From Methanomassiliicoccus sp. (GTDB lineage Archaea; Thermoplasmatota; Thermoplasmata; Methanomassiliicoccales; Methanomassiliicoccaceae): a stretch of DNA of 64,000 nucleotides. Positions 1 to 64,000 of this stretch are shown in pieces (position 1 is the first letter of the stretch; each line of letters starts with the position of its first letter). Below the pieces are notes generated by a model that was given only the letters and a program-made list of their open reading frames with translations, ran no database searches and was not told where the DNA came from. The stretch is from positions 124,001 through 188,000 of the forward strand of contig JADFDJ010000001.1 in the NCBI GenBank assembly GCA_018262895.1, read 5' to 3'. Made by a program: the position numbers and the translations under genes.

Positions 1-2593
1 TCGAGCCATATACGTCGATGATGAGCCCGCGCTTCTCGAGGTGACCAAGGTCTTCTTGGAGATGGAGGGGGACATCGAGGTCCTGGCCTTGGATAGCTGC
101 AGAAAGGCCCTGCCTCTGATCATGAGGGGTGGTTTCGATGTCATAGTCTCGGATTACCAGATGGCCGAGATGAGCGGTCTTGACCTTCTAAAGGCGTTGA
201 AGAACGCGGGCAATGACGTCCCCTTCATCTTATTCACCGGAAAGGGCCGTGAGGAGGTCGCCATGGAGGCGATCAACAACGGTGCCGATTTCTACATCCA
301 GAAAGGAGGCAACCCCTCGGTGCAGTTCCAGGAGCTGAAGAACGCCATCTTCAAGCTCGCGCAGAAAAGGACGGCGGAGATGGCGTTGCGGGAGAGGGAG
401 GAGAAGCTTCGGCTGCTCACCGACAACATGACGGACGTGGTCTTCGAGATCGACGCCAAGGGCAACGTAAAATACGTTTGTCCTTCCGTGAAAGCGGTCA
501 TAGGATACGAACCTGCCTCTTTGATTGGTAAGAACGCCCTAATGTGGGTCCACCCTGAGGATCGGGAGATGGTAAGGCAGCAGTTCCTGAAAATGGCTTC
601 CGGAGAGCACCAGGATAAGGCCAAGATCTTGTGCCGCTTCAAGACCCCAAACGATAGGTATCTTTGGCTGGAGACCATTGGGAAGGCCATCCACAGTAAG
701 GATGGCCCGTCCACTGGCTACGTTCTTAGCTCCAGGGATGTCACCTCCAGGATGGAGGCCGAGGCGGCCCGCCTCGAGTCCGAAAGGAAGTACAAGAACA
801 TCATCGATAATGCCAACGATGAGTTCTTGATCATCGATATGCAGGGCAAGGTGCTGGAGGCCAATAAGGTCGCCAGCCTGATGCTTGGATACTCCCATGA
901 GGAACTTGTAGGAATGGACATCAAGGTCATCGACCCTAACAGCCCGATCGGTCGTTCGTTACCGGTCCAGCTCGAACCCGTGAAAGATAATGTCTCCATC
1001 GTGGAGACCTGCCATTACACCAAGGATGGGAGGGCCATTCCTGTGGAGGTCTCACGCACGCCCATCGACCTTGCGGGCAGTCCCGCGATCCTTCTGATAG
1101 TCCGTAATATATCGGAGCGCAAGGAGGTGGAGCGGCAGCTCCGTAACTCGGAGAGCCTGCTGAGCCAGACACAGAGGGCCGCCCATATCGGAGGGTATCA
1201 TATCGACCTTGTGAATGGAACTGCCAGCTGGACCGAGGAGGCTTACCGACTGTGCGGTCTCGACCCATTCAAGATGGGGCTGGAGTGCGAGGACTACATG
1301 AAGCTCGGGCTCCCAGGGGAACGCGATACTTTCTCTGAGGCATGGTGGACAATGCCCGACCGCAACACGGAGTTCGATTTCGTGTACATGCTGGTCGTGC
1401 CCAACTCCGGTCTCCGCCATCTTCGCAACCGGGGCCAGCTGGAGCTGGACGATGAGGGGAATCTGAAGGGTATCTTCGGCACCATAATGGATGTCACCTA
1501 CCTGAAGGCCACGGAGAGCCGACTGCAGGAGAACCAGAGGTTGCTGGATGAGCTGGAGAGGGATTCTCGGATTGCGAGCTTCAGGATAAACTGGGCGCGG
1601 AAGGAGCATCACTTCTCGGACGAGATATATCGCATCCTGGGGCTGAAGCCAGAGGAGGGCATGCCTTACAATAACATGCTGGAACTGGTGCACCCTGATG
1701 ACATAGCCCGCTATCAGGAGAGCATGAAGCTCATAAGAACGGGCAAGGAAGAGGTGGACTTCGAATTCCGTGTGATAAAGAAGGACGGTTCCATCTTAAG
1801 CCTTAAGAGCAGGGTTCGTCCGGAGAAGGGTCCCCACGGTGATGTTGAGGGAGTCTCCGGTTCCATCACAGATGTCACGGACCGGATCATGGCAGAACAG
1901 GCGGTCCGCCTGGCAGAGATCAAGATCGCCCTGATGGGAGATATCACTCGCAGCGAGGTCAGCCGGAAGATCAAGACATTGAACGGTTACCTGCAGATGG
2001 CATTGAACCGGTCGCATGACCCTGTAGTAAGGGAGCTGATGGCCAAGGCTCGGACGACCACCAGGAGCATCAACCACAAGATCATGTTCAATGAGGACTA
2101 TCTCAATCTAGGCCAGACGAGGCCAAAGTGGATCAATCTGGAGGAGTGCTGCCAGGCTGCGATATCCAAGTTGGACCTGGGATCGGTCAAGGTGAGCATG
2201 GGCCTGCAAAGCTTCGAAGTTCTAGCCGATCCCATGCTGGAGAAGGTGTTCTACAAGCTGATGGAGAACTCCCTGTTACATGGTGGCACCCTGAGCACCG
2301 TAACCATCAGCTCCAAGCTCACCGCGTTCGGCCTCGTGGTGACTATCCAGGACAACGGGAAGGGCATCTCTCCAGGGGACCGGAAGAAGCTGTTCAACTG
2401 GGAGTTCCGTGGGCGACGAGGACACAGTCTCCACCTGGTCGCGGAGGTGCTTCGCCTGTCAGGGATGTCCATCCAAGAGACCGGCTACGATGGAAGCGGG
2501 TCCAGGTTCGAGATATCCATCCCTCCCGGCCTGTTCCGCCAGAGGGGGGTTCTGGAGCCGGGTGAGCAGGTCCGGGCCCCTGCCGCCATCTGA
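1..2593 (+). CDS. Receiver-PAS(x4) sensor protein with degenerate histidine-kinase core, 5' partial
   Basis: The reading frame is open from base 2 (I-Y-V-D-D-E-P, the acidic start of a receiver domain), so the gene begins left of the window; the GTG at 41 is internal. Order: receiver domain with phospho-acceptor Asp in VSDYQM, about four PAS/PAC units (roughly 430-2020), then a dimerisation/HATPase module (from about 2020). The N box (LMENSLLHGG) and G1 box (DNGKGI) are recognisable. Where related archaeal kinases have ITRHD, this protein has ITRSE, so the phosphorylatable His is missing, and the G2 region (RRGHSLHLV) is weak. Likely a cytoplasmic signal-sensing protein; no transmembrane segment is visible. 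Whether it phosphorylates anything is uncertain. Confidence 0.85.
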   Translation, partial: RAIYVDDEPALLEVTKVFLEMEGDIEVLALDSCRKALPLIMRGGFDVIVSDYQMAEMSGLDLLKALKNAGNDVPFILFTGKGREEVAMEAINNGADFYIQKGGNPSVQFQELKNAIFKLAQKRTAEMALREREEKLRLLTDNMTDVVFEIDAKGNVKYVCPSVKAVIGYEPASLIGKNALMWVHPEDREMVRQQFLKMASGEHQDKAKILCRFKTPNDRYLWLETIGKAIHSKDGPSTGYVLSSRDVTSRMEAEAARLESERKYKNIIDNANDEFLIIDMQGKVLEANKVASLMLGYSHEELVGMDIKVIDPNSPIGRSLPVQLEPVKDNVSIVETCHYTKDGRAIPVEVSRTPIDLAGSPAILLIVRNISERKEVERQLRNSESLLSQTQRAAHIGGYHIDLVNGTASWTEEAYRLCGLDPFKMGLECEDYMKLGLPGERDTFSEAWWTMPDRNTEFDFVYMLVVPNSGLRHLRNRGQLELDDEGNLKGIFGTIMDVTYLKATESRLQENQRLLDELERDSRIASFRINWARKEHHFSDEIYRILGLKPEEGMPYNNMLELVHPDDIARYQESMKLIRTGKEEVDFEFRVIKKDGSILSLKSRVRPEKGPHGDVEGVSGSITDVTDRIMAEQAVRLAEIKIALMGDITRSEVSRKIKTLNGYLQMALNRSHDPVVRELMAKARTTTRSINHKIMFNEDYLNLGQTRPKWINLEECCQAAISKLDLGSVKVSMGLQSFEVLADPMLEKVFYKLMENSLLHGGTLSTVTISSKLTAFGLVVTIQDNGKGISPGDRKKLFNWEFRGRRGHSLHLVAEVLRLSGMSIQETGYDGSGSRFEISIPPGLFRQRGVLEPGEQVRAPAAI

Positions 2594-2623
2594 ACTGGCT
2601 GCACACAAGAATGGAACAGCAGG

Positions 2624-2770
2624 TCATTTCTTATGAGGATGCCTAAGGAGGTTAAGGCACTTCTTGGAGCCACGGACTACCTTTTCGTCACGGCAGCGGA
2701 CCTTGTGGGGGCAGATGAAGCATCTCGTATGCCAGGTCAACAGCTCTCCGCCCTTCTCCTGCTTGGCCAT
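2624..2770 (-). CDS. Small Cys-rich protein (48 aa), possible zinc finger
   Basis: Not a family I recognise. The ATG at 2770 is preceded by a GAGGTT ribosome-binding site and, further up at about 2810-2819, a TATA-like GCTATATC, so both signals are spaced as for a real archaeal gene. The product is basic and contains CFICPHKVRC plus a fourth Cys near the end (KKC), a possible four-Cys metal site. It sits convergently against the sensor gene. The frame stays open upstream to 2860, but the ribosome-binding site favours 2770. Very short, so it could be a chance frame. Confidence 0.45.
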   Translation of the reverse strand: MAKQEKGGELLTWHTRCFICPHKVRCRDEKVVRGSKKCLNLLRHPHKK

Positions 2771-2879
2771 ATTACAACCTCGGATTATCGCATGAGTATG
2801 GACGACTAAGGCGATATAGCTCACGTTCAATGCAGAGTGTGGTCGGGAGCAAGGTGCCAACTGACCAGGATCTGCCTGA

Positions 2880-4289
2880 TCACACGTTCCGGAGGCCGCC
2901 GGTGACCGCCTTCCGAGCGTTGGGATTGGTAAGGTTTCCGAAGATGATGCTGCGGGCAGTGGGGTTCACTATGAGAACGTGCAGGAGCTCCTTGAGCCCC
3001 CCGAGGCTCTTCCAGGTGTCCATGAATGCCCCGTAGCCATCCCTTACCAGGGACTCCAGCTCTGCCTGGGAGGCGTTCTCGGGGAAGTACTCGAAGACCC
3101 GATGGTTGGTCTTCCAGTCCTCCTCTTTGACCACACCCTTGGCCTTGAGGTCGTCCCACAGCGGCGTTCCCACCAGGAGGTCCAGAATGTTGTACTGCAC
3201 TCCATGCGGCCTCAGGGAGCGGGCGAAGTCGATGGTGGAACGCATCTCCTCCTTGGACTCTATGGGCGCGCCTATGATGTAGGAGGTTATCACCAGCATC
3301 CCGGCCTTCTTGGCGTTGGCCACGGCCTCCTCGGTGCGCTGAGGGGTCTGCCTCTTGTTGTAGAACTGAAGGACCCTGGGTGACGAGGACTCCGCACCGA
3401 AGTAGATGACGTTGAAGCCTGCGGCCTTCATCTTCTTAAGGAGGGGGAGTGATGCGTGTCCGGCCCTGCCTTCGCAGTACAGCCTCATCTTGATCCTCCT
3501 CTCCGTAATGAGCCGACAGATCTCCTCCACCCGGGCGGTGTTCTGCGTGAAATTGTCGTCCACGAGGACGCATTCCCTGTAACCCTGTTGGTACAGCATC
3601 TCCATCTCTCCCACCACGTTCTCGGCGCTGCGGTACCTCCACTTTCTCTCCGAGAACGCGGCGCAGGAGCAGTAGGTGCAGGAGAAGGGGCAGCCGCGGG
3701 ACGTGGATATGGTCGTGAACTTGCGGAAGGTCAGAGGAATGCCCTGGAAGTAGTAGCCGTAACGTAAATCCCCCAGCAGGGAGCGGTCAGGATAATCCAG
3801 GGAATCAAGGTCGTTTATGAGCGACAGGGGCCTGTCTATCCAGCTCCCGTCCTCCCTGCGGGTCGTCAGCCCCTCCACGTCCTCCAACCCCTGGCCGTTC
3901 TCAATGCGGTCAAGGAGCATGGGCAGCGCCCGCTCCGCCTCTCCCTTGATGATGTGGTCGATGAAAGGGTACTCTCTCAGGATATTGCGGGCAGCGAAGG
4001 TGGCATGGTAGCCGCCGAGGATTATCTTCATTTCCGGGAAGAGCTCGTGAGCCTTCCGAAGGGTCTCCATGGTCACCAGGAACGTATGGGTGGAGCAGTT
4101 CATGCCCAGGACATCCGGCCGCTCCTCGGCGATCCGCTCCACCATCTGGTCCACTGTGTAGTTGAGGCAGAAGGCATCCACGATCGATATCTCGTCCCGG
4201 GGACGGGCCTTCTTAAGAGCGCCTGCAATATATAGCAGACCGAGAGGGGGCCACATCTCCGTGGTCCTCCAAGGGGGCGTCGCCAGCAT
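2880..4289 (-). CDS. B12-binding-domain radical SAM protein
   Basis: About 469 aa. The N-terminal half resembles the cobalamin-binding fold of this superfamily (MLATPPW start, later LGGYHATF). The radical SAM cluster motif CPFSCTYC (C200, C204, C207) follows, then a TIM-barrel region with YFGAESSS and a C-terminal helical tail. Such enzymes use S-adenosylmethionine and a 4Fe-4S cluster, often for methylation or ring rearrangement; the substrate cannot be told here. I chose the ATG at 4289 because the family starts close to MLATPPW and GAGG precedes it; the frame runs further up to 4352. Monocistronic, divergent from hisG. Confidence 0.85.
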   Translation of the reverse strand: MLATPPWRTTEMWPPLGLLYIAGALKKARPRDEISIVDAFCLNYTVDQMVERIAEERPDVLGMNCSTHTFLVTMETLRKAHELFPEMKIILGGYHATFAARNILREYPFIDHIIKGEAERALPMLLDRIENGQGLEDVEGLTTRREDGSWIDRPLSLINDLDSLDYPDRSLLGDLRYGYYFQGIPLTFRKFTTISTSRGCPFSCTYCSCAAFSERKWRYRSAENVVGEMEMLYQQGYRECVLVDDNFTQNTARVEEICRLITERRIKMRLYCEGRAGHASLPLLKKMKAAGFNVIYFGAESSSPRVLQFYNKRQTPQRTEEAVANAKKAGMLVITSYIIGAPIESKEEMRSTIDFARSLRPHGVQYNILDLLVGTPLWDDLKAKGVVKEEDWKTNHRVFEYFPENASQAELESLVRDGYGAFMDTWKSLGGLKELLHVLIVNPTARSIIFGNLTNPNARKAVTGGLRNV

Positions 4290-4408
4290 TATCCTCAAGG
4301 ATATCGTGACAATATTGTGTACCAGCCATAAAAGAATTTTCTGGCCTTGCATGGTGTGGCAGGGTCCTAAACCATGTCCGAGGCTGGACCTTGAGTAAAG
4401 GACACATG

Positions 4409-4417
4409 TTTTTTATG
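4409..4417 (+). promoter_or_regulatory. Probable TATA box of the his operon
   Basis: T-rich TTTTTTATG lies about 45-50 bases before the hisG start, which would put transcription near 4440 and leave a leader of about 20 bases. It is the only AT-rich element in this short intergenic stretch. Confidence 0.45.
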
Positions 4418-4460
4418 GGGACAGGATATCACCAACTCAGTATAGAAACGGGATGAAGGT

Positions 4461-5324
4461 ATGTCGATAAAACTGGCCGTGCCGAACAAGGGACGCCTGA
4501 ACGAGAGGTCGGTGGAGATCCTCGAGCGGGCGGGCCTAGAACTGGAGGACGGGGGCGAGCGGAGACTGTACGCCTCTGTCAAGAACGGCGACCTTTCGGT
4601 CATGTTCCTGCGGGCGCAGGACATTGTCAAGTTCGTGCATAGGGGCGCGGTGGACATGGGCATCACTGGTTGGGACCTGGTTCTGGAATCAGGTCTGGAC
4701 GTCCACAAGCTGATGGATATGGGATTCGGTCGGTGCCGGCTGTCGGTAGCGGTCCCGGAGGAGAAGGGCATCGAGGACATAAGGGACATACCGGACGGCT
4801 CCATAGTGGCCACATCCTTCCCGGGGATGACCCAGAAGTACTTTGAGAAGAACGGGAAGAAGGTGGAGATCACCACCATCTCCGGAGCGGCGGAGGTCAC
4901 CCCGCACCTGGGGGTCGCGGACCTGATCGTGGACCTGGTTTCCAGCGGAAGCACCCTCAAGACCAACCACCTCAAGGAGATCGCGGTCATCGCAGAGTCA
5001 CAGGCAGTCCTAATTGCCAGCAAGGAGGCCATGAAGGTCAAGAGGACAGAGATGGAGGAGCTCGCCTCCGCCATCAGGAGCGTGATGGACGCAGAGAGGA
5101 AGCGCTACTTGATGGCCGACGTGCCCCTTGCGTCCCTTGACGAGGTGAGAGGGTTCCTTCCCGGCATCGCCGGCCCCACCGTGATGAACATCGCCGGTCG
5201 CGATGATGTGGTCGCCATCCATGTTGTCGTGGACAAGGCCGAGATATACCAATCGGTCAACAAGCTAAAGCGGCTGGGGGCGACGGGCATCCTCATCGTT
5301 CCCATAGACCGCATGGTCCCCTGA
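4461..5324 (+). CDS. hisG: ATP phosphoribosyltransferase, long form
   Basis: First step of histidine synthesis: condenses ATP with PRPP. At 287 aa it is the long form, with two periplasmic-binding-like catalytic lobes and a C-terminal PII-like regulatory domain (from about residue 210), so it should be feedback-inhibited by histidine and need no HisZ. The N-terminus (IKLAVPNKGRLNERS), GITGWDLVLE and the phosphate-binding segment DLVSSGSTL are typical. First gene of a ten-gene operon; hisC starts 9 bases after its stop. Confidence 0.95.
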   Translation: MSIKLAVPNKGRLNERSVEILERAGLELEDGGERRLYASVKNGDLSVMFLRAQDIVKFVHRGAVDMGITGWDLVLESGLDVHKLMDMGFGRCRLSVAVPEEKGIEDIRDIPDGSIVATSFPGMTQKYFEKNGKKVEITTISGAAEVTPHLGVADLIVDLVSSGSTLKTNHLKEIAVIAESQAVLIASKEAMKVKRTEMEELASAIRSVMDAERKRYLMADVPLASLDEVRGFLPGIAGPTVMNIAGRDDVVAIHVVVDKAEIYQSVNKLKRLGATGILIVPIDRMVP

Positions 5325-5333
5325 GGTGCTCTG

Positions 5334-6380
5334 ATGAAGGAAGAATGGGTCCGATCCACCGTCAGGGATATTCCGCTGTATTATAACCCCAAGGTCCAGG
5401 CCGTTCGTATGGACACGTCCACCAACGTATTGGGCACCAACCCCAGCGCGAGAGAGGTTCTCGCCAGGTCCGCGGACCTTGACCTGAACCAGTACCCCAC
5501 ACCTTACTCCGACGGCCTGCGCCAGGCCCTGGCCCAGCGCTACGGTCTCCATGAGGACAACTTCGTGGTCGGCAACGGTTCCGACGAGGCGCTGGACATA
5601 ATATTCAAATCATTTATGGAGCCGGGCGAGACCGTGGTCGCTCCCTATCCGTCGTACGTTCTCCACGGATTCTTCGTGAAGATCAACGGGGGCCGGTTCG
5701 TGACCGTGGACCTCAGGCCGGGTTTCCAGCTGGACGCTGATGCCATGCTCGCCGCCAAGGGTAAGCTCATAATACTATGTACCCCCAACAACCCCACCGC
5801 CAACACCTTCGACCACGCCGACGTTGAAAGGCTGGTCCAGGAACACGACGGCCCCGTGGTGGTGGACGAGGCCTATGGAGAGTACGCCGACAGGTCCTTC
5901 CTCCCCCGGGTCGAGGAGTTCGACAACCTCATCGTCACCCGGACCTTCTCCAAGGCCTACGGTCTGGCGGGAATGCGCGTAGGGTACATGGCCTCCAACC
6001 TTAAGATGGCGGGCATCATGCAGCGCATCAAGATACCCTATTCGCTGAACCAGGTGAGCGAGAGGGCGGCGATCGCGGCGCTGAAGGACACCACATATGT
6101 GGACATGGCCGTGGACCTGGTGAGGAGGGAGAGGGAGCGCCTCTCGCAGGGCCTGGAGTCCCTAGGCTTCAAGACCTACCCTTCACAAAGCAATTTCATC
6201 CTGTTCAAGAGCCCCCACCCTTCCGGGGAGCTGGTCAAGCGCTTGGCGGAGAAGGGCGTCCTCGTCCGCAACTTCGGAGGGCTGAGGATGCTGGAGAACT
6301 GCCTGCGCACCACAATCGGGACCAGAGAGCTGAACGACCTGTTGCTGTCCAAGCTGGGAGAGGTGATGAGGGAATGGTGA
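5334..6380 (+). CDS. hisC: Histidinol-phosphate aminotransferase
   Basis: PLP-dependent fold-type I enzyme of 348 aa converting imidazole-acetol phosphate to histidinol phosphate. The PLP lysine is K207 in TFSKAYGLAGMRVGY; CTPNNPT and VVDEAYGEY are the expected cofactor-binding segments, and an Arg near the C-terminus (LRTTIG) binds phosphate. A related enzyme, CobD, lies at 25.8-26.9 kb, but the his-operon position and the sequence make this one HisC. Its stop overlaps the hisH start by 7 bases, suggesting translational coupling. Confidence 0.95.
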   Translation: MKEEWVRSTVRDIPLYYNPKVQAVRMDTSTNVLGTNPSAREVLARSADLDLNQYPTPYSDGLRQALAQRYGLHEDNFVVGNGSDEALDIIFKSFMEPGETVVAPYPSYVLHGFFVKINGGRFVTVDLRPGFQLDADAMLAAKGKLIILCTPNNPTANTFDHADVERLVQEHDGPVVVDEAYGEYADRSFLPRVEEFDNLIVTRTFSKAYGLAGMRVGYMASNLKMAGIMQRIKIPYSLNQVSERAAIAALKDTTYVDMAVDLVRRERERLSQGLESLGFKTYPSQSNFILFKSPHPSGELVKRLAEKGVLVRNFGGLRMLENCLRTTIGTRELNDLLLSKLGEVMREW

Positions 6381-7039
6381 CCATCAGACGATCCATAAAG
6401 TACCCCGAGGAGAACGATTCCTACCGCATCGGTCAGAGGCCGAGGGTGAAGGTCTCTATCGCCGACTACGGTGTGGGCAACCTTCACTCCATACGCAAGG
6501 CCCTGGAGCTTGCGGGCGCGCGCCCAGTGATAGAGTCCAACATGAAGAACCTCCTCGACGCCGAGGTGATCGTCTTTCCGGGCGTGGGGGCTTTCGACAG
6601 CGCCATGGAGAGGCTTCTCCCTCACAAGGAGATGCTGGCCGACCGCCTCAACGCCGGGACGCCCTGCCTTGGCATATGCATAGGGGCGCAGATCCTGTTC
6701 GAAGGCAGCGAGGAGGGCAGGAGACCTGGACTGGGGGTCATTAAGGGCAAGGTGGTCCGATTGAAGGCCGAGAGGGTCCCCCACATGGGATGGAACAAGG
6801 TGGTCTCCGTGGACAAGGCCTTCGAGGGCACTCCCTCTCCCTACTACTATTTCGCTCACTCCTACCACGGTGTTCCCTCCGAGGATGCGACCGTGGCCAC
6901 CACTGACTACTTCGGAGAGTTCCCGTCCGCCTTCAGAAAAAAGAATGTGCTCGGAGTGCAATTCCACCCAGAGAAGAGCAACGCCTCCGGGGCGGTCTTC
7001 CTGAGGAACTTCGTAAAATTCATCGAGGCCAAGCTATGA
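6374..7039 (+). CDS. hisH: Imidazole glycerol phosphate synthase, glutaminase subunit
   Basis: Class I glutamine amidotransferase that feeds ammonia to HisF. The nucleophile Cys is in CLGICIGAQ and the His-Glu pair in GVQFHPEKS. The ATG at 6374 overlaps the hisC stop. It gives about 24 extra residues before the usual HisH start (VSIADYGVGNLHS), so the GTG at 6446 is a fair alternative. The family is normally about 200 aa. Confidence 0.93.
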   Translation: MVTIRRSIKYPEENDSYRIGQRPRVKVSIADYGVGNLHSIRKALELAGARPVIESNMKNLLDAEVIVFPGVGAFDSAMERLLPHKEMLADRLNAGTPCLGICIGAQILFEGSEEGRRPGLGVIKGKVVRLKAERVPHMGWNKVVSVDKAFEGTPSPYYYFAHSYHGVPSEDATVATTDYFGEFPSAFRKKNVLGVQFHPEKSNASGAVFLRNFVKFIEAKL

Positions 7040-7740
7040 TAGTACTGCCTGCAGTGGACCTGATGGACGGTAAGGTCGTCCAGCTCGTTGGTGGAAAGCC
7101 CGGGACCGAGAAGGTCTCCCTATCGAACCCCCGCGAGGTAGCGCTGGATTGGGAAAGGAAGGGGGCTCCGGCGATCCATATCGTTGATCTCAACGCGGCC
7201 ATGGGCCGGGGGGACAACTTCGAGGCCATAACCTCGATCATGTCCCGGATAAAGGTCCCCATCCAGGTCGGAGGGGGCATCCGCACGACGGAGGTGGCGG
7301 AGACGCTGCTGAACCTGGGCGCTTCCAAGGTGGTCGTGGGGACCAGGGCCATCACCGACCCCACATGGTTCGCTGAACTGGTGAGGTCCAATCAAAGGAA
7401 GATAATCCTCGCCCTTGATACCCTGGACGGAAAGGTGCAGGTTAAGGGTTGGAAGGAGTCCTCCAGGATCAAGCTTAAGGATGTCCTGAAGGCCACGGAG
7501 GGCCTCCCCCTGGGGGGTGTGCTGCACACCAACGTCAACGTGGAGGGGAAGGCCAAGGGGATCGATGTCGAGGAGACGAAGAACTTCCTCAGCATGTGCC
7601 CCCACGATGTCATCATCTCCGGTGGGGTCACCACCCTCGATGACCTGGCGGTGCTCGAGGACATAGGTGCGAGATCGGTAATCGTGGGTATGGCACTGTA
7701 TCTGGGAACCATCAAGCCGGAGCAGGTATGGGGGCCGTGA
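7036..7740 (+). CDS. hisA: ProFAR isomerase
   Basis: Phosphoribosylformimino-AICAR ribotide isomerase, a (beta/alpha)8 barrel of 234 aa. The first-strand Asp (VLPAVDLMDGKVVQL) and second catalytic Asp (LALDTLDGKV) are present, as are the two phosphate-binding Gly-rich loops (VGGGIRT and SGGVTTLDDL). ATGA overlap with hisH. HisF shares the fold but is encoded separately downstream. Confidence 0.94.
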   Translation: MIVLPAVDLMDGKVVQLVGGKPGTEKVSLSNPREVALDWERKGAPAIHIVDLNAAMGRGDNFEAITSIMSRIKVPIQVGGGIRTTEVAETLLNLGASKVVVGTRAITDPTWFAELVRSNQRKIILALDTLDGKVQVKGWKESSRIKLKDVLKATEGLPLGGVLHTNVNVEGKAKGIDVEETKNFLSMCPHDVIISGGVTTLDDLAVLEDIGARSVIVGMALYLGTIKPEQVWGP

Positions 7741-7742
7741 AC

Positions 7743-8291
7743 ATGAGGGAGTCCAAGCTGACCCGCAAGACCAAGGAGACGGACATCTCCCTGCACATTC
7801 TTCTGGAGGGAAGCGGTACAAGCGCTATTGATCTGGACGATCAGTTCCTGAGGCACATGCTGGAAACCCTTACCCGTTATGCGTCCTTCGACCTCGAGCT
7901 CAAGGCCACGGGGGACAACCCCCACCACCTCATCGAGGACGTGGCCATCGCTCTGGGGGCCGCTTTCCGGAGGTCGCTCGCCGATATCCCGGTGGAGCGC
8001 ATCGCCTCGGCCATGGTTCCCATGGACGATGCCCTGGTGACGGTCTCGGTGGACATCGTGGACCGCCCGTACTGCGACGCCGACTGCCCTGACCCGCTGT
8101 ACTCGCACTTCCTGCGCTCGTTCTCCATGTCCTCTGGTATAACGCTCCACATCATCGTCCACCGCGGCCTGGACGATCACCACGTGATAGAGGCGAGCTT
8201 CAAGGCCTTGGGGAAAGCCCTGAAAACGGCGGTGGTGCCGAGGGAGAGCGTGCTCAGCACCAAGGATGCGGTCAAGTATAGGAGCGGCTGA
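7743..8291 (+). CDS. hisB: Imidazoleglycerol-phosphate dehydratase
   Basis: Single-domain archaeal HisB of about 182 aa, a manganese enzyme. The metal-binding HxxxH motifs are visible: [12 protein letters not shown] and [12 protein letters not shown], together with the early [10 protein letters not shown] segment. I preferred the ATG at 7743 because the family begins close to RKTKETDI; an in-frame ATG at 7728 would overlap hisA by 13 bases. There is no fused phosphatase, consistent with the separate PHP phosphatase at the end of the his block. Confidence 0.94.
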
Positions 8292-8293
8292 GC

Positions 8294-9046
8294 ATGCTCA
8301 CCAAACGCATCATACCGTGCCTGGATGTCACCGAGGGGAAGGTCGTCAAGGGGGTCAAGTTCCAGAACCTCACCGGGGTGGGCTACCCTCCGGACCTGGC
8401 CAAGGCGTATGAGGAGCAGGGGGCCGATGAGGTGGTGTTCCTGGACATCACCGCCTCCTCGGACGCCCGCAAGACTCTGCTGGAAGTGGTGGAGAAGACC
8501 GCTGAAGGCCTGTTCGTCCCTCTCACCGTGGGCGGTGGCATACGCTCCAAGGAGGACATGAGGCTGGCCCTCAACGCCGGCGCGGACAAGGTCTCGGTCA
8601 ACACCGCGGCGGTGCATGATCCCAACCTTATAACGGCCTGCGCCGAGGACTTCGGGAGCCAGTGCGTGGTGGTGGCCATCGATGCCAAGAAGGAGCGGGG
8701 GCGATGGAAGGTCTATACCCACGGAGGCCGTCAGCGCACCGAGCTCGATGCCGTGGACTGGGCCTACGAGATGGAGGACCGCGGAGCGGGGGAGATCCTC
8801 CTCACGAGCATGGATGCCGACGGGACCACCGACGGTTACGACATCAAGCTCACGCAGCTGGTCGCGGACACCGTGAACATCCCCGTCATCGCCTCAGGGG
8901 GATGCGGGAATCCCGAGCACATCTACCAGGTGTTCGCCGAGACCAACGCCTCCGCGGCCCTGGCGGCCTCCATCTTCCACTACGGCACGTATACTGTCGG
9001 GGACGTTAAGAAATACCTTGCTGACCGTGGGGTGCTGGTGAGATGA
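8294..9046 (+). CDS. hisF: Imidazole glycerol phosphate synthase, cyclase subunit
   Basis: (beta/alpha)8 barrel of 250 aa that uses ammonia from HisH to form imidazole glycerol phosphate and AICAR. The catalytic Asp residues are in [15 protein letters not shown] and [22 protein letters not shown] and ASGGCG are the phosphate loops. It starts 2 bases after the hisB stop and its stop overlaps the next start. Confidence 0.96.
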
Positions 9047-9663
9047 GCGTGGAATTGAAGTTCAACGAGGACGGCCTCATGCCGGTCATCGTCCAGGATG
9101 CCCTTACCAACGAGGTCCTGATGATGGCGTGGACCAACCAGGAGGCCTATGACCTCATGCTCAGCACCGGGAGGACCCATTTCTGGTCCCGGTCGCGTCA
9201 GAAGCTGTGGATGAAGGGCGAGGAGTCCGGGCACGTGCAGGACATCGTGAGCATACAGACCGATTGCGATGCCGACACTTTGCTGGTCCGGGTCCGGCAG
9301 ACCGGTAACGCCTGCCACTTGGAACGCCCGTCCTGCTTCAGCGACGTGCTCTACGGCGACACGGGAGGGACCGCGGCCATCATCCCCGAGCTCAAGAGGA
9401 TCATCAGGGACCGGAAGGAGAACCCCCAGGAGGGAAGCTACACCAACCAGCTCCTTTCCAACGAGGACAAGGTGCTCAAGAAGGTGGTCGAGGAGGCGGG
9501 GGAGCTGGCCATCGCCGGCAAGGGCAAGGACCATGACAGCCAGGTCTTTGAGGCCGCTGACCTCATATACCATCAGATGGTCCTTTACGAGTACCTCGAG
9601 CTGCCCTTGGACGAGGTCTTCATGATGCTCAGCGAGAGGCACAAGGGAGGAAGGCGGAAATGA
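9043..9663 (+). CDS. hisIE: Bifunctional phosphoribosyl-AMP cyclohydrolase / phosphoribosyl-ATP pyrophosphatase
   Basis: Fusion of HisI (about residues 1-110) and HisE (about 115-206), catalysing steps 3 and 2 of the pathway. HisI features: [16 protein letters not shown], the metal-binding TDCDADT and GNACH with its Cys. HisE features: the MazG-like [15 protein letters not shown] and later FEAADLIYH. Many archaea keep hisI and hisE separate, so the fusion is a lineage trait. Confidence 0.94.
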
Positions 9664-10319
9664 GGATAGATCTTCACATGCACACCTTGCACAGCGACGG
9701 GGAGCTGTTGCCCATCGAGCTGGCCAGACGGGCAGCGGTGATGCGGCACGAGGCCATTGCGGTGACCGATCATGCGGATGCCAGCAACGTGGAGAGGATC
9801 ATCCGAGAGACCAAACGCGATGTCCCCTATGCTCAGGAGTGGGGCTTGGACATGCTCGTGGGAGTGGAGCTGACCCATATCCCAGCGAACCGCCTGGATG
9901 ACATGGTGGCCAGGTCCAAGAAGGCAGGGGCGGAGATCATCGTGGTGCACGGCGAGACCATCTCCGAGCCGGTGGAGAGGGGGACCAACAGGGCCGCCGT
10001 GAACAACCCCGATGTGGACATCCTGGCCCATCCTGGGTTCATCACCATGGAGGATGCCCAGGCGGCGGCCGATAATGGGGTGGTGCTGGAGATCACCTCG
10101 AGACCTTCCCACTGCCTCACCAACGGCCACGTGGTGCGGATGGCCCGGAAGGTGGACGCCCGCATGGTGGTCAATTCCGACACCCACTCGCCCTATGACA
10201 TCATCTCGGAGGAGAGGGCCATCCTCGTGGCCATGGGCGCAGGCCTCACCCAGGACGAGGCCGAGATCTGCGTGTACCGTACGCCCAAGGAGATTGTCCG
10301 GAGGGTCAGAGAAGGATGA
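9660..10319 (+). CDS. PHP-family phosphatase, probable histidinol-phosphatase
   Basis: 219-aa PHP hydrolase with the metal-binding motifs HMHTLHSDGE and TDHAD, further His in VHGE and ILAHPG, and a terminal Asp/His pair in NSDTHSPYD. PHP enzymes remove phosphate using a trinuclear metal centre. Placed between hisIE and lysC with 4-base overlaps on both sides, it is the natural candidate for histidinol-phosphate dephosphorylation, the step otherwise missing. It is shorter than bacterial HisK, so specificity is inferred from context. Confidence 0.8.
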   Translation: MRIDLHMHTLHSDGELLPIELARRAAVMRHEAIAVTDHADASNVERIIRETKRDVPYAQEWGLDMLVGVELTHIPANRLDDMVARSKKAGAEIIVVHGETISEPVERGTNRAAVNNPDVDILAHPGFITMEDAQAAADNGVVLEITSRPSHCLTNGHVVRMARKVDARMVVNSDTHSPYDIISEERAILVAMGAGLTQDEAEICVYRTPKEIVRRVREG

Positions 10320-11683
10320 AGGTCCTGAAGTTCGGTGGCTCGTCCCTCAAGGATGGCACCAGCATGATCAGCGTGGGCAAGATCATCGCCTCTGACCAGG
10401 AGGAGAAGGTGGTCGTCGTCTCGGCCATCCAGGGGATAACCGACTCGCTGCTCAAGTTCATGTCCGCGGGACGGAACGAGGAGGAGGTACAGCAGTTCAT
10501 CAAGGACCTGCGGGACCGCCATCTCCGGATACTGACCGAGGTCGCCAACAGCATGGACGTGAAGCAGACGGCCGTGAGCCTGCTCACAGCCCAGCTGGTG
10601 AGACTAGAGAGGATCCTGTACGGCATCATATACCTGGAGGAGCTGACCCCCCGGACCAAGGACCTGGTGCAGTCGTTCGGCGAGAGGATGAGCGTCATCG
10701 TCATGGCCGCCATGCTGCAGGAGATGGGTGTGAACGCCATGCCCGTGGAGGCGGACGAGCTGGGGATCGTCACCGACGGCAACTACGGCTCGGCCACGGT
10801 GGAGATGGAGGCCACCAGGAACAACGTCGCTCCCCGCATCTACGAGATGTTCAAGCGGCAGGAGGTCCCTGTGGTCACTGGCTTCTTCGGTAAGACCCGT
10901 GAGGGGCACATAACCCTGCTGGGGAGGAACGGGACGGACTACAGCGCCAGCGTCATCGCCAACGCCATAGACGCGGACAGCCTGGAGATCTGGAAGGACG
11001 TGGACGGGTTCATGTCCGCCGACCCCAAGGTAGTGCCGACCGCCGTTCCCATAAGCCAGCTGTCGTACGAGGAGGCCGCGGAGCTTTCCTACTTCGGGGC
11101 CAAGGTCCTGCATCCCCGGACGGTGGAGCCAGCGAGGGCCAAGAGCATCACCATAAAGGTCAAGAACGTGTTCAAGCCCGATTACGAGGGCACGGCCATC
11201 AACCCCAAGGGCGTCGAGGGACGCAAGACCATCAAGAGCATATCCAGCATGCCCAACATGGCCATGCTGAAGGTGTACGGCTCAGGCCTGGGGTCCAAGT
11301 CCGGGGTCATGTCCGAGATCAGCGTGCTGCTGTCGGAGGCGGGCATCAACATCTACTCGGCCGCCACCTCGCAGACGTGCCTGTCATTGCTCATAGAGGA
11401 GAAGGAGCTGAAGCATGCGGAGAAGGCGCTGTCGGACGCCAAGCGGGGGGTCGTGGACCGCTTCGAGACCGTCCGCGATGTGGCCCTGCTGTGCCTGGTG
11501 GGCGAGGGGCTTGGCCAGAAGGTAGGGATCGCCGGAAGGGTCTTCGCCATCGTGGCCAAGACCGGAACCAACATAGGCCTCATCTCCGCCGGGGCCTCGA
11601 CCGTGGCCCTGACGTTCACGGTGAAGAGGAAGGACCTGGAGGTCACCACCAAGACCATTCACCAGGAGTTCTTCGGTGGTTGA
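10316..11683 (+). CDS. lysC: Aspartate kinase
   Basis: 455 aa. The kinase domain begins VLKFGGSSLKDG and contains GFFGKTREG and the aspartate-binding segment LLGRNGTDYSAS; two C-terminal ACT domains (from about residue 305) indicate allosteric control by end-product amino acids. It phosphorylates aspartate for the lysine, threonine and methionine routes. Co-transcribed with the his genes (4-base overlap) and followed by pheA (8-base overlap). Confidence 0.93.
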   Translation: MKVLKFGGSSLKDGTSMISVGKIIASDQEEKVVVVSAIQGITDSLLKFMSAGRNEEEVQQFIKDLRDRHLRILTEVANSMDVKQTAVSLLTAQLVRLERILYGIIYLEELTPRTKDLVQSFGERMSVIVMAAMLQEMGVNAMPVEADELGIVTDGNYGSATVEMEATRNNVAPRIYEMFKRQEVPVVTGFFGKTREGHITLLGRNGTDYSASVIANAIDADSLEIWKDVDGFMSADPKVVPTAVPISQLSYEEAAELSYFGAKVLHPRTVEPARAKSITIKVKNVFKPDYEGTAINPKGVEGRKTIKSISSMPNMAMLKVYGSGLGSKSGVMSEISVLLSEAGINIYSAATSQTCLSLLIEEKELKHAEKALSDAKRGVVDRFETVRDVALLCLVGEGLGQKVGIAGRVFAIVAKTGTNIGLISAGASTVALTFTVKRKDLEVTTKTIHQEFFGG

Positions 11684-12509
11684 CATGACGAGGGTGGCGT
11701 TCCAGGGCGTCGAGGGCGCGTTCTCCGAGGATGCGGTGGCCTTGTTCTTCAATGAGGTGCAGACCCTGCCCTGCCCGGACTTCGAGAGCGTCTTCCGGGC
11801 CGTGGAGCAGGGAGATGCGGACTACGGGATGGTCCCGGTGGAGAACTCCCTGGAAGGGACGGTGGCGGCAGTGAACGACCTTCTGCTGGAGAACGACCTC
11901 ATCATCGTCGGCGAGGTCCTGGTCCCCGTTGTCCACTGCCTCATGGTTAACCCGGGATCGGACATAGCGCGCATCAGGCGCGTCTACTCCCACCCCCAGG
12001 CCCTGGGCCAGTGCCGCTCGTTCCTGGCCAAGTACCCCCATTGGGAGAAGGTGCCGTCCTTCGATACTGCGGGCTCGGCGCGGCACGTCCGCGACAACGG
12101 GCTCCCGGAGGAGGCGGCCATCGCCTCCTGCCGGGCGGCGAGGTTCTACGGCCTGGAGGTGCTCCGTGAGGGGATCCAGAACAGCGATGAGAACTTCACC
12201 CGGTTCTTCGCCATCCAGAAGGCCTCGCGCCTCCTGGACAGGGGGGACAAGACCTCCTTGGCCTTCGCCACCCGCAACGTCCCGGGGATGCTCTACGAGG
12301 CCATGGGGGCCTTCGCCAGCAGGGGGATAAACATGACCAAGGTGGAGTCCAGGCCCCGGAAGGGGCGGGCCTGGGAGTACGTGTTCTTCGTCGACATCGA
12401 CGGCCACGTCAACGATCCCAAGGTCGCCGAGGCCCTTACCGACCTGGTGCGCCGGGCGGCTTTCGTGAAAGTGCTGGGCTCATATCCCCGTGCCAAGCCC
12501 CTGCAGTGA
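11676..12509 (+). CDS. pheA: Prephenate dehydratase
   Basis: 277 aa, converts prephenate to phenylpyruvate for phenylalanine synthesis. The catalytic domain (about 1-185) has VAFQGVEGAFSEDA, MVPVENSLEGTV and the diagnostic NFTRFF with its catalytic Thr; a C-terminal ACT domain follows, with the Phe-binding ESRPRKGRAWEY. No chorismate mutase domain is fused. Last gene of the operon; it ends 5 bases from a convergent aminotransferase gene. Confidence 0.94.
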   Translation: MVDMTRVAFQGVEGAFSEDAVALFFNEVQTLPCPDFESVFRAVEQGDADYGMVPVENSLEGTVAAVNDLLLENDLIIVGEVLVPVVHCLMVNPGSDIARIRRVYSHPQALGQCRSFLAKYPHWEKVPSFDTAGSARHVRDNGLPEEAAIASCRAARFYGLEVLREGIQNSDENFTRFFAIQKASRLLDRGDKTSLAFATRNVPGMLYEAMGAFASRGINMTKVESRPRKGRAWEYVFFVDIDGHVNDPKVAEALTDLVRRAAFVKVLGSYPRAKPLQ

Positions 12510-12514
12510 AAGCA

Positions 12515-13591
12515 TCAACTTTTTGTCATGAGGTCCAGGACCTCGGAGATGTGGCCAAGCCCCGATTCCAGCTGGGGGCGCGAACAGGAGAAGGTCAACC
12601 TTATGGTGCCGGGAGCCCCCCAGTACCGTCCCGGACCCACCGCCACCCCCCTGTCCAGCAGCCGTTCGCCTAGCTCTAGGTCATCGATCCCCTGCGGCAG
12701 GACCACATGGGCCATGAGGGCCCCCTGGGGAGGTTGGCAGCGGACGCGGTTCTCCGCACCAAGCCAAGCCTCCAGGGCCGGGAGGTTCTCCCGGGCGCGC
12801 TTCAGGGCGCGCTCGCGGAACCACTCCCGACGCCTCACGGCCTCCGCAGCGTGGCGGCAGGACCACACTGGCAGCCTGTAGCTGGTGTACAGCCGGGCGG
12901 CCTCCACCGCACTGGCCACGGGCGGGGATCCCAGGAGCCAGCCTACCCTCAGTCCCCTCAGACCGTTGAGCTTGGTGACGCTGGAGACGGATACACCGCT
13001 CTCCCCGAGCTGGTATGCGCCCTTGGGAACGGGCCCGTAGCTCATCTCCCTGAAAACCTCATCGACCAGAACCAGAGCCCCTGCGCGATCGGCTTCGTCC
13101 ACGATACTGGAGAGCACATCGTCGCCCAGCATGGCGCCAGAGGGGTTGTGAAGGTTGGTGAGAGCGATCACCTTGGCACCCCTCCGGAGCTTATCGCCAA
13201 GGTCGTTCATGTCCGGAACGTAAGCCTTCGCCGGAGAACGATCCAGGCTCAGCACCCGGGATGCCGCTTCCGCCTGGCGGCGTATGGGCATGAACGTGGG
13301 GCTCTCCACCACCGACGTATCGCCCGCGGCCAGGTGGGTCAGGAAGAAGAGGAAATCAGCATGCTGCGCGCCCATAGTTAGAGCGATCATGTCATCGTCC
13401 ACGCCGTAGGCCTTGCACAGCTCCTCCCGGAGCTCGGCCTCAGCCTCGGCCTCGTCACCCATCTCCTTGACCTTCAGGGGGAACCCGTCAGGGTCTGGGG
13501 TGGACGCCCCGCTGCTGTCCAGGGATAGGGTGGCGCCTCTGCGATGACAGTGGATGGCCCACTCCTCCAGGGGGTCCGTCAGGAAGCGCAT
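12515..13591 (-). CDS. PLP-dependent aminotransferase, class I/II
   Basis: 358 aa, fold-type I. The PLP lysine is in SSVTKLNGLRGLRVGW; NLHNPSGA and LVDEVFREM are the cofactor-contacting segments. The sequence is divergent from HisC and CobD in this window and I cannot assign a substrate; aspartate, aromatic or alanine-type activity is possible. Its ATG overlaps the stop of the upstream flavin-reductase gene, so the two form a small operon. Confidence 0.85.
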   Translation of the reverse strand: MRFLTDPLEEWAIHCHRRGATLSLDSSGASTPDPDGFPLKVKEMGDEAEAEAELREELCKAYGVDDDMIALTMGAQHADFLFFLTHLAAGDTSVVESPTFMPIRRQAEAASRVLSLDRSPAKAYVPDMNDLGDKLRRGAKVIALTNLHNPSGAMLGDDVLSSIVDEADRAGALVLVDEVFREMSYGPVPKGAYQLGESGVSVSSVTKLNGLRGLRVGWLLGSPPVASAVEAARLYTSYRLPVWSCRHAAEAVRRREWFRERALKRARENLPALEAWLGAENRVRCQPPQGALMAHVVLPQGIDDLELGERLLDRGVAVGPGRYWGAPGTIRLTFSCSRPQLESGLGHISEVLDLMTKS

Positions 13592-14112
13592 CAGCGGCCC
13601 CTGATGATCTCTCCCACGGTCCGGAACTCTCCTGCCCAGTAGATCAGAGCGCGTTCCCGGTCATAGTTCTCCGTTGCCTGAGCACAGACCACCTCCCCCA
13701 GGAACCAAGTGTGGTCGCCAGTATCGAAGACCTGGGTCTTCCTGCACTCGAGGTTCACCAGGCATTCCTCTATTATCGGCGTTCCTATCCTCCTTCCCGG
13801 AACGGCGGTGAGGCCGGTCTCCTCGAACTTGTCCATGTCCTTTCCGGATTTCTCACCGCAGAATATGGACTCCTCCACCAGCTCCTTCGGAGGAATATTA
13901 ATGCTGAAGTCGGGAGAACGGTGGAAGAGCTCGTGGCTGTGCCGTGAGGGCGAGATGCCTACCCCTATGAGAGGGGGATTGAAGGAGAAAACGTGCACCA
14001 AGGACAGAGTGATAATATTTCGTTCCTCCTTCCCTACCACACCCAAGACCAAGGGGAAGGCGGGGAAGGTCCGGATTCCCCGGACAGGGTTCATCTCAGC
14101 TTTGACCGCCAT
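13591..14112 (-). CDS. Flavin reductase-like / flavoredoxin-family FMN-binding protein
   Basis: 173 aa. The pattern FPLVLGVVGKEERNIITLSLVHVFSFNPPLIGVGISPSRHSHELF matches, in spaced pieces, the split-barrel FMN-binding fold of the flavoredoxin family, followed by a typical later segment NLECRKTQVFDTGDHTWFLGEV. In methanogens such proteins pass electrons or reduce flavins. TATA-like CCTTTTTTTATG at 14141-14152 (minus strand) about 30 bases from the ATG suggests a leaderless transcript. Confidence 0.85.
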   Translation of the reverse strand: MAVKAEMNPVRGIRTFPAFPLVLGVVGKEERNIITLSLVHVFSFNPPLIGVGISPSRHSHELFHRSPDFSINIPPKELVEESIFCGEKSGKDMDKFEETGLTAVPGRRIGTPIIEECLVNLECRKTQVFDTGDHTWFLGEVVCAQATENYDRERALIYWAGEFRTVGEIIRGR

Positions 14113-14215
14113 TCTATTCGGTGTTGGGATATTTTACTTCCATAAAAAAAGGCTCGCTTCCATTGTTCGCTTGACCGGCATCGAATTTATTAGCTTGGGA
14201 AAATATGCGCGGTCC
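14113..14215. promoter_or_regulatory. Divergent promoter region for flavin-reductase operon and mtnP
   Basis: AT-rich 103-bp gap with a minus-strand TATA-like element at 14141-14149 and a plus-strand one, AATTTATTA, at 14184-14192. Each lies 25-35 bases before its start codon, so both transcripts should be nearly leaderless. Confidence 0.5.
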
Positions 14216-15001
14216 ATGGCATCACGCATCGGGATCATCGGCGGAACTGGAGTTTACGACCCTAAGATCTTCGACATCAAGGAAAGGATCTCTCTCTCGA
14301 CACCTTACGGACCTCCCTCCGATTGCGTTCAAGTTGGTACCATGGACGGCGTGGAGGTGGCCTTCCTGGCCCGCCACGGGAGCGGGCATGTGCTGCCGCC
14401 ACATATGGTCAACTACCGGGCCAACATCTGGGCCTTGAAGCAGCTGGGTGTGGAGAGGATAGTATCGCCCTGCGCCGTCGGCTCGCTGAAGGAGGACTAC
14501 CGCCCCGGGGACCTGGTGATCGTGGACCAGTTCATCGACCTCACGAAACGCCGGGACTACACCTTCTATGACGGGGCCAGGGCCGTGCACGTCTCCTTGG
14601 CCGACCCCTTCTGCGGGGAGATGAACGCCATCTTCGCCAAGGAGGCGAAGAGGCTGAAGATACCTCACCATGTCGGCGGGACCTACGTGTGCATCGAAGG
14701 CCCACGGTTCTCCACTCGAGCAGAGTCCAACATGTTCCGCAACTACGCTGACATAATCGGGATGACCCTGGTCCCGGAGTGCCAGCTGGCAAGGGAGCTG
14801 GATATGTGCTACACATCACTGGCGACAATAACCGACTACGATGTGTGGGCGCCGGAGCCTGTGGACCTGCCCACAGTGCTGAGGGTCATGAGCGAGAACG
14901 TGGAGAAGGTCCGCAAGCTGATCTCCGCTACCCTGCCCAAGATCCCGGTGAAGAGAGGCAAGTGCGCCTGCCCCCACACCCTGAAGGACGCTGGCATATG
15001 A
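14216..15001 (+). CDS. mtnP: S-methyl-5'-thioadenosine phosphorylase family (MtnP)
   Basis: 261 aa. Nucleoside phosphorylase of the MTAP type: IGIIGGTGVYDP, GFLARHGSGH-like phosphate site (FLARHGSGHVLPPH), the SPCAVGSL loop, and YVCIEGPRFSTRAESNMFR. Cleaves methylthioadenosine with phosphate; some methanogen homologues instead act on methylthioinosine, and I cannot separate these here. The ATG at 14216 fits the family start and lies a leaderless distance from the TATA box, although the frame is open far upstream to 13709. Confidence 0.9.
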   Translation: MASRIGIIGGTGVYDPKIFDIKERISLSTPYGPPSDCVQVGTMDGVEVAFLARHGSGHVLPPHMVNYRANIWALKQLGVERIVSPCAVGSLKEDYRPGDLVIVDQFIDLTKRRDYTFYDGARAVHVSLADPFCGEMNAIFAKEAKRLKIPHHVGGTYVCIEGPRFSTRAESNMFRNYADIIGMTLVPECQLARELDMCYTSLATITDYDVWAPEPVDLPTVLRVMSENVEKVRKLISATLPKIPVKRGKCACPHTLKDAGI

Positions 15002-15096
15002 GGCCTTCCTGTGCAAAAAGGAACACCACTCCATCGCGGTGTTCAAAAGACCGAGGGAGCCTCTTGGTCCCTGGCAGAGCCCGGGGAACCTGAGGC

Positions 15097-15489
15097 CTAT
15101 TCCCCTATCACCTTACGGTAACCGCTCTCGTCCAGGAGTTGGTCCTCCGCGCCCGGGTCATCCATCTTGATGACGGCCAGCCACCCCTCGTCATAGGGGG
15201 ACTCGTTGATGAGCTGGGTCTGTTCCTCCAGCACGGAGTTGACCTCGGTCACCTCGCCGCTTACCGGCGCATAAACCGCGGCCACGGTCTTCACGCTCTC
15301 CAGCTGTCCTAGCACATCTCCCCTCTGGTAGTGTTTTCCCTTCTGCGGCAGTTCGATGAAAACGATCTCCGTCAACTGGTTCTGGGCATGATCGGTGATG
15401 CCCACGCGTGCGTTCCCATCCTCCATCTTGACCCACTCGTGATCAGATGTGTACCTCAACCCTTCCTTGACTATGCTCCTATCTGCCAT
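15097..15489 (-). CDS. gcvH: Glycine cleavage system H protein
   Basis: 130-aa lipoyl carrier. The lipoylated lysine is K67 in LESVKTVAAVYAP; YTSDHEWV near the N-terminus and NESPYDEGWL are standard. It shuttles the aminomethyl group in glycine cleavage. No gcvP or gcvT is nearby, so it may serve a dispersed system or lipoate assembly. Confidence 0.95.
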   Translation of the reverse strand: MADRSIVKEGLRYTSDHEWVKMEDGNARVGITDHAQNQLTEIVFIELPQKGKHYQRGDVLGQLESVKTVAAVYAPVSGEVTEVNSVLEEQTQLINESPYDEGWLAVIKMDDPGAEDQLLDESGYRKVIGE

Positions 15490-15580
15490 TGGATCCCCCT
15501 AGTTGAAGCTCCATGAGATACCGGAGATATATCTGTTGTCGGCAAAAGGTCATATAATCTCAAGCAGTTGAAATGAGGAA

Positions 15581-17758
15581 ATGAAGATAACTGTCCATGG
15601 CATCGTTCAGGGGATAGGGTTCCGACCCACCGTTTATCGCATCGCCAATTCCATGGGGTTGCGAGGTCATGTGCAGAACAATGGTTCCAACGTCGTCATC
15701 GTGGTCGACCGTGAGGCCGAGGAGTTCGTCCGGCGCCTGCGGCAGGAGCTTCCTCCCCTGGCGCGGCTGGACTCGGTGGAGATGACGCCGTGCGATGTTC
15801 TGGGTGACGGCTTCAGGATCGTCCCCAGCTCCACCGGCGAGAAGGGTGTGGGAATCCCCAATGACACGGCGGTGTGCGACGATTGCCTCCGGGAGATGTT
15901 CGATCCCGGGGACCGGAGGTACCTGTACCCCTTCACGAACTGCACCAACTGCGGGGCTCGGTTCACCATAATCCAGGACCTCCCGTATGATCGGGTGAGG
16001 ACCTCCATGAGGGACTTCCCCATGGACCCTGAATGCCGGAACGAGTACGATGAGCCATCGGCCAGAAGGTTCCATCACCAGACGATATCCTGCCCCCGGT
16101 GCGGGCCTTCCTTCTACCTCCTGGACGGCGATGGGAACCATATAGATGGGGGGGACCCCATCCAAACCTTCGCGGAGCGGCTTCACGATGGGGCCATAGG
16201 TGTGGCCAAGAGCTGGGGAGGCATGCACATCTGCTCAACGTTGCCCACCCTGCCGCGGCTGCGGACCTGGTACCGCCGGGACCAGAAGCCTTTCGCCATC
16301 ATGGTCCGGGACCTGGAGGCCGCACGCCGGTACGGCATGCCCACGCAGTTCGAGGAGAGGCTGCTGCTCTCGCCCCATCGGCCGGTGGTCCTGGTGCGTA
16401 AGAGGGACGGCCTCATCGGCGAAAGGGTCTCCCCGGGCCTGAGCACCGTAGGGATGTTCCTGCCGTATACCGGGATGCATCACCTCCTCTTCCACTACAT
16501 CCAGGAGGACGCCCTGGTCATGACCTCGGCCAACACGCCGGGCGAGCCTATGGTCCTACGTGACACCGACGCCCTGGAACTGGGGGCGGATCTGTACCTG
16601 ATGCATGACCGGGAGATCCTCAACCGCTGTGACGATTCTGTTATCAGGACATACAAGGACCGGACCTTCTTCATACGCCGTTCCCGAGGGCACATACCCT
16701 CTTCGTTGGACGTACCTCTGAAGGGTCAGGCGATCGGCCTGGGTGCACAGGAGAACCTGTGCGGGGCGGTGGCCAAGGACGGGCGCATGTTCAACACCCA
16801 GTACGTTGGGGACGGGGACTCCATGAGGGTCATAGATTTTCTGGAGTCGGCGGTCGAGCACTTCCGGAAGCTGCTGGGAGTGGACCATCCTCAGGCGGTT
16901 GCGGTGGACCTTCATCCGGGGTATACCAACCGCAAGCTGGGGAAGAGGCTTGCGCTGCGCGAGGGAGCGGAGCTGGTCGAGGTGCAGCACCACTGGGCCC
17001 ATGCGGCCGCGCTGCTGGTGGAATCGGGCGAGGAAGAGATGGTGGCCCTGACCCTGGACGGTACTGGCTACGGCGCGGACGGTCAGGCGTGGGGAGGGGA
17101 GGTGCTGCGCGCGGACCTCGCCTCCTTCGACCGCGTCGCCCACCTGCAGCCCATACCCCTTCTGGGAGGGGAGAAGGCGGTCCACGACCCTAGACGACTG
17201 GTTTTCGCCCTGGACGAGATGGCGGGCAGGCCGGGTCAGTACTTCACTGACGCTGAGGCGGCGGTGCTGCGGAAGATAATGCCCCACAGCGTCACCAGCA
17301 GCGGTTTCGGCCGCCTGCTGGACGCCCTGTCCTGCTACCTTGGTGTGTGCCAGAGGAGGACCTACGACGGGGAGCCGGCCATGAAGCTGGAGACCCTCCT
17401 GGAGAGGGGGAAGGTCCTCTCCGGCCTGGATGCGGAGAGAGTGGGGGGCACGGTCATGACCGTACCCATGTTCCAGCAGCTGAGGGAGATGAGAGGTTCG
17501 CGTGAGGACCTGGCGGTCACCTTCGTGGCCTCCGCACTGAGGTCCCTGGTGGAGGCCGCTGTGGACGAGGCCAGGAGCAAAGGCATCGATGCCATCGGCC
17601 TCACCGGGGGAGTCTCCTACAACGGCGTGGTGTGCTCACTGGTAGATGATATGGTGAGCGAACAAGGTCTGAGGTTCATCTGCCCCGACCGGTTGCCGAA
17701 CGGCGACGGCGGGATCGCCAGCGGGCAGTGCGCCATCGCCCTGAAGAGGATGAACTGA
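15581..17758 (+). CDS. hypF: Carbamoyltransferase HypF
   Basis: 725 aa; makes the thiocarbamate on HypE that becomes the CN ligand of [NiFe] hydrogenases. Domains: acylphosphatase-like (1-90, GIVQGIGFRP), zinc fingers (about 107-180; CDDC...CTNC and a second ending CPRC), YrdC-like (about 190-370), and Kae1-like C-terminus (VQHHWAHAAA, LDGTGYGADGQAWGGE). The second finger has MDPEC where bacterial HypF proteins usually have MCxxC, so one zinc-ligand Cys is Asp. No other hyp gene is in the window. Implies the organism has [NiFe] hydrogenases. Confidence 0.95.
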   Translation: MKITVHGIVQGIGFRPTVYRIANSMGLRGHVQNNGSNVVIVVDREAEEFVRRLRQELPPLARLDSVEMTPCDVLGDGFRIVPSSTGEKGVGIPNDTAVCDDCLREMFDPGDRRYLYPFTNCTNCGARFTIIQDLPYDRVRTSMRDFPMDPECRNEYDEPSARRFHHQTISCPRCGPSFYLLDGDGNHIDGGDPIQTFAERLHDGAIGVAKSWGGMHICSTLPTLPRLRTWYRRDQKPFAIMVRDLEAARRYGMPTQFEERLLLSPHRPVVLVRKRDGLIGERVSPGLSTVGMFLPYTGMHHLLFHYIQEDALVMTSANTPGEPMVLRDTDALELGADLYLMHDREILNRCDDSVIRTYKDRTFFIRRSRGHIPSSLDVPLKGQAIGLGAQENLCGAVAKDGRMFNTQYVGDGDSMRVIDFLESAVEHFRKLLGVDHPQAVAVDLHPGYTNRKLGKRLALREGAELVEVQHHWAHAAALLVESGEEEMVALTLDGTGYGADGQAWGGEVLRADLASFDRVAHLQPIPLLGGEKAVHDPRRLVFALDEMAGRPGQYFTDAEAAVLRKIMPHSVTSSGFGRLLDALSCYLGVCQRRTYDGEPAMKLETLLERGKVLSGLDAERVGGTVMTVPMFQQLREMRGSREDLAVTFVASALRSLVEAAVDEARSKGIDAIGLTGGVSYNGVVCSLVDDMVSEQGLRFICPDRLPNGDGGIASGQCAIALKRMN

Positions 17759-17762
17759 GCGT

Positions 17763-18203
17763 TTAGCGGACTGGATCGACCAGCAAGGGCAATGGCCTTT
17801 CGAACCATTTCGTGGAGCCCAGGTCCTTGACGCACTTGCCGACGCAGGCCCCCTCCTTGGGCGAGGGAGCTATGGTCCATTTCTCGTCCTCACGCTGCAA
17901 CCAGAGGGTAGCCCCGGGGAACCCTTTCTCCGGGACCCACCTCTCAGCGACGATCTTCTCTTCCTCCTCGTCCTGATACTCCGCGAGGCAGTTAGCCACC
18001 GTGTTGATGATGCCCTGAACCTCGCTCTGGTCGTCCTGTACACGCTGCATCTCCAGGAGGAACTCGTACAGCTGTTTCAGCCGCACCCCGTCCTGGACCC
18101 TGTAGGTCCCGTGGCGGATATCATCGAGCAGGTTCTGAGCAGAGCAGCCCATGGACTGGTACCTCTTTGCCAGGGCCAAGAACTCTTCGAAGGTGATGTT
18201 CAT
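17763..18203 (-). CDS. Uncharacterised protein (146 aa)
   Basis: Not recognised. The N-terminal two thirds look helical and acidic (FEEFLALAKRYQSMGCS, then EYQDEEEEKIV); the C-terminal third is a compact segment with GACVGKC. No signal peptide or membrane segment is apparent. The ATG at 18203 opens a natural N-terminus (MNITFEEFL); the frame is open to 18248. It ends 4 bases from hypF, convergently. Codon use matches its neighbours. Confidence 0.65.
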   Translation of the reverse strand: MNITFEEFLALAKRYQSMGCSAQNLLDDIRHGTYRVQDGVRLKQLYEFLLEMQRVQDDQSEVQGIINTVANCLAEYQDEEEEKIVAERWVPEKGFPGATLWLQREDEKWTIAPSPKEGACVGKCVKDLGSTKWFERPLPLLVDPVR

Positions 18204-18870
18204 CAAATAAGCAACCCCTAATGGTCTTGCGGGGGTGATTTTGGTCACAGTCCTTAACTACGTTCGTTCGTGGTTATCAAATACGAAATGTGCGAATCCC
18301 TGGGAACTCACCTGAAGCCCATTAGAATAATATATAAAAAAGTGATAAATAGATATTTTGGAACGTATCCAGCATTTCTGGGGACCGGCAGGGCGGAGAT
18401 TTCTATAAACGTGACAAGGGGATACGCCGCCCCACCGGCCCTTGCCAGTGCTCATCTGAATATATTTGGACGGACAGTGACCGAGCGCTAATGGGATGCT
18501 CCCACATATCTTGAGGACACTTGCCCGGCAGGAGGAACGAACCTCATGTCAGAACGTTCCGAACTGCCAGCGCAGGTTGCCCAACGAACGATAGGTGCAT
18601 CACGACCGCCCTCTGGTCATGCCTTCCGTCCATTCGCATTCCCTTGTCGACCACCCCTAAAGGCCTGATAGTAATTAACCTTCTCTGTTCCCTCACACCG
18701 CAACCTTCCAGAAATGGGTCCGGTTATGCAAAATATCTCTCCGCTTCGCCGCCTGAGCGCCGCCTTTCGTTGATAGAGGGCGCGTAGAGAAGCTTCCCAT
18801 CGAATAGATAGCGAAGACTTATTAGCCGAACTCATTATTTGGGTTCAAAACCCTAGGATGGAGATATCTC
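18204..18870. other. Gene-poor 667-bp stretch, possible structured RNA
   Basis: No convincing protein gene. The left part (18320-18362) is very AT-rich with several TATA-like runs (for example ATATATAAAA at about 18330-18339). Downstream is an imperfect GC-rich hairpin: 18378-18396 against 18427-18448 (GGGCGG/CCGCCC, CCGG/CCGG, CTGG/CCAG blocks, loop about 30 bases). Another TATA-like TTTCTATAAA falls in the loop at about 18401-18410. The remainder to 18840 has no clear motif; I could not match SRP RNA, RNase P RNA or tRNA. Confidence 0.4.
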
Positions 18871-19917
18871 TTGAACACTTTGGTAATCCTCTTGGACGGG
18901 GCGGCGGATGACAAGATCCCAGAACTGGGTGGCCTCACCCCTCTGGAGAGCTTCGACAAGAGGTTCATCGACGGCATCGCCACCAGCGGTGACTTCGGAT
19001 GCACGGACGGTAAGGGTTATACTCATCTATTCCTCCTGGAGTTCTTCTCCGGTAAGCCGCTCAACGTCCCCCGCGGTCTGATAGAGGCGGTCGGACTAGG
19101 GGTGCCGGTGGAGCCTCATCAGGTCGCCTACCGGTTCTCCCCCATCCACATGAAGGGGGATGGCATCGAGTGGGCCTATAGGGTCTCAAGGGAGATGCAT
19201 GAGAGCCTTCAGAAGGCGATGATCAGCAACCTCGACCTGCTGACCGACCTCAACCCCCGCCTGTACTTCTACGAGGATGGCCGGGGAGTGATGACCTTGG
19301 ACACCGATCATGTGCAGGCCTTCCCCAGTCCGCCGGCGCCTGTCGTAGGGAACGGTGTCAAGCTGGGCGAGTTCGAGGCCTTCATAAACCGTACCGCCAA
19401 GGACCTGGACGGCCTCACGGTGATGCCCTGGGGAGGCGGCTCCATGCTTGACGGGGGAGGTTCCAAGCCTTTGCCTCCGGCCAAGGACATGGTGGTCGTG
19501 TCGCAGTCCCCCTCGGCCCTGGGGGTGGCAGGCGTCCTCAACATGCGCCGCAGGGTCGTGGACAACATGTGGAGCGGCTTCCAGGAATCGTTCCGCCTGC
19601 TGAAGACGTCCAACGTGTTCATGCACGTGGAGGAGACGGACGATATATCCCACCGCCGCGCCCCGGACCAGAAGGTCTCGCTTCTCAAGGAGGTCGACGA
19701 CATCCTGTTGGAGAACGTGGAGCGCATGATGGGGCACAGGGTGGCCTTCGTCATCGATCACGGCACATCCTCCGTAACTGGCCAGCACATCCTCATGAAG
19801 ACGCCTTACGCTGCCGGGGTGGTGACCGTGCCTGACCGCCGGACCGTCCGCTTCTGCGAGAAGACGGACAAGTATCAGCCCCTTAATAGGCTGCTCTGCT
19901 CTCTCGTCGGCAAGTAG
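18871..19917 (+). CDS. ApgM-like alkaline-phosphatase-superfamily protein, nucleophile site altered
   Basis: 348 aa, related to archaeal cofactor-independent phosphoglycerate mutase. Conserved: metal-binding Asp in VILLDGAAD, IPELGGLTPLE, a VAYRF segment, HVEETDDISH, and the VIDHGTSS metal site near the C-terminus. Where ApgM proteins have GSDxAHL carrying the phosphorylated Ser, this protein has GKGYTHL, so the nucleophile is replaced. It is also shorter than the usual 400 aa. A TTG start is chosen because GGAG lies 7 bases before it. Probably not a working mutase; function unknown. Confidence 0.75.
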   Translation: MNTLVILLDGAADDKIPELGGLTPLESFDKRFIDGIATSGDFGCTDGKGYTHLFLLEFFSGKPLNVPRGLIEAVGLGVPVEPHQVAYRFSPIHMKGDGIEWAYRVSREMHESLQKAMISNLDLLTDLNPRLYFYEDGRGVMTLDTDHVQAFPSPPAPVVGNGVKLGEFEAFINRTAKDLDGLTVMPWGGGSMLDGGGSKPLPPAKDMVVVSQSPSALGVAGVLNMRRRVVDNMWSGFQESFRLLKTSNVFMHVEETDDISHRRAPDQKVSLLKEVDDILLENVERMMGHRVAFVIDHGTSSVTGQHILMKTPYAAGVVTVPDRRTVRFCEKTDKYQPLNRLLCSLVGK

Positions 19918-19952
19918 CCTAACGACATCGTTTAATAGGTCCTATTCCTTCG

Positions 19953-19971
19953 GTTGGATGTATTGTCCAGC
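19953..19971 (+). promoter_or_regulatory. Putative cobamide-regulon operator before cobT
   Basis: GTTGGATGTATTGTCCAGC, an imperfect 19-bp palindrome, matches 14 of 19 positions of the perfect palindrome before btuF. It lies 28 bases after a TATA-like TTTAATAG (19931-19938), at the expected transcription start, and 22 bases before the cobT ATG. Confidence 0.55.
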
Positions 19972-19993
19972 ATGTAGTTGATGAGGTGAGCTG

Positions 19994-21100
19994 ATGTCGT
20001 TCAAGGTGCCAGAGGATATCGCCATAGGCTTGGAAGAGGAGTTGGGCAGGAAGTTCCTGGAGCGCATATGGGGCAAGTCGCCTACGTATACCTGCGTGAT
20101 CGGCAACACTGAGACCGCGAAGATCCCCGGCCTGTCGGCCGCAGGAGCCAACCCCGAGGCCTGTGACTTCACCCCTGCCGCGGACATGGAGCTTCTGTTC
20201 TTTGGCAAGTGCAAATGCATGGACGGTGTGCCGGTAACTCCCGACGGGATCCCCACCCCCGGAATAGTGACCATGTCTGCCATCAAGCTAACGTCCATGC
20301 CCATCTTCGTCGTCAACGGCGGATTGAAGGTTCGCCCGCATGTCCCCTTCTTCGATGTGGACGGGTCACCTGGGGAAGATATCAGGACCGGCCGTGCGGT
20401 CAAGGACCCCGAGAAGTGCTTTGACCGCGCCGTGCTCGCCGGTAGGAACCTCGCCAAGATCAGCGACTATCTTGTGGTGGCCGAGTCCATACCTGGTGGC
20501 ACCACCACCGCCCTGGGCGTCCTCACCGCCTTAGGCTATGATGCCACGGGGAAGGTCTCCAGCACCCTTCCGGCCAACCCCCACTCACTGAAGAACCAGA
20601 TCGTGCAGGAGGGTCTGAAGGCCAACGGAGTGGGTAAGGATGGGTTCAGGAACGACCCCATGGCCGCCATCGAGGCGGTGGGCGATCCTATGATGGCGCC
20701 CGCGGCCGGCCTGGTAGCGGGGGCGGCTGAGTCGGTCCCCGTCATCATGGCTGGAGGAACCCAGATGGCTGCTGTCCTGGCCGTAGTCAAGGGCATGGAC
20801 AGCTCCGCCCTCAAGAACGTGGCCCTGGGGACCACGAGGTGGATCATGAAGGACAACACCTCCGACCTGAGGGACCTGGTCTCCCAGATAGGAAAGGTGC
20901 CTATCCTGTCCGCCAACCTCAACTTCTCAACCTCCAGGTACGACGGCCTGAAGATCTACGAGACAGGGCTGGTCAAGGAGGGAGTGGGAGCCGGTGGCTC
21001 CACCATCGCAGCCATTGCCCAGAGCGAGGGCAGGATCACCGCCCGTACCATGCTCGATGAGATCGAGAAGAACTACGCGAGGCTGGTCTCCCGACGCTGA
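19994..21100 (+). CDS. cobT: Archaeal CobT-type nicotinate-nucleotide phosphoribosyltransferase
   Basis: 368 aa of the archaeal CobT family (UPF0284 type). It activates the lower-ligand base as alpha-ribazole phosphate, starting nucleotide-loop assembly. Gly-rich IPGGTTTALGVLTALGY, MAGGTQMAAVLAV and the C-terminal GVGAGGSTIAA are family marks. A GAGGTGA ribosome-binding site lies 4-5 bases before the ATG. It is transcribed away from the btu/cob operon but shares an operator-like palindrome with it. Confidence 0.9.
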   Translation: MSFKVPEDIAIGLEEELGRKFLERIWGKSPTYTCVIGNTETAKIPGLSAAGANPEACDFTPAADMELLFFGKCKCMDGVPVTPDGIPTPGIVTMSAIKLTSMPIFVVNGGLKVRPHVPFFDVDGSPGEDIRTGRAVKDPEKCFDRAVLAGRNLAKISDYLVVAESIPGGTTTALGVLTALGYDATGKVSSTLPANPHSLKNQIVQEGLKANGVGKDGFRNDPMAAIEAVGDPMMAPAAGLVAGAAESVPVIMAGGTQMAAVLAVVKGMDSSALKNVALGTTRWIMKDNTSDLRDLVSQIGKVPILSANLNFSTSRYDGLKIYETGLVKEGVGAGGSTIAAIAQSEGRITARTMLDEIEKNYARLVSRR

Positions 21101-21182
21101 GGCCGTGGAACCTCTTTTCCTGCCCTGCCGAAGCGATGGCGGAACTCTTTATGTCCTAGATGGCCGATTGTAAAGGACCGCG

Positions 21183-22223
21183 ATGATGTCCTCACCTCTT
21201 GGGCGATACGAGGAGATGCTTCACGGCTCCTTGCCCGCCCGGTACTTGCTGGCCCGGTCCGTCAAGGTCGAGCTCCAGGAAGACCTGCCGCTCCCAGAGA
21301 GATGGAAGCTCCACGACCGGATGATGGAGCACCTGAGGGAGGCCATCGGCCGCAGGGATGCGCCCCGGATCGTCAGGCCCAACCTTTTGGACCTCAAGGT
21401 GTCGATCGCGAGGGACGTGATCCGGGAATGCAGCCTATGCGAGCATCGGTGCGGAACGGACCGCTACCACTCCCATGGACGATGCGGTGTTACTGAGAGC
21501 CGCATATCCAGCCAGTTCGTGCACATGGGGGAGGAGGAGTCACTGGTCCCATCCTACACCGTGTTCTTCTCAGGGTGCAACCTGAAGTGCGTCTTCTGCC
21601 AGAACTATGACATAAGCACCTGTCCGGACGCCGGCCGCAGCATTCCCATCAATGAGATGGCACGGCAGCTGAGCAGGCTGGCGAGTCATATCGGGGCTGA
21701 ACCCCGCTTCCGCGCCGCAGGAGATATTAGGAACGTCAACTGGGTGGGAGGGGACCCCACGCCCCACCTCCCCTACGTCTTGGAGGTCCTCTCGCGTTCC
21801 GATGCCAACATCGCCCAGGTGTGGAACTCCAACATGTACCTGACGGAGCACGCCATGTCGCTGCTGGACGGCTGCGTTGACATCTACCTCACGGACCTGA
21901 AGTTCGGCAACGACGCCTGCGCTCTAAGGCTATCAGGTGCCCCGTCCTACATGCGGACCGTCACACGTAACCATCTGATGGCATCTGGCCAGGGTGAGGT
22001 CATCGTCCGTCATCTCATGCTACCCGGCCACCTTCACTGCTGCACCCTGCCGGTGGTGGAATGGCTCGCCGAGAATATGCCGGGTGCTGCCGTCAACATT
22101 ATGGCCCAGTACCGTCCCGCACATCATGCGTGGATGTTTCCGGAACTTCGGGACGTGGTTTCCCTAGGGGAGCATAGAAAGGTGCTGGAGATCGCCAGGA
22201 GGAAAGGGCTTGCCCTTATCTGA
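21183..22223 (+). CDS. PflX/PflA-like radical SAM protein
   Basis: 346 aa. The radical SAM motif CNLKCVFC sits near residue 140 in FFSGCNLKCVFCQNYDIS; upstream is a second Cys cluster CSLCEHRC...GRCG, seen in the PflX-like subgroup. These resemble glycyl-radical-activating enzymes, but the group is largely uncharacterised. A CTTTATG element and two tandem ATGs (21183, 21186) precede the gene. It ends overlapping the convergent cobY by 8 bases. No operator palindrome is present, so it may be unrelated to cobamide synthesis. Confidence 0.85.
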   Translation: MMSSPLGRYEEMLHGSLPARYLLARSVKVELQEDLPLPERWKLHDRMMEHLREAIGRRDAPRIVRPNLLDLKVSIARDVIRECSLCEHRCGTDRYHSHGRCGVTESRISSQFVHMGEEESLVPSYTVFFSGCNLKCVFCQNYDISTCPDAGRSIPINEMARQLSRLASHIGAEPRFRAAGDIRNVNWVGGDPTPHLPYVLEVLSRSDANIAQVWNSNMYLTEHAMSLLDGCVDIYLTDLKFGNDACALRLSGAPSYMRTVTRNHLMASGQGEVIVRHLMLPGHLHCCTLPVVEWLAENMPGAAVNIMAQYRPAHHAWMFPELRDVVSLGEHRKVLEIARRKGLALI

Positions 22224-22851
22224 ACGGACCCGTCAGGTCTCGATAGGCTGACCGATGGGAGAGCATCATCTCCGCCCGCCGCAGGTCACCGATGGTGTTG
22301 ACGTTGAGGGCCAGCTCCTCCGATTCCGAGATCATGTAGGCCTGCTCCAGCTCCAGCCCGGTGAGCATGGCCTTGCGGTCCACGACCGAGACCCCGCAAA
22401 GTACCACCTCGCGACCGTTCACCATCAGCGAGTATGTCAGGTCAAGGCCCAGGGCCCTCATCATCTCCACGGGCACGGTGACGCAGAATGAGCCGACCTT
22501 CACTCCTTCTGCCTGCCGCAGCACGTCCTCAATGGTCCCTGGACGTATCAAGGGCATGTCCGCAGGCAGCACCATCACGTGGTCCGTGGTCAGTCCTGAC
22601 ATCACCTGGTTGAGGTCCTCGCTGTACCCTTTGCCGTCAGTGATGATGACATCTATCCCTCTCTCACGGAGATGCTTCTCCGTCCGGGGGGTATTCGAGG
22701 TGATGGAGACGTGGACCGCTCCCACCCCCCTCGAGGCCATGACCGCCTCCAGCACCCTGTCTATCATCGGCTGGCCAAGGACTGGAATGAGGGGCTTCTC
22801 CCCCTCCACCTCCTTCATCCTGCTGCCCTTCCCCCCCGCGGTCACGATCAC
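22216..22851 (-). CDS. cobY: Adenosylcobinamide-phosphate guanylyltransferase
   Basis: 211-aa nucleotidyltransferase, the archaeal non-orthologous replacement of bacterial CobU. It forms adenosylcobinamide-GDP. The GTP-binding start is MIVTAGGKGSRMKEVEGEKPL, in spaced motif GGKGSRM...EKPL; VLPADMPLI is the metal-binding region. Its ATG overlaps the cobS stop by 4 bases. Last gene of the btu/cob operon. Confidence 0.92.
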   Translation of the reverse strand: MIVTAGGKGSRMKEVEGEKPLIPVLGQPMIDRVLEAVMASRGVGAVHVSITSNTPRTEKHLRERGIDVIITDGKGYSEDLNQVMSGLTTDHVMVLPADMPLIRPGTIEDVLRQAEGVKVGSFCVTVPVEMMRALGLDLTYSLMVNGREVVLCGVSVVDRKAMLTGLELEQAYMISESEELALNVNTIGDLRRAEMMLSHRSAYRDLTGPFR

Positions 22852-23588
22852 ATCGACAGGAACAGCATCACCCCCAGCATCGCCATGATGAGGACCGCGG
22901 GCTTGGCCAGCTCGTTGGTGGCGCCCATTATGTCACCGTTCACACATCCGAAGCTGCCGTGCGCCTTCGCCGCCACCAACGCTCCGGTGACAATGCTGGC
23001 GAGGACCATCGATGCGATCAGGGCCACGGAGTAAAGACCTATCCAGGGGTACAGGACAGGGATGAACAGGGAGAGCAGGAGGAAAGACAGGCCTGCGGAA
23101 AGAGCGGCGTCACCCTTACGGCAGTTGCGCACGAACGGGCTCCCCAGCCCCTCCCGGGACGTTCCCAGGGCGGCAACTGTGACCAGGGCGTTCTTGCCCA
23201 GTACCTCCATGGCCAGAGGCAGGAAGAATATCGCGTGGTCCCCCTCCCGGCCGACGGAAGAGAGGGATACGATGATGAGCATCGTGAACAGGATGCCGAA
23301 GCCCACGCCCCCGGCCCCCACCCTCGTGTCCTTCATGGCCGCCAGCTTCTTCTCGTGCGGCCCCGTGGCTATCAGCCCGTCCCCAAGATCGATGAGCCCG
23401 TCGAAATGCAGGAACCTGTTCAGGCCGTGCATCACCAGGATCACCAGGGTCGCCGACACCAGGCTGTCGAGGACGCGGGTCAGGAGCAGGAACAGACCCC
23501 CGGCGATCACGCCGTAGAACAGTCCGATTATGGGGGTGAGCCAGAAGTGGTGCGACAGTTGGTCCACGTCCTCCATATCGACGTTCAC
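22848..23588 (-). CDS. cobS: Adenosylcobinamide-GDP ribazoletransferase (cobamide synthase)
   Basis: Integral membrane enzyme (about 6 hydrophobic segments) joining adenosylcobinamide-GDP to alpha-ribazole (phosphate). Signature FDGLIDLGDGLIA and the later RVGAGGVG and GxxNGDIMGA segments match. The coordinates use the first canonical start, GTG 23588, but the conserved N-terminus (AQFSLFTVIP) lies upstream; the frame is open to 23648 and offers only ATT 23642 and ATC 23624. ATT 23642 has a TGAGGA site just before it, so the protein probably begins there, overlapping cbiS. Confidence 0.9.
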   Translation of the reverse strand: MNVDMEDVDQLSHHFWLTPIIGLFYGVIAGGLFLLLTRVLDSLVSATLVILVMHGLNRFLHFDGLIDLGDGLIATGPHEKKLAAMKDTRVGAGGVGFGILFTMLIIVSLSSVGREGDHAIFFLPLAMEVLGKNALVTVAALGTSREGLGSPFVRNCRKGDAALSAGLSFLLLSLFIPVLYPWIGLYSVALIASMVLASIVTGALVAAKAHGSFGCVNGDIMGATNELAKPAVLIMAMLGVMLFLSM

Positions 23589-23629
23589 GGGAATGACCGT
23601 GAACAGAGAGAACTGCGCTTTGATGGCGC

Positions 23630-24772
23630 CTAGGAACCTAATTTGTCCTCACTCTCCAGGAGCTCGGTGTAGATCCTGGACATGATGGACCCTATGAGCG
23701 AGGCGACTATATCGTCAAGGAACGGGCCCAGGGTCCCGAGGATCCCCGGCTTCTTCTTGTCATAGCGTATGTACTCGAAGAGACCTTTGGTGCCGGCGAT
23801 GTACTGCGCGAGGGCTATCCCCAGGAGCTCGTCCGCAACCAGGTGCACCGGGTCCTCGCGGAACCGTCCCTGGTCCAGCCCGTACAGGTCGTCCCGGTTG
23901 CCCTTTTCCTCCATGGCGAAGGCCGCGTTCATGATAGCGTTGACGTTGATGTCCTTCCGCAGGACGGAGAGGTGCCTGAGGAACATCTGCTTAAGGGCCT
24001 CGGTGTCCCATGTAGGGTCTGGGACGTAAAGGGCCAGGGCCGCCTCCCACATCTCCTCCGGTCCAATGCCCAGCTCGTCCAGGCGGTACCCGAAGTCCCT
24101 GGGTCCGCCGTTCTTGTTCCACTTGCGGACGGAATCGGCGACCGCCTCTCTCACCGTGCGTGCCATGACCATCCCGGCATCGGTGGCCGGCCCGCAGTAC
24201 ATGTCCCCCTCCCCCAGGGGACAGGCCACGGCCACGGCGTCGCTGGTGGTCCCCGTGCCCTTGACGTTCATGTCCATGAGGGCCGCGCTCTTGGCCTCGG
24301 TCACGGTGATGAACGCGCCCGCGAGGCCTCCGCACTCAATGGGGGAGTCCAGAAGGGCGATGATGTTGATGGTCCCGGCCACGTGCTTGGGCAGAAGATC
24401 GATGATCTCCTGGGGAAGCCTCTCCCCGGCATAGACGGCGTTGGTCACTCCAGCGGTGACGATGGCTATGACCTTCTTGCCGTTGAGCTCGTCCCTCTTG
24501 ACGGTCAGGACGCGCTTGACATCGGCGGCGGTCATGAAGCCCACGCTGTCGCTCGGAAGGCCGTACTTGGTGCATACGTTCAAGAGGTCCTCCTCTGGAT
24601 GGTTGTTGTCGTAGCCCATCTTGACCTCGAGGATGAAGATTGTGTCCGTCTCCGCGAAGCCTCCGCCCATGAGGGTGGAGCTGAGCACCTTGAACCTTGC
24701 CGGCAGATGAACTATGGCCACGGGTCTGTCCTGGTATTCGCCCATCTCTATCCTTACATCGAACTCCGACAT
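23630..24772 (-). CDS. cbiS: Bifunctional adenosylcobinamide amidohydrolase / alpha-ribazole phosphatase
   Basis: 380-aa fusion. The N-terminal part (1 to about 220) is CbiZ-like: VLSSTLMGGGF, VTAGVTNAVYAG, GAFITVTEAKSAAL. It hydrolyses imported adenosylcobinamide to adenosylcobyric acid. The C-terminal part (about 225-380) is CobZ-like (PgpA-type helical phosphatase: DDIVASLIGSIMSRIYTE). The same fusion is known as CbiS in Methanopyrus kandleri. Together they cover corrinoid salvage and the last dephosphorylation. Central gene of the operon. Confidence 0.9.
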   Translation of the reverse strand: MSEFDVRIEMGEYQDRPVAIVHLPARFKVLSSTLMGGGFAETDTIFILEVKMGYDNNHPEEDLLNVCTKYGLPSDSVGFMTAADVKRVLTVKRDELNGKKVIAIVTAGVTNAVYAGERLPQEIIDLLPKHVAGTINIIALLDSPIECGGLAGAFITVTEAKSAALMDMNVKGTGTTSDAVAVACPLGEGDMYCGPATDAGMVMARTVREAVADSVRKWNKNGGPRDFGYRLDELGIGPEEMWEAALALYVPDPTWDTEALKQMFLRHLSVLRKDINVNAIMNAAFAMEEKGNRDDLYGLDQGRFREDPVHLVADELLGIALAQYIAGTKGLFEYIRYDKKKPGILGTLGPFLDDIVASLIGSIMSRIYTELLESEDKLGS

Positions 24773-24781
24773 GTTTGCACC

Positions 24782-25786
24782 TCACCTCAGGCCCAGCAAA
24801 CCCAGGAGGACATCCTCCAGGTACAGCTGGACATGTATACCTATGAATGTGAAAAGAGGAAGTAGGAACACGACGAAGAAGAGGACCGCCGTCAGCTTCA
24901 TCACCCTAATGGTGTCCCTTATGACCAGGGGATCGCTCGAAACCTCCCCGTCCCCCATGTTGTAGTACCCCGTCTTCTCGAACCTCACGCGGAGGCCGCC
25001 GGCCACCGCGGCCATTGGCCATCCCTTGTTGGGGCTGCTGGTCTGACGGCGATCGCGCAGGGCGGTACGCCAGGCATTGCGCCAGTCCTTCCTCAGCATC
25101 GCTAGTGAGAGCATGATGAAGGGGACGGAGAGGCGGGCCACCAGGAAGTGCGCGCAATCGTCGAGGCGAGCGGTGAACCAGCCTACGTACCGATGCTTTT
25201 CGTTGAGATAGCCTATCATGCCGTCCCCGGTGTTGGTGACCCTGAGGAACGTCGCCCCGGGGATCCCGGTCAGGCCGAAGTATAACATGGGCGATAGGAC
25301 GGAGTCCACGAGGTTCTCGGACACCGTCTCCGCTGCGCAGGATATGACGTGGGCGCGATCGAGCTTGTTCACATCCCGCGACACCACCATGGACACCTTC
25401 TTGCGCGCGGCGTCCAGATCGTCCCTCTTGAGGTCGTCCACCATGGGCGCCGTGTGGGTCTCCAGCGCCCTGATGGCAAAGAGCGTCTTGAATATCATTG
25501 CGCAGGCGGCGGCCCAGACCAACATTCCCAGCCACAACCGCATCAAGGCCAGAAGGATGGTGAAACCGAGCACGAAGACGATAATGGGCATCAGGATCAC
25601 GAGAACGCCCAGCGCCTTCTCCTTTCGTGTTCGGCGAGGTTCCTCCCTGGGGACCATGCCGTCCAGCGCCCCTATCAGCTTCCCCATCCACACCACGGGG
25701 TGGACACGGTTGGGGGGCTCTCCCAGCGCCAGATCGATGACCAGCGCCACTAGGGGAATGATTATAGCGTACAGCCAGAGGTCCAC
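24782..25786 (-). CDS. cbiB: Adenosylcobinamide-phosphate synthase
   Basis: 334-aa membrane protein that attaches the aminopropanol(-phosphate) arm to adenosylcobyric acid. The start DLALGEPPNRVHPVVWMG is diagnostic, as are AAETVSENLVDSVLSP and SPNKGWPMAAVAGGL. Several hydrophobic helices span residues 5-25, 55-100, 200-220 and 295-315. It uses the product of CbiS (upstream reaction) and of CobD (next gene). Confidence 0.94.
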   Translation of the reverse strand: MDLWLYAIIIPLVALVIDLALGEPPNRVHPVVWMGKLIGALDGMVPREEPRRTRKEKALGVLVILMPIIVFVLGFTILLALMRLWLGMLVWAAACAMIFKTLFAIRALETHTAPMVDDLKRDDLDAARKKVSMVVSRDVNKLDRAHVISCAAETVSENLVDSVLSPMLYFGLTGIPGATFLRVTNTGDGMIGYLNEKHRYVGWFTARLDDCAHFLVARLSVPFIMLSLAMLRKDWRNAWRTALRDRRQTSSPNKGWPMAAVAGGLRVRFEKTGYYNMGDGEVSSDPLVIRDTIRVMKLTAVLFFVVFLLPLFTFIGIHVQLYLEDVLLGLLGLR

Positions 25787-25790
25787 ACGA

Positions 25791-26918
25791 CTACCTTCCT
25801 GAATGCAATTCCTCTACCGTGGCCTTCATCGCCTCCAGGAACTCGTCGTCGCTCTCCCTGGTCTTCACGCAGAAGCGCGAGTACGATTGGCCGGGAGGGC
25901 CGAAGGAGGAGCAGTCTCGGACCAGGACGTTGTGGTTGAGCATCATATCCTTGAACTTCGGGGAGGTGACCCCCAGAGACCTCAGCGGATGGAAGAAGAA
26001 GTAGGAATCCGGAAGAGGGATCCTGCGCTTGAGGATGTGCGAGATACCATCGCGCATCCTCTGCTTCTCATCCAGCAGGAGGCGGACGGCGCTGCGCACA
26101 TGCTCCTGCTCGTTGATCATGAGCTTGGTCGCCACCCTTTGCTCGATCGTTCCCAGGTTCCAGGACAGGCGGGCAGCGTCCATGTAGCGGACGACGTCCT
26201 TGCTCCCGAAGCCGTAGCCTACCCGAAGTCCGGGCATGGCGAACGACTTCGTAAAGGACCTGATGATGAACATGTTGTCGTTGGCGGCCACCTCTCCCAC
26301 GCAGGTGACGTCCCTCTCCCTCTCGGATAGTTCCAGGAGGGTCTCGTCGAGGAACACCATGATGTCCCGTCGCGCTGCCTCCTTGACGACCTCCATCACC
26401 TCCTTGCGGGTGAGCATCCGTGCGGTGGGGTTGTTGGGGTTGCACACGTAGATCGCCTTTGTGCCAGGGGACATGGCATCGATTAACGTAGAGATTTCAG
26501 GATAAAATCCATCGTCCTCCGGCAGGGGAACGTCCATGAACTTGGCGCCCATGAGCTGGCATGCGAAACCGTACTCAGAGAACGTAGGGCGGGGCATGAT
26601 GACCTTGTCGCCTGGCCTTACGAACACCTCGGGGAACAGTCTGATAAGCTCGGCCGAACCCGCGCCGACAACGATGTTCGCTGCAGGGAGGCCGTACCTC
26701 TGGGAGATCGCCTCCTTCAGTTCCTTGCAGCGATCGTCGGGGTAGTTGATCATGTCCCGGGCCGCTTCAACGATGTACTCGTTCAAGCGCTCGGGAGGTC
26801 CCAGGGGATTGACGTTGGAGCTGAAGTCCTTGACCTCCAGACGGCCCCAGACATCCCCTCCGTGCTTTGGCCGGAGCATGCCTAGAACCTCCGTACGTAC
26901 CCGATCCTCCAGGCTCAT
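25791..26918 (-). CDS. cobD: Threonine-phosphate decarboxylase
   Basis: 375-aa PLP enzyme of the HisC-like group giving aminopropanol phosphate for the cobamide side chain. FSSNVNPLGPP near the start, VCNPNNPT, FLDETLLEL and the PLP lysine in SFTKSFAMPGLRVGYGFG are present. The N-terminal HGGD within PKHGGDVWG is typical of CobD rather than HisC. Its location between cbiB and btuD and the presence of a separate hisC support CobD. Confidence 0.9.
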   Translation of the reverse strand: MSLEDRVRTEVLGMLRPKHGGDVWGRLEVKDFSSNVNPLGPPERLNEYIVEAARDMINYPDDRCKELKEAISQRYGLPAANIVVGAGSAELIRLFPEVFVRPGDKVIMPRPTFSEYGFACQLMGAKFMDVPLPEDDGFYPEISTLIDAMSPGTKAIYVCNPNNPTARMLTRKEVMEVVKEAARRDIMVFLDETLLELSERERDVTCVGEVAANDNMFIIRSFTKSFAMPGLRVGYGFGSKDVVRYMDAARLSWNLGTIEQRVATKLMINEQEHVRSAVRLLLDEKQRMRDGISHILKRRIPLPDSYFFFHPLRSLGVTSPKFKDMMLNHNVLVRDCSSFGPPGQSYSRFCVKTRESDDEFLEAMKATVEELHSGR

Positions 26919-27721
26919 TTTCCATCCTCCTTCCGGCGGGTCCTGCGGGGTATGGCATAGATGTCATCCCCATCCTTGATTATGACCACCTCCACGCCGT
27001 AGACCTGCTCCACCATCTGGGAGGTGATGACGTCCTCGGGCTTCCCAAAGGCCACGATCTTGCCCTTGGAGAGTATCATCACCTTATCGCAGTACTTGGC
27101 CAGGAGGTTGAGGTCGTGGGAGGCTATGACGATGGTGACGTTCCCGCTCAGCATGTCCCGAAGGTGCTCCATTATCTCCAGCTTGTACTTGAGATCGAGG
27201 TGCGCCGAAGGCTCGTCCACCAGCATGACCCTGGGACACTGCACCACGGCCTTGGCGAGGAGCACCCTCTGGGCCTCACCGGACGATAGCTCGGAGAACT
27301 TACGGTCCTTCAGGTGATAGACCCCGAACTTCTCCATGGCCTCTATGACCATGCCTTCGTCCTCCCTATTGTCCCACCACAGTCCCTTTGCGAACGGGTA
27401 CCGACCCAGGAACACCAGTTCCTGCACTGACATGTTGAAGTCCTCGCTGAACTCCGTGGGGACGTTGGCGCAGACCTTGGCGATCTCCTCGATCTTCATC
27501 TTGGTGAGGTCCTTTCCCTCCATCATGATGGTCCCCACCTTTGGGCGAAGGATGCCGTTGATAAGACGGAGCAGTGTGCTCTTTCCGGAACCATTGGGGC
27601 CGATCAGGCCAATGAACTCGCCCCTGTTCCCTTCGAACTCCACCCCTCTCAGCACCTCGGTGCCGTTGTAGCCGAACTGGACACCTTCGATCTTGATCGA
27701 CACCTGTGGATCATCCGCCAT
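26915..27721 (-). CDS. btuD: Corrinoid ABC transporter, ATP-binding protein
   Basis: 268-aa ATPase of the iron/B12 importer type. Walker A GPNGSGKST, Q-loop region, signature LSSGEAQRV, Walker B VMLVDEPSAHLD and the switch His in IASHDLN are complete. Overlaps cobD by 4 bases and btuC by 11. The family also includes siderophore/haem importers; the cob genes on the same transcript point to corrinoids. Confidence 0.92.
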   Translation of the reverse strand: MADDPQVSIKIEGVQFGYNGTEVLRGVEFEGNRGEFIGLIGPNGSGKSTLLRLINGILRPKVGTIMMEGKDLTKMKIEEIAKVCANVPTEFSEDFNMSVQELVFLGRYPFAKGLWWDNREDEGMVIEAMEKFGVYHLKDRKFSELSSGEAQRVLLAKAVVQCPRVMLVDEPSAHLDLKYKLEIMEHLRDMLSGNVTIVIASHDLNLLAKYCDKVMILSKGKIVAFGKPEDVITSQMVEQVYGVEVVIIKDGDDIYAIPRRTRRKEDGK

Positions 27722-28757
27722 ATTCTTTCCCCCTCCTGATCATAAGGTATACGAAGAACGGTGCGCCGATCAGAGATATTACCGCCCCGATGGGGAGCTC
27801 GTTGGGCCGTACCGCCAGGCGGGAGAACAGGTCCGCAGCTAGGAGCACGTTGGCGCCAAGCACCATGGACGTAGGTATGAGAAGCCGGTGATCTCCACCG
27901 ACAAGCATGCGGGAGGTATGGGGCACGATCAACCCTAGGAAGCCAATGATTCCAGAGAATGCCACCGAGATGGCCGTTAGCACAGAGACCAACAGGATGG
28001 TCATGCGCTTGAACATCCTCACATCCAACCCTAGGTGCTTGGCGTGCTCATCCCCCAAGAGGATTACGTTGAACTCCCGTGCATACAGCATGAACATCAC
28101 GGCCAGTATCAGGATGGGGATGATTATTATGAGGGCCTTGGTCCAGGACATGTAGGCGAACGAGCCGTACAGCCAGAACAGTGCCCCGTGCAGCCGGTTG
28201 TCATCGCTGGAAACGATGAGGACTGTGGTTATGGAGGATATGGCGATACCGATGATCATGCCGCTGAGGACAAAGTTGATCGATCTTCCACCCGCCGACT
28301 CCGCCAAGGTGAGAGTTATGAAGAACGCCATCAAGGCCCCCAGAAGAGCCGCCACAGGTGTGGTGTACTCCGCCAGAGAGACGATGGATATTCCCGCTAG
28401 AATGGATAATATCGCACCCAGGGCGGCACCGGAGGACACACCGGTGATGTAGGGGTCCACCAGGGGGTTGCGTATAAGAGCCTGCATGACCACTCCGGAC
28501 ACGGAAAGGCCGATGCCCACTCCCACGACGGCCACGCTGCGGACCATCCTTGACCACACGATCTGCTGCTCAGCATCACCGCTCATGGGTCCGAAGTTCG
28601 TGATGATATAGGACATGCTGTCGATGACCTTCGAAATATCGATGTCGACCGCACCCATTGACCAGGAGAGAACTAAAAGGAAGAAAAGGGACAGAAGGCC
28701 GATGACCAGCACTAACACTAGCTTTGCTTTAGACTTCTGGACGATCGAACCTTCCAT
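27711..28757 (-). CDS. btuC: Corrinoid ABC transporter, permease
   Basis: 348 aa, about ten hydrophobic helices of the FecCD/BtuC family. GVVMQALIRNPLVDPYITGVSSGAALGA contains in short pieces the family's conserved NPLxxPxxLGxxxGA region; the cytoplasmic coupling segment and the terminal IGAVISLIGAPFFVYLM are typical. Forms a dimer in the cytoplasmic membrane with BtuD and receives ligand from BtuF. Confidence 0.92.
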   Translation of the reverse strand: MEGSIVQKSKAKLVLVLVIGLLSLFFLLVLSWSMGAVDIDISKVIDSMSYIITNFGPMSGDAEQQIVWSRMVRSVAVVGVGIGLSVSGVVMQALIRNPLVDPYITGVSSGAALGAILSILAGISIVSLAEYTTPVAALLGALMAFFITLTLAESAGGRSINFVLSGMIIGIAISSITTVLIVSSDDNRLHGALFWLYGSFAYMSWTKALIIIIPILILAVMFMLYAREFNVILLGDEHAKHLGLDVRMFKRMTILLVSVLTAISVAFSGIIGFLGLIVPHTSRMLVGGDHRLLIPTSMVLGANVLLAADLFSRLAVRPNELPIGAVISLIGAPFFVYLMIRRGKEYGG

Positions 28758-28775
28758 TGTTTTTACCCCGGTGCC

Positions 28776-29876
28776 TTACTCGCGCCAACTCGCCACCAAG
28801 ACGGCGGGGGTGAACTGGGACGCGGTCCCGGAGGGGAGGTAGTCCGCATAGTCATCACCGATGATGTTCACACCATCGGCAGAGTGGGGCACCTCGCCGC
28901 TGAAGGCATCCGGATGTAGTATCTCCGCCAACAGCTGGACCGCATCGACCGTCCTCACCGACTCTCGGTTGAAGATGTTCTCGCTTTCCCCGGTCAAGAA
29001 GTATATGTTATTATTCTTTACCGCAGGGCTCTCCTTCCAGAGGGAGTCGCTCTTGAACCAAGCGCTGGTGTTCTCTGGGCTTTCAGGCGAGTACATGATG
29101 GTCATGATGATGTAGTCCACGGAGGATGCCTTGCTCTTCAGGACCTCATCCGAGGCCATCTCGAAGCCGTTCATTTCAGCGAACACGTTGATACCCCCAG
29201 CCAGATCGATGATCTCGCCGATGGCCGTCCCTCCGCCCGCCGGCCATACATTGGTGAATCCCGCCTCCGCATAGGTAACAAACATGATGGATGGCTCGTC
29301 ATCACCACTAATGGCCTCACCGATAGAGGATATCTTGGACTGCATGTCATCGACCATCTCGCTCGCCTTGGACTCCAGGCCCACGAGCTTTCCGATCATG
29401 TTGATGTTGTCGTAGACCATGGATATGTTGGTGGCGGCGTTCACCACTAGCACCGTGTATCCCGCAGAGCGGAGCTGGGTGGCCATATCTATCTGTGTCT
29501 GGACGCTGTTGCTCACGATGACCAGGTCAGGGTTGTAGGAGATGACCTTCTCGTAGCTTGGCGTGTAGAAACCGCCTATGGTCTTGCCAGCGTCACGGAG
29601 GTCTTTGACCCCTTGAGGATAGTCGCAGTAGTCCGTGACCGCCACCAGCTTATCTGTAAGGTCCAAGGCCGCCACGACCTCGGATATGTCCGGTGCGCAG
29701 GACACTATCCTGCTGGGAGAAGCGCTCAAAGTCACGTTCATGCCCGAGGCATCGGTGACGGTGGCCGCTTGCGACCCTGCGTTCTTGTTCTGACTCAATG
29801 CTACCACTGCCACGATGGCCACGACCAGCACGGCCACCAAAGCGATGGCGATCATCTTCCTATTTCCTGACCCCAT
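28776..29876 (-). CDS. btuF: Corrinoid-binding extracellular protein
   Basis: About 366 aa, helical-backbone substrate-binding protein. An N-terminal hydrophobic anchor (IAIALVAVLVVAIVAVVAL) after a short basic stretch suggests membrane tethering; no lipobox Cys is present. Typical segments are PSRIVSCAPDISEVVAAL and YNPDLVIVSNS. The ATG at 29876 is chosen because GAGGGTGATC, nearly the full anti-16S sequence, precedes it; the frame extends to 29921, across the operator. First gene of the eight-gene operon. Confidence 0.88.
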   Translation of the reverse strand: MGSGNRKMIAIALVAVLVVAIVAVVALSQNKNAGSQAATVTDASGMNVTLSASPSRIVSCAPDISEVVAALDLTDKLVAVTDYCDYPQGVKDLRDAGKTIGGFYTPSYEKVISYNPDLVIVSNSVQTQIDMATQLRSAGYTVLVVNAATNISMVYDNINMIGKLVGLESKASEMVDDMQSKISSIGEAISGDDEPSIMFVTYAEAGFTNVWPAGGGTAIGEIIDLAGGINVFAEMNGFEMASDEVLKSKASSVDYIIMTIMYSPESPENTSAWFKSDSLWKESPAVKNNNIYFLTGESENIFNRESVRTVDAVQLLAEILHPDAFSGEVPHSADGVNIIGDDYADYLPSGTASQFTPAVLVASWRE

Positions 29877-29907
29877 ATGATCACCCTCAAATGATGCTAC
29901 TTCTAAA

Positions 29908-29926
29908 GTTGGATGATTCATCCAAC
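29908..29926 (-). promoter_or_regulatory. Perfect palindromic operator of the btu/cob operon
   Basis: GTTGGATGATTCATCCAAC is a perfect 9+1+9 inverted repeat. On the minus strand it lies about 33 bases (centre to centre) downstream of a TATA-like CTTATATG (29947-29954), covering the expected transcription start, the classical place for an archaeal repressor. Confidence 0.65.
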
Positions 29927-29946
29927 AGTGTCTAGATAATGGTCGG

Positions 29947-29954
29947 CATATAAG
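29947..29954 (-). promoter_or_regulatory. TATA box of the btu/cob operon
   Basis: CTTATATG on the minus strand, the best TATA match in the 30016-29877 gap. It is flanked downstream by the palindrome and upstream by a separate half-site. Confidence 0.5.
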
Positions 29955-29966
29955 GTCTTTCCTAGG

Positions 29967-29977
29967 GTTGGATGTAT
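29967..29977 (+). promoter_or_regulatory. Operator half-site upstream of the btu promoter
   Basis: GTTGGATGTAT, identical over 11 bases to the left part of the cobT site. It lies just upstream of the btu TATA box, so the promoter is bracketed by two copies of the motif. Confidence 0.45.
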
Positions 29978-30015
29978 CGACGTTCTAAGAATGAAAAACA
30001 GGGGTCGAAAGGGGT

Positions 30016-31083
30016 TTAGATGTCCAGGTGGCGGACCCAACCGAAGGGGTCTGGCCTCTCGCCGACCTGGATGCCAGTTATCTCGTCAAAGAGCCTCTGA
30101 GCCAGGGGACCGGTCTTGTTATCGTTTATGGTGACCGTCTCCCCCTTGTGGAACAGCTCTCCGACCGGAGATATTACGGCGGCCGTTCCCGTTCCGAATA
30201 TCTCGGTCATGCTGCCGTCCTTGATCGAGGCCATGACCTCATCGATGCTGATCCTCCTCTCCTCGACCTTGATGCCCCAGTGCCGGGCGAGCTGCAGTAC
30301 GCTGTCCCTGGTGACGCCGGCGAGGATCGTGCCCTCGAGGGGCGGGGTTATGAGGGTCCCGTCCTTGTAGAAGCATATGTTCATTGTCCCCACCTCATCG
30401 ATGTACTTCTCATGGACCCCATCGAGCCACAGCACCTGCGAGTACCCCTTCTTCTTGGCCTCGTGGGCAGGCAGCAGGGAGGCGGCATAGTTGGCCGCGG
30501 TCTTGGCCTCGCCCAGCCCTCCGCGGACGGCTCGGACGAACTCGCCGGAGGTCATCAGGCTGACAGGGTTGAACCCTTCCTTGTAGTACGCGCCCACCGG
30601 CCCGGTGATGATGAAGAAGGTGTACTTCTCCGAGACCCGGACGCCGATGTAGTCCTCGGTGGCGAAGGTGAAGGGACGGATGTACAGGGAGGTACCCTTC
30701 TTTTTGGGTATCCACTGCTCATCTAGTGTGACCAAGGCCTCCACCGCCCCCACGAAAAGGTCCTTCTCGACGCGGGGGATGCATAGCCGGTCAGAGGAGT
30801 GCAGCATCCTCTCAGCATGCTTGTCCGGGCGGAAGATGTTGACCCCTCCCTTACGGTCGCGGAAGGCCTTCAGGCCCTCGAAGACGCTCTGTCCATAGTG
30901 AAGTGCGGACAAGGATGGCAGGATCTCGATCTTTCCGAAGGGTACGATTTTCGGTACCTGCCACTCATCGTTGGCATAGTCCATCTGGAACATGTGGTCG
31001 GAGAACGTCTCTCCGAAGGTCAGATGGTCGAAATCAACCTCACCGATCCTGCTGTTTACGACCTTGTGCGTTTCAAATCTCAA
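30016..31083 (-). CDS. ilvE: Branched-chain amino acid aminotransferase
   Basis: 355 aa, fold-type IV PLP enzyme of the longer BCAT group: HMFQMDY, LHYGQSVFEGLKAFR, the PLP lysine K194 in GEAKTAANYAASL, VLWLDG and EVGTMN. Final step of Leu, Ile and Val synthesis. An in-frame TAA directly precedes the TTG at 31083, so TTG is the furthest possible start. A TATA-like TTATATT (minus strand, about 31119-31125) fits. Confidence 0.93.
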   Translation of the reverse strand: MRFETHKVVNSRIGEVDFDHLTFGETFSDHMFQMDYANDEWQVPKIVPFGKIEILPSLSALHYGQSVFEGLKAFRDRKGGVNIFRPDKHAERMLHSSDRLCIPRVEKDLFVGAVEALVTLDEQWIPKKKGTSLYIRPFTFATEDYIGVRVSEKYTFFIITGPVGAYYKEGFNPVSLMTSGEFVRAVRGGLGEAKTAANYAASLLPAHEAKKKGYSQVLWLDGVHEKYIDEVGTMNICFYKDGTLITPPLEGTILAGVTRDSVLQLARHWGIKVEERRISIDEVMASIKDGSMTEIFGTGTAAVISPVGELFHKGETVTINDNKTGPLAQRLFDEITGIQVGERPDPFGWVRHLDI

Positions 31084-31424
31084 TTACATCGCCTATGTGC
31101 CTTCCGGTAACACGCAAGGAATATAAGATTCTGTTCAAGCTGGTTTAGCATCGGCCAGGCGTCAGAAGCCGATGCAGGATGATGTGAGAAGAAGGGAATA
31201 ATAGCGGGGGATCAGTTGACAAGAGGAGGTAACTGAATGGCGGCAGTCCAAGGGACTTTTCCCCCGCTTGAACGAGGACCGAAATTCCTGCATTTAAAAA
31301 GGTTGGGGTTGGTTATTAAGAGTGATAACAGTGCACACGAGGGCAATTCTTTTTCACACTGAATCTGACACCAAGATCCTCGACGACTGTTCAATTTTTA
31401 AGTCAAATGCCCATTTGTGTCCAT
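31084..31424. other. 341-bp intergenic region with hairpin and small reading frame
   Basis: Holds the ilvE promoter (minus strand), a perfect 8-bp stem hairpin GCATCGGC...GCCGATGC at 31148-31175 with a 12-base loop, the small candidate reading frame listed separately, and the dut promoter at its right end (CAATTTTTAAG, 31392-31402). Confidence 0.5.
31237..31362 (+). CDS. Candidate small protein (41 aa)
   Basis: ATG at 31237 with GAGGAGGT 7 bases upstream, one of the strongest ribosome-binding sites in the window, and a TATA-like AATAATAG at about 31195-31202. The product is basic and has no recognised motif. The excellent initiation signals are the only evidence; it may be a chance frame. 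Confidence 0.3.
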   Translation: MAAVQGTFPPLERGPKFLHLKRLGLVIKSDNSAHEGNSFSH

Positions 31425-31943
31425 ATGTGCATCCTTCCCGATCATGAGATATTGGGGCGTCTCCGCGACGGCGAGCTTAAGATCGACGGCTACTCCGAAG
31501 AGTCCCTCACCCCCAACGGCTACGACCTCAGAATTTCTGAGATTAGGACCCCGGGTGGCGGGGAGGTTAGGGAGGGCACGGCGGTAATTCCTGCGGGAAC
31601 CATGTTCTTCGTCTCCACCGTGGAGCGGGTGGAGCTGCCCCCTTCGCTCAGCGCCCAGCTTTGGCTGCGGACGTCCTGGATGAGGAAAGGGCTGCTTGCT
31701 GGCCTGGGAAAGGTGGACGCCGGTTTCCACGGAACCCTCACTTTCATGGCGGTGAACGTGTCCTCCGCACCGGTGGATGTGCCCATCGGCAGCAGGTTCG
31801 TCCAGATCGTTTTTGAGACCCTTACATCGCCGGCGAGGCTAACCTATGAGAAGAGGAGCGGAAACTATCAGGGGCAGCAGGGGATAACCCTAGCACCAGT
31901 CAACCAGGCCGATGTCGGCGGAGAAGACGCTCATCGACGGTGA
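31425..31943 (+). CDS. dut: dUTPase of the dCTP-deaminase fold family
   Basis: About 172 aa. SLTPNGYDLRI, LWLRTSWMRKGLL and KVDAGFHGTLTF show the dCTP deaminase/dUTPase trimeric fold. The Asp of the dUTPase motif is kept (VDAGFHG), but the Glu required for deamination, two to four residues further on, is replaced (TFMAVN instead of LEFxN), fitting the archaeal dUTPase subfamily. ATG 31425 is chosen because the TATA box at 31392-31402 puts transcription there and the family starts near ILPDHEI; ATG 31407 is in frame. Its 3' end overlaps trm5 by 54 bases. Confidence 0.82.
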   Translation: MCILPDHEILGRLRDGELKIDGYSEESLTPNGYDLRISEIRTPGGGEVREGTAVIPAGTMFFVSTVERVELPPSLSAQLWLRTSWMRKGLLAGLGKVDAGFHGTLTFMAVNVSSAPVDVPIGSRFVQIVFETLTSPARLTYEKRSGNYQGQQGITLAPVNQADVGGEDAHRR

Positions 31944-32909
31944 GTACGTCTTCAGCTCCTCTGAGCGAATGACTGTGATCTTCACTCCCATCCCCCTGGC
32001 CTCGGTCACCAGACGGTCAAGGATGGGCTCGATGTCATCACGCTCGCAGATGGTGTAGAAGTGTATCACCCCGCCCATCTTGAGACGGGTGAGGGCATCG
32101 TGGAAGAAGTCTCTGGCGGAATGGGGGAGGTTCATGATTATTCTGTCAGCGCAGGGCACGTCAAAAATCAGCTGACGGGCATCCCCCTCAAGAGGGACGA
32201 CGTTCCTGACCTTGTTGAGCTGAACGTTCCTGATCAGGTACTCCACGGCATCGTGGTTCAGGTCCATGGCGTAGACCACCTCCGGGGATGCGTGCTTGGC
32301 TATCATAATGGAGAAGGGGCCTGCTCCGGCGAACATGTCCACCACCGTCTCCCCCTCCCTGACCAAGCTGGCGACGCGGTAGCGCTCGTTGGACAGCCGG
32401 GGATTGAAGTACACCTTCGCCGGGTCAATTATCAGCCTGACGCCGTACTCGATATGAACGGTCTCCGTATCGCTCTCCCCGGCGACCACTTGGAGGTCCC
32501 GCACCCGTAGCTCCCCCTTGACCCCCTTGTCCAGGGCTACGGTGCGAAGGCGGGGGAATGTCCTCATTAGAGCCTCCCCTACCGATGACGCCAGCTTCGT
32601 AAGGTCATCCTCCAGGCGGATGATGGCCACATCGCCTATGACGTCGAAGGCCGAGGGCAGCCTCTCCTTCACCTCCTCGTCCGCGTCCATATGCGTCCTG
32701 TAGTCCGAGCTCATCAGCTCCCGCTCGTCCAGATCGGCATCTACCAGCTCGTACCCCAGAATGGAGGCCTTGTCCGAGAGCACAGGGAACAGGATGTGAT
32801 CGCCTTCCCTTCGAATGCGCAGGGAGATGTCCAGCAGCCCCTCGGCTAAAAGCTTTTTACGTATGGACTCGGCTTCTCCCCTCGGCGCCTTCAGACAGGT
32901 GGAGCGCAT
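31890..32909 (-). CDS. trm5: tRNA (guanine-37-N1)-methyltransferase Trm5
   Basis: About 339 aa. N-terminal D1 domain (CLKAPRGEAESIRKKL), an OB-like middle and a class I methyltransferase domain: VVDMFAGAGPFSIMIAKHA (SAM site), VYAMDLNHDAV and NLPHSARDFF. Makes m1G37 next to the anticodon, needed for reading-frame maintenance. The ATG at 32909 fits the conserved N-terminus; the frame continues to 32999 across dphB. A minus-strand TATA-like AAATATCAAT lies inside dphB at about 32930-32940. Confidence 0.9.
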   Translation of the reverse strand: MRSTCLKAPRGEAESIRKKLLAEGLLDISLRIRREGDHILFPVLSDKASILGYELVDADLDERELMSSDYRTHMDADEEVKERLPSAFDVIGDVAIIRLEDDLTKLASSVGEALMRTFPRLRTVALDKGVKGELRVRDLQVVAGESDTETVHIEYGVRLIIDPAKVYFNPRLSNERYRVASLVREGETVVDMFAGAGPFSIMIAKHASPEVVYAMDLNHDAVEYLIRNVQLNKVRNVVPLEGDARQLIFDVPCADRIIMNLPHSARDFFHDALTRLKMGGVIHFYTICERDDIEPILDRLVTEARGMGVKITVIRSEELKTYSPSMSVFSADIGLVDWC

Positions 32910-32919
32910 GGTGTTGCCG

Positions 32920-33738
32920 ATGGGCGAATTGATATTTGTCGGTTTAGGGATGTCCAGGGCCGAGGACATGAGCGTTAGGGCGTTGACCACCCTGCGCAAC
33001 TGTGATGAGATCTACGCGGAGTACTACACCTCCAAACTTAACGATGCCTCGCACAAGGACGTGGAGGCGTTCATCGGGAAGAAGGTGACCGTGCTCAAGC
33101 GCGGGGACGTGGAGGAGAAGGACATCATCATAAAGGCGGCCAGGGATCGCAGGGTCGCCTTCATCACCGCCGGGGACCCCATGTCCGCGACCACCCACCT
33201 GGACCTCAGGCTCCGCGCGGTGGATGAGGGGATAAGCACCGATCTCATAAACGGCGTGTCCATCTTCACCGCCTGTGCCGCCGCCCTTGGCCTGCAGCCG
33301 TACAAGTTCGGCCGTACGGTGACGATCCCCCTGCCGGAGCAAGGGTTCCTGCCTTCATCGCCGTACGAGAACATACTGGAGAACTACTCGCGAGGGCTCC
33401 ACACGCTCATCCTATTGGACATAAAGGCCGAGGAGAACCGCTACATGACCGCCCCCATGGCCATGCGATGGCTGCTGGACGCGGAGAAGAGGATCGGGTC
33501 CGGCCTGGTGAAGGACGATTCCTTGTTCTGCGCCGCCGCCCGGGTGGGCTCGCCCAAGCAGGCGCTGTTCGCCGGATACCCTGACGAGATACTCACCGTG
33601 GACCTGGGGCCGCCCCTGCACTGCATGGTAATGCCCGGCCGCCTGCACTTCATGGAGGCGAGGGGTTTGGTGGCCTTCGCGAACGCCCCCCGGGAGATAT
33701 TGGACGAGAGAGGATCAGGGAGCGAACCCAAGCAGTAG
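32920..33738 (+). CDS. dphB: Diphthine synthase
   Basis: About 272 aa, SAM-dependent methylase of the tetrapyrrole-methylase fold acting on the modified His of elongation factor 2. ELIFVGLGMSRAEDMSVRAL, VAFITAGDPMSATTH and GVSIFTACAAALGLQPYKFG match the family closely. The ATG at 32920 gives the conserved start; ATG 32908 is a four-residue longer alternative. Only 10 bases separate it from the divergent trm5 start. Confidence 0.93.
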   Translation: MGELIFVGLGMSRAEDMSVRALTTLRNCDEIYAEYYTSKLNDASHKDVEAFIGKKVTVLKRGDVEEKDIIIKAARDRRVAFITAGDPMSATTHLDLRLRAVDEGISTDLINGVSIFTACAAALGLQPYKFGRTVTIPLPEQGFLPSSPYENILENYSRGLHTLILLDIKAEENRYMTAPMAMRWLLDAEKRIGSGLVKDDSLFCAAARVGSPKQALFAGYPDEILTVDLGPPLHCMVMPGRLHFMEARGLVAFANAPREILDERGSGSEPKQ

Positions 33739-34647
33739 CATGAGCCGCACACGGTCCCCCGCCTCGGGATCGGTCCGACCGGCATAGCGGATCTTGGCGT
33801 TGGGGACCCGAGGCACGATGCGGTCCAGGACGGCCTTCAGCGTGTACTGGTCTATCTCACTGCCGATTACCACGATGATAGCCAGGACGACCTTTTCCAG
33901 GGGCTGGTCGAACCACGGGGATGTGAACGCCTCTGTCACTGCCTGCACCTCTCCGTTCATACCTCCTCCCTCCCCTATCCCCAGGCGGAAATTGTCGACC
34001 CCGCTGAGGTCACCTCGCAATGTGTTCAGGTCTGCTCGGGTGAGGACCTGCGCCAGCTCCATGGCCGGGAACAGCATGATGGTGTCCATCACCCTGAAGG
34101 CGCGCCGCAGCGGCAGGTTGGGGGTCAGTTTCAGCAGCCCGTCGTTCGGGTACGTTATGGTGGCATGGGCAGCCTGAATGATGCCAGGAAGAGCCTTCTC
34201 GGCCGTGTCGCGCCTGCAGGGACCTTCCACGGAGAAGGGCATGGCCGCGGAGACCACCACCAGCTCGCTCTGGCGACGCGCGAAGTGAGCGATGCCAGGC
34301 GTCAGATGGGAACCGGTCTCACCTCCCAGCCCGGTGAACAGGAACAGGATGTCACTGTCCCCCAGCGCCTCCTTCACTGCCCTGACCGCACGGTTGTCCA
34401 TGGAGCTCAACAGTCGGGGGGACATCGATCGTACCATGCGCACGCTGTCATCGTCCAGGACCACCCTGCGATGGTACGGGTGAGGGGCGCAGCTATCCCT
34501 GGCACTGCACAAGGATACGGAATCGAAGGGACAGCTGGCTATGGTATTGCATCCTGCCCCCCCGATGCCCACGGCACGTAACCTTGGTCTTTCCTTACCA
34601 TCACTGACCCCCAGAGGGAGTATGTCCCGTGCCATCCACTTCGACAT
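33715..34647 (-). CDS. Divergent FtsZ/tubulin-superfamily protein
   Basis: 310 aa. GTP-binding features of FtsZ are visible: AVGIGGAGCNTI (26-36), the tubulin-signature position TGLGGETGSHLTP (105-116), PFSVEG (137-142) and YPNDGLL (166-172). The signature differs from canonical GGGTGTG, and the T7 loop region (about 203-213, TRADLNTLRG) lacks the second acidic residue needed for GTP hydrolysis. No C-terminal FtsA/ZipA-type tail. Likely a third-type FtsZ paralogue, possibly with altered polymerisation; role unknown. Overlaps dphB by 24 bases at the 3' end. Confidence 0.75.
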   Translation of the reverse strand: MSKWMARDILPLGVSDGKERPRLRAVGIGGAGCNTIASCPFDSVSLCSARDSCAPHPYHRRVVLDDDSVRMVRSMSPRLLSSMDNRAVRAVKEALGDSDILFLFTGLGGETGSHLTPGIAHFARRQSELVVVSAAMPFSVEGPCRRDTAEKALPGIIQAAHATITYPNDGLLKLTPNLPLRRAFRVMDTIMLFPAMELAQVLTRADLNTLRGDLSGVDNFRLGIGEGGGMNGEVQAVTEAFTSPWFDQPLEKVVLAIIVVIGSEIDQYTLKAVLDRIVPRVPNAKIRYAGRTDPEAGDRVRLMLLLGFAP

Positions 34648-34917
34648 TCTGTCATACCGTCATAAATCTATCCTGGTAGAAGGCAGTTCTAAGTAATGGT
34701 CTTGGAAATTTATATATGGGCCTGATATACGCACAGGAACCTGATTTTGAGCTCCAAATATCCTATGAAGAAAAAACTATATCTCTAATTATTTCAAGGC
34801 CAATATCCCATTTGATCGCTACCACGTAGGAAGTCCTTCCCGCCCTATGGTGAGCACAAATCCCTTTTTCTACTGCACAGTCATTGCCCATGAGAGCCGA
34901 GAAGAGAGGTAGCGTCC
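34648..34917. promoter_or_regulatory. AT-rich intergenic region upstream of herA
   Basis: A 270-bp gap. TATA-like TTTATATATG at about 34711-34720 and further AT runs to 34796 lie far from the herA start, so either herA has a leader near 170 bases or a short RNA is made here. Directly before the ATG is GAGAGGT, a good ribosome-binding site. Confidence 0.35.
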
Positions 34918-36456
34918 ATGCATATTGGCAGAGTAGTAGGCAACAGCGTTATGGAAACGCGGTTCAGGATGAACTTCGGAGAGCCGCTGCAGGTAGGGGA
35001 GATGCTCGTCGTGGAGAACGAGACCTCCGAGGACCGTTACCTCATCAGGGTCATGGACATACTCCATGGCGCCGATTCCGATGAGAAGGACTGGCTGGTG
35101 ACCCACGCGGGCCAAGCCCTGAAGCAGGACGCGGAGATGGATGTTTTCGATCTCGAGCGCATCAAGGGCAAGCTCTACTGTGCGGGCATATCCATCCCCC
35201 TGGGCTGCATCGGGACCACCTTCCGGAAGACCAAGACCATTCCCCATCACTTCTCCAAGGTGCGCCGGACCGACATACGAGATTATGAGTTCCTAAAGGA
35301 GAGCCTTGGCGACATCCAGGTCGGCAACCTTCGCTCCGGTGACCAGGTCCTGGACTTTCCCGTGGGCATAACGGGGCAGGCCATACCGCACCACATCGGC
35401 ATCTTCGCCACCACGGGCATGGGAAAGAGCAACCTCATGAAGAACCTGGCATTGTCGTGCATGAGCATACGCAGGTACGGCTTCCTCATACTCGACCCCC
35501 ACGGCGAGTACTATGACGGCGGCGAGGCCAAGAAGAGGGGGCTCAAGCACGCAGGCCGGCCCGATTCCCTGGTGGTATTCTCCTCCAGGAAGCTGGACGG
35601 ACCGTACAACAGCCTGTTCCTCGCTTCCTCGGAGATAGAGATCGCCGACCTCCAGAACCTATACGAGTTCACCGAGCCCCAGAAGGAGTGCATGCAGTCC
35701 GCCCAGTACCGCTACGGTGAGAACTGGCTGGTGGAGCTGAACGATCGCTCGGTGGCGGCGATAAGCAAGGACCTGGGGGAGAAGTACCATGAGGGGACGA
35801 TCAACGTGATAAAGCGCCGCCTGGAGAACCTCTTCCGCCTCGATCTCGTCACCAGGGACCCCAAGCTCTCCGTCACCAAGAACATAATAGACTCCCTCCA
35901 CGACTGCAAGGTCGTCCTTGTGGACACATCCAACATGTTCGAGACCGAGGAGCTTCTCATATCCACCGTGCTGTCGCGGGCCATATTCGAGAGGAACAAG
36001 GAGCTTTACGGCGATAAGGAGAGGTTCGATAGGCTACCCCCGGTGCTCATCGCCCTGGAGGAGGCACAGCGTGTCCTCACCGAGGCCAAGGGGAGCATCT
36101 TCGCGCAGATCGCCCGGGAGGGAAGGAAGTTCAAGACCGGGCTGTGCGCGGTGTCCCAGCAGCCGAAGCTGATCGACAGCGAGATCATCTCCCAGTTCAA
36201 CACCCTCTTCGTCCTAGGCCTGGCCGACCGAAGGGACCGGGACATACTGAAGAACTCCGCCAAGCAGGACATATCCCAGCTGGAGAACGAGATACAGATG
36301 CTGATGCCGGGGGAGGCGCTGATCGCATCGCCGTTCACTCCCTTCGCGGTCCCCGTGAAGATCCACCTCTACGAGGAGTATCTGTCAAAGCTTCCTGCCA
36401 AGGGCGCGGAAAAGGTTGCGTCCACACGCACGGTCCCGGACAAGGGTTTCTACTGA
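34918..36456 (+). CDS. herA: DNA double-strand break end-resection helicase HerA
   Basis: 512-aa hexameric FtsK-like translocase. N-terminal HAS barrel (1 to about 105), then the RecA-like core: Walker A TTGMGKSN, LILDPHGEYYD, Walker B LIALEEAQRVL, and VSQQPKLID/SQFNTLFVLGLADRRDRD with the arginine-finger region. Works with NurA and Mre11-Rad50 to make 3' single-stranded ends. nurA is not in this cluster. Start set by GAGAGGT. Confidence 0.94.
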   Translation: MHIGRVVGNSVMETRFRMNFGEPLQVGEMLVVENETSEDRYLIRVMDILHGADSDEKDWLVTHAGQALKQDAEMDVFDLERIKGKLYCAGISIPLGCIGTTFRKTKTIPHHFSKVRRTDIRDYEFLKESLGDIQVGNLRSGDQVLDFPVGITGQAIPHHIGIFATTGMGKSNLMKNLALSCMSIRRYGFLILDPHGEYYDGGEAKKRGLKHAGRPDSLVVFSSRKLDGPYNSLFLASSEIEIADLQNLYEFTEPQKECMQSAQYRYGENWLVELNDRSVAAISKDLGEKYHEGTINVIKRRLENLFRLDLVTRDPKLSVTKNIIDSLHDCKVVLVDTSNMFETEELLISTVLSRAIFERNKELYGDKERFDRLPPVLIALEEAQRVLTEAKGSIFAQIAREGRKFKTGLCAVSQQPKLIDSEIISQFNTLFVLGLADRRDRDILKNSAKQDISQLENEIQMLMPGEALIASPFTPFAVPVKIHLYEEYLSKLPAKGAEKVASTRTVPDKGFY

Positions 36457-36460
36457 CGAT

Positions 36461-37687
36461 GTGAACGGGGAGGGCATCGGAACGCGAACCTCGGGCACCC
36501 GGGGAAAAAGTCTAAAGCGGAGGGTCAGCCTTCGGGGGCTCGGCGAAGGTGTCGGTCTGAAGGTCGTTCATGTGGCGGATACTCACCTGGGCTTCTCCGC
36601 TTATCGCAAGGTGTGCGAGGAGGACGGCCCTTACAAAGGTCTGAACCAGCGCGAGGTGGACACGTACCGCTCGTTCGAGGCGTTCGTGGACAAGGTCCTG
36701 GAGCTACGCCCGGACGTGGTGCTGCACAGCGGCGACCTCTTCGATACCGTGCGTCCGTCCAACCGCGCCCTGAGCTTTGCCCTGGAGCAGCTGGTGAGGC
36801 TGTCGCAGGCGAAGATACCGGTGGTGATCATCGCGGGCAACCACTCCACTCCCCGGTTGAGGGAGACGGGCAGCGCCTTCCGGCTCTTCGAGCACCTCGA
36901 GGGGATCTATCCAGTGTATCGGGGCGAGTACCAGAGGATCGTCATCGGGGACCTCACCGTCCACGCCGTGCCCCACTCCGAGGGGGAGGGGTTCAAGGAG
37001 CAGCTGCCGCTCATCCAGAGGAGCGAGGGGACGCGGTACAACATAGCCATGCTCCATGCCGGGGTGGTGGGCTTCAGCGAGTTCAAGATGAACGAGTTCA
37101 ACGAGCAGCTCGTCGACACCGGCTACCTCCGGGACGATATGGACTATATAGCCCTGGGCCACTACCACCAGCGGTACGATGTGAAGAGGAACGCCGCGTA
37201 CTCCGGTTCGACGGAGCGCTTCTCCTTCTCCGAGGCCGGCCAGCCCAAGGGCTTCTACGTCCTGGACCTGGAGACCGGGAGCAGGACCTTCCTCGAGCTC
37301 CCCACCCGCCCCATGCTGGACCTGGGCCCTGTGGACGCTCATGGGATGGACCCCGTAGCGTTGAAGGAAGAGCTGGAAGGCCTCCTTTCACAGGACCTGG
37401 AGGGCAGGATAGTGAGGCTGGTGGTGAAGAACGTGCCCCGGTCTCTTTATGTGACGGTGGACTTCAAGCGCCTACGCGACCTGGCTGCCAAGGCCGCGCA
37501 CTTCGAGCCCAGGTTCGAGGTCGTCCAGGAGGGGGTCTCGGTCCAGGTGGGCTCATCCACCCTGACCTCCCTGGAGGAGGAGTTCGTGACCTATCTGGAC
37601 CGCTATCCCATAGATAATGTTGACAAGGACGCGCTGAAGCTGTGCGGCCTTGAATACCTCAAGAGGGGGCTGGAAGGATCCGACTAA
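36461..37687 (+). CDS. mre11: DNA repair exonuclease Mre11
   Basis: Phosphodiesterase motifs are all present: VADTHLGF, HSGDLFDT, IAGNHSTP, MLHAGV and LGHYHQR, binding two manganese ions; a capping domain and Rad50-binding tail follow. The family begins right at KVVHVADTHLG. The only canonical start after the herA stop is GTG 36461, giving 32 unconserved residues; CTG 36557, with GAAGGTG just upstream, would give MKVVHVADTHLG exactly. ATG 36416 would overlap herA. Start therefore uncertain. Confidence 0.92.
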   Translation: MNGEGIGTRTSGTRGKSLKRRVSLRGLGEGVGLKVVHVADTHLGFSAYRKVCEEDGPYKGLNQREVDTYRSFEAFVDKVLELRPDVVLHSGDLFDTVRPSNRALSFALEQLVRLSQAKIPVVIIAGNHSTPRLRETGSAFRLFEHLEGIYPVYRGEYQRIVIGDLTVHAVPHSEGEGFKEQLPLIQRSEGTRYNIAMLHAGVVGFSEFKMNEFNEQLVDTGYLRDDMDYIALGHYHQRYDVKRNAAYSGSTERFSFSEAGQPKGFYVLDLETGSRTFLELPTRPMLDLGPVDAHGMDPVALKEELEGLLSQDLEGRIVRLVVKNVPRSLYVTVDFKRLRDLAAKAAHFEPRFEVVQEGVSVQVGSSTLTSLEEEFVTYLDRYPIDNVDKDALKLCGLEYLKRGLEGSD

Positions 37688-37731
37688 TCTACCTGGAGCT
37701 GCTAAACTACAGGAAGTTCAGGCATGCCAGG

Positions 37732-40089
37732 GTGGAGTTCCCCGAGGGTGTCATCGGGATCATGGGACCCAACGGGGCCGGCAAGAGCACTCTGATCGAG
37801 GCGGTCTCCTGGGCCCTCTACGGTAACCGCAGCGAGAGCCGTAGTGGCAAGGAGGGCATCAAGAGGAGCGGCGCAGGGCCCCACGAGGACTGCGCTGTCG
37901 AGCTGGAGTTCGAGCTGGGACAGGTACGCTACAGGCTCAAGCGCTCCCTGAGGGGAAAGGACCTGAAGTCCGAGGCCGAGCTCATGGCCGGTGGGGGCAT
38001 CATTGCCAAGAGCGATCGCGGGGTCACAAAGAAGATCGAGGAGATCCTGGGCATGGACCACCAGGCGTTCTTCATCTCGGTGTTCGCCCGACAGAAGGAC
38101 CTCTCGGCCCTGTCCGTGCTGACCCCTGCTGACAGGAAGAAGCTGGTGATGCGAATGCTCCAGCTGGACGTCCTTCAGGATGTGGTGGACGGGATCCGCC
38201 GGGATGTCAAGAGCGAGCGGCAGCTCCTTCAGGCGGTCAACGATCAGCTGATGACCCCGGACCGTAGGGAGCGCAAGGTCGTCCTGGCCGAGGAGATCAA
38301 GACCCTGGAGGCCCAGATCGCCGAGCTGCGCCGGGAGATGGCCGCCGCCAACGAGGCCACGAAGGTCAAGGAGTCGGAGCTGGAGGCGGCGAGAGGCAGG
38401 AGGGAGTGGCTCGGCATGAAGGAGGAGGAGCACAGACGGGTGGAGCGCCGGGCCCTGGACAAGAGGAAGGAGGTCGAGGAGGGGCGCCGGGCCCTGGAGC
38501 TTCTGGAGGGAGATGTGCGCAAGCTAAGGGAGAGGCTCACTGCCCTGCCGGCCCTGGAGCAGCAGGAGAGGGAGCTTGAGGCCTTGATCTCCCGGAAGGA
38601 GGCGATGGACGATGGCCTCGGTCGGTACGAGCGAAGGAAGGCCATAGCCCAGAACATCAATCGTATCCGAGATGAGATACGTCGGAACGACGAGGCGCGG
38701 GCGAGCGCCCGGGAGGAGAAGAGCATGCTGAAGGGGGCCCAGGACAGCCTGGTGAGGGTGACATTGACCCTGGAGTCCCTGGCCCTGACCCTCACGGAGA
38801 AGCGAGAGGCTTTGGCCCGCCTCGGGTCGGAGAGGCAGCGCCTGCAGCGAGAGACCGACGACCTGGGCACCAAGACCCGGGAGATGTCGCGCCTAGGGCC
38901 GGAGAGCATATGCCCCACCTGCGAGCGGCCTCTGGGGGAGCACCACCACCACTTGGTCTCCAAGCTGGATGAGGAGCGGTCGCAGAAGTCTGCCCAGCTC
39001 CAGCAGCTGGACAGCGAGGTCCAGGGCATCCGGGAGGAGATGGAGCAGGCCAGCCGGCGCAAGGAGCTTCTCGAGGAGAGGAGGAGGAAGCTGCAGGACG
39101 ACGTTGCCAGGGATAGGGAACTGTCCTCACGCCTAGAGACCTTTGAACATAGGTCGGTGGAACTTTCCTCCGATCTGGGCAGGGCGATGCAGGAGATCGA
39201 GTCCGTGGGCGAGGTCAGCTTCGATCCTTCGGAGCACAGGGAGGTGCGGGAGAGGATAGCTGTGCTGAGGCCCCTCGCCGAGAAGGCCAAGAAGCTGCGG
39301 GGGGAGTGCTCCAACCTTCCCGACCTAGAGTCTCGGATGGCGGAAAGGAGGTCGTCGATTGAGCTTCTTGAGAGAGAGCTGAGGGGCGCGAAGGAGGACC
39401 TCGCGGCAGTGGGATTCTCTCCCCAGGAGCTGCAATCGGCCAGGGACGCCTATGATGCCGCCTTCCATGCCCGGGAGGCCGCTTATGCGGAGGTGTCCCG
39501 CAAGGCCATGGCACTGGAGCTGGCCACCGGCCGGAGGGACGACCGCAAGGCCGCCCTAAATGAGGTCCTGGAGAAGGAGAGGGGTGTGTCCCTCCGAGCG
39601 GCCAGGGTGGAGCAGCTGGCAACCCTGGAGAGAGTGATGCTGGACTTCAAGCAGAACGTGATGGAACGAGTGGTTCCCACCCTTGGCGAAGTCTCCTCCC
39701 ATCTATTCACTGACATGACCGACTCCCGCTACGGCGGGATCGAGCTGGACGAGGACTACGAGATGCAGATATATGACGGGGGCGAAAAGTACCCGCTGAG
39801 CCGGTTCTCAGGGGGCGAGGGGGACCTTGCCAACCTTTGCCTGCGGCTGGCCATCTCCCGGCTTCTGGCCGACCGCTCCGGCAACGATATCAACTTCCTG
39901 ATCCTGGATGAGATCTTCGGCTCCCAGGACCACGTGCGCAAGAGGAACATCATGACCACCCTGAACCGCCTGGAGAAGCAGTTCCATCAGATCATCCTCA
40001 TCACGCACATCGACGATACCAAGGACCTGATGACCAATGTCATCACCATTAAGGAGCTCGAGGACGGGACCAGCACCATCGAATACTGA
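37732..40089 (+). CDS. rad50: DNA double-strand break repair ATPase Rad50
   Basis: SMC-like ATPase: Walker A MGPNGAGKST, long coiled coil (about 170-640), zinc hook ICPTCERPLG near its middle, signature FSGGEGDLANLCLRLA and Walker B INFLILDEIFG. Partner of Mre11. The conserved first strand (YLELLNYRKFRHARVEF) lies before the GTG at 37732 used here; that frame has no ATG, GTG or TTG back to a stop at 37651. ATC 37678, preceded by GAGGGGG, would give a standard start and overlap mre11 by 10 bases. Confidence 0.93.
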   Translation: MEFPEGVIGIMGPNGAGKSTLIEAVSWALYGNRSESRSGKEGIKRSGAGPHEDCAVELEFELGQVRYRLKRSLRGKDLKSEAELMAGGGIIAKSDRGVTKKIEEILGMDHQAFFISVFARQKDLSALSVLTPADRKKLVMRMLQLDVLQDVVDGIRRDVKSERQLLQAVNDQLMTPDRRERKVVLAEEIKTLEAQIAELRREMAAANEATKVKESELEAARGRREWLGMKEEEHRRVERRALDKRKEVEEGRRALELLEGDVRKLRERLTALPALEQQERELEALISRKEAMDDGLGRYERRKAIAQNINRIRDEIRRNDEARASAREEKSMLKGAQDSLVRVTLTLESLALTLTEKREALARLGSERQRLQRETDDLGTKTREMSRLGPESICPTCERPLGEHHHHLVSKLDEERSQKSAQLQQLDSEVQGIREEMEQASRRKELLEERRRKLQDDVARDRELSSRLETFEHRSVELSSDLGRAMQEIESVGEVSFDPSEHREVRERIAVLRPLAEKAKKLRGECSNLPDLESRMAERRSSIELLERELRGAKEDLAAVGFSPQELQSARDAYDAAFHAREAAYAEVSRKAMALELATGRRDDRKAALNEVLEKERGVSLRAARVEQLATLERVMLDFKQNVMERVVPTLGEVSSHLFTDMTDSRYGGIELDEDYEMQIYDGGEKYPLSRFSGGEGDLANLCLRLAISRLLADRSGNDINFLILDEIFGSQDHVRKRNIMTTLNRLEKQFHQIILITHIDDTKDLMTNVITIKELEDGTSTIEY

Positions 40090-40109
40090 AAAAGGAACGT
40101 GGGCGATCC

Positions 40110-41102
40110 TCAGAACCGCCCCAGGATCTCCTTCCTCTTCTGCTGGTACTCCTCTTCCGAGATCAGGTTCTTGTCCCGCATCTCCTTAAGCTTCACCATC
40201 CTCTCCTCAGCCTCCGCCGTGGGTATTGATGGCTGAGGGGGCGCTGCCTGGGAGGCCTGCGCTGGCTGAGATGGAGCGTAGGTCGGAGCCGGTTGCGCCA
40301 CCGGCTGAGGAGGGACGTAGACAGGTGCTGGCTGGGCCACGACCGGAGGCGCCACATAGGCTTGGACAGGAGCGGTAACATACTGAACCGCCTGCCTCCT
40401 GGAAGCGGAGAAGATGATCTCCTCGGCGATCTTGCGGACCTGGAAGGGCTTGGGTATGTTGTCCCATACGATGGCCCCGCCGGACTTCATCATCTCCCGG
40501 GGATCGTCGCTCTTGATTCCCCCCATCTCTCCCGCGGTGGCGAACATGACGTCCCCGTACCCAAGGATGCGCTCGATGAGAGGCTGCACCACCGTCACGT
40601 TCTGCACCCTGTCTATCTGGGTATCGGCGAACATTATGTTGAAGATGCCGTACTGGGTCATGATCCTGCGATCGGAGATCGCGAAGTAGGTGTGGGACCA
40701 TATCACGTACTCTATCACAAAGGCCAGCAGGCCGATGGCCATGGGGATGAAGTACACCAGGCCGTTGACGTGGACGTTAAGGACGACCAGGGCGATTATC
40801 ACCAAAGAGACCAGGCCGGCGAACATCCCCCATCTGCGGTGCACTCCTACCATGAGCACAACTAGCAGCAGCATGGCCAGCAATGCCAGGAATGTTGTCA
40901 GGTTCGACAGGTCCACGTCCTGATTGCTCTGCAAGATCGCAAGCACCCCGAACAGGGCACCGAAGACGAACAGGAGGAGCGAGCGCAGGAAGTACACCAC
41001 GATGGATGGTCTCCCCTCCCATAGGATCCTCTCACCGGTCACGAGGTGCTTTTTCGGAAACATGTGCCGCTCTCCCTCATTAGGTGCTGCATTGATCGTC
41101 AT
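40110..41102 (-). CDS. Membrane PH-domain protein with SHOCT tail
   Basis: About 330 aa. Two to four hydrophobic segments (VVYFLRSLLLFVFGALFGVL, then two pairs) and a bacterial-type PH domain (YFAISDRRIMTQYGIFN, IDRVQNVTVVQPLIERILGYGDV). A Pro/Gln/Ala-rich linker and a C-terminal SHOCT-like helix (LKEMRDKNLISEEEYQQKRKEIL) follow. Such proteins are membrane-associated with unknown roles. ATG 41102 is preferred since the TATA-like run at about 41140-41150 puts transcription near 41118; ATG 41129 is in frame. Confidence 0.82.
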   Translation of the reverse strand: MTINAAPNEGERHMFPKKHLVTGERILWEGRPSIVVYFLRSLLLFVFGALFGVLAILQSNQDVDLSNLTTFLALLAMLLLVVLMVGVHRRWGMFAGLVSLVIIALVVLNVHVNGLVYFIPMAIGLLAFVIEYVIWSHTYFAISDRRIMTQYGIFNIMFADTQIDRVQNVTVVQPLIERILGYGDVMFATAGEMGGIKSDDPREMMKSGGAIVWDNIPKPFQVRKIAEEIIFSASRRQAVQYVTAPVQAYVAPPVVAQPAPVYVPPQPVAQPAPTYAPSQPAQASQAAPPQPSIPTAEAEERMVKLKEMRDKNLISEEEYQQKRKEILGRF

Positions 41103-41165
41103 GTTATTCCCCAGTATAGACTGGACCATATTCTCCTGGCAGTATATTTACCATCTTGTCCTGCT

Positions 41166-42167
41166 TCAATCCCCCCACACAGTGTCCAGGTCCACATGCC
41201 GCCTCACCACGTCGGCGATCTGGGATATCTTGGCATCGTCCTCGGGGTCGATGCGGGCGATCAGATGCTCTATCATCTCCGCCGCCTCCATGGTGTTATG
41301 GCGTGTCACCAGGATAGGTACGCCCACCTCAAATGCCTTGGTCATCACCGTCTTGGACGGGAACATGCCGCCGGTCAGCACCAGGCAGGAGGTATCGGTG
41401 GACAGGGCGGCCATCTGGATATCGGTGCGGTCACCGCCAGTGATTATCGCCTTGCGCGATACCCGGCGCATGTGCAGCATCGCCGTCTCTATGGTCATGG
41501 CGCCTATCATGACCCTCTCCACCATCTCGTCCATTCCCCTGTCGCCGTTGATGACATCCGCCCCGATGGCCTCTGCCACCTCGCTGACCCGGAATGCCCG
41601 AAGTTCCTTGACCGGGGGGATCGAGCCCAGCACACGGATGCCACGCCTCTCCAGGAGCTTTCCCATCCTCATGTCCTCGACCTGGTTGAGCACCACGCCT
41701 CGGAAATGCACGGGGTACTGGTCCATCAGCCGCCGGAGCATGCATATCTTGTCAAGGGCGGATATCTGGGCCGATGACACCAGCACCACCTGGGCGTCCA
41801 TGGCCTGGGCGATGGCCATCCCCGAGACCGAGCCCAGGCAGCCGGTCGTTATGTCCCGCGTTCCCTCGACCAGCATGGCCTCTGCTCCCTCCTTGACCTT
41901 ACCGTAGGCCTTCAGAACGTCCTCCATGCCCACTGGCTGATAGATATCATATACCAGGGGGCATAGTTCCTCCTCGTCGAACGGCAGGCGCAGCGCCCTT
42001 TTCATGAGGAGGGCGTCCTGATCGATCACCTTGCCGTCAACGTTCATCACGACCTCTTTGAACGGCTTGAAGTATCCCACCTTGACGGGGCAGTTCTTGG
42101 CCAGCCCTAGGGTCACCATGCTCTTGCCAGACCTCTCCACCACGGAACTTAGAAACAGGGTCTTCAT
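41166..42167 (-). CDS. BioD-like / DRTGG-domain protein (phosphotransacetylase N-terminus-like)
   Basis: About 333 aa. N-terminal dethiobiotin-synthetase-like P-loop domain (SSVVERSGKSMVTLGLA; LVEGTRDITTG) and a C-terminal DRTGG-type domain (ITGGDRTDIQMAAL). This is the regulatory N-terminal part of long phosphotransacetylases, here free-standing. Its ATG overlaps the stop of the upstream acyl-CoA synthetase gene, so it may regulate that enzyme. ATG 42167 has GGTGAGC upstream. Confidence 0.82.
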   Translation of the reverse strand: MKTLFLSSVVERSGKSMVTLGLAKNCPVKVGYFKPFKEVVMNVDGKVIDQDALLMKRALRLPFDEEELCPLVYDIYQPVGMEDVLKAYGKVKEGAEAMLVEGTRDITTGCLGSVSGMAIAQAMDAQVVLVSSAQISALDKICMLRRLMDQYPVHFRGVVLNQVEDMRMGKLLERRGIRVLGSIPPVKELRAFRVSEVAEAIGADVINGDRGMDEMVERVMIGAMTIETAMLHMRRVSRKAIITGGDRTDIQMAALSTDTSCLVLTGGMFPSKTVMTKAFEVGVPILVTRHNTMEAAEMIEHLIARIDPEDDAKISQIADVVRRHVDLDTVWGD

Positions 42168-44314
42168 CAGCTCACCCTCTTGATGGTCACCAGCGCATCC
42201 ACCGCGCCGCAACCTTGACCCTCGTCACCCACCATGACGGGGTTTATCTCGAACTCGGTTATCTCCGGAAAGTCCAGGGCGATCTGGGCCACACCGAAAA
42301 TGATGCTCTTGAGCGCAGTTATGTCTGCAGGACGCCGGCCCCGGGCACCGGTCAATATGGGGTATGCCTTGATTGAGCGAATCATCTCGTCCACGCTCTC
42401 CTCCGTGAGAGGCACCACGCGGTGGCTGACGTCCTTCATTATCTCCACGAATATCCCGCCCAGACCGAACGTCATCACCGGCCCGAAGGTCTCGTCGCGG
42501 ACCATTCCCACGATGACCTCCCGACCGCTGAACATCTTCTCCACGGTGACGCCGTCTATCCGCGCCATGGGCATGCGCGAGCGAACCTGGGACATCATGA
42601 GCTGGTAGCTGCGGCGGACCTCGTCATCGCTGCGCAGGTTGACCGCCACGCCTCCCACATCGGTCTTATGGGCTATGTCCGGGGAGGATACCTTCATGAC
42701 TACGGGGTAGCCGATTACATGGGCAAGCTTCACCGCCTCATCGGCGGTGCGGGCCTCGCCTTCAGGAGGGACGGGCATTCCGTAGGCCATCAGGATCTCT
42801 TTGCCCTCGCTCTCGCTGAGAGCGGTCCGGCCTTGGGCCCTCACCCGGTCAAGAAGCCTTCTCACTGCCGCCTGGTCCCCCTGGACCGGCGTTGCATCGT
42901 GCTCGGCCTTGCGGTCCCGCATCTCCCTGTAGTCGACCATCGCTGCCAGGGCCCGAACAGCGCGGTCCGGCGACTGGTAGCTGGGCACACCGGCCTCCAT
43001 GAGTATGCGGGAGCCCTCGGCCACGTCCTCACCGCCCACGAACGCCGTGGCCACCGGTACCCGGGCGGTGCCGGAGAAGGAAGCGATGGTTCTCGCCACG
43101 CTGGTCACGTCCAGCATGTCGGTTGGCGCCAGCATCGCCAGGACCATATGGACATGGGGGTCCTCCATCACGGTGTTGATGGCGTGCTCGAAGCGGGCGG
43201 AGTCAGCGTCCCCGATGACGTCCACGGGGTTGTACAAACCCGCCTCCTCCGGCAGGGCCGAGGCCAGCCTCTCCACCGTTTCCTTGGTGAAGGACGCCAG
43301 GGATATGCCGTGATCGGAGACCGCGTCCGCTGCGAGCACTCCCAGGCCTCCGGCGTTGGTAACTATGGCCAACCCATCCCCCTGAGGGAGTGAGAGCGTT
43401 CCGAAGGCCTGGAGCAGGTCGAAGAGCTCATCGATTGTGTCCACGCGCATCACACCCGACTGCGCCAGGGCGGCCTCGTAGACCTGGTCGCTGCCCGACA
43501 GAGCCCCGGTGTGCGAAGAGGTCGCCTTCGCCCCGAAGGCGGTGCGGCCTGCCTTGAGGGCGATCACGGGCTTCTCCCGCGTCACCGCCCTAGCCGCCCT
43601 CATGAACTCCTGGCCCCGGGCCATGCCTTCGATGTACATGCCGATGACCTTGGTGCCCTCATCGTCCTTTAGATAGGTCATCAGGTCCGCCTCATCAATG
43701 TCCAGCTTGTTCCCTACGGACACGAACTTGGAGAAGCCTATCCTGGTCGCCCGGGCCCAGTCCAGCACCACCGAGCAGATGGCCCCGGACTGCGAGGTGA
43801 TGGCCACCGACCCCTCCTTCGGGTAGTCATTGGTGAAGGTGGCGTTCATGGCGTTGGATGTGCTTATGACCCCCAGGCAGTTGGGGCCGAGCACGCGGAT
43901 GCCGTGCTTGCGGGCTATCTCCCCCACCTGTTGTTCCAGCTCTGCGCCCTTCCTGCCGGTCTCCTTGAACCCGGCGGTGATGACCACAGCCACCTTCACT
44001 CCCTTCTCTCCTGCGTCCTCCATGACCTGGGGAACGGCATGGTTGGGCACGGTGATGACCGCCATCTCCACCTCTCCCGGTATCGAGGAAACGTCCGGAA
44101 ATGTCCTCAGACCGAGGATGCTGTCCGCCTTGGGGTTCACCGGGTACAGCGCCCCGCGGTAGCCGGAATCGATTATGTTCCTGAGAACCACATGACCGAT
44201 CTTGCCCTCCGACCTTGAGGCCCCCACCACCGCAATGGATGAGGCCTCGAACAGCTCCCTTAACCCTCCGACCGGTCCCACGTCCACGGTATCGTCATAG
44301 ATGGGCTTTATCAT
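42167..44314 (-). CDS. ADP-forming acetate/acyl-CoA synthetase, fused alpha-beta
   Basis: 715 aa. Alpha part (1 to about 460): CoA-binding IAVVGASRSEGKIGHVV, SITSQSGAICS, and the phospho-His in SSHTGALSGSD. Beta part (about 490-715): ATP-grasp domain with PVVMKVSSPDIAHKTDVGGVAVNL and a second conserved His. Converts acyl-CoA, ADP and phosphate to acid, CoA and ATP, a typical archaeal energy-conserving enzyme. Substrate not determinable. Confidence 0.93.
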   Translation of the reverse strand: MIKPIYDDTVDVGPVGGLRELFEASSIAVVGASRSEGKIGHVVLRNIIDSGYRGALYPVNPKADSILGLRTFPDVSSIPGEVEMAVITVPNHAVPQVMEDAGEKGVKVAVVITAGFKETGRKGAELEQQVGEIARKHGIRVLGPNCLGVISTSNAMNATFTNDYPKEGSVAITSQSGAICSVVLDWARATRIGFSKFVSVGNKLDIDEADLMTYLKDDEGTKVIGMYIEGMARGQEFMRAARAVTREKPVIALKAGRTAFGAKATSSHTGALSGSDQVYEAALAQSGVMRVDTIDELFDLLQAFGTLSLPQGDGLAIVTNAGGLGVLAADAVSDHGISLASFTKETVERLASALPEEAGLYNPVDVIGDADSARFEHAINTVMEDPHVHMVLAMLAPTDMLDVTSVARTIASFSGTARVPVATAFVGGEDVAEGSRILMEAGVPSYQSPDRAVRALAAMVDYREMRDRKAEHDATPVQGDQAAVRRLLDRVRAQGRTALSESEGKEILMAYGMPVPPEGEARTADEAVKLAHVIGYPVVMKVSSPDIAHKTDVGGVAVNLRSDDEVRRSYQLMMSQVRSRMPMARIDGVTVEKMFSGREVIVGMVRDETFGPVMTFGLGGIFVEIMKDVSHRVVPLTEESVDEMIRSIKAYPILTGARGRRPADITALKSIIFGVAQIALDFPEITEFEINPVMVGDEGQGCGAVDALVTIKRVS

Positions 44315-44369
44315 TTTGGGCCCTTGCCCGCCACGGATGCCAGGTGACGGCGCCAGAACGCCTATGGCC

Positions 44370-45266
44370 TCAACGCTTGCTCATGAGGAAGGGACCTACG
44401 GTTGAATGATCGTCGACCGGTATGTCCTTCTCCTTGTGGGCGATGCCCAGCTGGTCCATCAGCTGCAGGGCGTTCCTGGCTGACCTAGCCCTGCTGTTGT
44501 TGCAGAAGTAGATCCGCGTCTGTGACCGTGTGGCCGACACCACTTGTATGCTGGCCGCCAGCTGCTTGATCTCCTCATCGGTGTAGAGGTGGTCGAAGCG
44601 GCTGAGTCGAAGGGATTCCTCCTGCTCCTCGTCCGACCATACCTCCCGCTTACGCCCGTGTAGGCGGTAATAGGCATGGTTGGCGGAGCATTTCATTGCC
44701 ACAGGGGCCTCCGGCCCGTCCGCCAGCACATTGGCGACATTGAGGGACTGCAACAGTTCGAACGCCCGTGCCTCCAGCTCTCCGCTGCTGTTGTCGAACC
44801 ATGAGCGGTGGCGGAACTCCACCGCATAGCGGTAGATGTCCGTGTCCAAGGCGCTCAGGGTGCTACGCAGTGCCTCCAGGGACCCTTCCTTGTTCTCGAA
44901 GGATGGCGACAACTGCAATAAGGTCGCTCCCAGCAGCCCGTTGTCGGCCAAAGGCTTGACGCAGCGGACCTCGAAGGACGAGGCCATGACCCCGGCCTGC
45001 TCGCCCTCGTTGTTGATCAGGGCCTGGTGGGTCACTGTCTGCGGCATCTTCACTGAGAACTCGAAGTCCTTCAGCGCGGAGCCTTTCTTTATCCAACCGT
45101 TCACGATGAAATCTTCCGGTTCGCGGAAGAAGGTGCTGTTTATCTCCACGGTGCTGAAGTAGTTGGAGTAGTACCTCAGCCACTCTTCCTTCTTCCTGGC
45201 CATGTTGACGGGGTAGAACCTTCCCACCCAATCCTCGAAAGACCATCCGCTACAGCCGATGAACAC
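44370..45266 (-). CDS. DUF72 family protein
   Basis: 298 aa, TIM-barrel family of unknown function: IGCSGWSFEDWVGRFYP, YYSNYFSTVEINSTFF, FEFSVKMPQTVTH, VEFRHRSWFD and YYRLHGR are the standard blocks. The start is GTG (GTG-TTC-ATC), directly at the conserved IGCSGW. TATA-like GCTATATG on the minus strand at about 45297-45304 fits a short leader. Confidence 0.9.
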   Translation of the reverse strand: MFIGCSGWSFEDWVGRFYPVNMARKKEEWLRYYSNYFSTVEINSTFFREPEDFIVNGWIKKGSALKDFEFSVKMPQTVTHQALINNEGEQAGVMASSFEVRCVKPLADNGLLGATLLQLSPSFENKEGSLEALRSTLSALDTDIYRYAVEFRHRSWFDNSSGELEARAFELLQSLNVANVLADGPEAPVAMKCSANHAYYRLHGRKREVWSDEEQEESLRLSRFDHLYTDEEIKQLAASIQVVSATRSQTRIYFCNNSRARSARNALQLMDQLGIAHKEKDIPVDDHSTVGPFLMSKR

Positions 45267-45606
45267 GAGACCCCCAATGATGATTCCTCCCTAGGATACA
45301 TATAGCTTCCCCGTGGAAGTTTTGCCCGTTCACCGCCACACTATTGTCGTAATTACCTGTCCTGGGGGACCCATGCAAACACTTAAGCCCGGAGCGTCCA
45401 TGGTCCTCATGCCCTTAGAGACCGGGGACGATCCGTGAATCCCCTTGCATGCTAGGGGCGCACAGTGTGTCGTTATTATGGGTCTTTCCATGAACAACGA
45501 TGTGACATCGGGTCATGATTGGGAAACAACCCCGACGCACGACAAACAACCCCCGGCCTGGGTCAGTGTGGGGAGAATAGGCGCACGCCGTCCATGAACC
45601 AATCTG
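45267..45606. other. 340-bp intergenic region without recognised gene
   Basis: Contains the DUF72 promoter at its left end. The rest has mixed composition, several ATGs without ribosome-binding sites, and no strong hairpin or known RNA motif that I could see. Confidence 0.5.
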
Positions 45607-46467
45607 TTACGGCTCGGGGGACAATCCGAACCTTATCCTTTTCTTTGTAGTAGGCCTCTTCATCGGCAGCAACCGAGCGGTCCCCCGGCCAACGTTCCAG
45701 GATCCGGGGTCGAGCGTCTTGGCCTCGTGAAGGAACAGGTGTGCCTCCTCCAGGTCTCCCATCCGATGAAGGACGACCGATATCTGCACCTTGCAGGCGG
45801 CCTTTTGTCGGGCGCATTTGCACGCACCAAGGGCCTGGCCGTATGCGCGGAGGGCAGAGTCAAGGTCGTCGTTGCTGAGGGCAAGATGACCCTGGGCCAT
45901 CGCATCGTCATAGGTGGCCGACGCTCCCTGACCACTCGCAGCTCCTTCGTCCCCTGATCGGGGGGCTATCTTGATCAAGCGGGCGCAATCGCTCCTGGAC
46001 CGGTCACGTCGGGGTCCGTGCCCATGGGATCGGCCACGGCCGTGGTCTCGGCCCGTGAACGATGGTCGGAGCATGGGCATCGACAGGAGAGTGGCCGTCC
46101 ATGCGAGGTAGACACCTGGGCCAATCTTCGGCAGCGCCGCGGCCATCAGCTCAATCGTCCCCTCGATCCCCATGGCCTCCCCTATCGAGAGCATGAAGGT
46201 GGGAGTGAGGAGCACAAGCCCCGAGAGCTGCAGCAACCACCCTTTCTTCCACCTAAGCGACAGCAGGAGGCCGGCGATGAACGCCGTCCCTAGGATGAGC
46301 AGTGGCAGGTCCGCTTCTCCTCCCTCCACCATCAGGTCGATGAGCCTGACCTCGATGTAGTGCGTCCCATATTTCATCTCAGACCATGGAAGGAACACGC
46401 TGGCCAAACCCAGAACGAACGCTGTCAGCTGCGACCAGCTAGGCCTATTTCTACTAGAATGCTGCAT
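45607..46467 (-). CDS. Membrane protein with C-terminal TPR-like region
   Basis: 286 aa, not a known family. Four hydrophobic segments in the first 140 residues (for example LTAFVLGLASVFLPW and LLQLSGLVLLTPTFML), a basic Arg/His/Gly-rich linker (about 140-165), then a cytoplasmic TPR-like helical repeat: AMAQGHLALSNDDLDSALRAYGQAL and GDLEEAHLFLHEAKTLDPGSW. Likely a membrane-anchored protein-interaction module. Codon use in the last 60 residues is less typical. Confidence 0.65.
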   Translation of the reverse strand: MQHSSRNRPSWSQLTAFVLGLASVFLPWSEMKYGTHYIEVRLIDLMVEGGEADLPLLILGTAFIAGLLLSLRWKKGWLLQLSGLVLLTPTFMLSIGEAMGIEGTIELMAAALPKIGPGVYLAWTATLLSMPMLRPSFTGRDHGRGRSHGHGPRRDRSRSDCARLIKIAPRSGDEGAASGQGASATYDDAMAQGHLALSNDDLDSALRAYGQALGACKCARQKAACKVQISVVLHRMGDLEEAHLFLHEAKTLDPGSWNVGRGTARLLPMKRPTTKKRIRFGLSPEP

Positions 46468-46584
46468 GCATCATCACAGGGATGACCGAGGAAGAACAGG
46501 GGAGAAGACTCCAGCGCGTACAGTGACGCTAACCTGCTTCGCATGATGTCTCCGGTGACGGCTACGGGGCTTAAGGGAGTATGC

Positions 46585-47565
46585 TCAGCCCAAGTAGATC
46601 TTCGTTCCAAGCATGTGGTCGACAACGAAGAGGTCCTCACGACCCCCGTTGTCACGCGCCCTGATGAACCTCTCCAGCTTGGCGTCCATCTCATCGGCGA
46701 ACGTCAGGGCCAGGGCCTCAGGTATCGATGGCAGGGTGGGAGACCCTTTCTCGTTGGTCCCGTGGCTGGCCAGGACCATATGGACAAGCTTTGTTCTGAG
46801 CGTCTCGGGGAAATCGGGGCAGCGGGAGCAGGTGTCCTCCACCATCTGCGCCCCTATCATGATGTGCCCCCTCAGCCGGCCGTCCACCGACTCCGTGATG
46901 GTCGTGGAGACGTTGTAGCATCTGACCTTTCCGATGTCGTGCAGGACCGCCGACGCCAGGAGGAGGTCTCGGTCCAGCTCTTCGTAGAGCCGGGAGATGA
47001 AGTCGCACGCCCGGGCCACGTTGAGGGTGTGCTCCAGCAGCCCACCTACCCATGCGCAGTGGTAAGATACAGAAGCGGGGGATGTCTTGAAGGCGGTCAC
47101 CAGCGAGGGGTCCGAGAACATGAGGTCCAGCATCCTGCGGATGTGCTCATCATTGATCTGGGACAGGAGCTCCTGAAGTTCCTGGTACATGACCTCCGGG
47201 TCCTTCTTAGATGCGACGATGAAATCCGCGAGGTCATAGGTGCCCTCCTTGGCCTCCTCCAGTATATCCCCGTTCCCCTGGTTCACCTGCACCACCACGG
47301 AATCCCCGAAGAGGTCGCTACGTCCACGGACGCGGACCATGCTGCCCTCGCGCAGCGCCTCGTAGGTGGTGCGCACAGCGGCCTCCTCGCCCTTTCCCCA
47401 GTAGTTCACCCTGATCTCCCCCGTGGCATCGGAGACGACTATGGTGAAGAAATAACCGGCCCTCTTCCCCTTCCGAGGGGGGTCCTTCTTCTTAATGGCA
47501 TATATGCAGTCGATCTCCATTCCCTTCTCGATTATTCCGTTTACCCATTGGCGCCCCGCGGCCAT
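46585..47565 (-). CDS. OB-fold/HD-domain nuclease, YhaM-like
   Basis: 326 aa. N-terminal OB-fold (about 10-105; RVNYWGKGEEA, GSMVRVRGRSDLFGDSVVVQV) then an HD hydrolase domain with GGLLEHTLNVARAC, LLASAVLHDIGKVRCY, a later GHIMIGAQMVE His and HMVLASHG. This arrangement is that of bacterial YhaM 3'-5' exoribonuclease; an archaeal version probably degrades RNA or single-stranded DNA with metal ions. Confidence 0.85.
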   Translation of the reverse strand: MAAGRQWVNGIIEKGMEIDCIYAIKKKDPPRKGKRAGYFFTIVVSDATGEIRVNYWGKGEEAAVRTTYEALREGSMVRVRGRSDLFGDSVVVQVNQGNGDILEEAKEGTYDLADFIVASKKDPEVMYQELQELLSQINDEHIRRMLDLMFSDPSLVTAFKTSPASVSYHCAWVGGLLEHTLNVARACDFISRLYEELDRDLLLASAVLHDIGKVRCYNVSTTITESVDGRLRGHIMIGAQMVEDTCSRCPDFPETLRTKLVHMVLASHGTNEKGSPTLPSIPEALALTFADEMDAKLERFIRARDNGGREDLFVVDHMLGTKIYLG

Positions 47566-47626
47566 CGCTCTCTCCCGGGGCGGGATATCCCCAGCCTCTA
47601 ATAATGGATGGGGTCGCCGGAGCGCC

Positions 47627-48331
47627 CTAGGAACGTAGAAGGTCCACCTTCTTCGCTGCCAGCCGCCTCAGCCAATCCTCGGACTCCCTCCACCTGGGGT
47701 AGAGGTGCTCCTTGGCCCGGAACTCCGCGGTGTGGTGCCTCCTGCTGCTGGACAGACCATCCTCAAGATGCAGGAGCTCATGGTACAGGACGTACTCGTG
47801 GACATGCTCCGGGACGTTCATGTTGTCTAGGAGCGATGAGATGGCCACCACGTGCATTATGGTGCTGCAGTACCCTACCCTCATCCTGTTCTCCTTTATT
47901 GTCCAGTTCAGCGACACGTTCCGGGATTCGCCCAGCATCCCCGTTGCCATAAGGTTGTCGTAAGTGTCCCGCAGATCGAAGTTATCCCCCCGGGGGCTCC
48001 TCGACAGGTTGCGGCTCCTCTTGACATAGAGGGGCTGGTTACGCTCCAGGAACGCGTCCGAGACCAGGTACTCTCTGAGCCTGGGACCGTAAATGTCGCC
48101 GTCCCCCCTGCGGGCGATCTTCATGTAGAGGGACAGGGCGAAGTCCCCCAGGACCTCGGGCCCCGCTTCCGCAAGGTAATCGGTTATCTGGAAATTGACC
48201 TTCTTGCCGCTTCGGCACCAGGTGCTCTTGAACTCCTTGTAGCGTGCGAACTTGGTCTCTATATCCTCGTAACCGAAGGATGTCCCTACGGAGCGAAACA
48301 CTGTACCCAGGTCGTCACATTCTGCGGCCAT
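47627..48331 (-). CDS. Putative zinc metalloprotease (HExxH)
   Basis: About 234 aa. YVLYHELLHLEDGL carries the HExxH site and RRHHTAEFRAKE a likely third His ligand, as in the YgjP/SprT-like group; the rest is unfamiliar. No signal peptide, so it should be intracellular. ATG 48331 has GAGG upstream and overlaps the preceding DUF429 gene by 17 bases; the frame is open to 48397. Confidence 0.7.
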   Translation of the reverse strand: MAAECDDLGTVFRSVGTSFGYEDIETKFARYKEFKSTWCRSGKKVNFQITDYLAEAGPEVLGDFALSLYMKIARRGDGDIYGPRLREYLVSDAFLERNQPLYVKRSRNLSRSPRGDNFDLRDTYDNLMATGMLGESRNVSLNWTIKENRMRVGYCSTIMHVVAISSLLDNMNVPEHVHEYVLYHELLHLEDGLSSSRRHHTAEFRAKEHLYPRWRESEDWLRRLAAKKVDLLRS

Positions 48332-49007
48332 CTTCCCAGCCTCGTGGCAATAGCAGGAATCCGTCATCGTCGTCTCCGAGGACAAGAGAAAGCCCACCGG
48401 AGTATAGGCTATGTCGATACAGTGATACTGCGGCCAGTAGGGCGTCCAGCCTGTCGGCCGCTCCCTTACCCCGGGATAGTACCTTGCCCATGGTAGGCGT
48501 CCAGTGAAGCGTCGGCTCCCATCCGGATAGGAGCGTCAAAGCCCTCTCGGCCTCCTCCTCCCGGACGGCCTGGGGTCCCTTCTTGTACTGTGGTAGCGGA
48601 GGCGGGAGGGACCGCAGGACGGCGTGGGGGTAGACCTCGTAGAACGCCCTCCGTCCCGCTCCGAAGTACTCCAGGCCCATCCCCGTCAGCTTGCTCGCCA
48701 GCTCCTCCCCCCGGCTGCCCCCGTAGTGGCGCTGGTGGAAATCCCTTCCGGAGGGGAGGATCCTCAGGCCCATGGACCTGAGCTCCCTCTCGCAGCCCCG
48801 TATGGCCTTTCCCGGCGGGACCCGGAGAGGAGCATCCACCCCCACCCAGATATCCCCGCCCTTGATCTGGGAGAGCACATCCTGGTCCGTGGTCAACGAC
48901 AATGCGCAAGAGACCTCCCCATCCCCCTCGATGATGCAGATGCCGGTCCCCTCATGTCGCGGAGGGGCCACCTTCCACGCCAGGTCGATACCGAGATATC
49001 TCAACAC
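48315..49007 (-). CDS. DUF429 family protein (RNase H-like fold)
   Basis: 230 aa. YLGIDLAWK at the start, WVGVDAPL, a central EVYPHAVLR and DRLDALLAAVSLY are the family blocks, with acidic residues placed as in RNase H-like nucleases. Function unknown. Starts GTG-TTG at 49007/49004. Forms a pair with the downstream metalloprotease through a 17-base overlap. Confidence 0.82.
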   Translation of the reverse strand: MLRYLGIDLAWKVAPPRHEGTGICIIEGDGEVSCALSLTTDQDVLSQIKGGDIWVGVDAPLRVPPGKAIRGCERELRSMGLRILPSGRDFHQRHYGGSRGEELASKLTGMGLEYFGAGRRAFYEVYPHAVLRSLPPPLPQYKKGPQAVREEEAERALTLLSGWEPTLHWTPTMGKVLSRGKGAADRLDALLAAVSLYRHSLYSGGLSLVLGDDDDGFLLLPRGWEDGRRM

Positions 49008-49094
49008 CGGGGCATGCGCAGGCCTCTAGAAATGCGTTGCCGTCATGCTCCATGCCCGAGGCCCGCTCTGGCAGAGACCGATTCTGAGGCACCC

Positions 49095-51350
49095 TCAGTC
49101 CTTGTCGTCCGGTGCGTCCGGTGTCCCCGGGGCCACCCGCTTGTACACCAGCACGGGGCTCCGGGCGTTCTTGGCGATGGTGTCCTGGATGGCCCCGAAG
49201 GCGAACTGGTCCCAGCGCTTCGCGGCCGAGGAACCGATGACCAGGAGGTCGGTCTCCAGCGACTCCGCCACCACTCCGCCCACGAACGATTCGGGGCGAA
49301 TGTCCTTGATGATCACCGGGACCTTCCTCATCTCCACGATCTTGCGGAGCCTCTTGGAGTAGTCCGAGGCCTTGACGAGGTACCGCTCGTTTATGATCAC
49401 ATTGAGGATGGTGACGCGGGAGCCGTTCACCTGGGCGATGTCCGCGGCCACCTCGGTGGCCTTGCTCACGTGCCACAGAGCCCCTGAAAGGATCATGATC
49501 TTCTCCGGCCGCAGCTTGGTCTCGGCCTTCAGGACCATTATGTCGCATGGAGTCTGGCGTACGATATCGTCCAGCTTGCGGCCGAGGACCCTCTTCTGCG
49601 TGTGGGTGTAACCTTTCCATCCTACGATGATGACGTTGACCGCCTGCTCCTTGGCCGTATCGATGATCGTGGCCACCACATCGTGGGACACGGAGACGAT
49701 GGCCCTGGCCTTTATGCCTCTCAGCTCCGAGTACTCCTGGGCCTTCTTCACGGTATGCGCACGCTCCTCCACCAGCTTCATGTCGACAGCGCTCAGGGGA
49801 ACGGCGTGGGGGACCTCCGCCACTGTGATGAGCACTATCTCGCCCTCGTTCTTAGCCGCGAGCATAACTGCCATGTCCACCAGGCCCTCGTTCTTGGGAT
49901 CATCTATGGGGACGAGGACCCTATACCGGGCTTTGGCCTCTTCGCTAAGCTCGGGAAGGACTGCGGGTGCGAAGTGCTCGATCACAGCACGACCCTTGGC
50001 GAAGTAGTGGATCAGCAACCCTGCGAAGATAATCGCCAGGGCGATGTACCAGGCAAGTATGTCCAGCTCGAAGAGGAGAATGGCCAGGAACGTCGTGGTG
50101 ACCACGCCGACGATGGGGATCAATGGGAAGAACGGCGTTATGAAAGAGCGTTTGGCGTCCGGTCTCTTCTTGCGCAAGGATATGGCGGACAGGTTCACCA
50201 ACACGAAAAGTAGGAGTATAAGTACGTCCGCGACCGCGGCCACCTTGCTGATGTCGAAGCTCACGGCCATCAGGATTATGATGATGCCGCTGATGAGAAT
50301 CGCCATCACCGGCGTATGCCTCTGGGGATGAAGCTTTCCGAATACAGTCGGCAGGTTCCCGTCCCGGCCCATGGCGAACGAGACCCGGGAGGTGGAGAAC
50401 ACGATGGAGTTGACCGCGGCCACCGAACCGATGATCATTCCCACGGACATGAGGGCGCCGCCGACGAAGGGGATGGCCCGATCCGCCGCGATGTTCAGGG
50501 CATGATCCCCACCCACCGCCGCGGCCTCCCATCCGATGGTGGCGAAGGTCACCGTGGCCACGGTGATGAAGAGCACCGCGGAGATAGTAATGCACAGGAA
50601 CATGGCCTTGGGCACGGTCCTCTCGGGGTTCTTGGCCTCCTCCCCCGTCTGCGCCACGACCTCATAGCCCTCGAAGATCATGAACGTGAAGCCCATGGAG
50701 GTCGCGATCGACAGGTACCCGAAGGGGACGAACACGGGTCCGAAGCCCGAGGCCCCGGCAGCGTCTGGGCTGCCGAAGACATAGGCGATGCAGAAGAGGC
50801 AGAACAGGACGATGATGCCTACCAGGAATGAGGAGACCAGTATCTCCGATCTGCCCGCACCCTTCACCCCACGGATGTTGAGGAGGCAGAAGAGCGTTGC
50901 TATTCCAACGGTGAAGGCCGTGGACACCAGGTCCATGGGTACCCCGGGAATGGTTATGTTATACTGATCGAATAGAAGCGTGACACCTGTACCGAAGCCG
51001 ATGGCGTACACGCTGCAGGCGATGCAATGGCCGATCCATGACATCCAGCCCCCCAGGAATCCCAGGGGCTCGAAGAGGCCTTCCTTGATCCACAGGTAGC
51101 CTCCCCCGGTCTCCGGGAACGCGCTGGACAGCTCTGCGTAGGCCAGGGCCGTGAACATAGTCACTATGAAGTTCAGAAGGAACGTCACCAGGAGGGCGGG
51201 GCCCACGACCTCAGTGGCCAGACCTATGAGCAAGAAGATGGACGAGCCGATGTTCGGTCCGAGACCTATCATAAGGACCTCGGCCAGACCTAGGTCTCGG
51301 TTGAGAGTGACCTCGACTCCGCTCGGGCGAGATTGTTCCCCTTCAGACAT
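49095..51350 (-). CDS. APC-family amino acid permease fused to two Usp domains
   Basis: 751 aa. Residues 1 to about 480 form an amino acid-polyamine-organocation transporter with about 12 hydrophobic helices (GLGPNIGSSIFLLIG at the first, substrate-binding helix; FIVTMFTALAYAELSSAFPETGG). After the last helix come two cytoplasmic universal-stress-protein domains (about 490-620 and 625-745), ending VLVYKRV. Usp domains may sense nucleotide and regulate transport. Substrate unknown. Confidence 0.9.
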   Translation of the reverse strand: MSEGEQSRPSGVEVTLNRDLGLAEVLMIGLGPNIGSSIFLLIGLATEVVGPALLVTFLLNFIVTMFTALAYAELSSAFPETGGGYLWIKEGLFEPLGFLGGWMSWIGHCIACSVYAIGFGTGVTLLFDQYNITIPGVPMDLVSTAFTVGIATLFCLLNIRGVKGAGRSEILVSSFLVGIIVLFCLFCIAYVFGSPDAAGASGFGPVFVPFGYLSIATSMGFTFMIFEGYEVVAQTGEEAKNPERTVPKAMFLCITISAVLFITVATVTFATIGWEAAAVGGDHALNIAADRAIPFVGGALMSVGMIIGSVAAVNSIVFSTSRVSFAMGRDGNLPTVFGKLHPQRHTPVMAILISGIIIILMAVSFDISKVAAVADVLILLLFVLVNLSAISLRKKRPDAKRSFITPFFPLIPIVGVVTTTFLAILLFELDILAWYIALAIIFAGLLIHYFAKGRAVIEHFAPAVLPELSEEAKARYRVLVPIDDPKNEGLVDMAVMLAAKNEGEIVLITVAEVPHAVPLSAVDMKLVEERAHTVKKAQEYSELRGIKARAIVSVSHDVVATIIDTAKEQAVNVIIVGWKGYTHTQKRVLGRKLDDIVRQTPCDIMVLKAETKLRPEKIMILSGALWHVSKATEVAADIAQVNGSRVTILNVIINERYLVKASDYSKRLRKIVEMRKVPVIIKDIRPESFVGGVVAESLETDLLVIGSSAAKRWDQFAFGAIQDTIAKNARSPVLVYKRVAPGTPDAPDDKD

Positions 51351-51495
51351 ACCGATGAGCGCTGGAATCGGCTTCCGTCAGATAATGGTTTCTCTGATGT
51401 GTAGCCACCACCCTCTCCTCAAGGAGGGTCGATCTCCAAGGAGCTTTCAAGGTCAGCTCCTGGGGGAGCTTGTATGTGATCTGAACTTCAAGAGA

Positions 51496-52017
51496 TCACT
51501 GCGGGTCTTGCATGTGGCCAGGGCCCGATAGCCCTATGAAACGCGATCTCCGGTCGGGGTCCAGGGTCCTCCGCATGAGGTAGTTGTTACCCTGCCGGCA
51601 GACGAGGCGGTATCCCATGCGCCGGTAGAACTCCATGGCCGTCCTGTTCGTGTACTGCACCAACAGCTCGATGGCGGGAGACTCCCGCTCACGGGCGTGC
51701 TCCTCGATGCGGGCCATCATCTCCCTGCCCAGGCCGCGACCCTGACAGGCCTTGTGCACCTGGATGGAGTTGATGAAGAGGTTTCCGTTGCGGTCATCGA
51801 TGGAGAAATAGGCGACGATCCTTCCATCCAGCTCCAGCACCTCGTTCAGGGCGGCTGGCTCAAGGAGGATGTGGAGAAGGTCCTCATCGCGGTACTCCAC
51901 CCCCCAGGACGAGAATATGATCGCTGACATGTTCTCCCTGCTGATGGCAAGGACCTGGGGGAGGTCCTTGCGCGTCATCTCCCGGGAGGTGGCTCTCATC
52001 ATGACCTTCTGCCGCAT
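51496..52017 (-). CDS. GNAT-family N-acetyltransferase
   Basis: About 173 aa. Acetyl-CoA-binding motif A is VHKACQGRGLGREMM, followed by LLVQYTNRTAMEFYRRMGYRLV. Resembles RimI-type protein acetyltransferases but the target cannot be assigned. ATG 52017 is the most plausible start; the frame is open to 52116, but those residues are unlike the family. Confidence 0.82.
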   Translation of the reverse strand: MRQKVMMRATSREMTRKDLPQVLAISRENMSAIIFSSWGVEYRDEDLLHILLEPAALNEVLELDGRIVAYFSIDDRNGNLFINSIQVHKACQGRGLGREMMARIEEHARERESPAIELLVQYTNRTAMEFYRRMGYRLVCRQGNNYLMRRTLDPDRRSRFIGLSGPGHMQDPQ

Positions 52018-52136
52018 GCTCCCGATGACAATAAACCCTTCTGACAGGAACATGCACTGCGGAACACCCCTTCGTAAGCTTACGGCAATTGACTTATATA
52101 TCTTGAGATTTGTCAAGTAAAAATAGGTGATAGCAC

Positions 52137-52457
52137 ATGGTAACCGTCAGCACTGAAGCGGTAAAGTTCATCAATGACCTGTTGGAGAAGAACGATAAGA
52201 AGGGATATGGTATCAGGATCTATCTGGCGGGCATGGGCTGCTCCGGTCCCCAGTTCGGGATGGCTTTCCAGGAGAAGAAGAACTCGGAAGACAACGAAGA
52301 GAAGGTCGACGGCTTCTCCTTCTACTATGACGGAGAGACCGGAGAGATGCTCGAGGGGTCCACGGTCGACTACATCGAGACGCCCAACGGCGCCGGTCTG
52401 ATCGTTAACAATCCAAACCTCAGGTCCGGCTGCGGTACCTGCGGCGGCTGCCACTAA
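52137..52457 (+). CDS. IscA/HesB-like iron-sulfur carrier
   Basis: 106 aa. HesB fold with the three conserved Cys (C35 in AGMGCSGP; C99 and C102 in CGTCGGCH, plus an extra C105). Such A-type carriers deliver Fe-S clusters. The N-terminus MVTVSTEAVKFINDLL is typical. Starts with an AGGTGATA site and TATA-like sequences around 52096-52102. Single gene followed by a strong terminator. Confidence 0.9.
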   Translation: MVTVSTEAVKFINDLLEKNDKKGYGIRIYLAGMGCSGPQFGMAFQEKKNSEDNEEKVDGFSFYYDGETGEMLEGSTVDYIETPNGAGLIVNNPNLRSGCGTCGGCH

Positions 52458-52466
52458 AGATCGCAT

Positions 52467-52500
52467 AGGCCCTCAGGGCCTCTCGGTCCTTCCTTTTTTA
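52467..52500 (+). terminator. Hairpin-plus-T-run terminator after the IscA-like gene
   Basis: AGGCCCT-C-AGGGCCT forms a perfect 7-bp stem, followed 12 bases later by TTTTTT and A. It lies 10 bases after the stop codon. Confidence 0.55.
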
Positions 52501-52616
52501 AACCTCATCTCTGCCTACCATCGGGTTGAGCTCTGCCACTGGCTCATGTCCTGTTGATCGGGTTCGACAATCATTCCCCCGTTGGGAAGATATACTCCTA
52601 GCTCGCATGACATGAT

Positions 52617-53306
52617 GTGTGCGGCCGCTTCACCATCGGGGAGATCAAGGAGCTCATGACGAGATTCTCCATCGAGGAGCCGGTGGCGGACATGCCGCAG
52701 CCGCGCTACAATGTCGCTCCCACACAGAGCTCGCCGGTGGTCTTGCGGAGAAGCCCTAACCGCCTGATCATGATGCGCTTCGGCCTTATCCCCTTCTGGG
52801 CCAAGGACCAGAAGATCGGCTCCAGGCTCATCAACGCCCGCGCCGAGACCGTTGCGGAACGTCCGGCCTTTCGCACCGCGTTCAAGGACCGGCGCTGCCT
52901 GGTGCCCACGACTGGCTTCTATGAGTGGAAGGATGGAGAGAACGGGAAGACCCCCTACTTCGCTCGTCTTAAGGACGAGAAGCTGTTCGCCATGGCCGGC
53001 CTTTTCGATCGCTGGAGAGCGCCCTCGGGGGAGGAGGTCCACAGCTTCACCATCATCACCACCACGGCCAACGACCTCCTGTCAGAGGTGCACGAGCGGA
53101 TGCCGGTGATTCTCTCTCGCGAGGACGAGGGGATATGGCTTGAGCCAGGCGCGCTGGCTGCTGCCGAGAGGGAGAGGATACTACGCCCCTTCCCACCGGA
53201 GAGGATGGAGACCTACCCTGTGTCCAGGCAGGTGAACGACCTGAGCAAGGATTCCGTGGACCTGATAAGGCCCCTGCCTCAGCCTACCGGCCGCAAGTGG
53301 TTCTGA
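52617..53306 (+). CDS. SRAP (HMCES/YedK-type) DNA-crosslink protein
   Basis: 229 aa. The catalytic Cys2 follows the initiator directly (M-C-G-R-F), which fixes the start at GTG 52617, since the Cys must become the N-terminus to trap abasic sites. Other active-site residues are present: Asn in RYNVAPTQ, Glu in GFYEWKD, and His in EVHERMPVIL. It shields abasic sites in single-stranded DNA by a thiazolidine link. TATA-like GATATAC at about 52589 implies a leaderless mRNA. Confidence 0.93.
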   Translation: MCGRFTIGEIKELMTRFSIEEPVADMPQPRYNVAPTQSSPVVLRRSPNRLIMMRFGLIPFWAKDQKIGSRLINARAETVAERPAFRTAFKDRRCLVPTTGFYEWKDGENGKTPYFARLKDEKLFAMAGLFDRWRAPSGEEVHSFTIITTTANDLLSEVHERMPVILSREDEGIWLEPGALAAAERERILRPFPPERMETYPVSRQVNDLSKDSVDLIRPLPQPTGRKWF

Positions 53307-53363
53307 CGGACCTTTCTCAGTACTTCAGGCAACCGACCATAAGTTTCTTCAACGTCCCCCATC

Positions 53364-54980
53364 ATGCTGGGGTCCGTGTTCGTGGAGCATCCCTTAATCG
53401 CCCGGGAGAGCGTCGAGGACAGGATCTATCAACGAGCCCTGGCCAACTCCTGCCTGCGCTCCTCTACACTTGTGGTCCTCCCCACAGGCATGGGGAAGAC
53501 CGTCATCGCCCTGCTGGTCATCGCGGACGTGCTGATGGTCAAGAAGGGGAAGGTGCTCCTGCTCGCACCCACCAAGCCCCTGGTGGAGCAGCATGCTCTG
53601 TTCCTAAAGGACAAGCTGGTGGGCAAGAAGGTGGCGGTTCTGACCGGTGAGATCGATCCCGAGGAGAGGGAGGCGGAATGGGTCCAGAGCGATGTCATCG
53701 CCTCCACCCCCCAGGTCGTGGCCAACGACCTGCGCGCGGAGCGGGTATCGCTACGGGACGTGCGCCTCATATTGTTCGATGAAGCGCATCGAGGTGTGGG
53801 CAACTACGCGTACGTGGCCATCGCCCAGGAGTACATGGGCCACAACGGGCTGGTGATGGGGATGACCGCCTCCCCCGGCTCCAGCATGGCCAAGATCAAG
53901 GAGGTGTGCACAAACCTGGGGATCGAGAACATCGAGGTGCGCTCGGAGATGGACCCTGATGTCGCTCCTTACGTCCACGATATCCAGATGGACTGGGTAG
54001 AGGTCGAGGTACCAGTGGGCATGCGCAAGCTGGCCGATGTGCTCCGGAAGCTCTTCAACCGCTATGTCCAGGAGCTGGTGGCGATGGGGGTGATGACGAG
54101 CGCGCGGCCTCCCTCCATCAAGTACCTGTTGGAGGTCCAGAGGGCCATACAGGTCAGGCTCAACAAGGGGGAGAAGAACCGCACCATATACAACGCGCTT
54201 TCGGTCCAGGCCCGGGCCATAAAGGTGGGCCATGCCCTGGAGCTGGCCGAGACCCAGGGAGTGACGGCCCTGACCAGCTACCTGGAGAAGCTCCGGGAGG
54301 AGGCCTCTTCCGAGGACGGCTCCAAGGCCTCCCGGGCCATCGTGGCCTCCGAGGAGTTCCAGGAGGTCGAGCGGCTCCTGGGCTCGCTGAAGATGGAGCA
54401 TCCGAAGATCTCCCGGGTCATGAGCATCGTGAGCAACCAGCTGCAGGTCAAGCCCGACTCCCGGGTCCTGGTGTTCACCCAGTACCGCGACACCTGCGAC
54501 ATGGTCACCAACCTTCTGTCAAGAATAGAGGGCGCGAGGGTCACCAAGCTCATCGGCCAGTCCGGGCGGGGGAGCGACAAGGGGCTGAGGCAGAAGGAGC
54601 AGATCGGGGTCCTGCAGCGCTTCCGAGACGGTGAGTTCAATGTGGTGGTGGCGACCTCCGTGGGCGAGGAGGGACTGGACGTGGCCAACACCGACCTGGT
54701 CATCTTCTACGAGCCTGTACCCTCCGAGATCCGGTCGATCCAGCGGAGGGGTCGAACAGGCCGGTCGCGGGCGGGGCGGGTGGTGGTGCTGGTCACCGCG
54801 GGCACCAGGGACGAGGCCTCGCTGAACTCCAGCGAGAAGAAGGAGCGGGAGATGCGGAAGCGTTTGCGAACCCTGAAGCAGCAGTGGGACAGGGAGAACA
54901 GTAGGGCCGAGGCGCCTGCTCCAAAGCCTAAGAAGGGGCAGTCGAACCTGTCGGACTTCCCCCCGAAGGTAGAGGGCTAA
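53364..54980 (+). CDS. Hef-like DNA helicase without nuclease domain
   Basis: 538 aa, superfamily 2 helicase of the Hef/FANCM group: Q-motif region, Walker A LPTGMGKT, LFDEAHRGVGNYAY, the helical insert between the RecA domains (about 210-310), and QRRGRTGR motif VI. Euryarchaeal Hef usually continues into an XPF nuclease and HhH domain (about 750 aa); here the protein stops after a short linker ending QSNLSDFPPKVEG, whose QxxLxxF pattern resembles a PCNA-binding box. Followed 37 bases later by DNA ligase. Acts on stalled forks. Confidence 0.9.
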   Translation: MLGSVFVEHPLIARESVEDRIYQRALANSCLRSSTLVVLPTGMGKTVIALLVIADVLMVKKGKVLLLAPTKPLVEQHALFLKDKLVGKKVAVLTGEIDPEEREAEWVQSDVIASTPQVVANDLRAERVSLRDVRLILFDEAHRGVGNYAYVAIAQEYMGHNGLVMGMTASPGSSMAKIKEVCTNLGIENIEVRSEMDPDVAPYVHDIQMDWVEVEVPVGMRKLADVLRKLFNRYVQELVAMGVMTSARPPSIKYLLEVQRAIQVRLNKGEKNRTIYNALSVQARAIKVGHALELAETQGVTALTSYLEKLREEASSEDGSKASRAIVASEEFQEVERLLGSLKMEHPKISRVMSIVSNQLQVKPDSRVLVFTQYRDTCDMVTNLLSRIEGARVTKLIGQSGRGSDKGLRQKEQIGVLQRFRDGEFNVVVATSVGEEGLDVANTDLVIFYEPVPSEIRSIQRRGRTGRSRAGRVVVLVTAGTRDEASLNSSEKKEREMRKRLRTLKQQWDRENSRAEAPAPKPKKGQSNLSDFPPKVEG

Positions 54981-55017
54981 CCTCCGGTTTATCTACCTGG
55001 GAACCGTATCGAACCTC

Positions 55018-56778
55018 ATGCTGTACCATGACCTGGTCAAGGTTTACCAGGCCCTCGAGTCCACCACTTCCAGGCTGGAGATGGCCGACATTCTTGCCGA
55101 CCTCTTCAGGTCCACTGACTGCGCTCACATCAGGAAGATCGTATACATGACCCAGGGCACCATCGTTCCCGACTTCTACCCTGAGAAGCTGGGGATGGCC
55201 GACAAGCTGTACATCCGCACCCTGCTGGCGGCCACCGGCGCCAACGAGGAATCGGTCCGCAAGCTGTGGGCCCAGGAGGGGGACCTCGGTACCATCACCG
55301 AAAAGGTGTACGAGAACAAGCGACAGACCACTCTTTTCTCAGAGCCCCTGACGCTCGACCGGGTGTACGATGCCCTCCTTAAGGTCGCGCGCTCGGAGGG
55401 CAGCGGCTCACAGGAGTACAAGACCCGCTACCTGGCGGACATACTGCATGACGCCAAGCCTGCCGAGGCAAGATACATAGCGCGCATAGTCACCGGCCGC
55501 ATGCGCCTGGGGGTGGCCTCCCAGACCGTAATCGACTCCCTGGCCCAGGCCTTCGCCACCAAGCAGGACAAGGCAGCGGTGGAGCGGGCGTTCAACATCA
55601 CCTCGGACCTCGGCCTGGTGGGCGAGACCCTGTGCCAGAAGGGGATCGCCGGGCTGGAGGAGATGCATGTCAGGGTCGGCAACCCCATCCGGGCCATGCT
55701 GGCAGAGAGACTGCCGTCACCGGAGGAGATCCTGGATAGGATGGGGGGTCAGGCCATGTTCGAGTACAAGTATGACGGCCTGAGGGTACAGGCCCACATC
55801 CAGGATGGCAAGGTGACCCTATACTCCCGCCGCCTGGAGGACCTCACCTCACAGTTCCCTGATGTCGTGAAGGCCCTGAAGGAGGCTTTCACCTGCAGCA
55901 GCGCCATCATCGAGGGAGAGTGCGTCCCGGTGGACATAAACACTGGTGAGCTTCTGCCGTTCCAGGAAGTATCACATCGCCGGGGTAGGAAGCATGGCCT
56001 TACCGAGGCCATCGAGGACTACCCTGTACGCATACATCTGTTCGACTGCCTGTACCTTGACGGAGCGGACATGACCGATGAGCCCCTACCCGACCGCCGC
56101 ACCGCGCTGACCAGGTGCGTCAAGATCACAGAGGACGTTCGCTTCTCCGAGGCCAGGGTGCTCGACGATCCCGCCAAGGTCCAGGAGTTCTTCATAGAGG
56201 CCCTCAACGCCGGATGCGAGGGGCTGATGGCCAAGTCCCTAGGCGACGGTTCCGTCTACCGGGCCGGCTCCCGCGGTTTCCTGTGGATCAAGTACAAGAA
56301 GGAGTACCGCTCGGAGATGAACGACACCGTCGACCTGGTGGCTGTGGGCGCGTTCCACGGCCGGGGAAGGCGCGGGGGGATGTACGGCGCGCTGCTCATG
56401 GCCACTTACAACGAGGAGGAGGACCGCTTCGAGACGGTCAGCAAGCTCGGGAGCGGCTTCGACGACGCCACCCTGGCCCTCCTGCCGGAGAGGCTGGACC
56501 GCTACCGACTTCACGATCGTCACCCGCTGGTGGAGTCAAAGATGGAGGCGGACGTGTGGTTCGAGCCGGCCTTGGTCCTGGAGGTACTGGGAGCGGAGAT
56601 AAGCCTGTCCCCCATCCATACCTGTGCCCACGGCCGCATCCGGGACGGGGCGGGGCTGGCGATCAGGTTCCCCCGGTTCACGGGGACGTTCCGGGACGAT
56701 AAGAGGCCCCGCGACGCCACCACCAGCCAGGAGCTGTACGATATGTACAATGCCCAGATGAAGAAGGTCGAGGGCTGA
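55018..56778 (+). CDS. lig: ATP-dependent DNA ligase
   Basis: 586 aa, replicative archaeal ligase I type. N-terminal DNA-binding domain (1 to about 220), adenylation domain with K251 in FEYKYDGLRVQAH, EGECVPVD, and LMAKSLGD...GFLWIKYKKEY (motifs IV-V), then an OB domain ending in the RFPRFTGTFRDDKRP segment. Seals Okazaki nicks. Placed right after the helicase gene, with TATA-like sequences weak between them, so they may be co-transcribed. Confidence 0.95.
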   Translation: MLYHDLVKVYQALESTTSRLEMADILADLFRSTDCAHIRKIVYMTQGTIVPDFYPEKLGMADKLYIRTLLAATGANEESVRKLWAQEGDLGTITEKVYENKRQTTLFSEPLTLDRVYDALLKVARSEGSGSQEYKTRYLADILHDAKPAEARYIARIVTGRMRLGVASQTVIDSLAQAFATKQDKAAVERAFNITSDLGLVGETLCQKGIAGLEEMHVRVGNPIRAMLAERLPSPEEILDRMGGQAMFEYKYDGLRVQAHIQDGKVTLYSRRLEDLTSQFPDVVKALKEAFTCSSAIIEGECVPVDINTGELLPFQEVSHRRGRKHGLTEAIEDYPVRIHLFDCLYLDGADMTDEPLPDRRTALTRCVKITEDVRFSEARVLDDPAKVQEFFIEALNAGCEGLMAKSLGDGSVYRAGSRGFLWIKYKKEYRSEMNDTVDLVAVGAFHGRGRRGGMYGALLMATYNEEEDRFETVSKLGSGFDDATLALLPERLDRYRLHDRHPLVESKMEADVWFEPALVLEVLGAEISLSPIHTCAHGRIRDGAGLAIRFPRFTGTFRDDKRPRDATTSQELYDMYNAQMKKVEG

Positions 56779-56970
56779 TCTCCATCAGGCAGCCATCTCT
56801 TTTCCCGTGCCTATCACCCCCGACACCTGAGCGTGTACCAAGTACAAGGCTCTGTCCACGTTAATCTGCCTGTCCATAAATAGGATGCTCCTTTAATCCA
56901 ACATTATAAAAATATCTAAAAATAATTTCCTTATTATATCCTCTAAGCCGAGGTTATACCAGAGGTAAAT

Positions 56971-56978
56971 GGAGGTGA
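56971..56978 (+). promoter_or_regulatory. Full-length ribosome-binding site of the first uspA
   Basis: GGAGGTGA, 4 bases before ATG 56983 and 10 before ATG 56989. AT-rich TATA candidates lie at about 56904-56913 and 56932-56940. Confidence 0.6.
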
Positions 56979-56982
56979 AGAA

Positions 56983-57402
56983 ATGGTCATGAAAAAGTTG
57001 TTGGTCTGTGTCGACGGCTCGAAGTATTCAGATGAGGCGGTCAAACATACAGTGGAGATCGCGAAGAAGTTCGACTCCGAGATAACGTTGATGTTCGCTT
57101 GGGCCCCGCCGGCCACCGGAGGTAGGACCATGGTGGTCCACCACGACATACCGGATGTGGAGATGGAGCGGCTGGAGGGAGCGATCACCATCTTGAGGGA
57201 TAATGGGCTCACATACCGCATCGTCAAGGCCATTGGGAACCCTGCCAAGGAGATCATCGAGGAATCGAAGAAGGGCTACGACCTGGTTATCATGGGCAGC
57301 AGGGGGCTGGGGGCGATTGAGGGCTTCCTCCTCGGCAGCGTGACCAGCAGGGTGTCGCACCATATCGATGTCCCGTTGATGATCGTCCACTCGAAAGGCT
57401 AA
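56983..57402 (+). CDS. Universal stress protein, UspA family (copy 1)
   Basis: 139 aa single-domain Usp: LLVCVDGSKYSDEAV at the start and the ATP-binding motif IMGSRGLGAIEGFLLGSVTSRVSHH near the end (G-2x-G-9x-GS pattern). Cytoplasmic nucleotide-binding stress protein. ATG 56983 is used; ATG 56989 is also well spaced from the ribosome-binding site. A close relative follows at 57694. Confidence 0.92.
   Translation: MVMKKLLVCVDGSKYSDEAVKHTVEIAKKFDSEITLMFAWAPPATGGRTMVVHHDIPDVEMERLEGAITILRDNGLTYRIVKAIGNPAKEIIEESKKGYDLVIMGSRGLGAIEGFLLGSVTSRVSHHIDVPLMIVHSKG
57289..57356 (+). repeat. 68-bp block identical to 57997-58064
   Basis: ATCATGGGCAGCAGG... through ...GGGTGTC is base-for-base the same in both uspA genes, including synonymous positions, while flanking parts of the genes differ widely. 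Confidence 0.9.
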
Positions 57403-57693
57403 GGCACAGGTCAGGGGCTATGTCGGACAGGGCATGGCTCCCCTTTTCGTTCGACCGAACGCCTATCAGATCGCCTCCCATATGGCTGGTATGAGGGACC
57501 AGGACGTGACCGGATGACGTCAGGCCGTTACGGGACCGTGGATGCTCTATCGAGCGAAGTTCACCGGAGCCATCGTGCCTTCCTCCAGGCCGGGTCCATG
57601 GGGTGTCTTGCTTCATCATTTATTTAATAGAATAAAATAATCTTCTTATATGAAATGGTTTGATTTTTTTATTAACTGAGGGGGTCCGGAGAT

Positions 57694-58110
57694 ATGACTA
57701 TGGAACGGTTGTTGGTTTGCGTGGATGGGTCTAAGAACTCGGAAGAGGCGGTAATAAGCGCGGTGGAGATGGCGAGGAAGTTCAACTCCACCATCACTTT
57801 GATGTTCGTATGGCCGCCGCCGGCAGCTTCCGGCAAGGGCATCGTGATCCGTGAGATCCCCGACTATGAGCTGGAGAAACTCAATGGGGCGAAGGACATA
57901 CTGAAGAACTCGGGAGTGGACTACTCGGTCGTCACCAAGATCGGCAATCCTGCGATGCACATCATCGACGAGGCGAAGAAGGGTTATGGCATGGCGATCA
58001 TGGGCAGCAGGGGGCTGGGGGCGATTGAGGGCTTCCTCCTCGGCAGCGTGACCAGCAGGGTGTCTCACCATATCCACATCCCTCTGCTGATCGTCCCGCC
58101 CAGGCAATGA
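57694..58110 (+). CDS. Universal stress protein, UspA family (copy 2)
   Basis: 138 aa, same architecture as copy 1: LLVCVDGSKNSEEAV and IMGSRGLGAIEGFLLGSVTSRVSHH. The middle third is quite different from copy 1. An AT-rich promoter (TTTATTTAATAG at about 57618-57629; TTATATG at 57645-57651) and CCGGAG before the ATG indicate its own transcription unit. The 291 bases between the copies hold no gene that I can support. Confidence 0.92.
   Translation: MTMERLLVCVDGSKNSEEAVISAVEMARKFNSTITLMFVWPPPAASGKGIVIREIPDYELEKLNGAKDILKNSGVDYSVVTKIGNPAMHIIDEAKKGYGMAIMGSRGLGAIEGFLLGSVTSRVSHHIHIPLLIVPPRQ
57997..58064 (+). repeat. 68-bp block identical to 57289-57356
   Basis: Second member of the pair, offset 708 bases; encodes the C-terminal ATP-binding loop of the Usp fold. 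Confidence 0.9.
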
Positions 58111-58325
58111 GCCGACGCCCGCGCCTATGACTTGGACGAGCTAACCGTAGGTGTAGTGGTTAAGGCGATGGTCGTGCACCGTCCCAAGGGCGCGGAGCCG
58201 TTTCCCAGATGCTTGCATCCTCCCGTAGCGTAAGGTACATCCGGCCAGGGCAGGGTGGTGCGGCCGGTCCCCAGAAATCTATTGTGTGAAAACCTTTATT
58301 ATTGGTTGTAGTATTGAGCGCCTTC

Positions 58326-58598
58326 ATGCAACTTCAGCTCCTTGACAAGGATAAGGACTCCATACAGGTCCAGATCCGCGACGCCGATATGACCTTGATA
58401 CAGCCGCTCATCAGCGAGCTCCTGGCGGACGAAGGCGTAGAGGAGGTCAAGTTCGTGACCGGTCATCCCGATCTGGACATACCGGTGCTGACGATCAGGG
58501 TCAAGAGCGGCAAGCCCCAGACCGCGCTGAAGAGGGCTGCCAAGACCCTCTCCAATGAGTTCAAGGAAGCGCGGGAGAAGCTAGAGAAGAGCAAGTGA
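58326..58598 (+). CDS. rpoL: DNA-directed RNA polymerase subunit L (Rpo11)
   Basis: 90 aa. MQLQLLDKDKDSIQVQIRDADMTLIQ and later VLTIRVKSG match Rpo11, which pairs with Rpo3 to start polymerase assembly; the last 30 residues are a basic helix. ATG 58326 lies about 25-30 bases after TTTATTATT (58296-58304), so the mRNA is probably leaderless; the frame opens at 58302. truD starts 2 bases after the stop. Confidence 0.9.
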   Translation: MQLQLLDKDKDSIQVQIRDADMTLIQPLISELLADEGVEEVKFVTGHPDLDIPVLTIRVKSGKPQTALKRAAKTLSNEFKEAREKLEKSK

Positions 58599-58599
58599 C

Positions 58600-59901
58600 A
58601 TGCTGGAGTGTAGTTCCCGTGAGGCTGTCATAGGCCTCGAGGTCTATTTTTCTGATACAACTGGAATCGGGGGACGGCTGAAGCGCTCGCCCGAGGACTT
58701 CTTGGTCGAGGAGGTCTCCTCCTTCCCGGAAAGGAACGATAGCGGCCCCTACACCATAGCCCAGGTCACAGCCCAGAACTGGGAGATGAACCGTCTGGTG
58801 CGGGAGCTCTCCAAGGCACTGGGCATCTCCCGGGACTCCATCGGTTTCGCCGGAACCAAGGACAAGAGGGCGATCACCACTCAGCTCATGTCCTTCCAAG
58901 CACCCGTGGACCAGGTCATGGGCGTGCAGATCCATCAGGTCAGCGTGGAGGGGGCGTATCGAGCGAAGAAACCGCTCACGATCGGCGACCTCGTCGGAAA
59001 CCGGTTCCGGATCCTTGTGAAGGAAACAGCGCTGTCCGGAGACGATCTTCGATCGTCCCTCGACGAGACGGCAGCGGCCCTCAACCAGCTGGGCGGTTAT
59101 CCCAACTTCTTCGGGGTGCAGCGTTTCGGGGCAGTGCGCCCGGTGACGCATGAGGTCGGGAAGTGGATAGTGAAGGGGGACTTCGAGCGAGCGGTCATGA
59201 CCTACGCCGGGAACCCCGTGCCTCAGGAGAGCGAGGCGACAAGGGAGGCCCGCAAGAGGCTGGACGAGAACCGGGACTTCAGCGAGGCGCTGAGCTACTT
59301 CCCCCGCACGCTGACCTTCGAGAGGATGGTCATAGGCTTCTTGGCCCGCAACCCTGGTGACTATGTCGGAGCCATACAGGTCCTGCCTCCCAACCTCCAG
59401 ATGATGTTCGTCCACGCCTACCAATCGTACCTATTCAACCTCGTGGTGAGCGAGCGGGTCCGCAGGGGATTGCCCCTCAACCGCCCTCTGGTGGGCGATG
59501 TGGTCCTCCCCGTGGACCGCCAGGGCCTTCCGGACCATGATCACGGCGTCCCGGTGACATCGAAGAACCTGGACCTCGTGGAGAGGCAGGTGAGGAACGG
59601 CAGGGCGTACATCGGAGGGGTCCTCTTCGGATCTGAGTCCGTGCTCTCCGAGGGGGCCATGGGCGAGATCGAGCGCCTGATCATCGAGAGGGAAGGGCTG
59701 GAGGCAAAGGACTTCATGGTCCCCCAGCTCCACCAGTGCTCCTCCAAGGGAAGCTGGAGGGAGATCTTAGGGCGGATCAAGGACCTCCGGTACGAGGCCG
59801 CCGAGAACAGCGTCGCGTTCTCGTTCGAGCTGAACAAAGGCTGCTACGCCACATCCCTCCTCCGCGAGTTCATGAAGAAGGGCGAGCTGATGGATTACTA
59901 G
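58600..59901 (+). CDS. truD: tRNA pseudouridine-13 synthase
   Basis: 433 aa. RLKRSPEDFLVEEV at the N-terminus, the catalytic D88 in GFAGTKDKRAITTQ, PNFFGVQRFG and a C-terminal FSFELNKGCYATSLLREFMK are standard for the TruD/Pus7 family. The central insert is the archaeal TRUD domain. Co-transcribed with rpoL. Confidence 0.94.
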   Translation: MLECSSREAVIGLEVYFSDTTGIGGRLKRSPEDFLVEEVSSFPERNDSGPYTIAQVTAQNWEMNRLVRELSKALGISRDSIGFAGTKDKRAITTQLMSFQAPVDQVMGVQIHQVSVEGAYRAKKPLTIGDLVGNRFRILVKETALSGDDLRSSLDETAAALNQLGGYPNFFGVQRFGAVRPVTHEVGKWIVKGDFERAVMTYAGNPVPQESEATREARKRLDENRDFSEALSYFPRTLTFERMVIGFLARNPGDYVGAIQVLPPNLQMMFVHAYQSYLFNLVVSERVRRGLPLNRPLVGDVVLPVDRQGLPDHDHGVPVTSKNLDLVERQVRNGRAYIGGVLFGSESVLSEGAMGEIERLIIEREGLEAKDFMVPQLHQCSSKGSWREILGRIKDLRYEAAENSVAFSFELNKGCYATSLLREFMKKGELMDY

Positions 59902-59949
59902 GCCTGGTCATACTCGCCCTGTTGTGTCCCTGAGCAGTTACGCGATCAT

Positions 59950-62900
59950 CTACAACCTACTCAGGTCACGCACCTCGACCGCCTGTTCCGGTTCGGCCTC
60001 CAGGATCTCCCTCAGCTTCTCCCTCCGGTCCTCGGACCTTCTAACCGCGGGGGCTGGCTCCTCCGGGAGTATCTCCTCGGGCGCTGGAGCTGCCTCCACC
60101 GGCTCAACTTCATTTATCTCGCCCTCCGCTAAAGCGGCCTCTCTAGGCATGGCCTCCACGGTCATGCTCGCGGGCTGATACACCTGCGGTTCGGGCGCAT
60201 CCTGCTGCAGCATCTCGATCTGCTCCTGCAGGGAGGGCGGGGCCTCCTCCACACTCTCGGCGGCAGCGCGGTACGCGGCCTTGGGGGCGTTCTGGACCGG
60301 AGGAGCGGCATACCTCTTCTGAGAGTCCTGCACCAGCCTCTCCACCATCCTTTCCTTGTCCGGCCTCGCCGCCCTAAGCTCCCGTTCCACGGCCTTGAGC
60401 TGCTTCTCGCCGACAGTACTGTTGCGATCGGCCTCGGCGAGACGCTTCATCGCCCAGCGCTGCTGGATCGCCTTCCTCTGGGCCTCGGTCTCGATGAGGT
60501 CCCTGTCATCCACCGCCTTGCCTATTGTGGCTCCATCTACGAAGTCAATGGCCAGCTGGCACCTCGGGCAGATATCCAGGTTGGTGACACAATCCATGCA
60601 GAACAGGGTCCCGCAACTGGGGCACACCGACACCGCCGCCTCCCCGTGGAAAAGGCACTTGCGTCCATGGTACTGGCTGGTATCCTGCTGATAAGTGACC
60701 GTCACCGCCTTGGAGCGGTCCACGGGCTTAGCGGGTGCGACTTCCTCCCTCCTCTTCCTTCTGAACATCGGTCTTACCTCTTGCCTCTCATAGCTCCCCT
60801 CCACATCGGCAGGGGACACTGTCTCTCGTGATCTGACGCGCCCCTTGGCAATGGGTGCCTTAGGCGCTTCCGTTCGTGACAGGGGGCCCTCATGGGCCAC
60901 CTGGTACTGGCGGGGGGGTGCGCGTGCACCCGAGCTCAGGCTGTTAAGCATGCATACGATGCGCCGGGCGGTGTACAGACCGACCTCCAGGTTCTGCATG
61001 ACCCCCAGGGTGCTGTGTGCGGACGATGGCAGCTCCAGGGCCGCCCGCACCATCTTCTCGGTCTTTTTGTCCATAGCCTCAGGGGCGAAGTCCATCTTGT
61101 TGACGGTCTCGATGTACGCCATGACCTTCTTGGCCTTCTCCACGTCACGGTCCGGCATGCTCATGAATACATCGGCCAGGCGTAGCCCCTGCCTCTGGTA
61201 GTTGGGGTTGCCCAGAGTGGCCATGAGGACATCGTGGGACAGTACCTCGTAGGCATGGAAGCGCTCCTCGTCCAGCCCCTCCACGTCCACAGGCTCCTTG
61301 GCCTGGAGGTATGCGGTCACCTCGTCCAGGGCGCTGAAGGGCAGCCCGCAGTCCTTGAAGGCTTCCTCGCGGGTGACCTTGGCGTTGCGCCGGTGCTCGT
61401 ACTCAAGCACCCGCGCCGCGTAGATGGATATCTGCCGCTGCTTCAGCTTCTTGTCCAGGGCGGCATTGCCCTCCACCGCCGACTCCAGCTGCGGGTCCAG
61501 CTCCAGCGCCCGGTCGAACGAACGCTTGGCGTGGTCGAGCTTGTCCATCTTCATGAGGATGCGGCCCTTCCCGCTCCAGGCATACTTGTCCTGGGGCTCG
61601 TTGCCGATGACCGTATCATAGGAACGGAGGGCCTCCTCGTCGTCCCCCAGCCTCTCCAGCAGCGCGGCACGGTTGAGCCAGGCGCGATTGTTGGTGCGGT
61701 CGATGGAGATGGATCGGTCCAGGCTCTCCACTGCCTCCGGGAGCTTGCCGAGCTTGGCCTGTGCGATGCCGATGCGCATCCACAGCTGAGCATCGTTGGG
61801 GTTGATATTAGCGGCATCGAGGTATGATCCCAGCGCATTCTCGAGCCTTCCCATCTCCTCCTCCGCCCTTCCTTTAGAGAGGTATGTGGCGGGATCGTTG
61901 GAGCCCAGCTCAGCGGAGCGGTCGAAGCACTTGATCGCCTCCTCCTTGTTGCCGAGCTTCAGAAGCACGTTCCCCTTGTACTTCCAGACCTGCGGATCGT
62001 TGGCGTTGAGCTGCAGGGCCGCGTCAAAGGCCTCCAGTGCTTGGTCGTAGTTGCCCAGGGTGGCCAGGGCTCGGCCTTGGTCCATGCGGAAGGTGTGGTT
62101 GGCGGGGGTGATGCTTGCCGCCTGGTTGAAAGCCTCAAGCGCTCCGACCGCATCTCGTGACAATAGCAGGGCCCTGCCTTTGTTGTCAAGCATGACCGAG
62201 TCTCCGGGGTCCATCTTCCACCCGCGGTCGAAGGCCTCGGCCCCTCCCTGATAGTTACCAAGGTCCATCAGAGCGATGCCTTTCTTGTTGAACAGGGTCT
62301 TATCACTGGGATCGAGCCTCAACGCGTAGTCGTACTCGATCAAGGCCTCCTGTGTCCGGCCCAGCGCCTGCAGGGCGTCACCGCGGTCGGTGTGGGCCGA
62401 CTTGGAGCGGGGCTCGATCTGCAGCAGGAGGTTGCAGGCATCGATGACCCCAGAGTAGTCCCCCTTCAGCATGAGGGCCTCCTTCTTCTTCTCCAGGACC
62501 AGGTCGTCCCGGGGGTTGCCATCCAGGACCTTGTTATAGGTCTTCAGGGCTTCGTCCACCCTTCCCAAGGTCTGGAGGGAGGTGGCCTTGTCCATCGCGG
62601 CTGCCTTGTTCTTGGGATCGAGCTTCAGTATCTGGTCGCAGGTGGGGATCACCTCGTCCACCCTTCCCAGGAGCTTCAGGGACTCCTTCTTGGCCTCCAG
62701 GACCTCAAGGTCCTTGTGGCCCAGGGCCAAGGCGCGGTTGTAGGAGTTCACGGCCTCCGCGTGCATGCCCATCTTGGCCAGGGAGCGCCCTCTCTGCACC
62801 TGGGCGAACTTGTTGTCCTCGTCGATGGAGATGGCCCGATCAAAGCACTCTATCGCCTCGGAGTGCTTGTCCATCATTGCCAGGGCCACTCCCTTGCTGA

Positions 62901-64000
62901 CAAGTATGTTAAAGTCCTGAGGGTCCAGCTTGAGGGCCTCATCGTAGGATACGATGGCCTCCTCGTGCCTACCGTCGGACACCAGGGCCATTCCTCGGGA
63001 CCACCACAGCCTCTTGTCGGCCGGGTCCAGGGAGATGGCCTTTGCCAGAGCCTCGGCCCCCTCTGAGAACCGTCCCGTCGCGTACAGGGTGTCCCCCTTG
63101 ATCATCCAGAAGCTGGGGTCCGAGGAGAACAGCTGCGTGCCGTCCAGGGATTTCTCCAGGGCACGGTCGTACTTCTTCTGGTTGAACAGCGAGATGCAGA
63201 GGTTCCGCAGGGCGTCCTGGTTCCCTGGCTCCAGTTGCAGGGTCTGATCGTACAGCTGGCTGGCCTCCTCCCTCCTTCCGGAGCGGTCCAGGGCAACGGC
63301 CGCGTCCACCATGGCGCTGGTGTTCTGAGGATTGATCTCTAGTATCCGCTCGCAGACCTCCAGGACATCCTTGTCCTTGCCGGTGCCCTTGTATGCCTCC
63401 TTCAGCGCCAGGAGGACCTTCTCCTTGTCCTCGTGTGTCTTGAGGGCCTTCTCCAGCATCTTGATGGACTCATGGAACCTGAGGGCCCTGCCGTAGGCCA
63501 CTCCGAGATCGTACATGGCCTGAGGGTCGTGTGGTTTATCGGCCAGTATCTCCTCGCAGAACTTGACGGTCTCGTCCCCCATGCCCAGGGCTGCGGTGAT
63601 GTCCCTCTTGCGGGAGAGCAGCTCCGGCTCCTTGGGGAACTGGAGCAGGGCTGCGTTCACCGCATCCAGTCCCTCCTTGAAGCGCTGTGTCTTGACCAAT
63701 GCGGTGATCTTGCTCTTGTGGACGGCGAGCTCAGGCTTATGTGCCAGCAGCAGAGAGGCTGCATCTATCATCTCCGGCCATCTCTCCAGGGATTGTAGGG
63801 TCCGGTAATGGCCCTCCAGAGCGGGGAGATAATCAGGGTCGAGCTTCAGCGCGTTAGCATAGACCATCTCCGCTTCTTCATTACGCTTGAGCTGCTCCAG
63901 CAATGGGCCGACCTCGGCCCATGTCTCCTTCCGTTCCACATCTGCCCTCAGCGCCTCCTTGTAGAATTTCACCGAGCCCTCCGGATCCCCGGCGGAGCGG
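59950..64000 (-). CDS. Giant TPR protein with C-terminal zinc finger, 5' partial
   Basis: At least 1340 visible residues; the frame continues past the right edge (GDPEGSVKFYKEALRAD), so the GTG at 63972 is internal. About 24 tandem 34-residue TPR units (63970 to about 61450), many with the canonical W/L-G-Y-A-F-P pattern (for example LDPQDFNILVSKGVALAMMD). A non-TPR helical region (61450-60930), a Cys/His-rich zinc module (60665-60545; CLFHGEAAVSVC, CPSCGTLFCMDC, CPRC) and a charged, Pro/Glu-rich tail follow. Scaffold protein; partners unknown. Confidence 0.85.
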   Translation of the reverse strand, partial: RSAGDPEGSVKFYKEALRADVERKETWAEVGPLLEQLKRNEEAEMVYANALKLDPDYLPALEGHYRTLQSLERWPEMIDAASLLLAHKPELAVHKSKITALVKTQRFKEGLDAVNAALLQFPKEPELLSRKRDITAALGMGDETVKFCEEILADKPHDPQAMYDLGVAYGRALRFHESIKMLEKALKTHEDKEKVLLALKEAYKGTGKDKDVLEVCERILEINPQNTSAMVDAAVALDRSGRREEASQLYDQTLQLEPGNQDALRNLCISLFNQKKYDRALEKSLDGTQLFSSDPSFWMIKGDTLYATGRFSEGAEALAKAISLDPADKRLWWSRGMALVSDGRHEEAIVSYDEALKLDPQDFNILVSKGVALAMMDKHSEAIECFDRAISIDEDNKFAQVQRGRSLAKMGMHAEAVNSYNRALALGHKDLEVLEAKKESLKLLGRVDEVIPTCDQILKLDPKNKAAAMDKATSLQTLGRVDEALKTYNKVLDGNPRDDLVLEKKKEALMLKGDYSGVIDACNLLLQIEPRSKSAHTDRGDALQALGRTQEALIEYDYALRLDPSDKTLFNKKGIALMDLGNYQGGAEAFDRGWKMDPGDSVMLDNKGRALLLSRDAVGALEAFNQAASITPANHTFRMDQGRALATLGNYDQALEAFDAALQLNANDPQVWKYKGNVLLKLGNKEEAIKCFDRSAELGSNDPATYLSKGRAEEEMGRLENALGSYLDAANINPNDAQLWMRIGIAQAKLGKLPEAVESLDRSISIDRTNNRAWLNRAALLERLGDDEEALRSYDTVIGNEPQDKYAWSGKGRILMKMDKLDHAKRSFDRALELDPQLESAVEGNAALDKKLKQRQISIYAARVLEYEHRRNAKVTREEAFKDCGLPFSALDEVTAYLQAKEPVDVEGLDEERFHAYEVLSHDVLMATLGNPNYQRQGLRLADVFMSMPDRDVEKAKKVMAYIETVNKMDFAPEAMDKKTEKMVRAALELPSSAHSTLGVMQNLEVGLYTARRIVCMLNSLSSGARAPPRQYQVAHEGPLSRTEAPKAPIAKGRVRSRETVSPADVEGSYERQEVRPMFRRKRREEVAPAKPVDRSKAVTVTYQQDTSQYHGRKCLFHGEAAVSVCPSCGTLFCMDCVTNLDICPRCQLAIDFVDGATIGKAVDDRDLIETEAQRKAIQQRWAMKRLAEADRNSTVGEKQLKAVERELRAARPDKERMVERLVQDSQKRYAAPPVQNAPKAAYRAAAESVEEAPPSLQEQIEMLQQDAPEPQVYQPASMTVEAMPREAALAEGEINEVEPVEAAPAPEEILPEEPAPAVRRSEDRREKLREILEAEPEQAVEVRDLSRL

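What the first reader, a model, noticed from the sequence alone, without database searches (positions are those of the whole stretch)
19953..29977. Shared GTTGGATG palindrome at cobT and the btu/cob operon: an undescribed cobamide regulon operator?
The btuF promoter has a perfect 19-bp palindrome (29908-29926) over the predicted transcription start and a half-site (29967-29977) upstream of the TATA box. The separate, oppositely oriented cobT promoter has a related 19-bp element (19953-19971, 14/19 matches) at the same place relative to its TATA box. Archaea generally lack cobalamin riboswitches, so a protein repressor responding to corrinoid or cobalt is a natural reading. Presence and spacing are seen; the regulatory role is inferred. 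No obvious regulator gene lies nearby.
Basis: partly seen in the sequence, partly recalled or inferred. Interest (0 to 1): 0.75.

Follow-up and report, generated by a model that had tools for sequence, protein, structure and literature searches.

The report
Archaeal vitamin B12 regulon and regulator
The matching DNA palindromes in front of two vitamin-B12 genes are one copy each of a switch that recurs in front of B12-making, cobalt-import and B12-uptake genes throughout an order of methane-producing archaea, and comparative genomics points to a protein of unknown function (DUF4443) as the repressor that reads it.

Summary
The window comes from a Methanomassiliicoccus-like archaeon (order Methanomassiliicoccales). 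RTTGGAT-D-WWW-H-ATCCAAY is a real operator: 21 sites in the 2.34-Mb genome against 0 for the reversed pattern, found in nearly every genome of the order and rarely elsewhere in the phylum. It overlaps the predicted transcription start, just after the TATA box. Targets include btuFCD-cob, cobT, cbi, cobalt transport, corrinoid adenosyltransferase, a hem/F430 cluster, and extracellular beta-propeller and DUF4430 proteins with ECF transporters. Every Methanomassiliicoccales cobT examined carries the site 31-66 bp upstream. A related box precedes btuF and cobT in Odin- and Jordarchaeia.

The best candidate is a 194-aa winged-helix DUF4443 protein (relative of PDB 2P8T). It is in 63/63 near-complete genomes of the order but 12/187 others in the phylum. 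Outside the order, 8 of those 12 carry the palindrome versus 5/175 DUF4443-negative genomes. In at least twelve genomes the palindrome sits just past the DUF4443 gene, mostly leading a propeller/DUF4430/ECF operon. Fur, a riboswitch and chance were tested and rejected. Effector and binding are untested. A "CBL-box" with unknown regulator was predicted earlier in other archaea.

The parts
29908..29926 (.). Operator, perfect 19-bp palindrome GTTGGATGATTCATCCAAC, -50 to -32 from the btuF ATG (29876), over the predicted start site
19953..19971 (.). Operator of cobT, degenerate copy GTTGGATGTATTGTCCAGC, starting 41 bp before the cobT ATG (19994)
   Evidence: near-perfect palindrome at the same place in related species
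29967..29977 (+). Half-site GTTGGATGTAT upstream of the btuF TATA box; conserved in two congeners at fixed 40-bp spacing; role unproven
29945..29953 (-). TATA-box-like element of the btuF promoter (CTTATATG)
19931..19938 (+). TATA-box-like element of the cobT promoter (TTTAATAG)
19994..21100 (+). cobT, archaeal nicotinate-nucleotide phosphoribosyltransferase
   Evidence: TIGR00303 9e-119
21183..22223 (+). Radical SAM protein downstream of cobT, function unclear; may be co-transcribed
   Evidence: PF04055
28776..29876 (-). btuF-like corrinoid-binding protein, first gene of the operon
   Evidence: PF01497
27711..28757 (-). btuC permease (FecCD)
26915..27721 (-). btuD ATPase
25791..26918 (-). cobD-like threonine-phosphate decarboxylase/aminotransferase
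   Evidence: TIGR01140 (under cut-off)
24782..25786 (-). cbiB adenosylcobinamide-phosphate synthase
   Evidence: TIGR00380
23630..24772 (-). cbiS-like fusion (CbiZ amidohydrolase plus CobZ phosphatase)
   Evidence: NF038002 and TIGR03161 (both just under cut-off), PF01955
22848..23588 (-). cobS
   Evidence: TIGR00317
22216..22851 (-). cobY-like guanylyltransferase
   Evidence: TIGR00454 and NF045495, both under cut-off

Best explanation
The two elements are operators of a genome-wide cobamide regulon. A dimeric winged-helix repressor of the DUF4443 family (PH0730-like; own copy G000:C29:93209-93793, minus strand, outside the window) binds the 19-bp palindrome over the transcription start. It blocks RNA polymerase recruitment or escape when intracellular cobamide, or a related cue such as adenosylcobalamin or cobalt, is sufficient, and releases when it is scarce. 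That switches on cobalt uptake, corrin synthesis, nucleotide-loop assembly and corrinoid scavenging together. Shown: operator, its conservation, promoter geometry, targets, co-distribution and gene adjacency of DUF4443. Inferred: that DUF4443 binds this DNA, that it represses, and what it senses.
For: Enrichment and targets. Conservation in 40 of 41 genomes of the order, controls near zero. Near-restriction to the order within the phylum. Orthologous targets in relatives, with the site next to the start codon. All Methanomassiliicoccales cobT loci from an independent scan carry the site at -31 to -66. TATA box just before the operator in 33 promoters. No riboswitch. DUF4443: 40/41 relatives (the miss is a 67% complete genome), 63/63 of the order versus 12/187 of other Thermoplasmatota. 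Outside the order, 8/12 DUF4443-positive genomes have the strict site versus 5/175 negatives, Fisher p about 2e-8 (hand tally, tested). Adjacency: operator just past the 3' end of the DUF4443 gene in G017, G022, G025, G028, G031, G040 and in G056, G285, G298, G316, G329, G388 of other families. Fold is winged helix plus C-terminal domain, match to 2P8T.
Against: No binding or expression data. In this genome DUF4443 is not next to any operator and shows no autoregulation. Adjacency is conserved synteny, so the genomes are not independent. Most members also carry a second, longer DUF4443 protein, and G020 has only that one. DUF4443 also occurs in lineages without this box before cobT (Nitrososphaeria, Bathyarchaeota), while an Odinarchaeota MAG (1.2 Mb) has the related box without a detected DUF4443. 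Some targets do not fit simple repression by B12, for example AdoCbl-dependent NrdJ.
Confidence: 0.8

Rival explanations
1. The operator and regulon are real, but the regulator is another protein (a different winged-helix factor, the XRE-CBS protein beside the SAM synthetase gene, or an Lrp-type factor) and DUF4443 is only an old neighbour.
For: XRE-CBS lies divergent to the SAM synthetase gene in families f3, f4 and f6. A double Lrp-type HTH protein shares an operator-bearing promoter region in G027. Binding is untested.
Against: XRE-CBS is not near the operator outside the order nor beside the own DUF4443 gene. The Lrp-type protein had no close homologue beside other sites. Presence of DUF4443 tracks presence of the box across the phylum.
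Confidence: 0.15
2. A Fur-family metalloregulator binds the 19-bp palindrome in response to cobalt.
For: Fur-family genes sit beside an operator near CbiA/CobB or CbiM in G001, G008, G012, G013; the 19-bp length equals a Fur box (general knowledge).
Against: No Fur hit in G000, G003, G015, G017, G020, G037, all near-complete and all with operators.
Confidence: 0.03
3. The palindromes are chance, a transcribed RNA hairpin or riboswitch, or repeats unrelated to B12.
For: Inside the window alone the 11-mer is near chance; a tRNA-Ser anticodon arm appears to imitate the pattern in other genomes.
Against: Genome-wide 21 versus 0 controls, orthologous placement in many genomes, position over the start site, no Rfam match.
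Confidence: 0.01
4. The regulon senses cobalt rather than cobamide, with the same operator and a metal-binding repressor. (This concerns the effector and overlaps with the best explanation.)
For: CbiM, CbiQ, CbiX and CobN are among the targets.
Against: Corrinoid uptake (BtuFCD, ECF-propeller), CobT and adenosyltransferase are targets too; the only target in several genomes is a propeller/DUF4430/ECF operon or btuFCD; no metal-binding motif is evident in the DUF4443 alignment.
Confidence: 0.2

Closest known systems
CBL-box / CblR predicted archaeal B12 regulon (Rodionov et al. 2003, from memory; predicted regulon with 'unknown' regulator mentioned for Pyrococcus furiosus in PMC10746257)
   Same: Palindromic site for a hypothetical protein regulator before cobalamin genes in archaea; regulator not assigned
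   Different: Found here in Methanomassiliicoccales and, as a variant, in Asgard archaea, with a larger target set and a named regulator candidate. Their consensus could not be compared because the paper is not held.
Bacterial cobalamin riboswitch regulons
   Same: Overlapping targets: btu, cob/cbi, cobalt transport
   Different: DNA operator over the start site, no RNA element
PH0730-like / DUF4443 transcription factor family (PDB 2P8T)
   Same: Candidate regulator matches in sequence (E 5e-16) and fold (Foldseek E 2.8e-11)
   Different: No function is described for the family in the papers searched
Fur-family regulators
   Same: 19-bp palindromic operator length; metal/cofactor uptake targets
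   Different: Fur absent from the genome in question

Membership tests
Cobalamin riboswitch | Match to an Rfam covariance model upstream of the genes | tested here: not met
   No Rfam hit in window 19000-31000 at E up to 1, nor in ten target loci at gathering threshold
Archaeal CBL-box regulon | Palindromic operator before cobalamin synthesis and uptake genes in archaea | tested here: met
Archaeal CBL-box regulon | Same consensus sequence as the published CBL-box | not testable with these tools
   Original paper not held; Thermococcales genomes could not be reached
DUF4443 / PH0730-like transcription factor (for the candidate regulator) | PF14544 domain with N-terminal winged helix | tested here: met
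   PF14544 4e-32 plus PF22167 and PF21715 over cut-off on the G040 orthologue; own copy hit 7e-33; AlphaFold2 pLDDT 88, best PDB match 2P8T
DUF4443 / PH0730-like transcription factor (for the candidate regulator) | Binds the palindrome | not testable with these tools
   Only co-distribution and adjacency
Fur regulon | A Fur protein encoded in the genome | tested here: not met
   No PF01475 hit in G000

The most novel reading that the evidence does not exclude
DUF4443 proteins are a new class of cobamide-sensing repressor, unrelated to known B12-binding domains, that controls corrinoid supply across several archaeal phyla. Its regulon includes an unrecognised corrinoid-capture system: membrane-anchored beta-propeller and transcobalamin-like DUF4430 proteins coupled to ECF transporters.
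Probability: 0.5. Interest if true: 0.85.

Novelty: new variant of a known kind. Interest (0 to 1): 0.75.

Why it matters
No regulator has, to my knowledge, been assigned to any archaeal B12 regulon. Methanomassiliicoccales depend on corrinoid methyltransferases for methanogenesis in guts and wetlands, and B12 transport is prominent in the order (PMC10804542). A named regulator, a precise operator and a target list make the question directly testable by gel shift and give function predictions for DUF4443, DUF4430, DUF6580 and propeller proteins.

Tried and rejected
Fur as general regulator: rejected, absent from many motif-bearing genomes. Lrp-type factor beside a propeller in G027: not conserved beside other sites. 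XRE-CBS beside the SAM synthetase gene: not near the operator outside the order. Riboswitch: no Rfam hit. Strict hits outside the order with sequence GTTGGATTGCTAATCCAAT: read as a tRNA-Ser(GCT) anticodon arm by inspection (not confirmed with a tRNA finder) and not counted. Search for Thermococcales through the Methanobrevibacter phylum: that group held none with DUF4443 (0/96), so the published CBL-box could not be compared. PDB search with a DUF4430 protein gave nothing; propeller fold matches are generic BamB/PQQ-type, so corrinoid binding by it is unproven. Literature: no paper on DUF4443.

Full report
OBSERVATION. The three elements are present exactly as described. 29908-29926 is a perfect 19-bp palindrome, 19953-19971 matches it at 14 of 19 positions, and 29967 starts a half-site. 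Judged inside the window alone the 11-mer is not remarkable. In the whole genome it is: TTGGATN5ATCCAA with up to one mismatch gives 21 sites and the reversed pattern none. The 5-bp centre was left free in that search, yet it is A/T at the three middle positions in about 96% of 105 sites collected from the order (part of that set came from a search with a partly specified centre).

WHO IT IS. A scan of named genomes with CobT places the window in Methanomassiliicoccales, closest to Methanomassiliicoccus sp. MXMAG1 (82% CobT identity).

TARGETS. In this genome the sites precede the window's btuFCD-cobD-cbiB-cbiS-cobS-cobY operon and cobT, plus CbiQ-type and CbiM cobalt transporters, a divergent hem / CbiX-CfbE (F430) cluster, a cbi methyltransferase operon, an ATP:corrinoid adenosyltransferase, a second BtuF-FecCD operon, and extracellular beta-propeller, DUF4430 and fasciclin proteins. 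In relatives the same gene families recur, with CobN, CobB/CbiA and AdoCbl-dependent NrdJ added. Every CobT locus securely of the order in the genome scan has a site 31-66 bp upstream, the weakest being L143 (9.8 bits) and this window; in loci from other groups checked there the profile finds no comparable site. Two loci titled only Thermoplasmatales or Thermoplasmata (L169, L173), whose DUF4443 proteins look like those of family f2, have none.

PROMOTER GEOMETRY. In 33 cobT and btuF promoters an A/T-rich TATA segment lies roughly 17-28 bp before the operator. An archaeal start about 25 bp after TATA then falls at or in the operator, the position expected for a repressor. Several promoters carry two sites, mostly 29-35 or 67-73 bp apart, suggesting helical phasing.

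PHYLETIC RANGE. In 395 Thermoplasmatota the strict pattern is found in most Methanomassiliicoccales genomes (up to 13 sites) and only sporadically elsewhere. A related palindrome, TAGGATAAATTATCCTA, precedes cobT in an Odinarchaeota MAG and two Jordarchaeia. In the Odin genome the only other near-perfect copy is before a btuF-FecCD operon, and in a Jordarchaeon it lies between divergent btuF and cobT.

REGULATOR. Fur was considered first because a Fur gene carries the operator in one genus, but it is absent from this and several other motif-bearing genomes. A DUF4443 winged-helix protein is in 40 of 41 genomes of the order, and in 63/63 near-complete genomes of the order against 12/187 of the rest of the phylum. 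Outside the order, 8 of the 12 carriers have the strict box, against 5 of 175 non-carriers (hand tally, leaving out tRNA look-alikes; Fisher p about 2e-8; phylogeny not corrected). The phylum-wide table also run used 64/75; a recount gives about 63/75, which does not change the conclusion. Where a genome has a single box, it tends to lie just downstream of the DUF4443 gene, usually ahead of a propeller/DUF4430/ECF operon: G022, G025, G028, G031, G040, G017 within the order and G285, G298, G316, G329, G388, G056 outside it (in G017 and G298 the downstream gene was not clearly identified). Elsewhere the lone box precedes a propeller (G281, G045), DUF4430-DUF6580 (G280, G319, G356) or btuF (G332, G148). 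DUF4443-negative genomes with a hit (G289, G352) have it away from corrinoid genes. The protein matches PDB 2P8T; its C-terminal domain resembles part of AspRS by fold, so its ligand is unknown. In most members it follows the SAM synthetase gene, which hints at an adenosyl-type cue but proves nothing.

NOVELTY. A palindromic CBL-box with an unassigned regulator was predicted in archaea in 2003 (from memory, paper not held); PMC10746257 mentions a predicted cobalamin regulon in Pyrococcus with unknown regulator. No paper on DUF4443 was found. What is new is the regulon in this order, its extension to Asgard archaea, and the regulator candidate.

LIMITS. Everything is comparative sequence evidence. 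Operator and regulon are close to certain (about 0.97). DUF4443 as reader of the operator is likely (about 0.8-0.85). Cobamide as effector is a plausible inference (about 0.6).

Noticed in passing
L067:3607-3702, L107:3384-3491, L114:3379-3474, L129:3566-3661: A 31-35 aa peptide (MSVVMCRMECKVDGNGLSHYIIYD..GELPF), weak match to RiPP precursor CbpA (TIGR04164, below cut-off), lies directly after the operator and before a CbpB-type radical SAM maturase: a modified peptide in the B12 regulon, perhaps a cobalt or corrinoid binder.
   Followed up: partly
L280:1359-6613, L356, L353, L354: Signal-peptide beta-propeller proteins with a DUF4430-like N-terminal part and C-terminal anchor, DUF4430 lipoproteins and ECF transporter genes (EcfT of CbiQ type) form one operon behind the operator: a possible archaeal analogue of extracellular B12 capture.
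   Followed up: partly
L082:1045-3477, L100:1248-3476: AdoCbl-dependent ribonucleotide reductase NrdJ sits behind the operator in two genomes of family f2, not expected for simple repression by B12.
   Followed up: no
L047:5809-7981: Conserved pair zinc alcohol dehydrogenase plus TrpD-like phosphoribosyltransferase behind two operators 72 bp apart; the dehydrogenase is behind operators in several genomes; role in cobamide metabolism unknown, perhaps lower-ligand handling.
   Followed up: no
L128:3494-3949, L124, L130; G001:C3:22564: Fur-family gene beside an operator and CbiA/CobB or CbiM in some genomes, possibly a second-layer cobalt regulator.
   Followed up: partly
G029: One genome of family f2 carries eight DUF4443 matches, an unusual expansion.
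   Followed up: no
L051:5124-5684: A 186-aa protein without Pfam or NCBIfam match has the operator about 60-70 bp upstream in three genomes.
   Followed up: no
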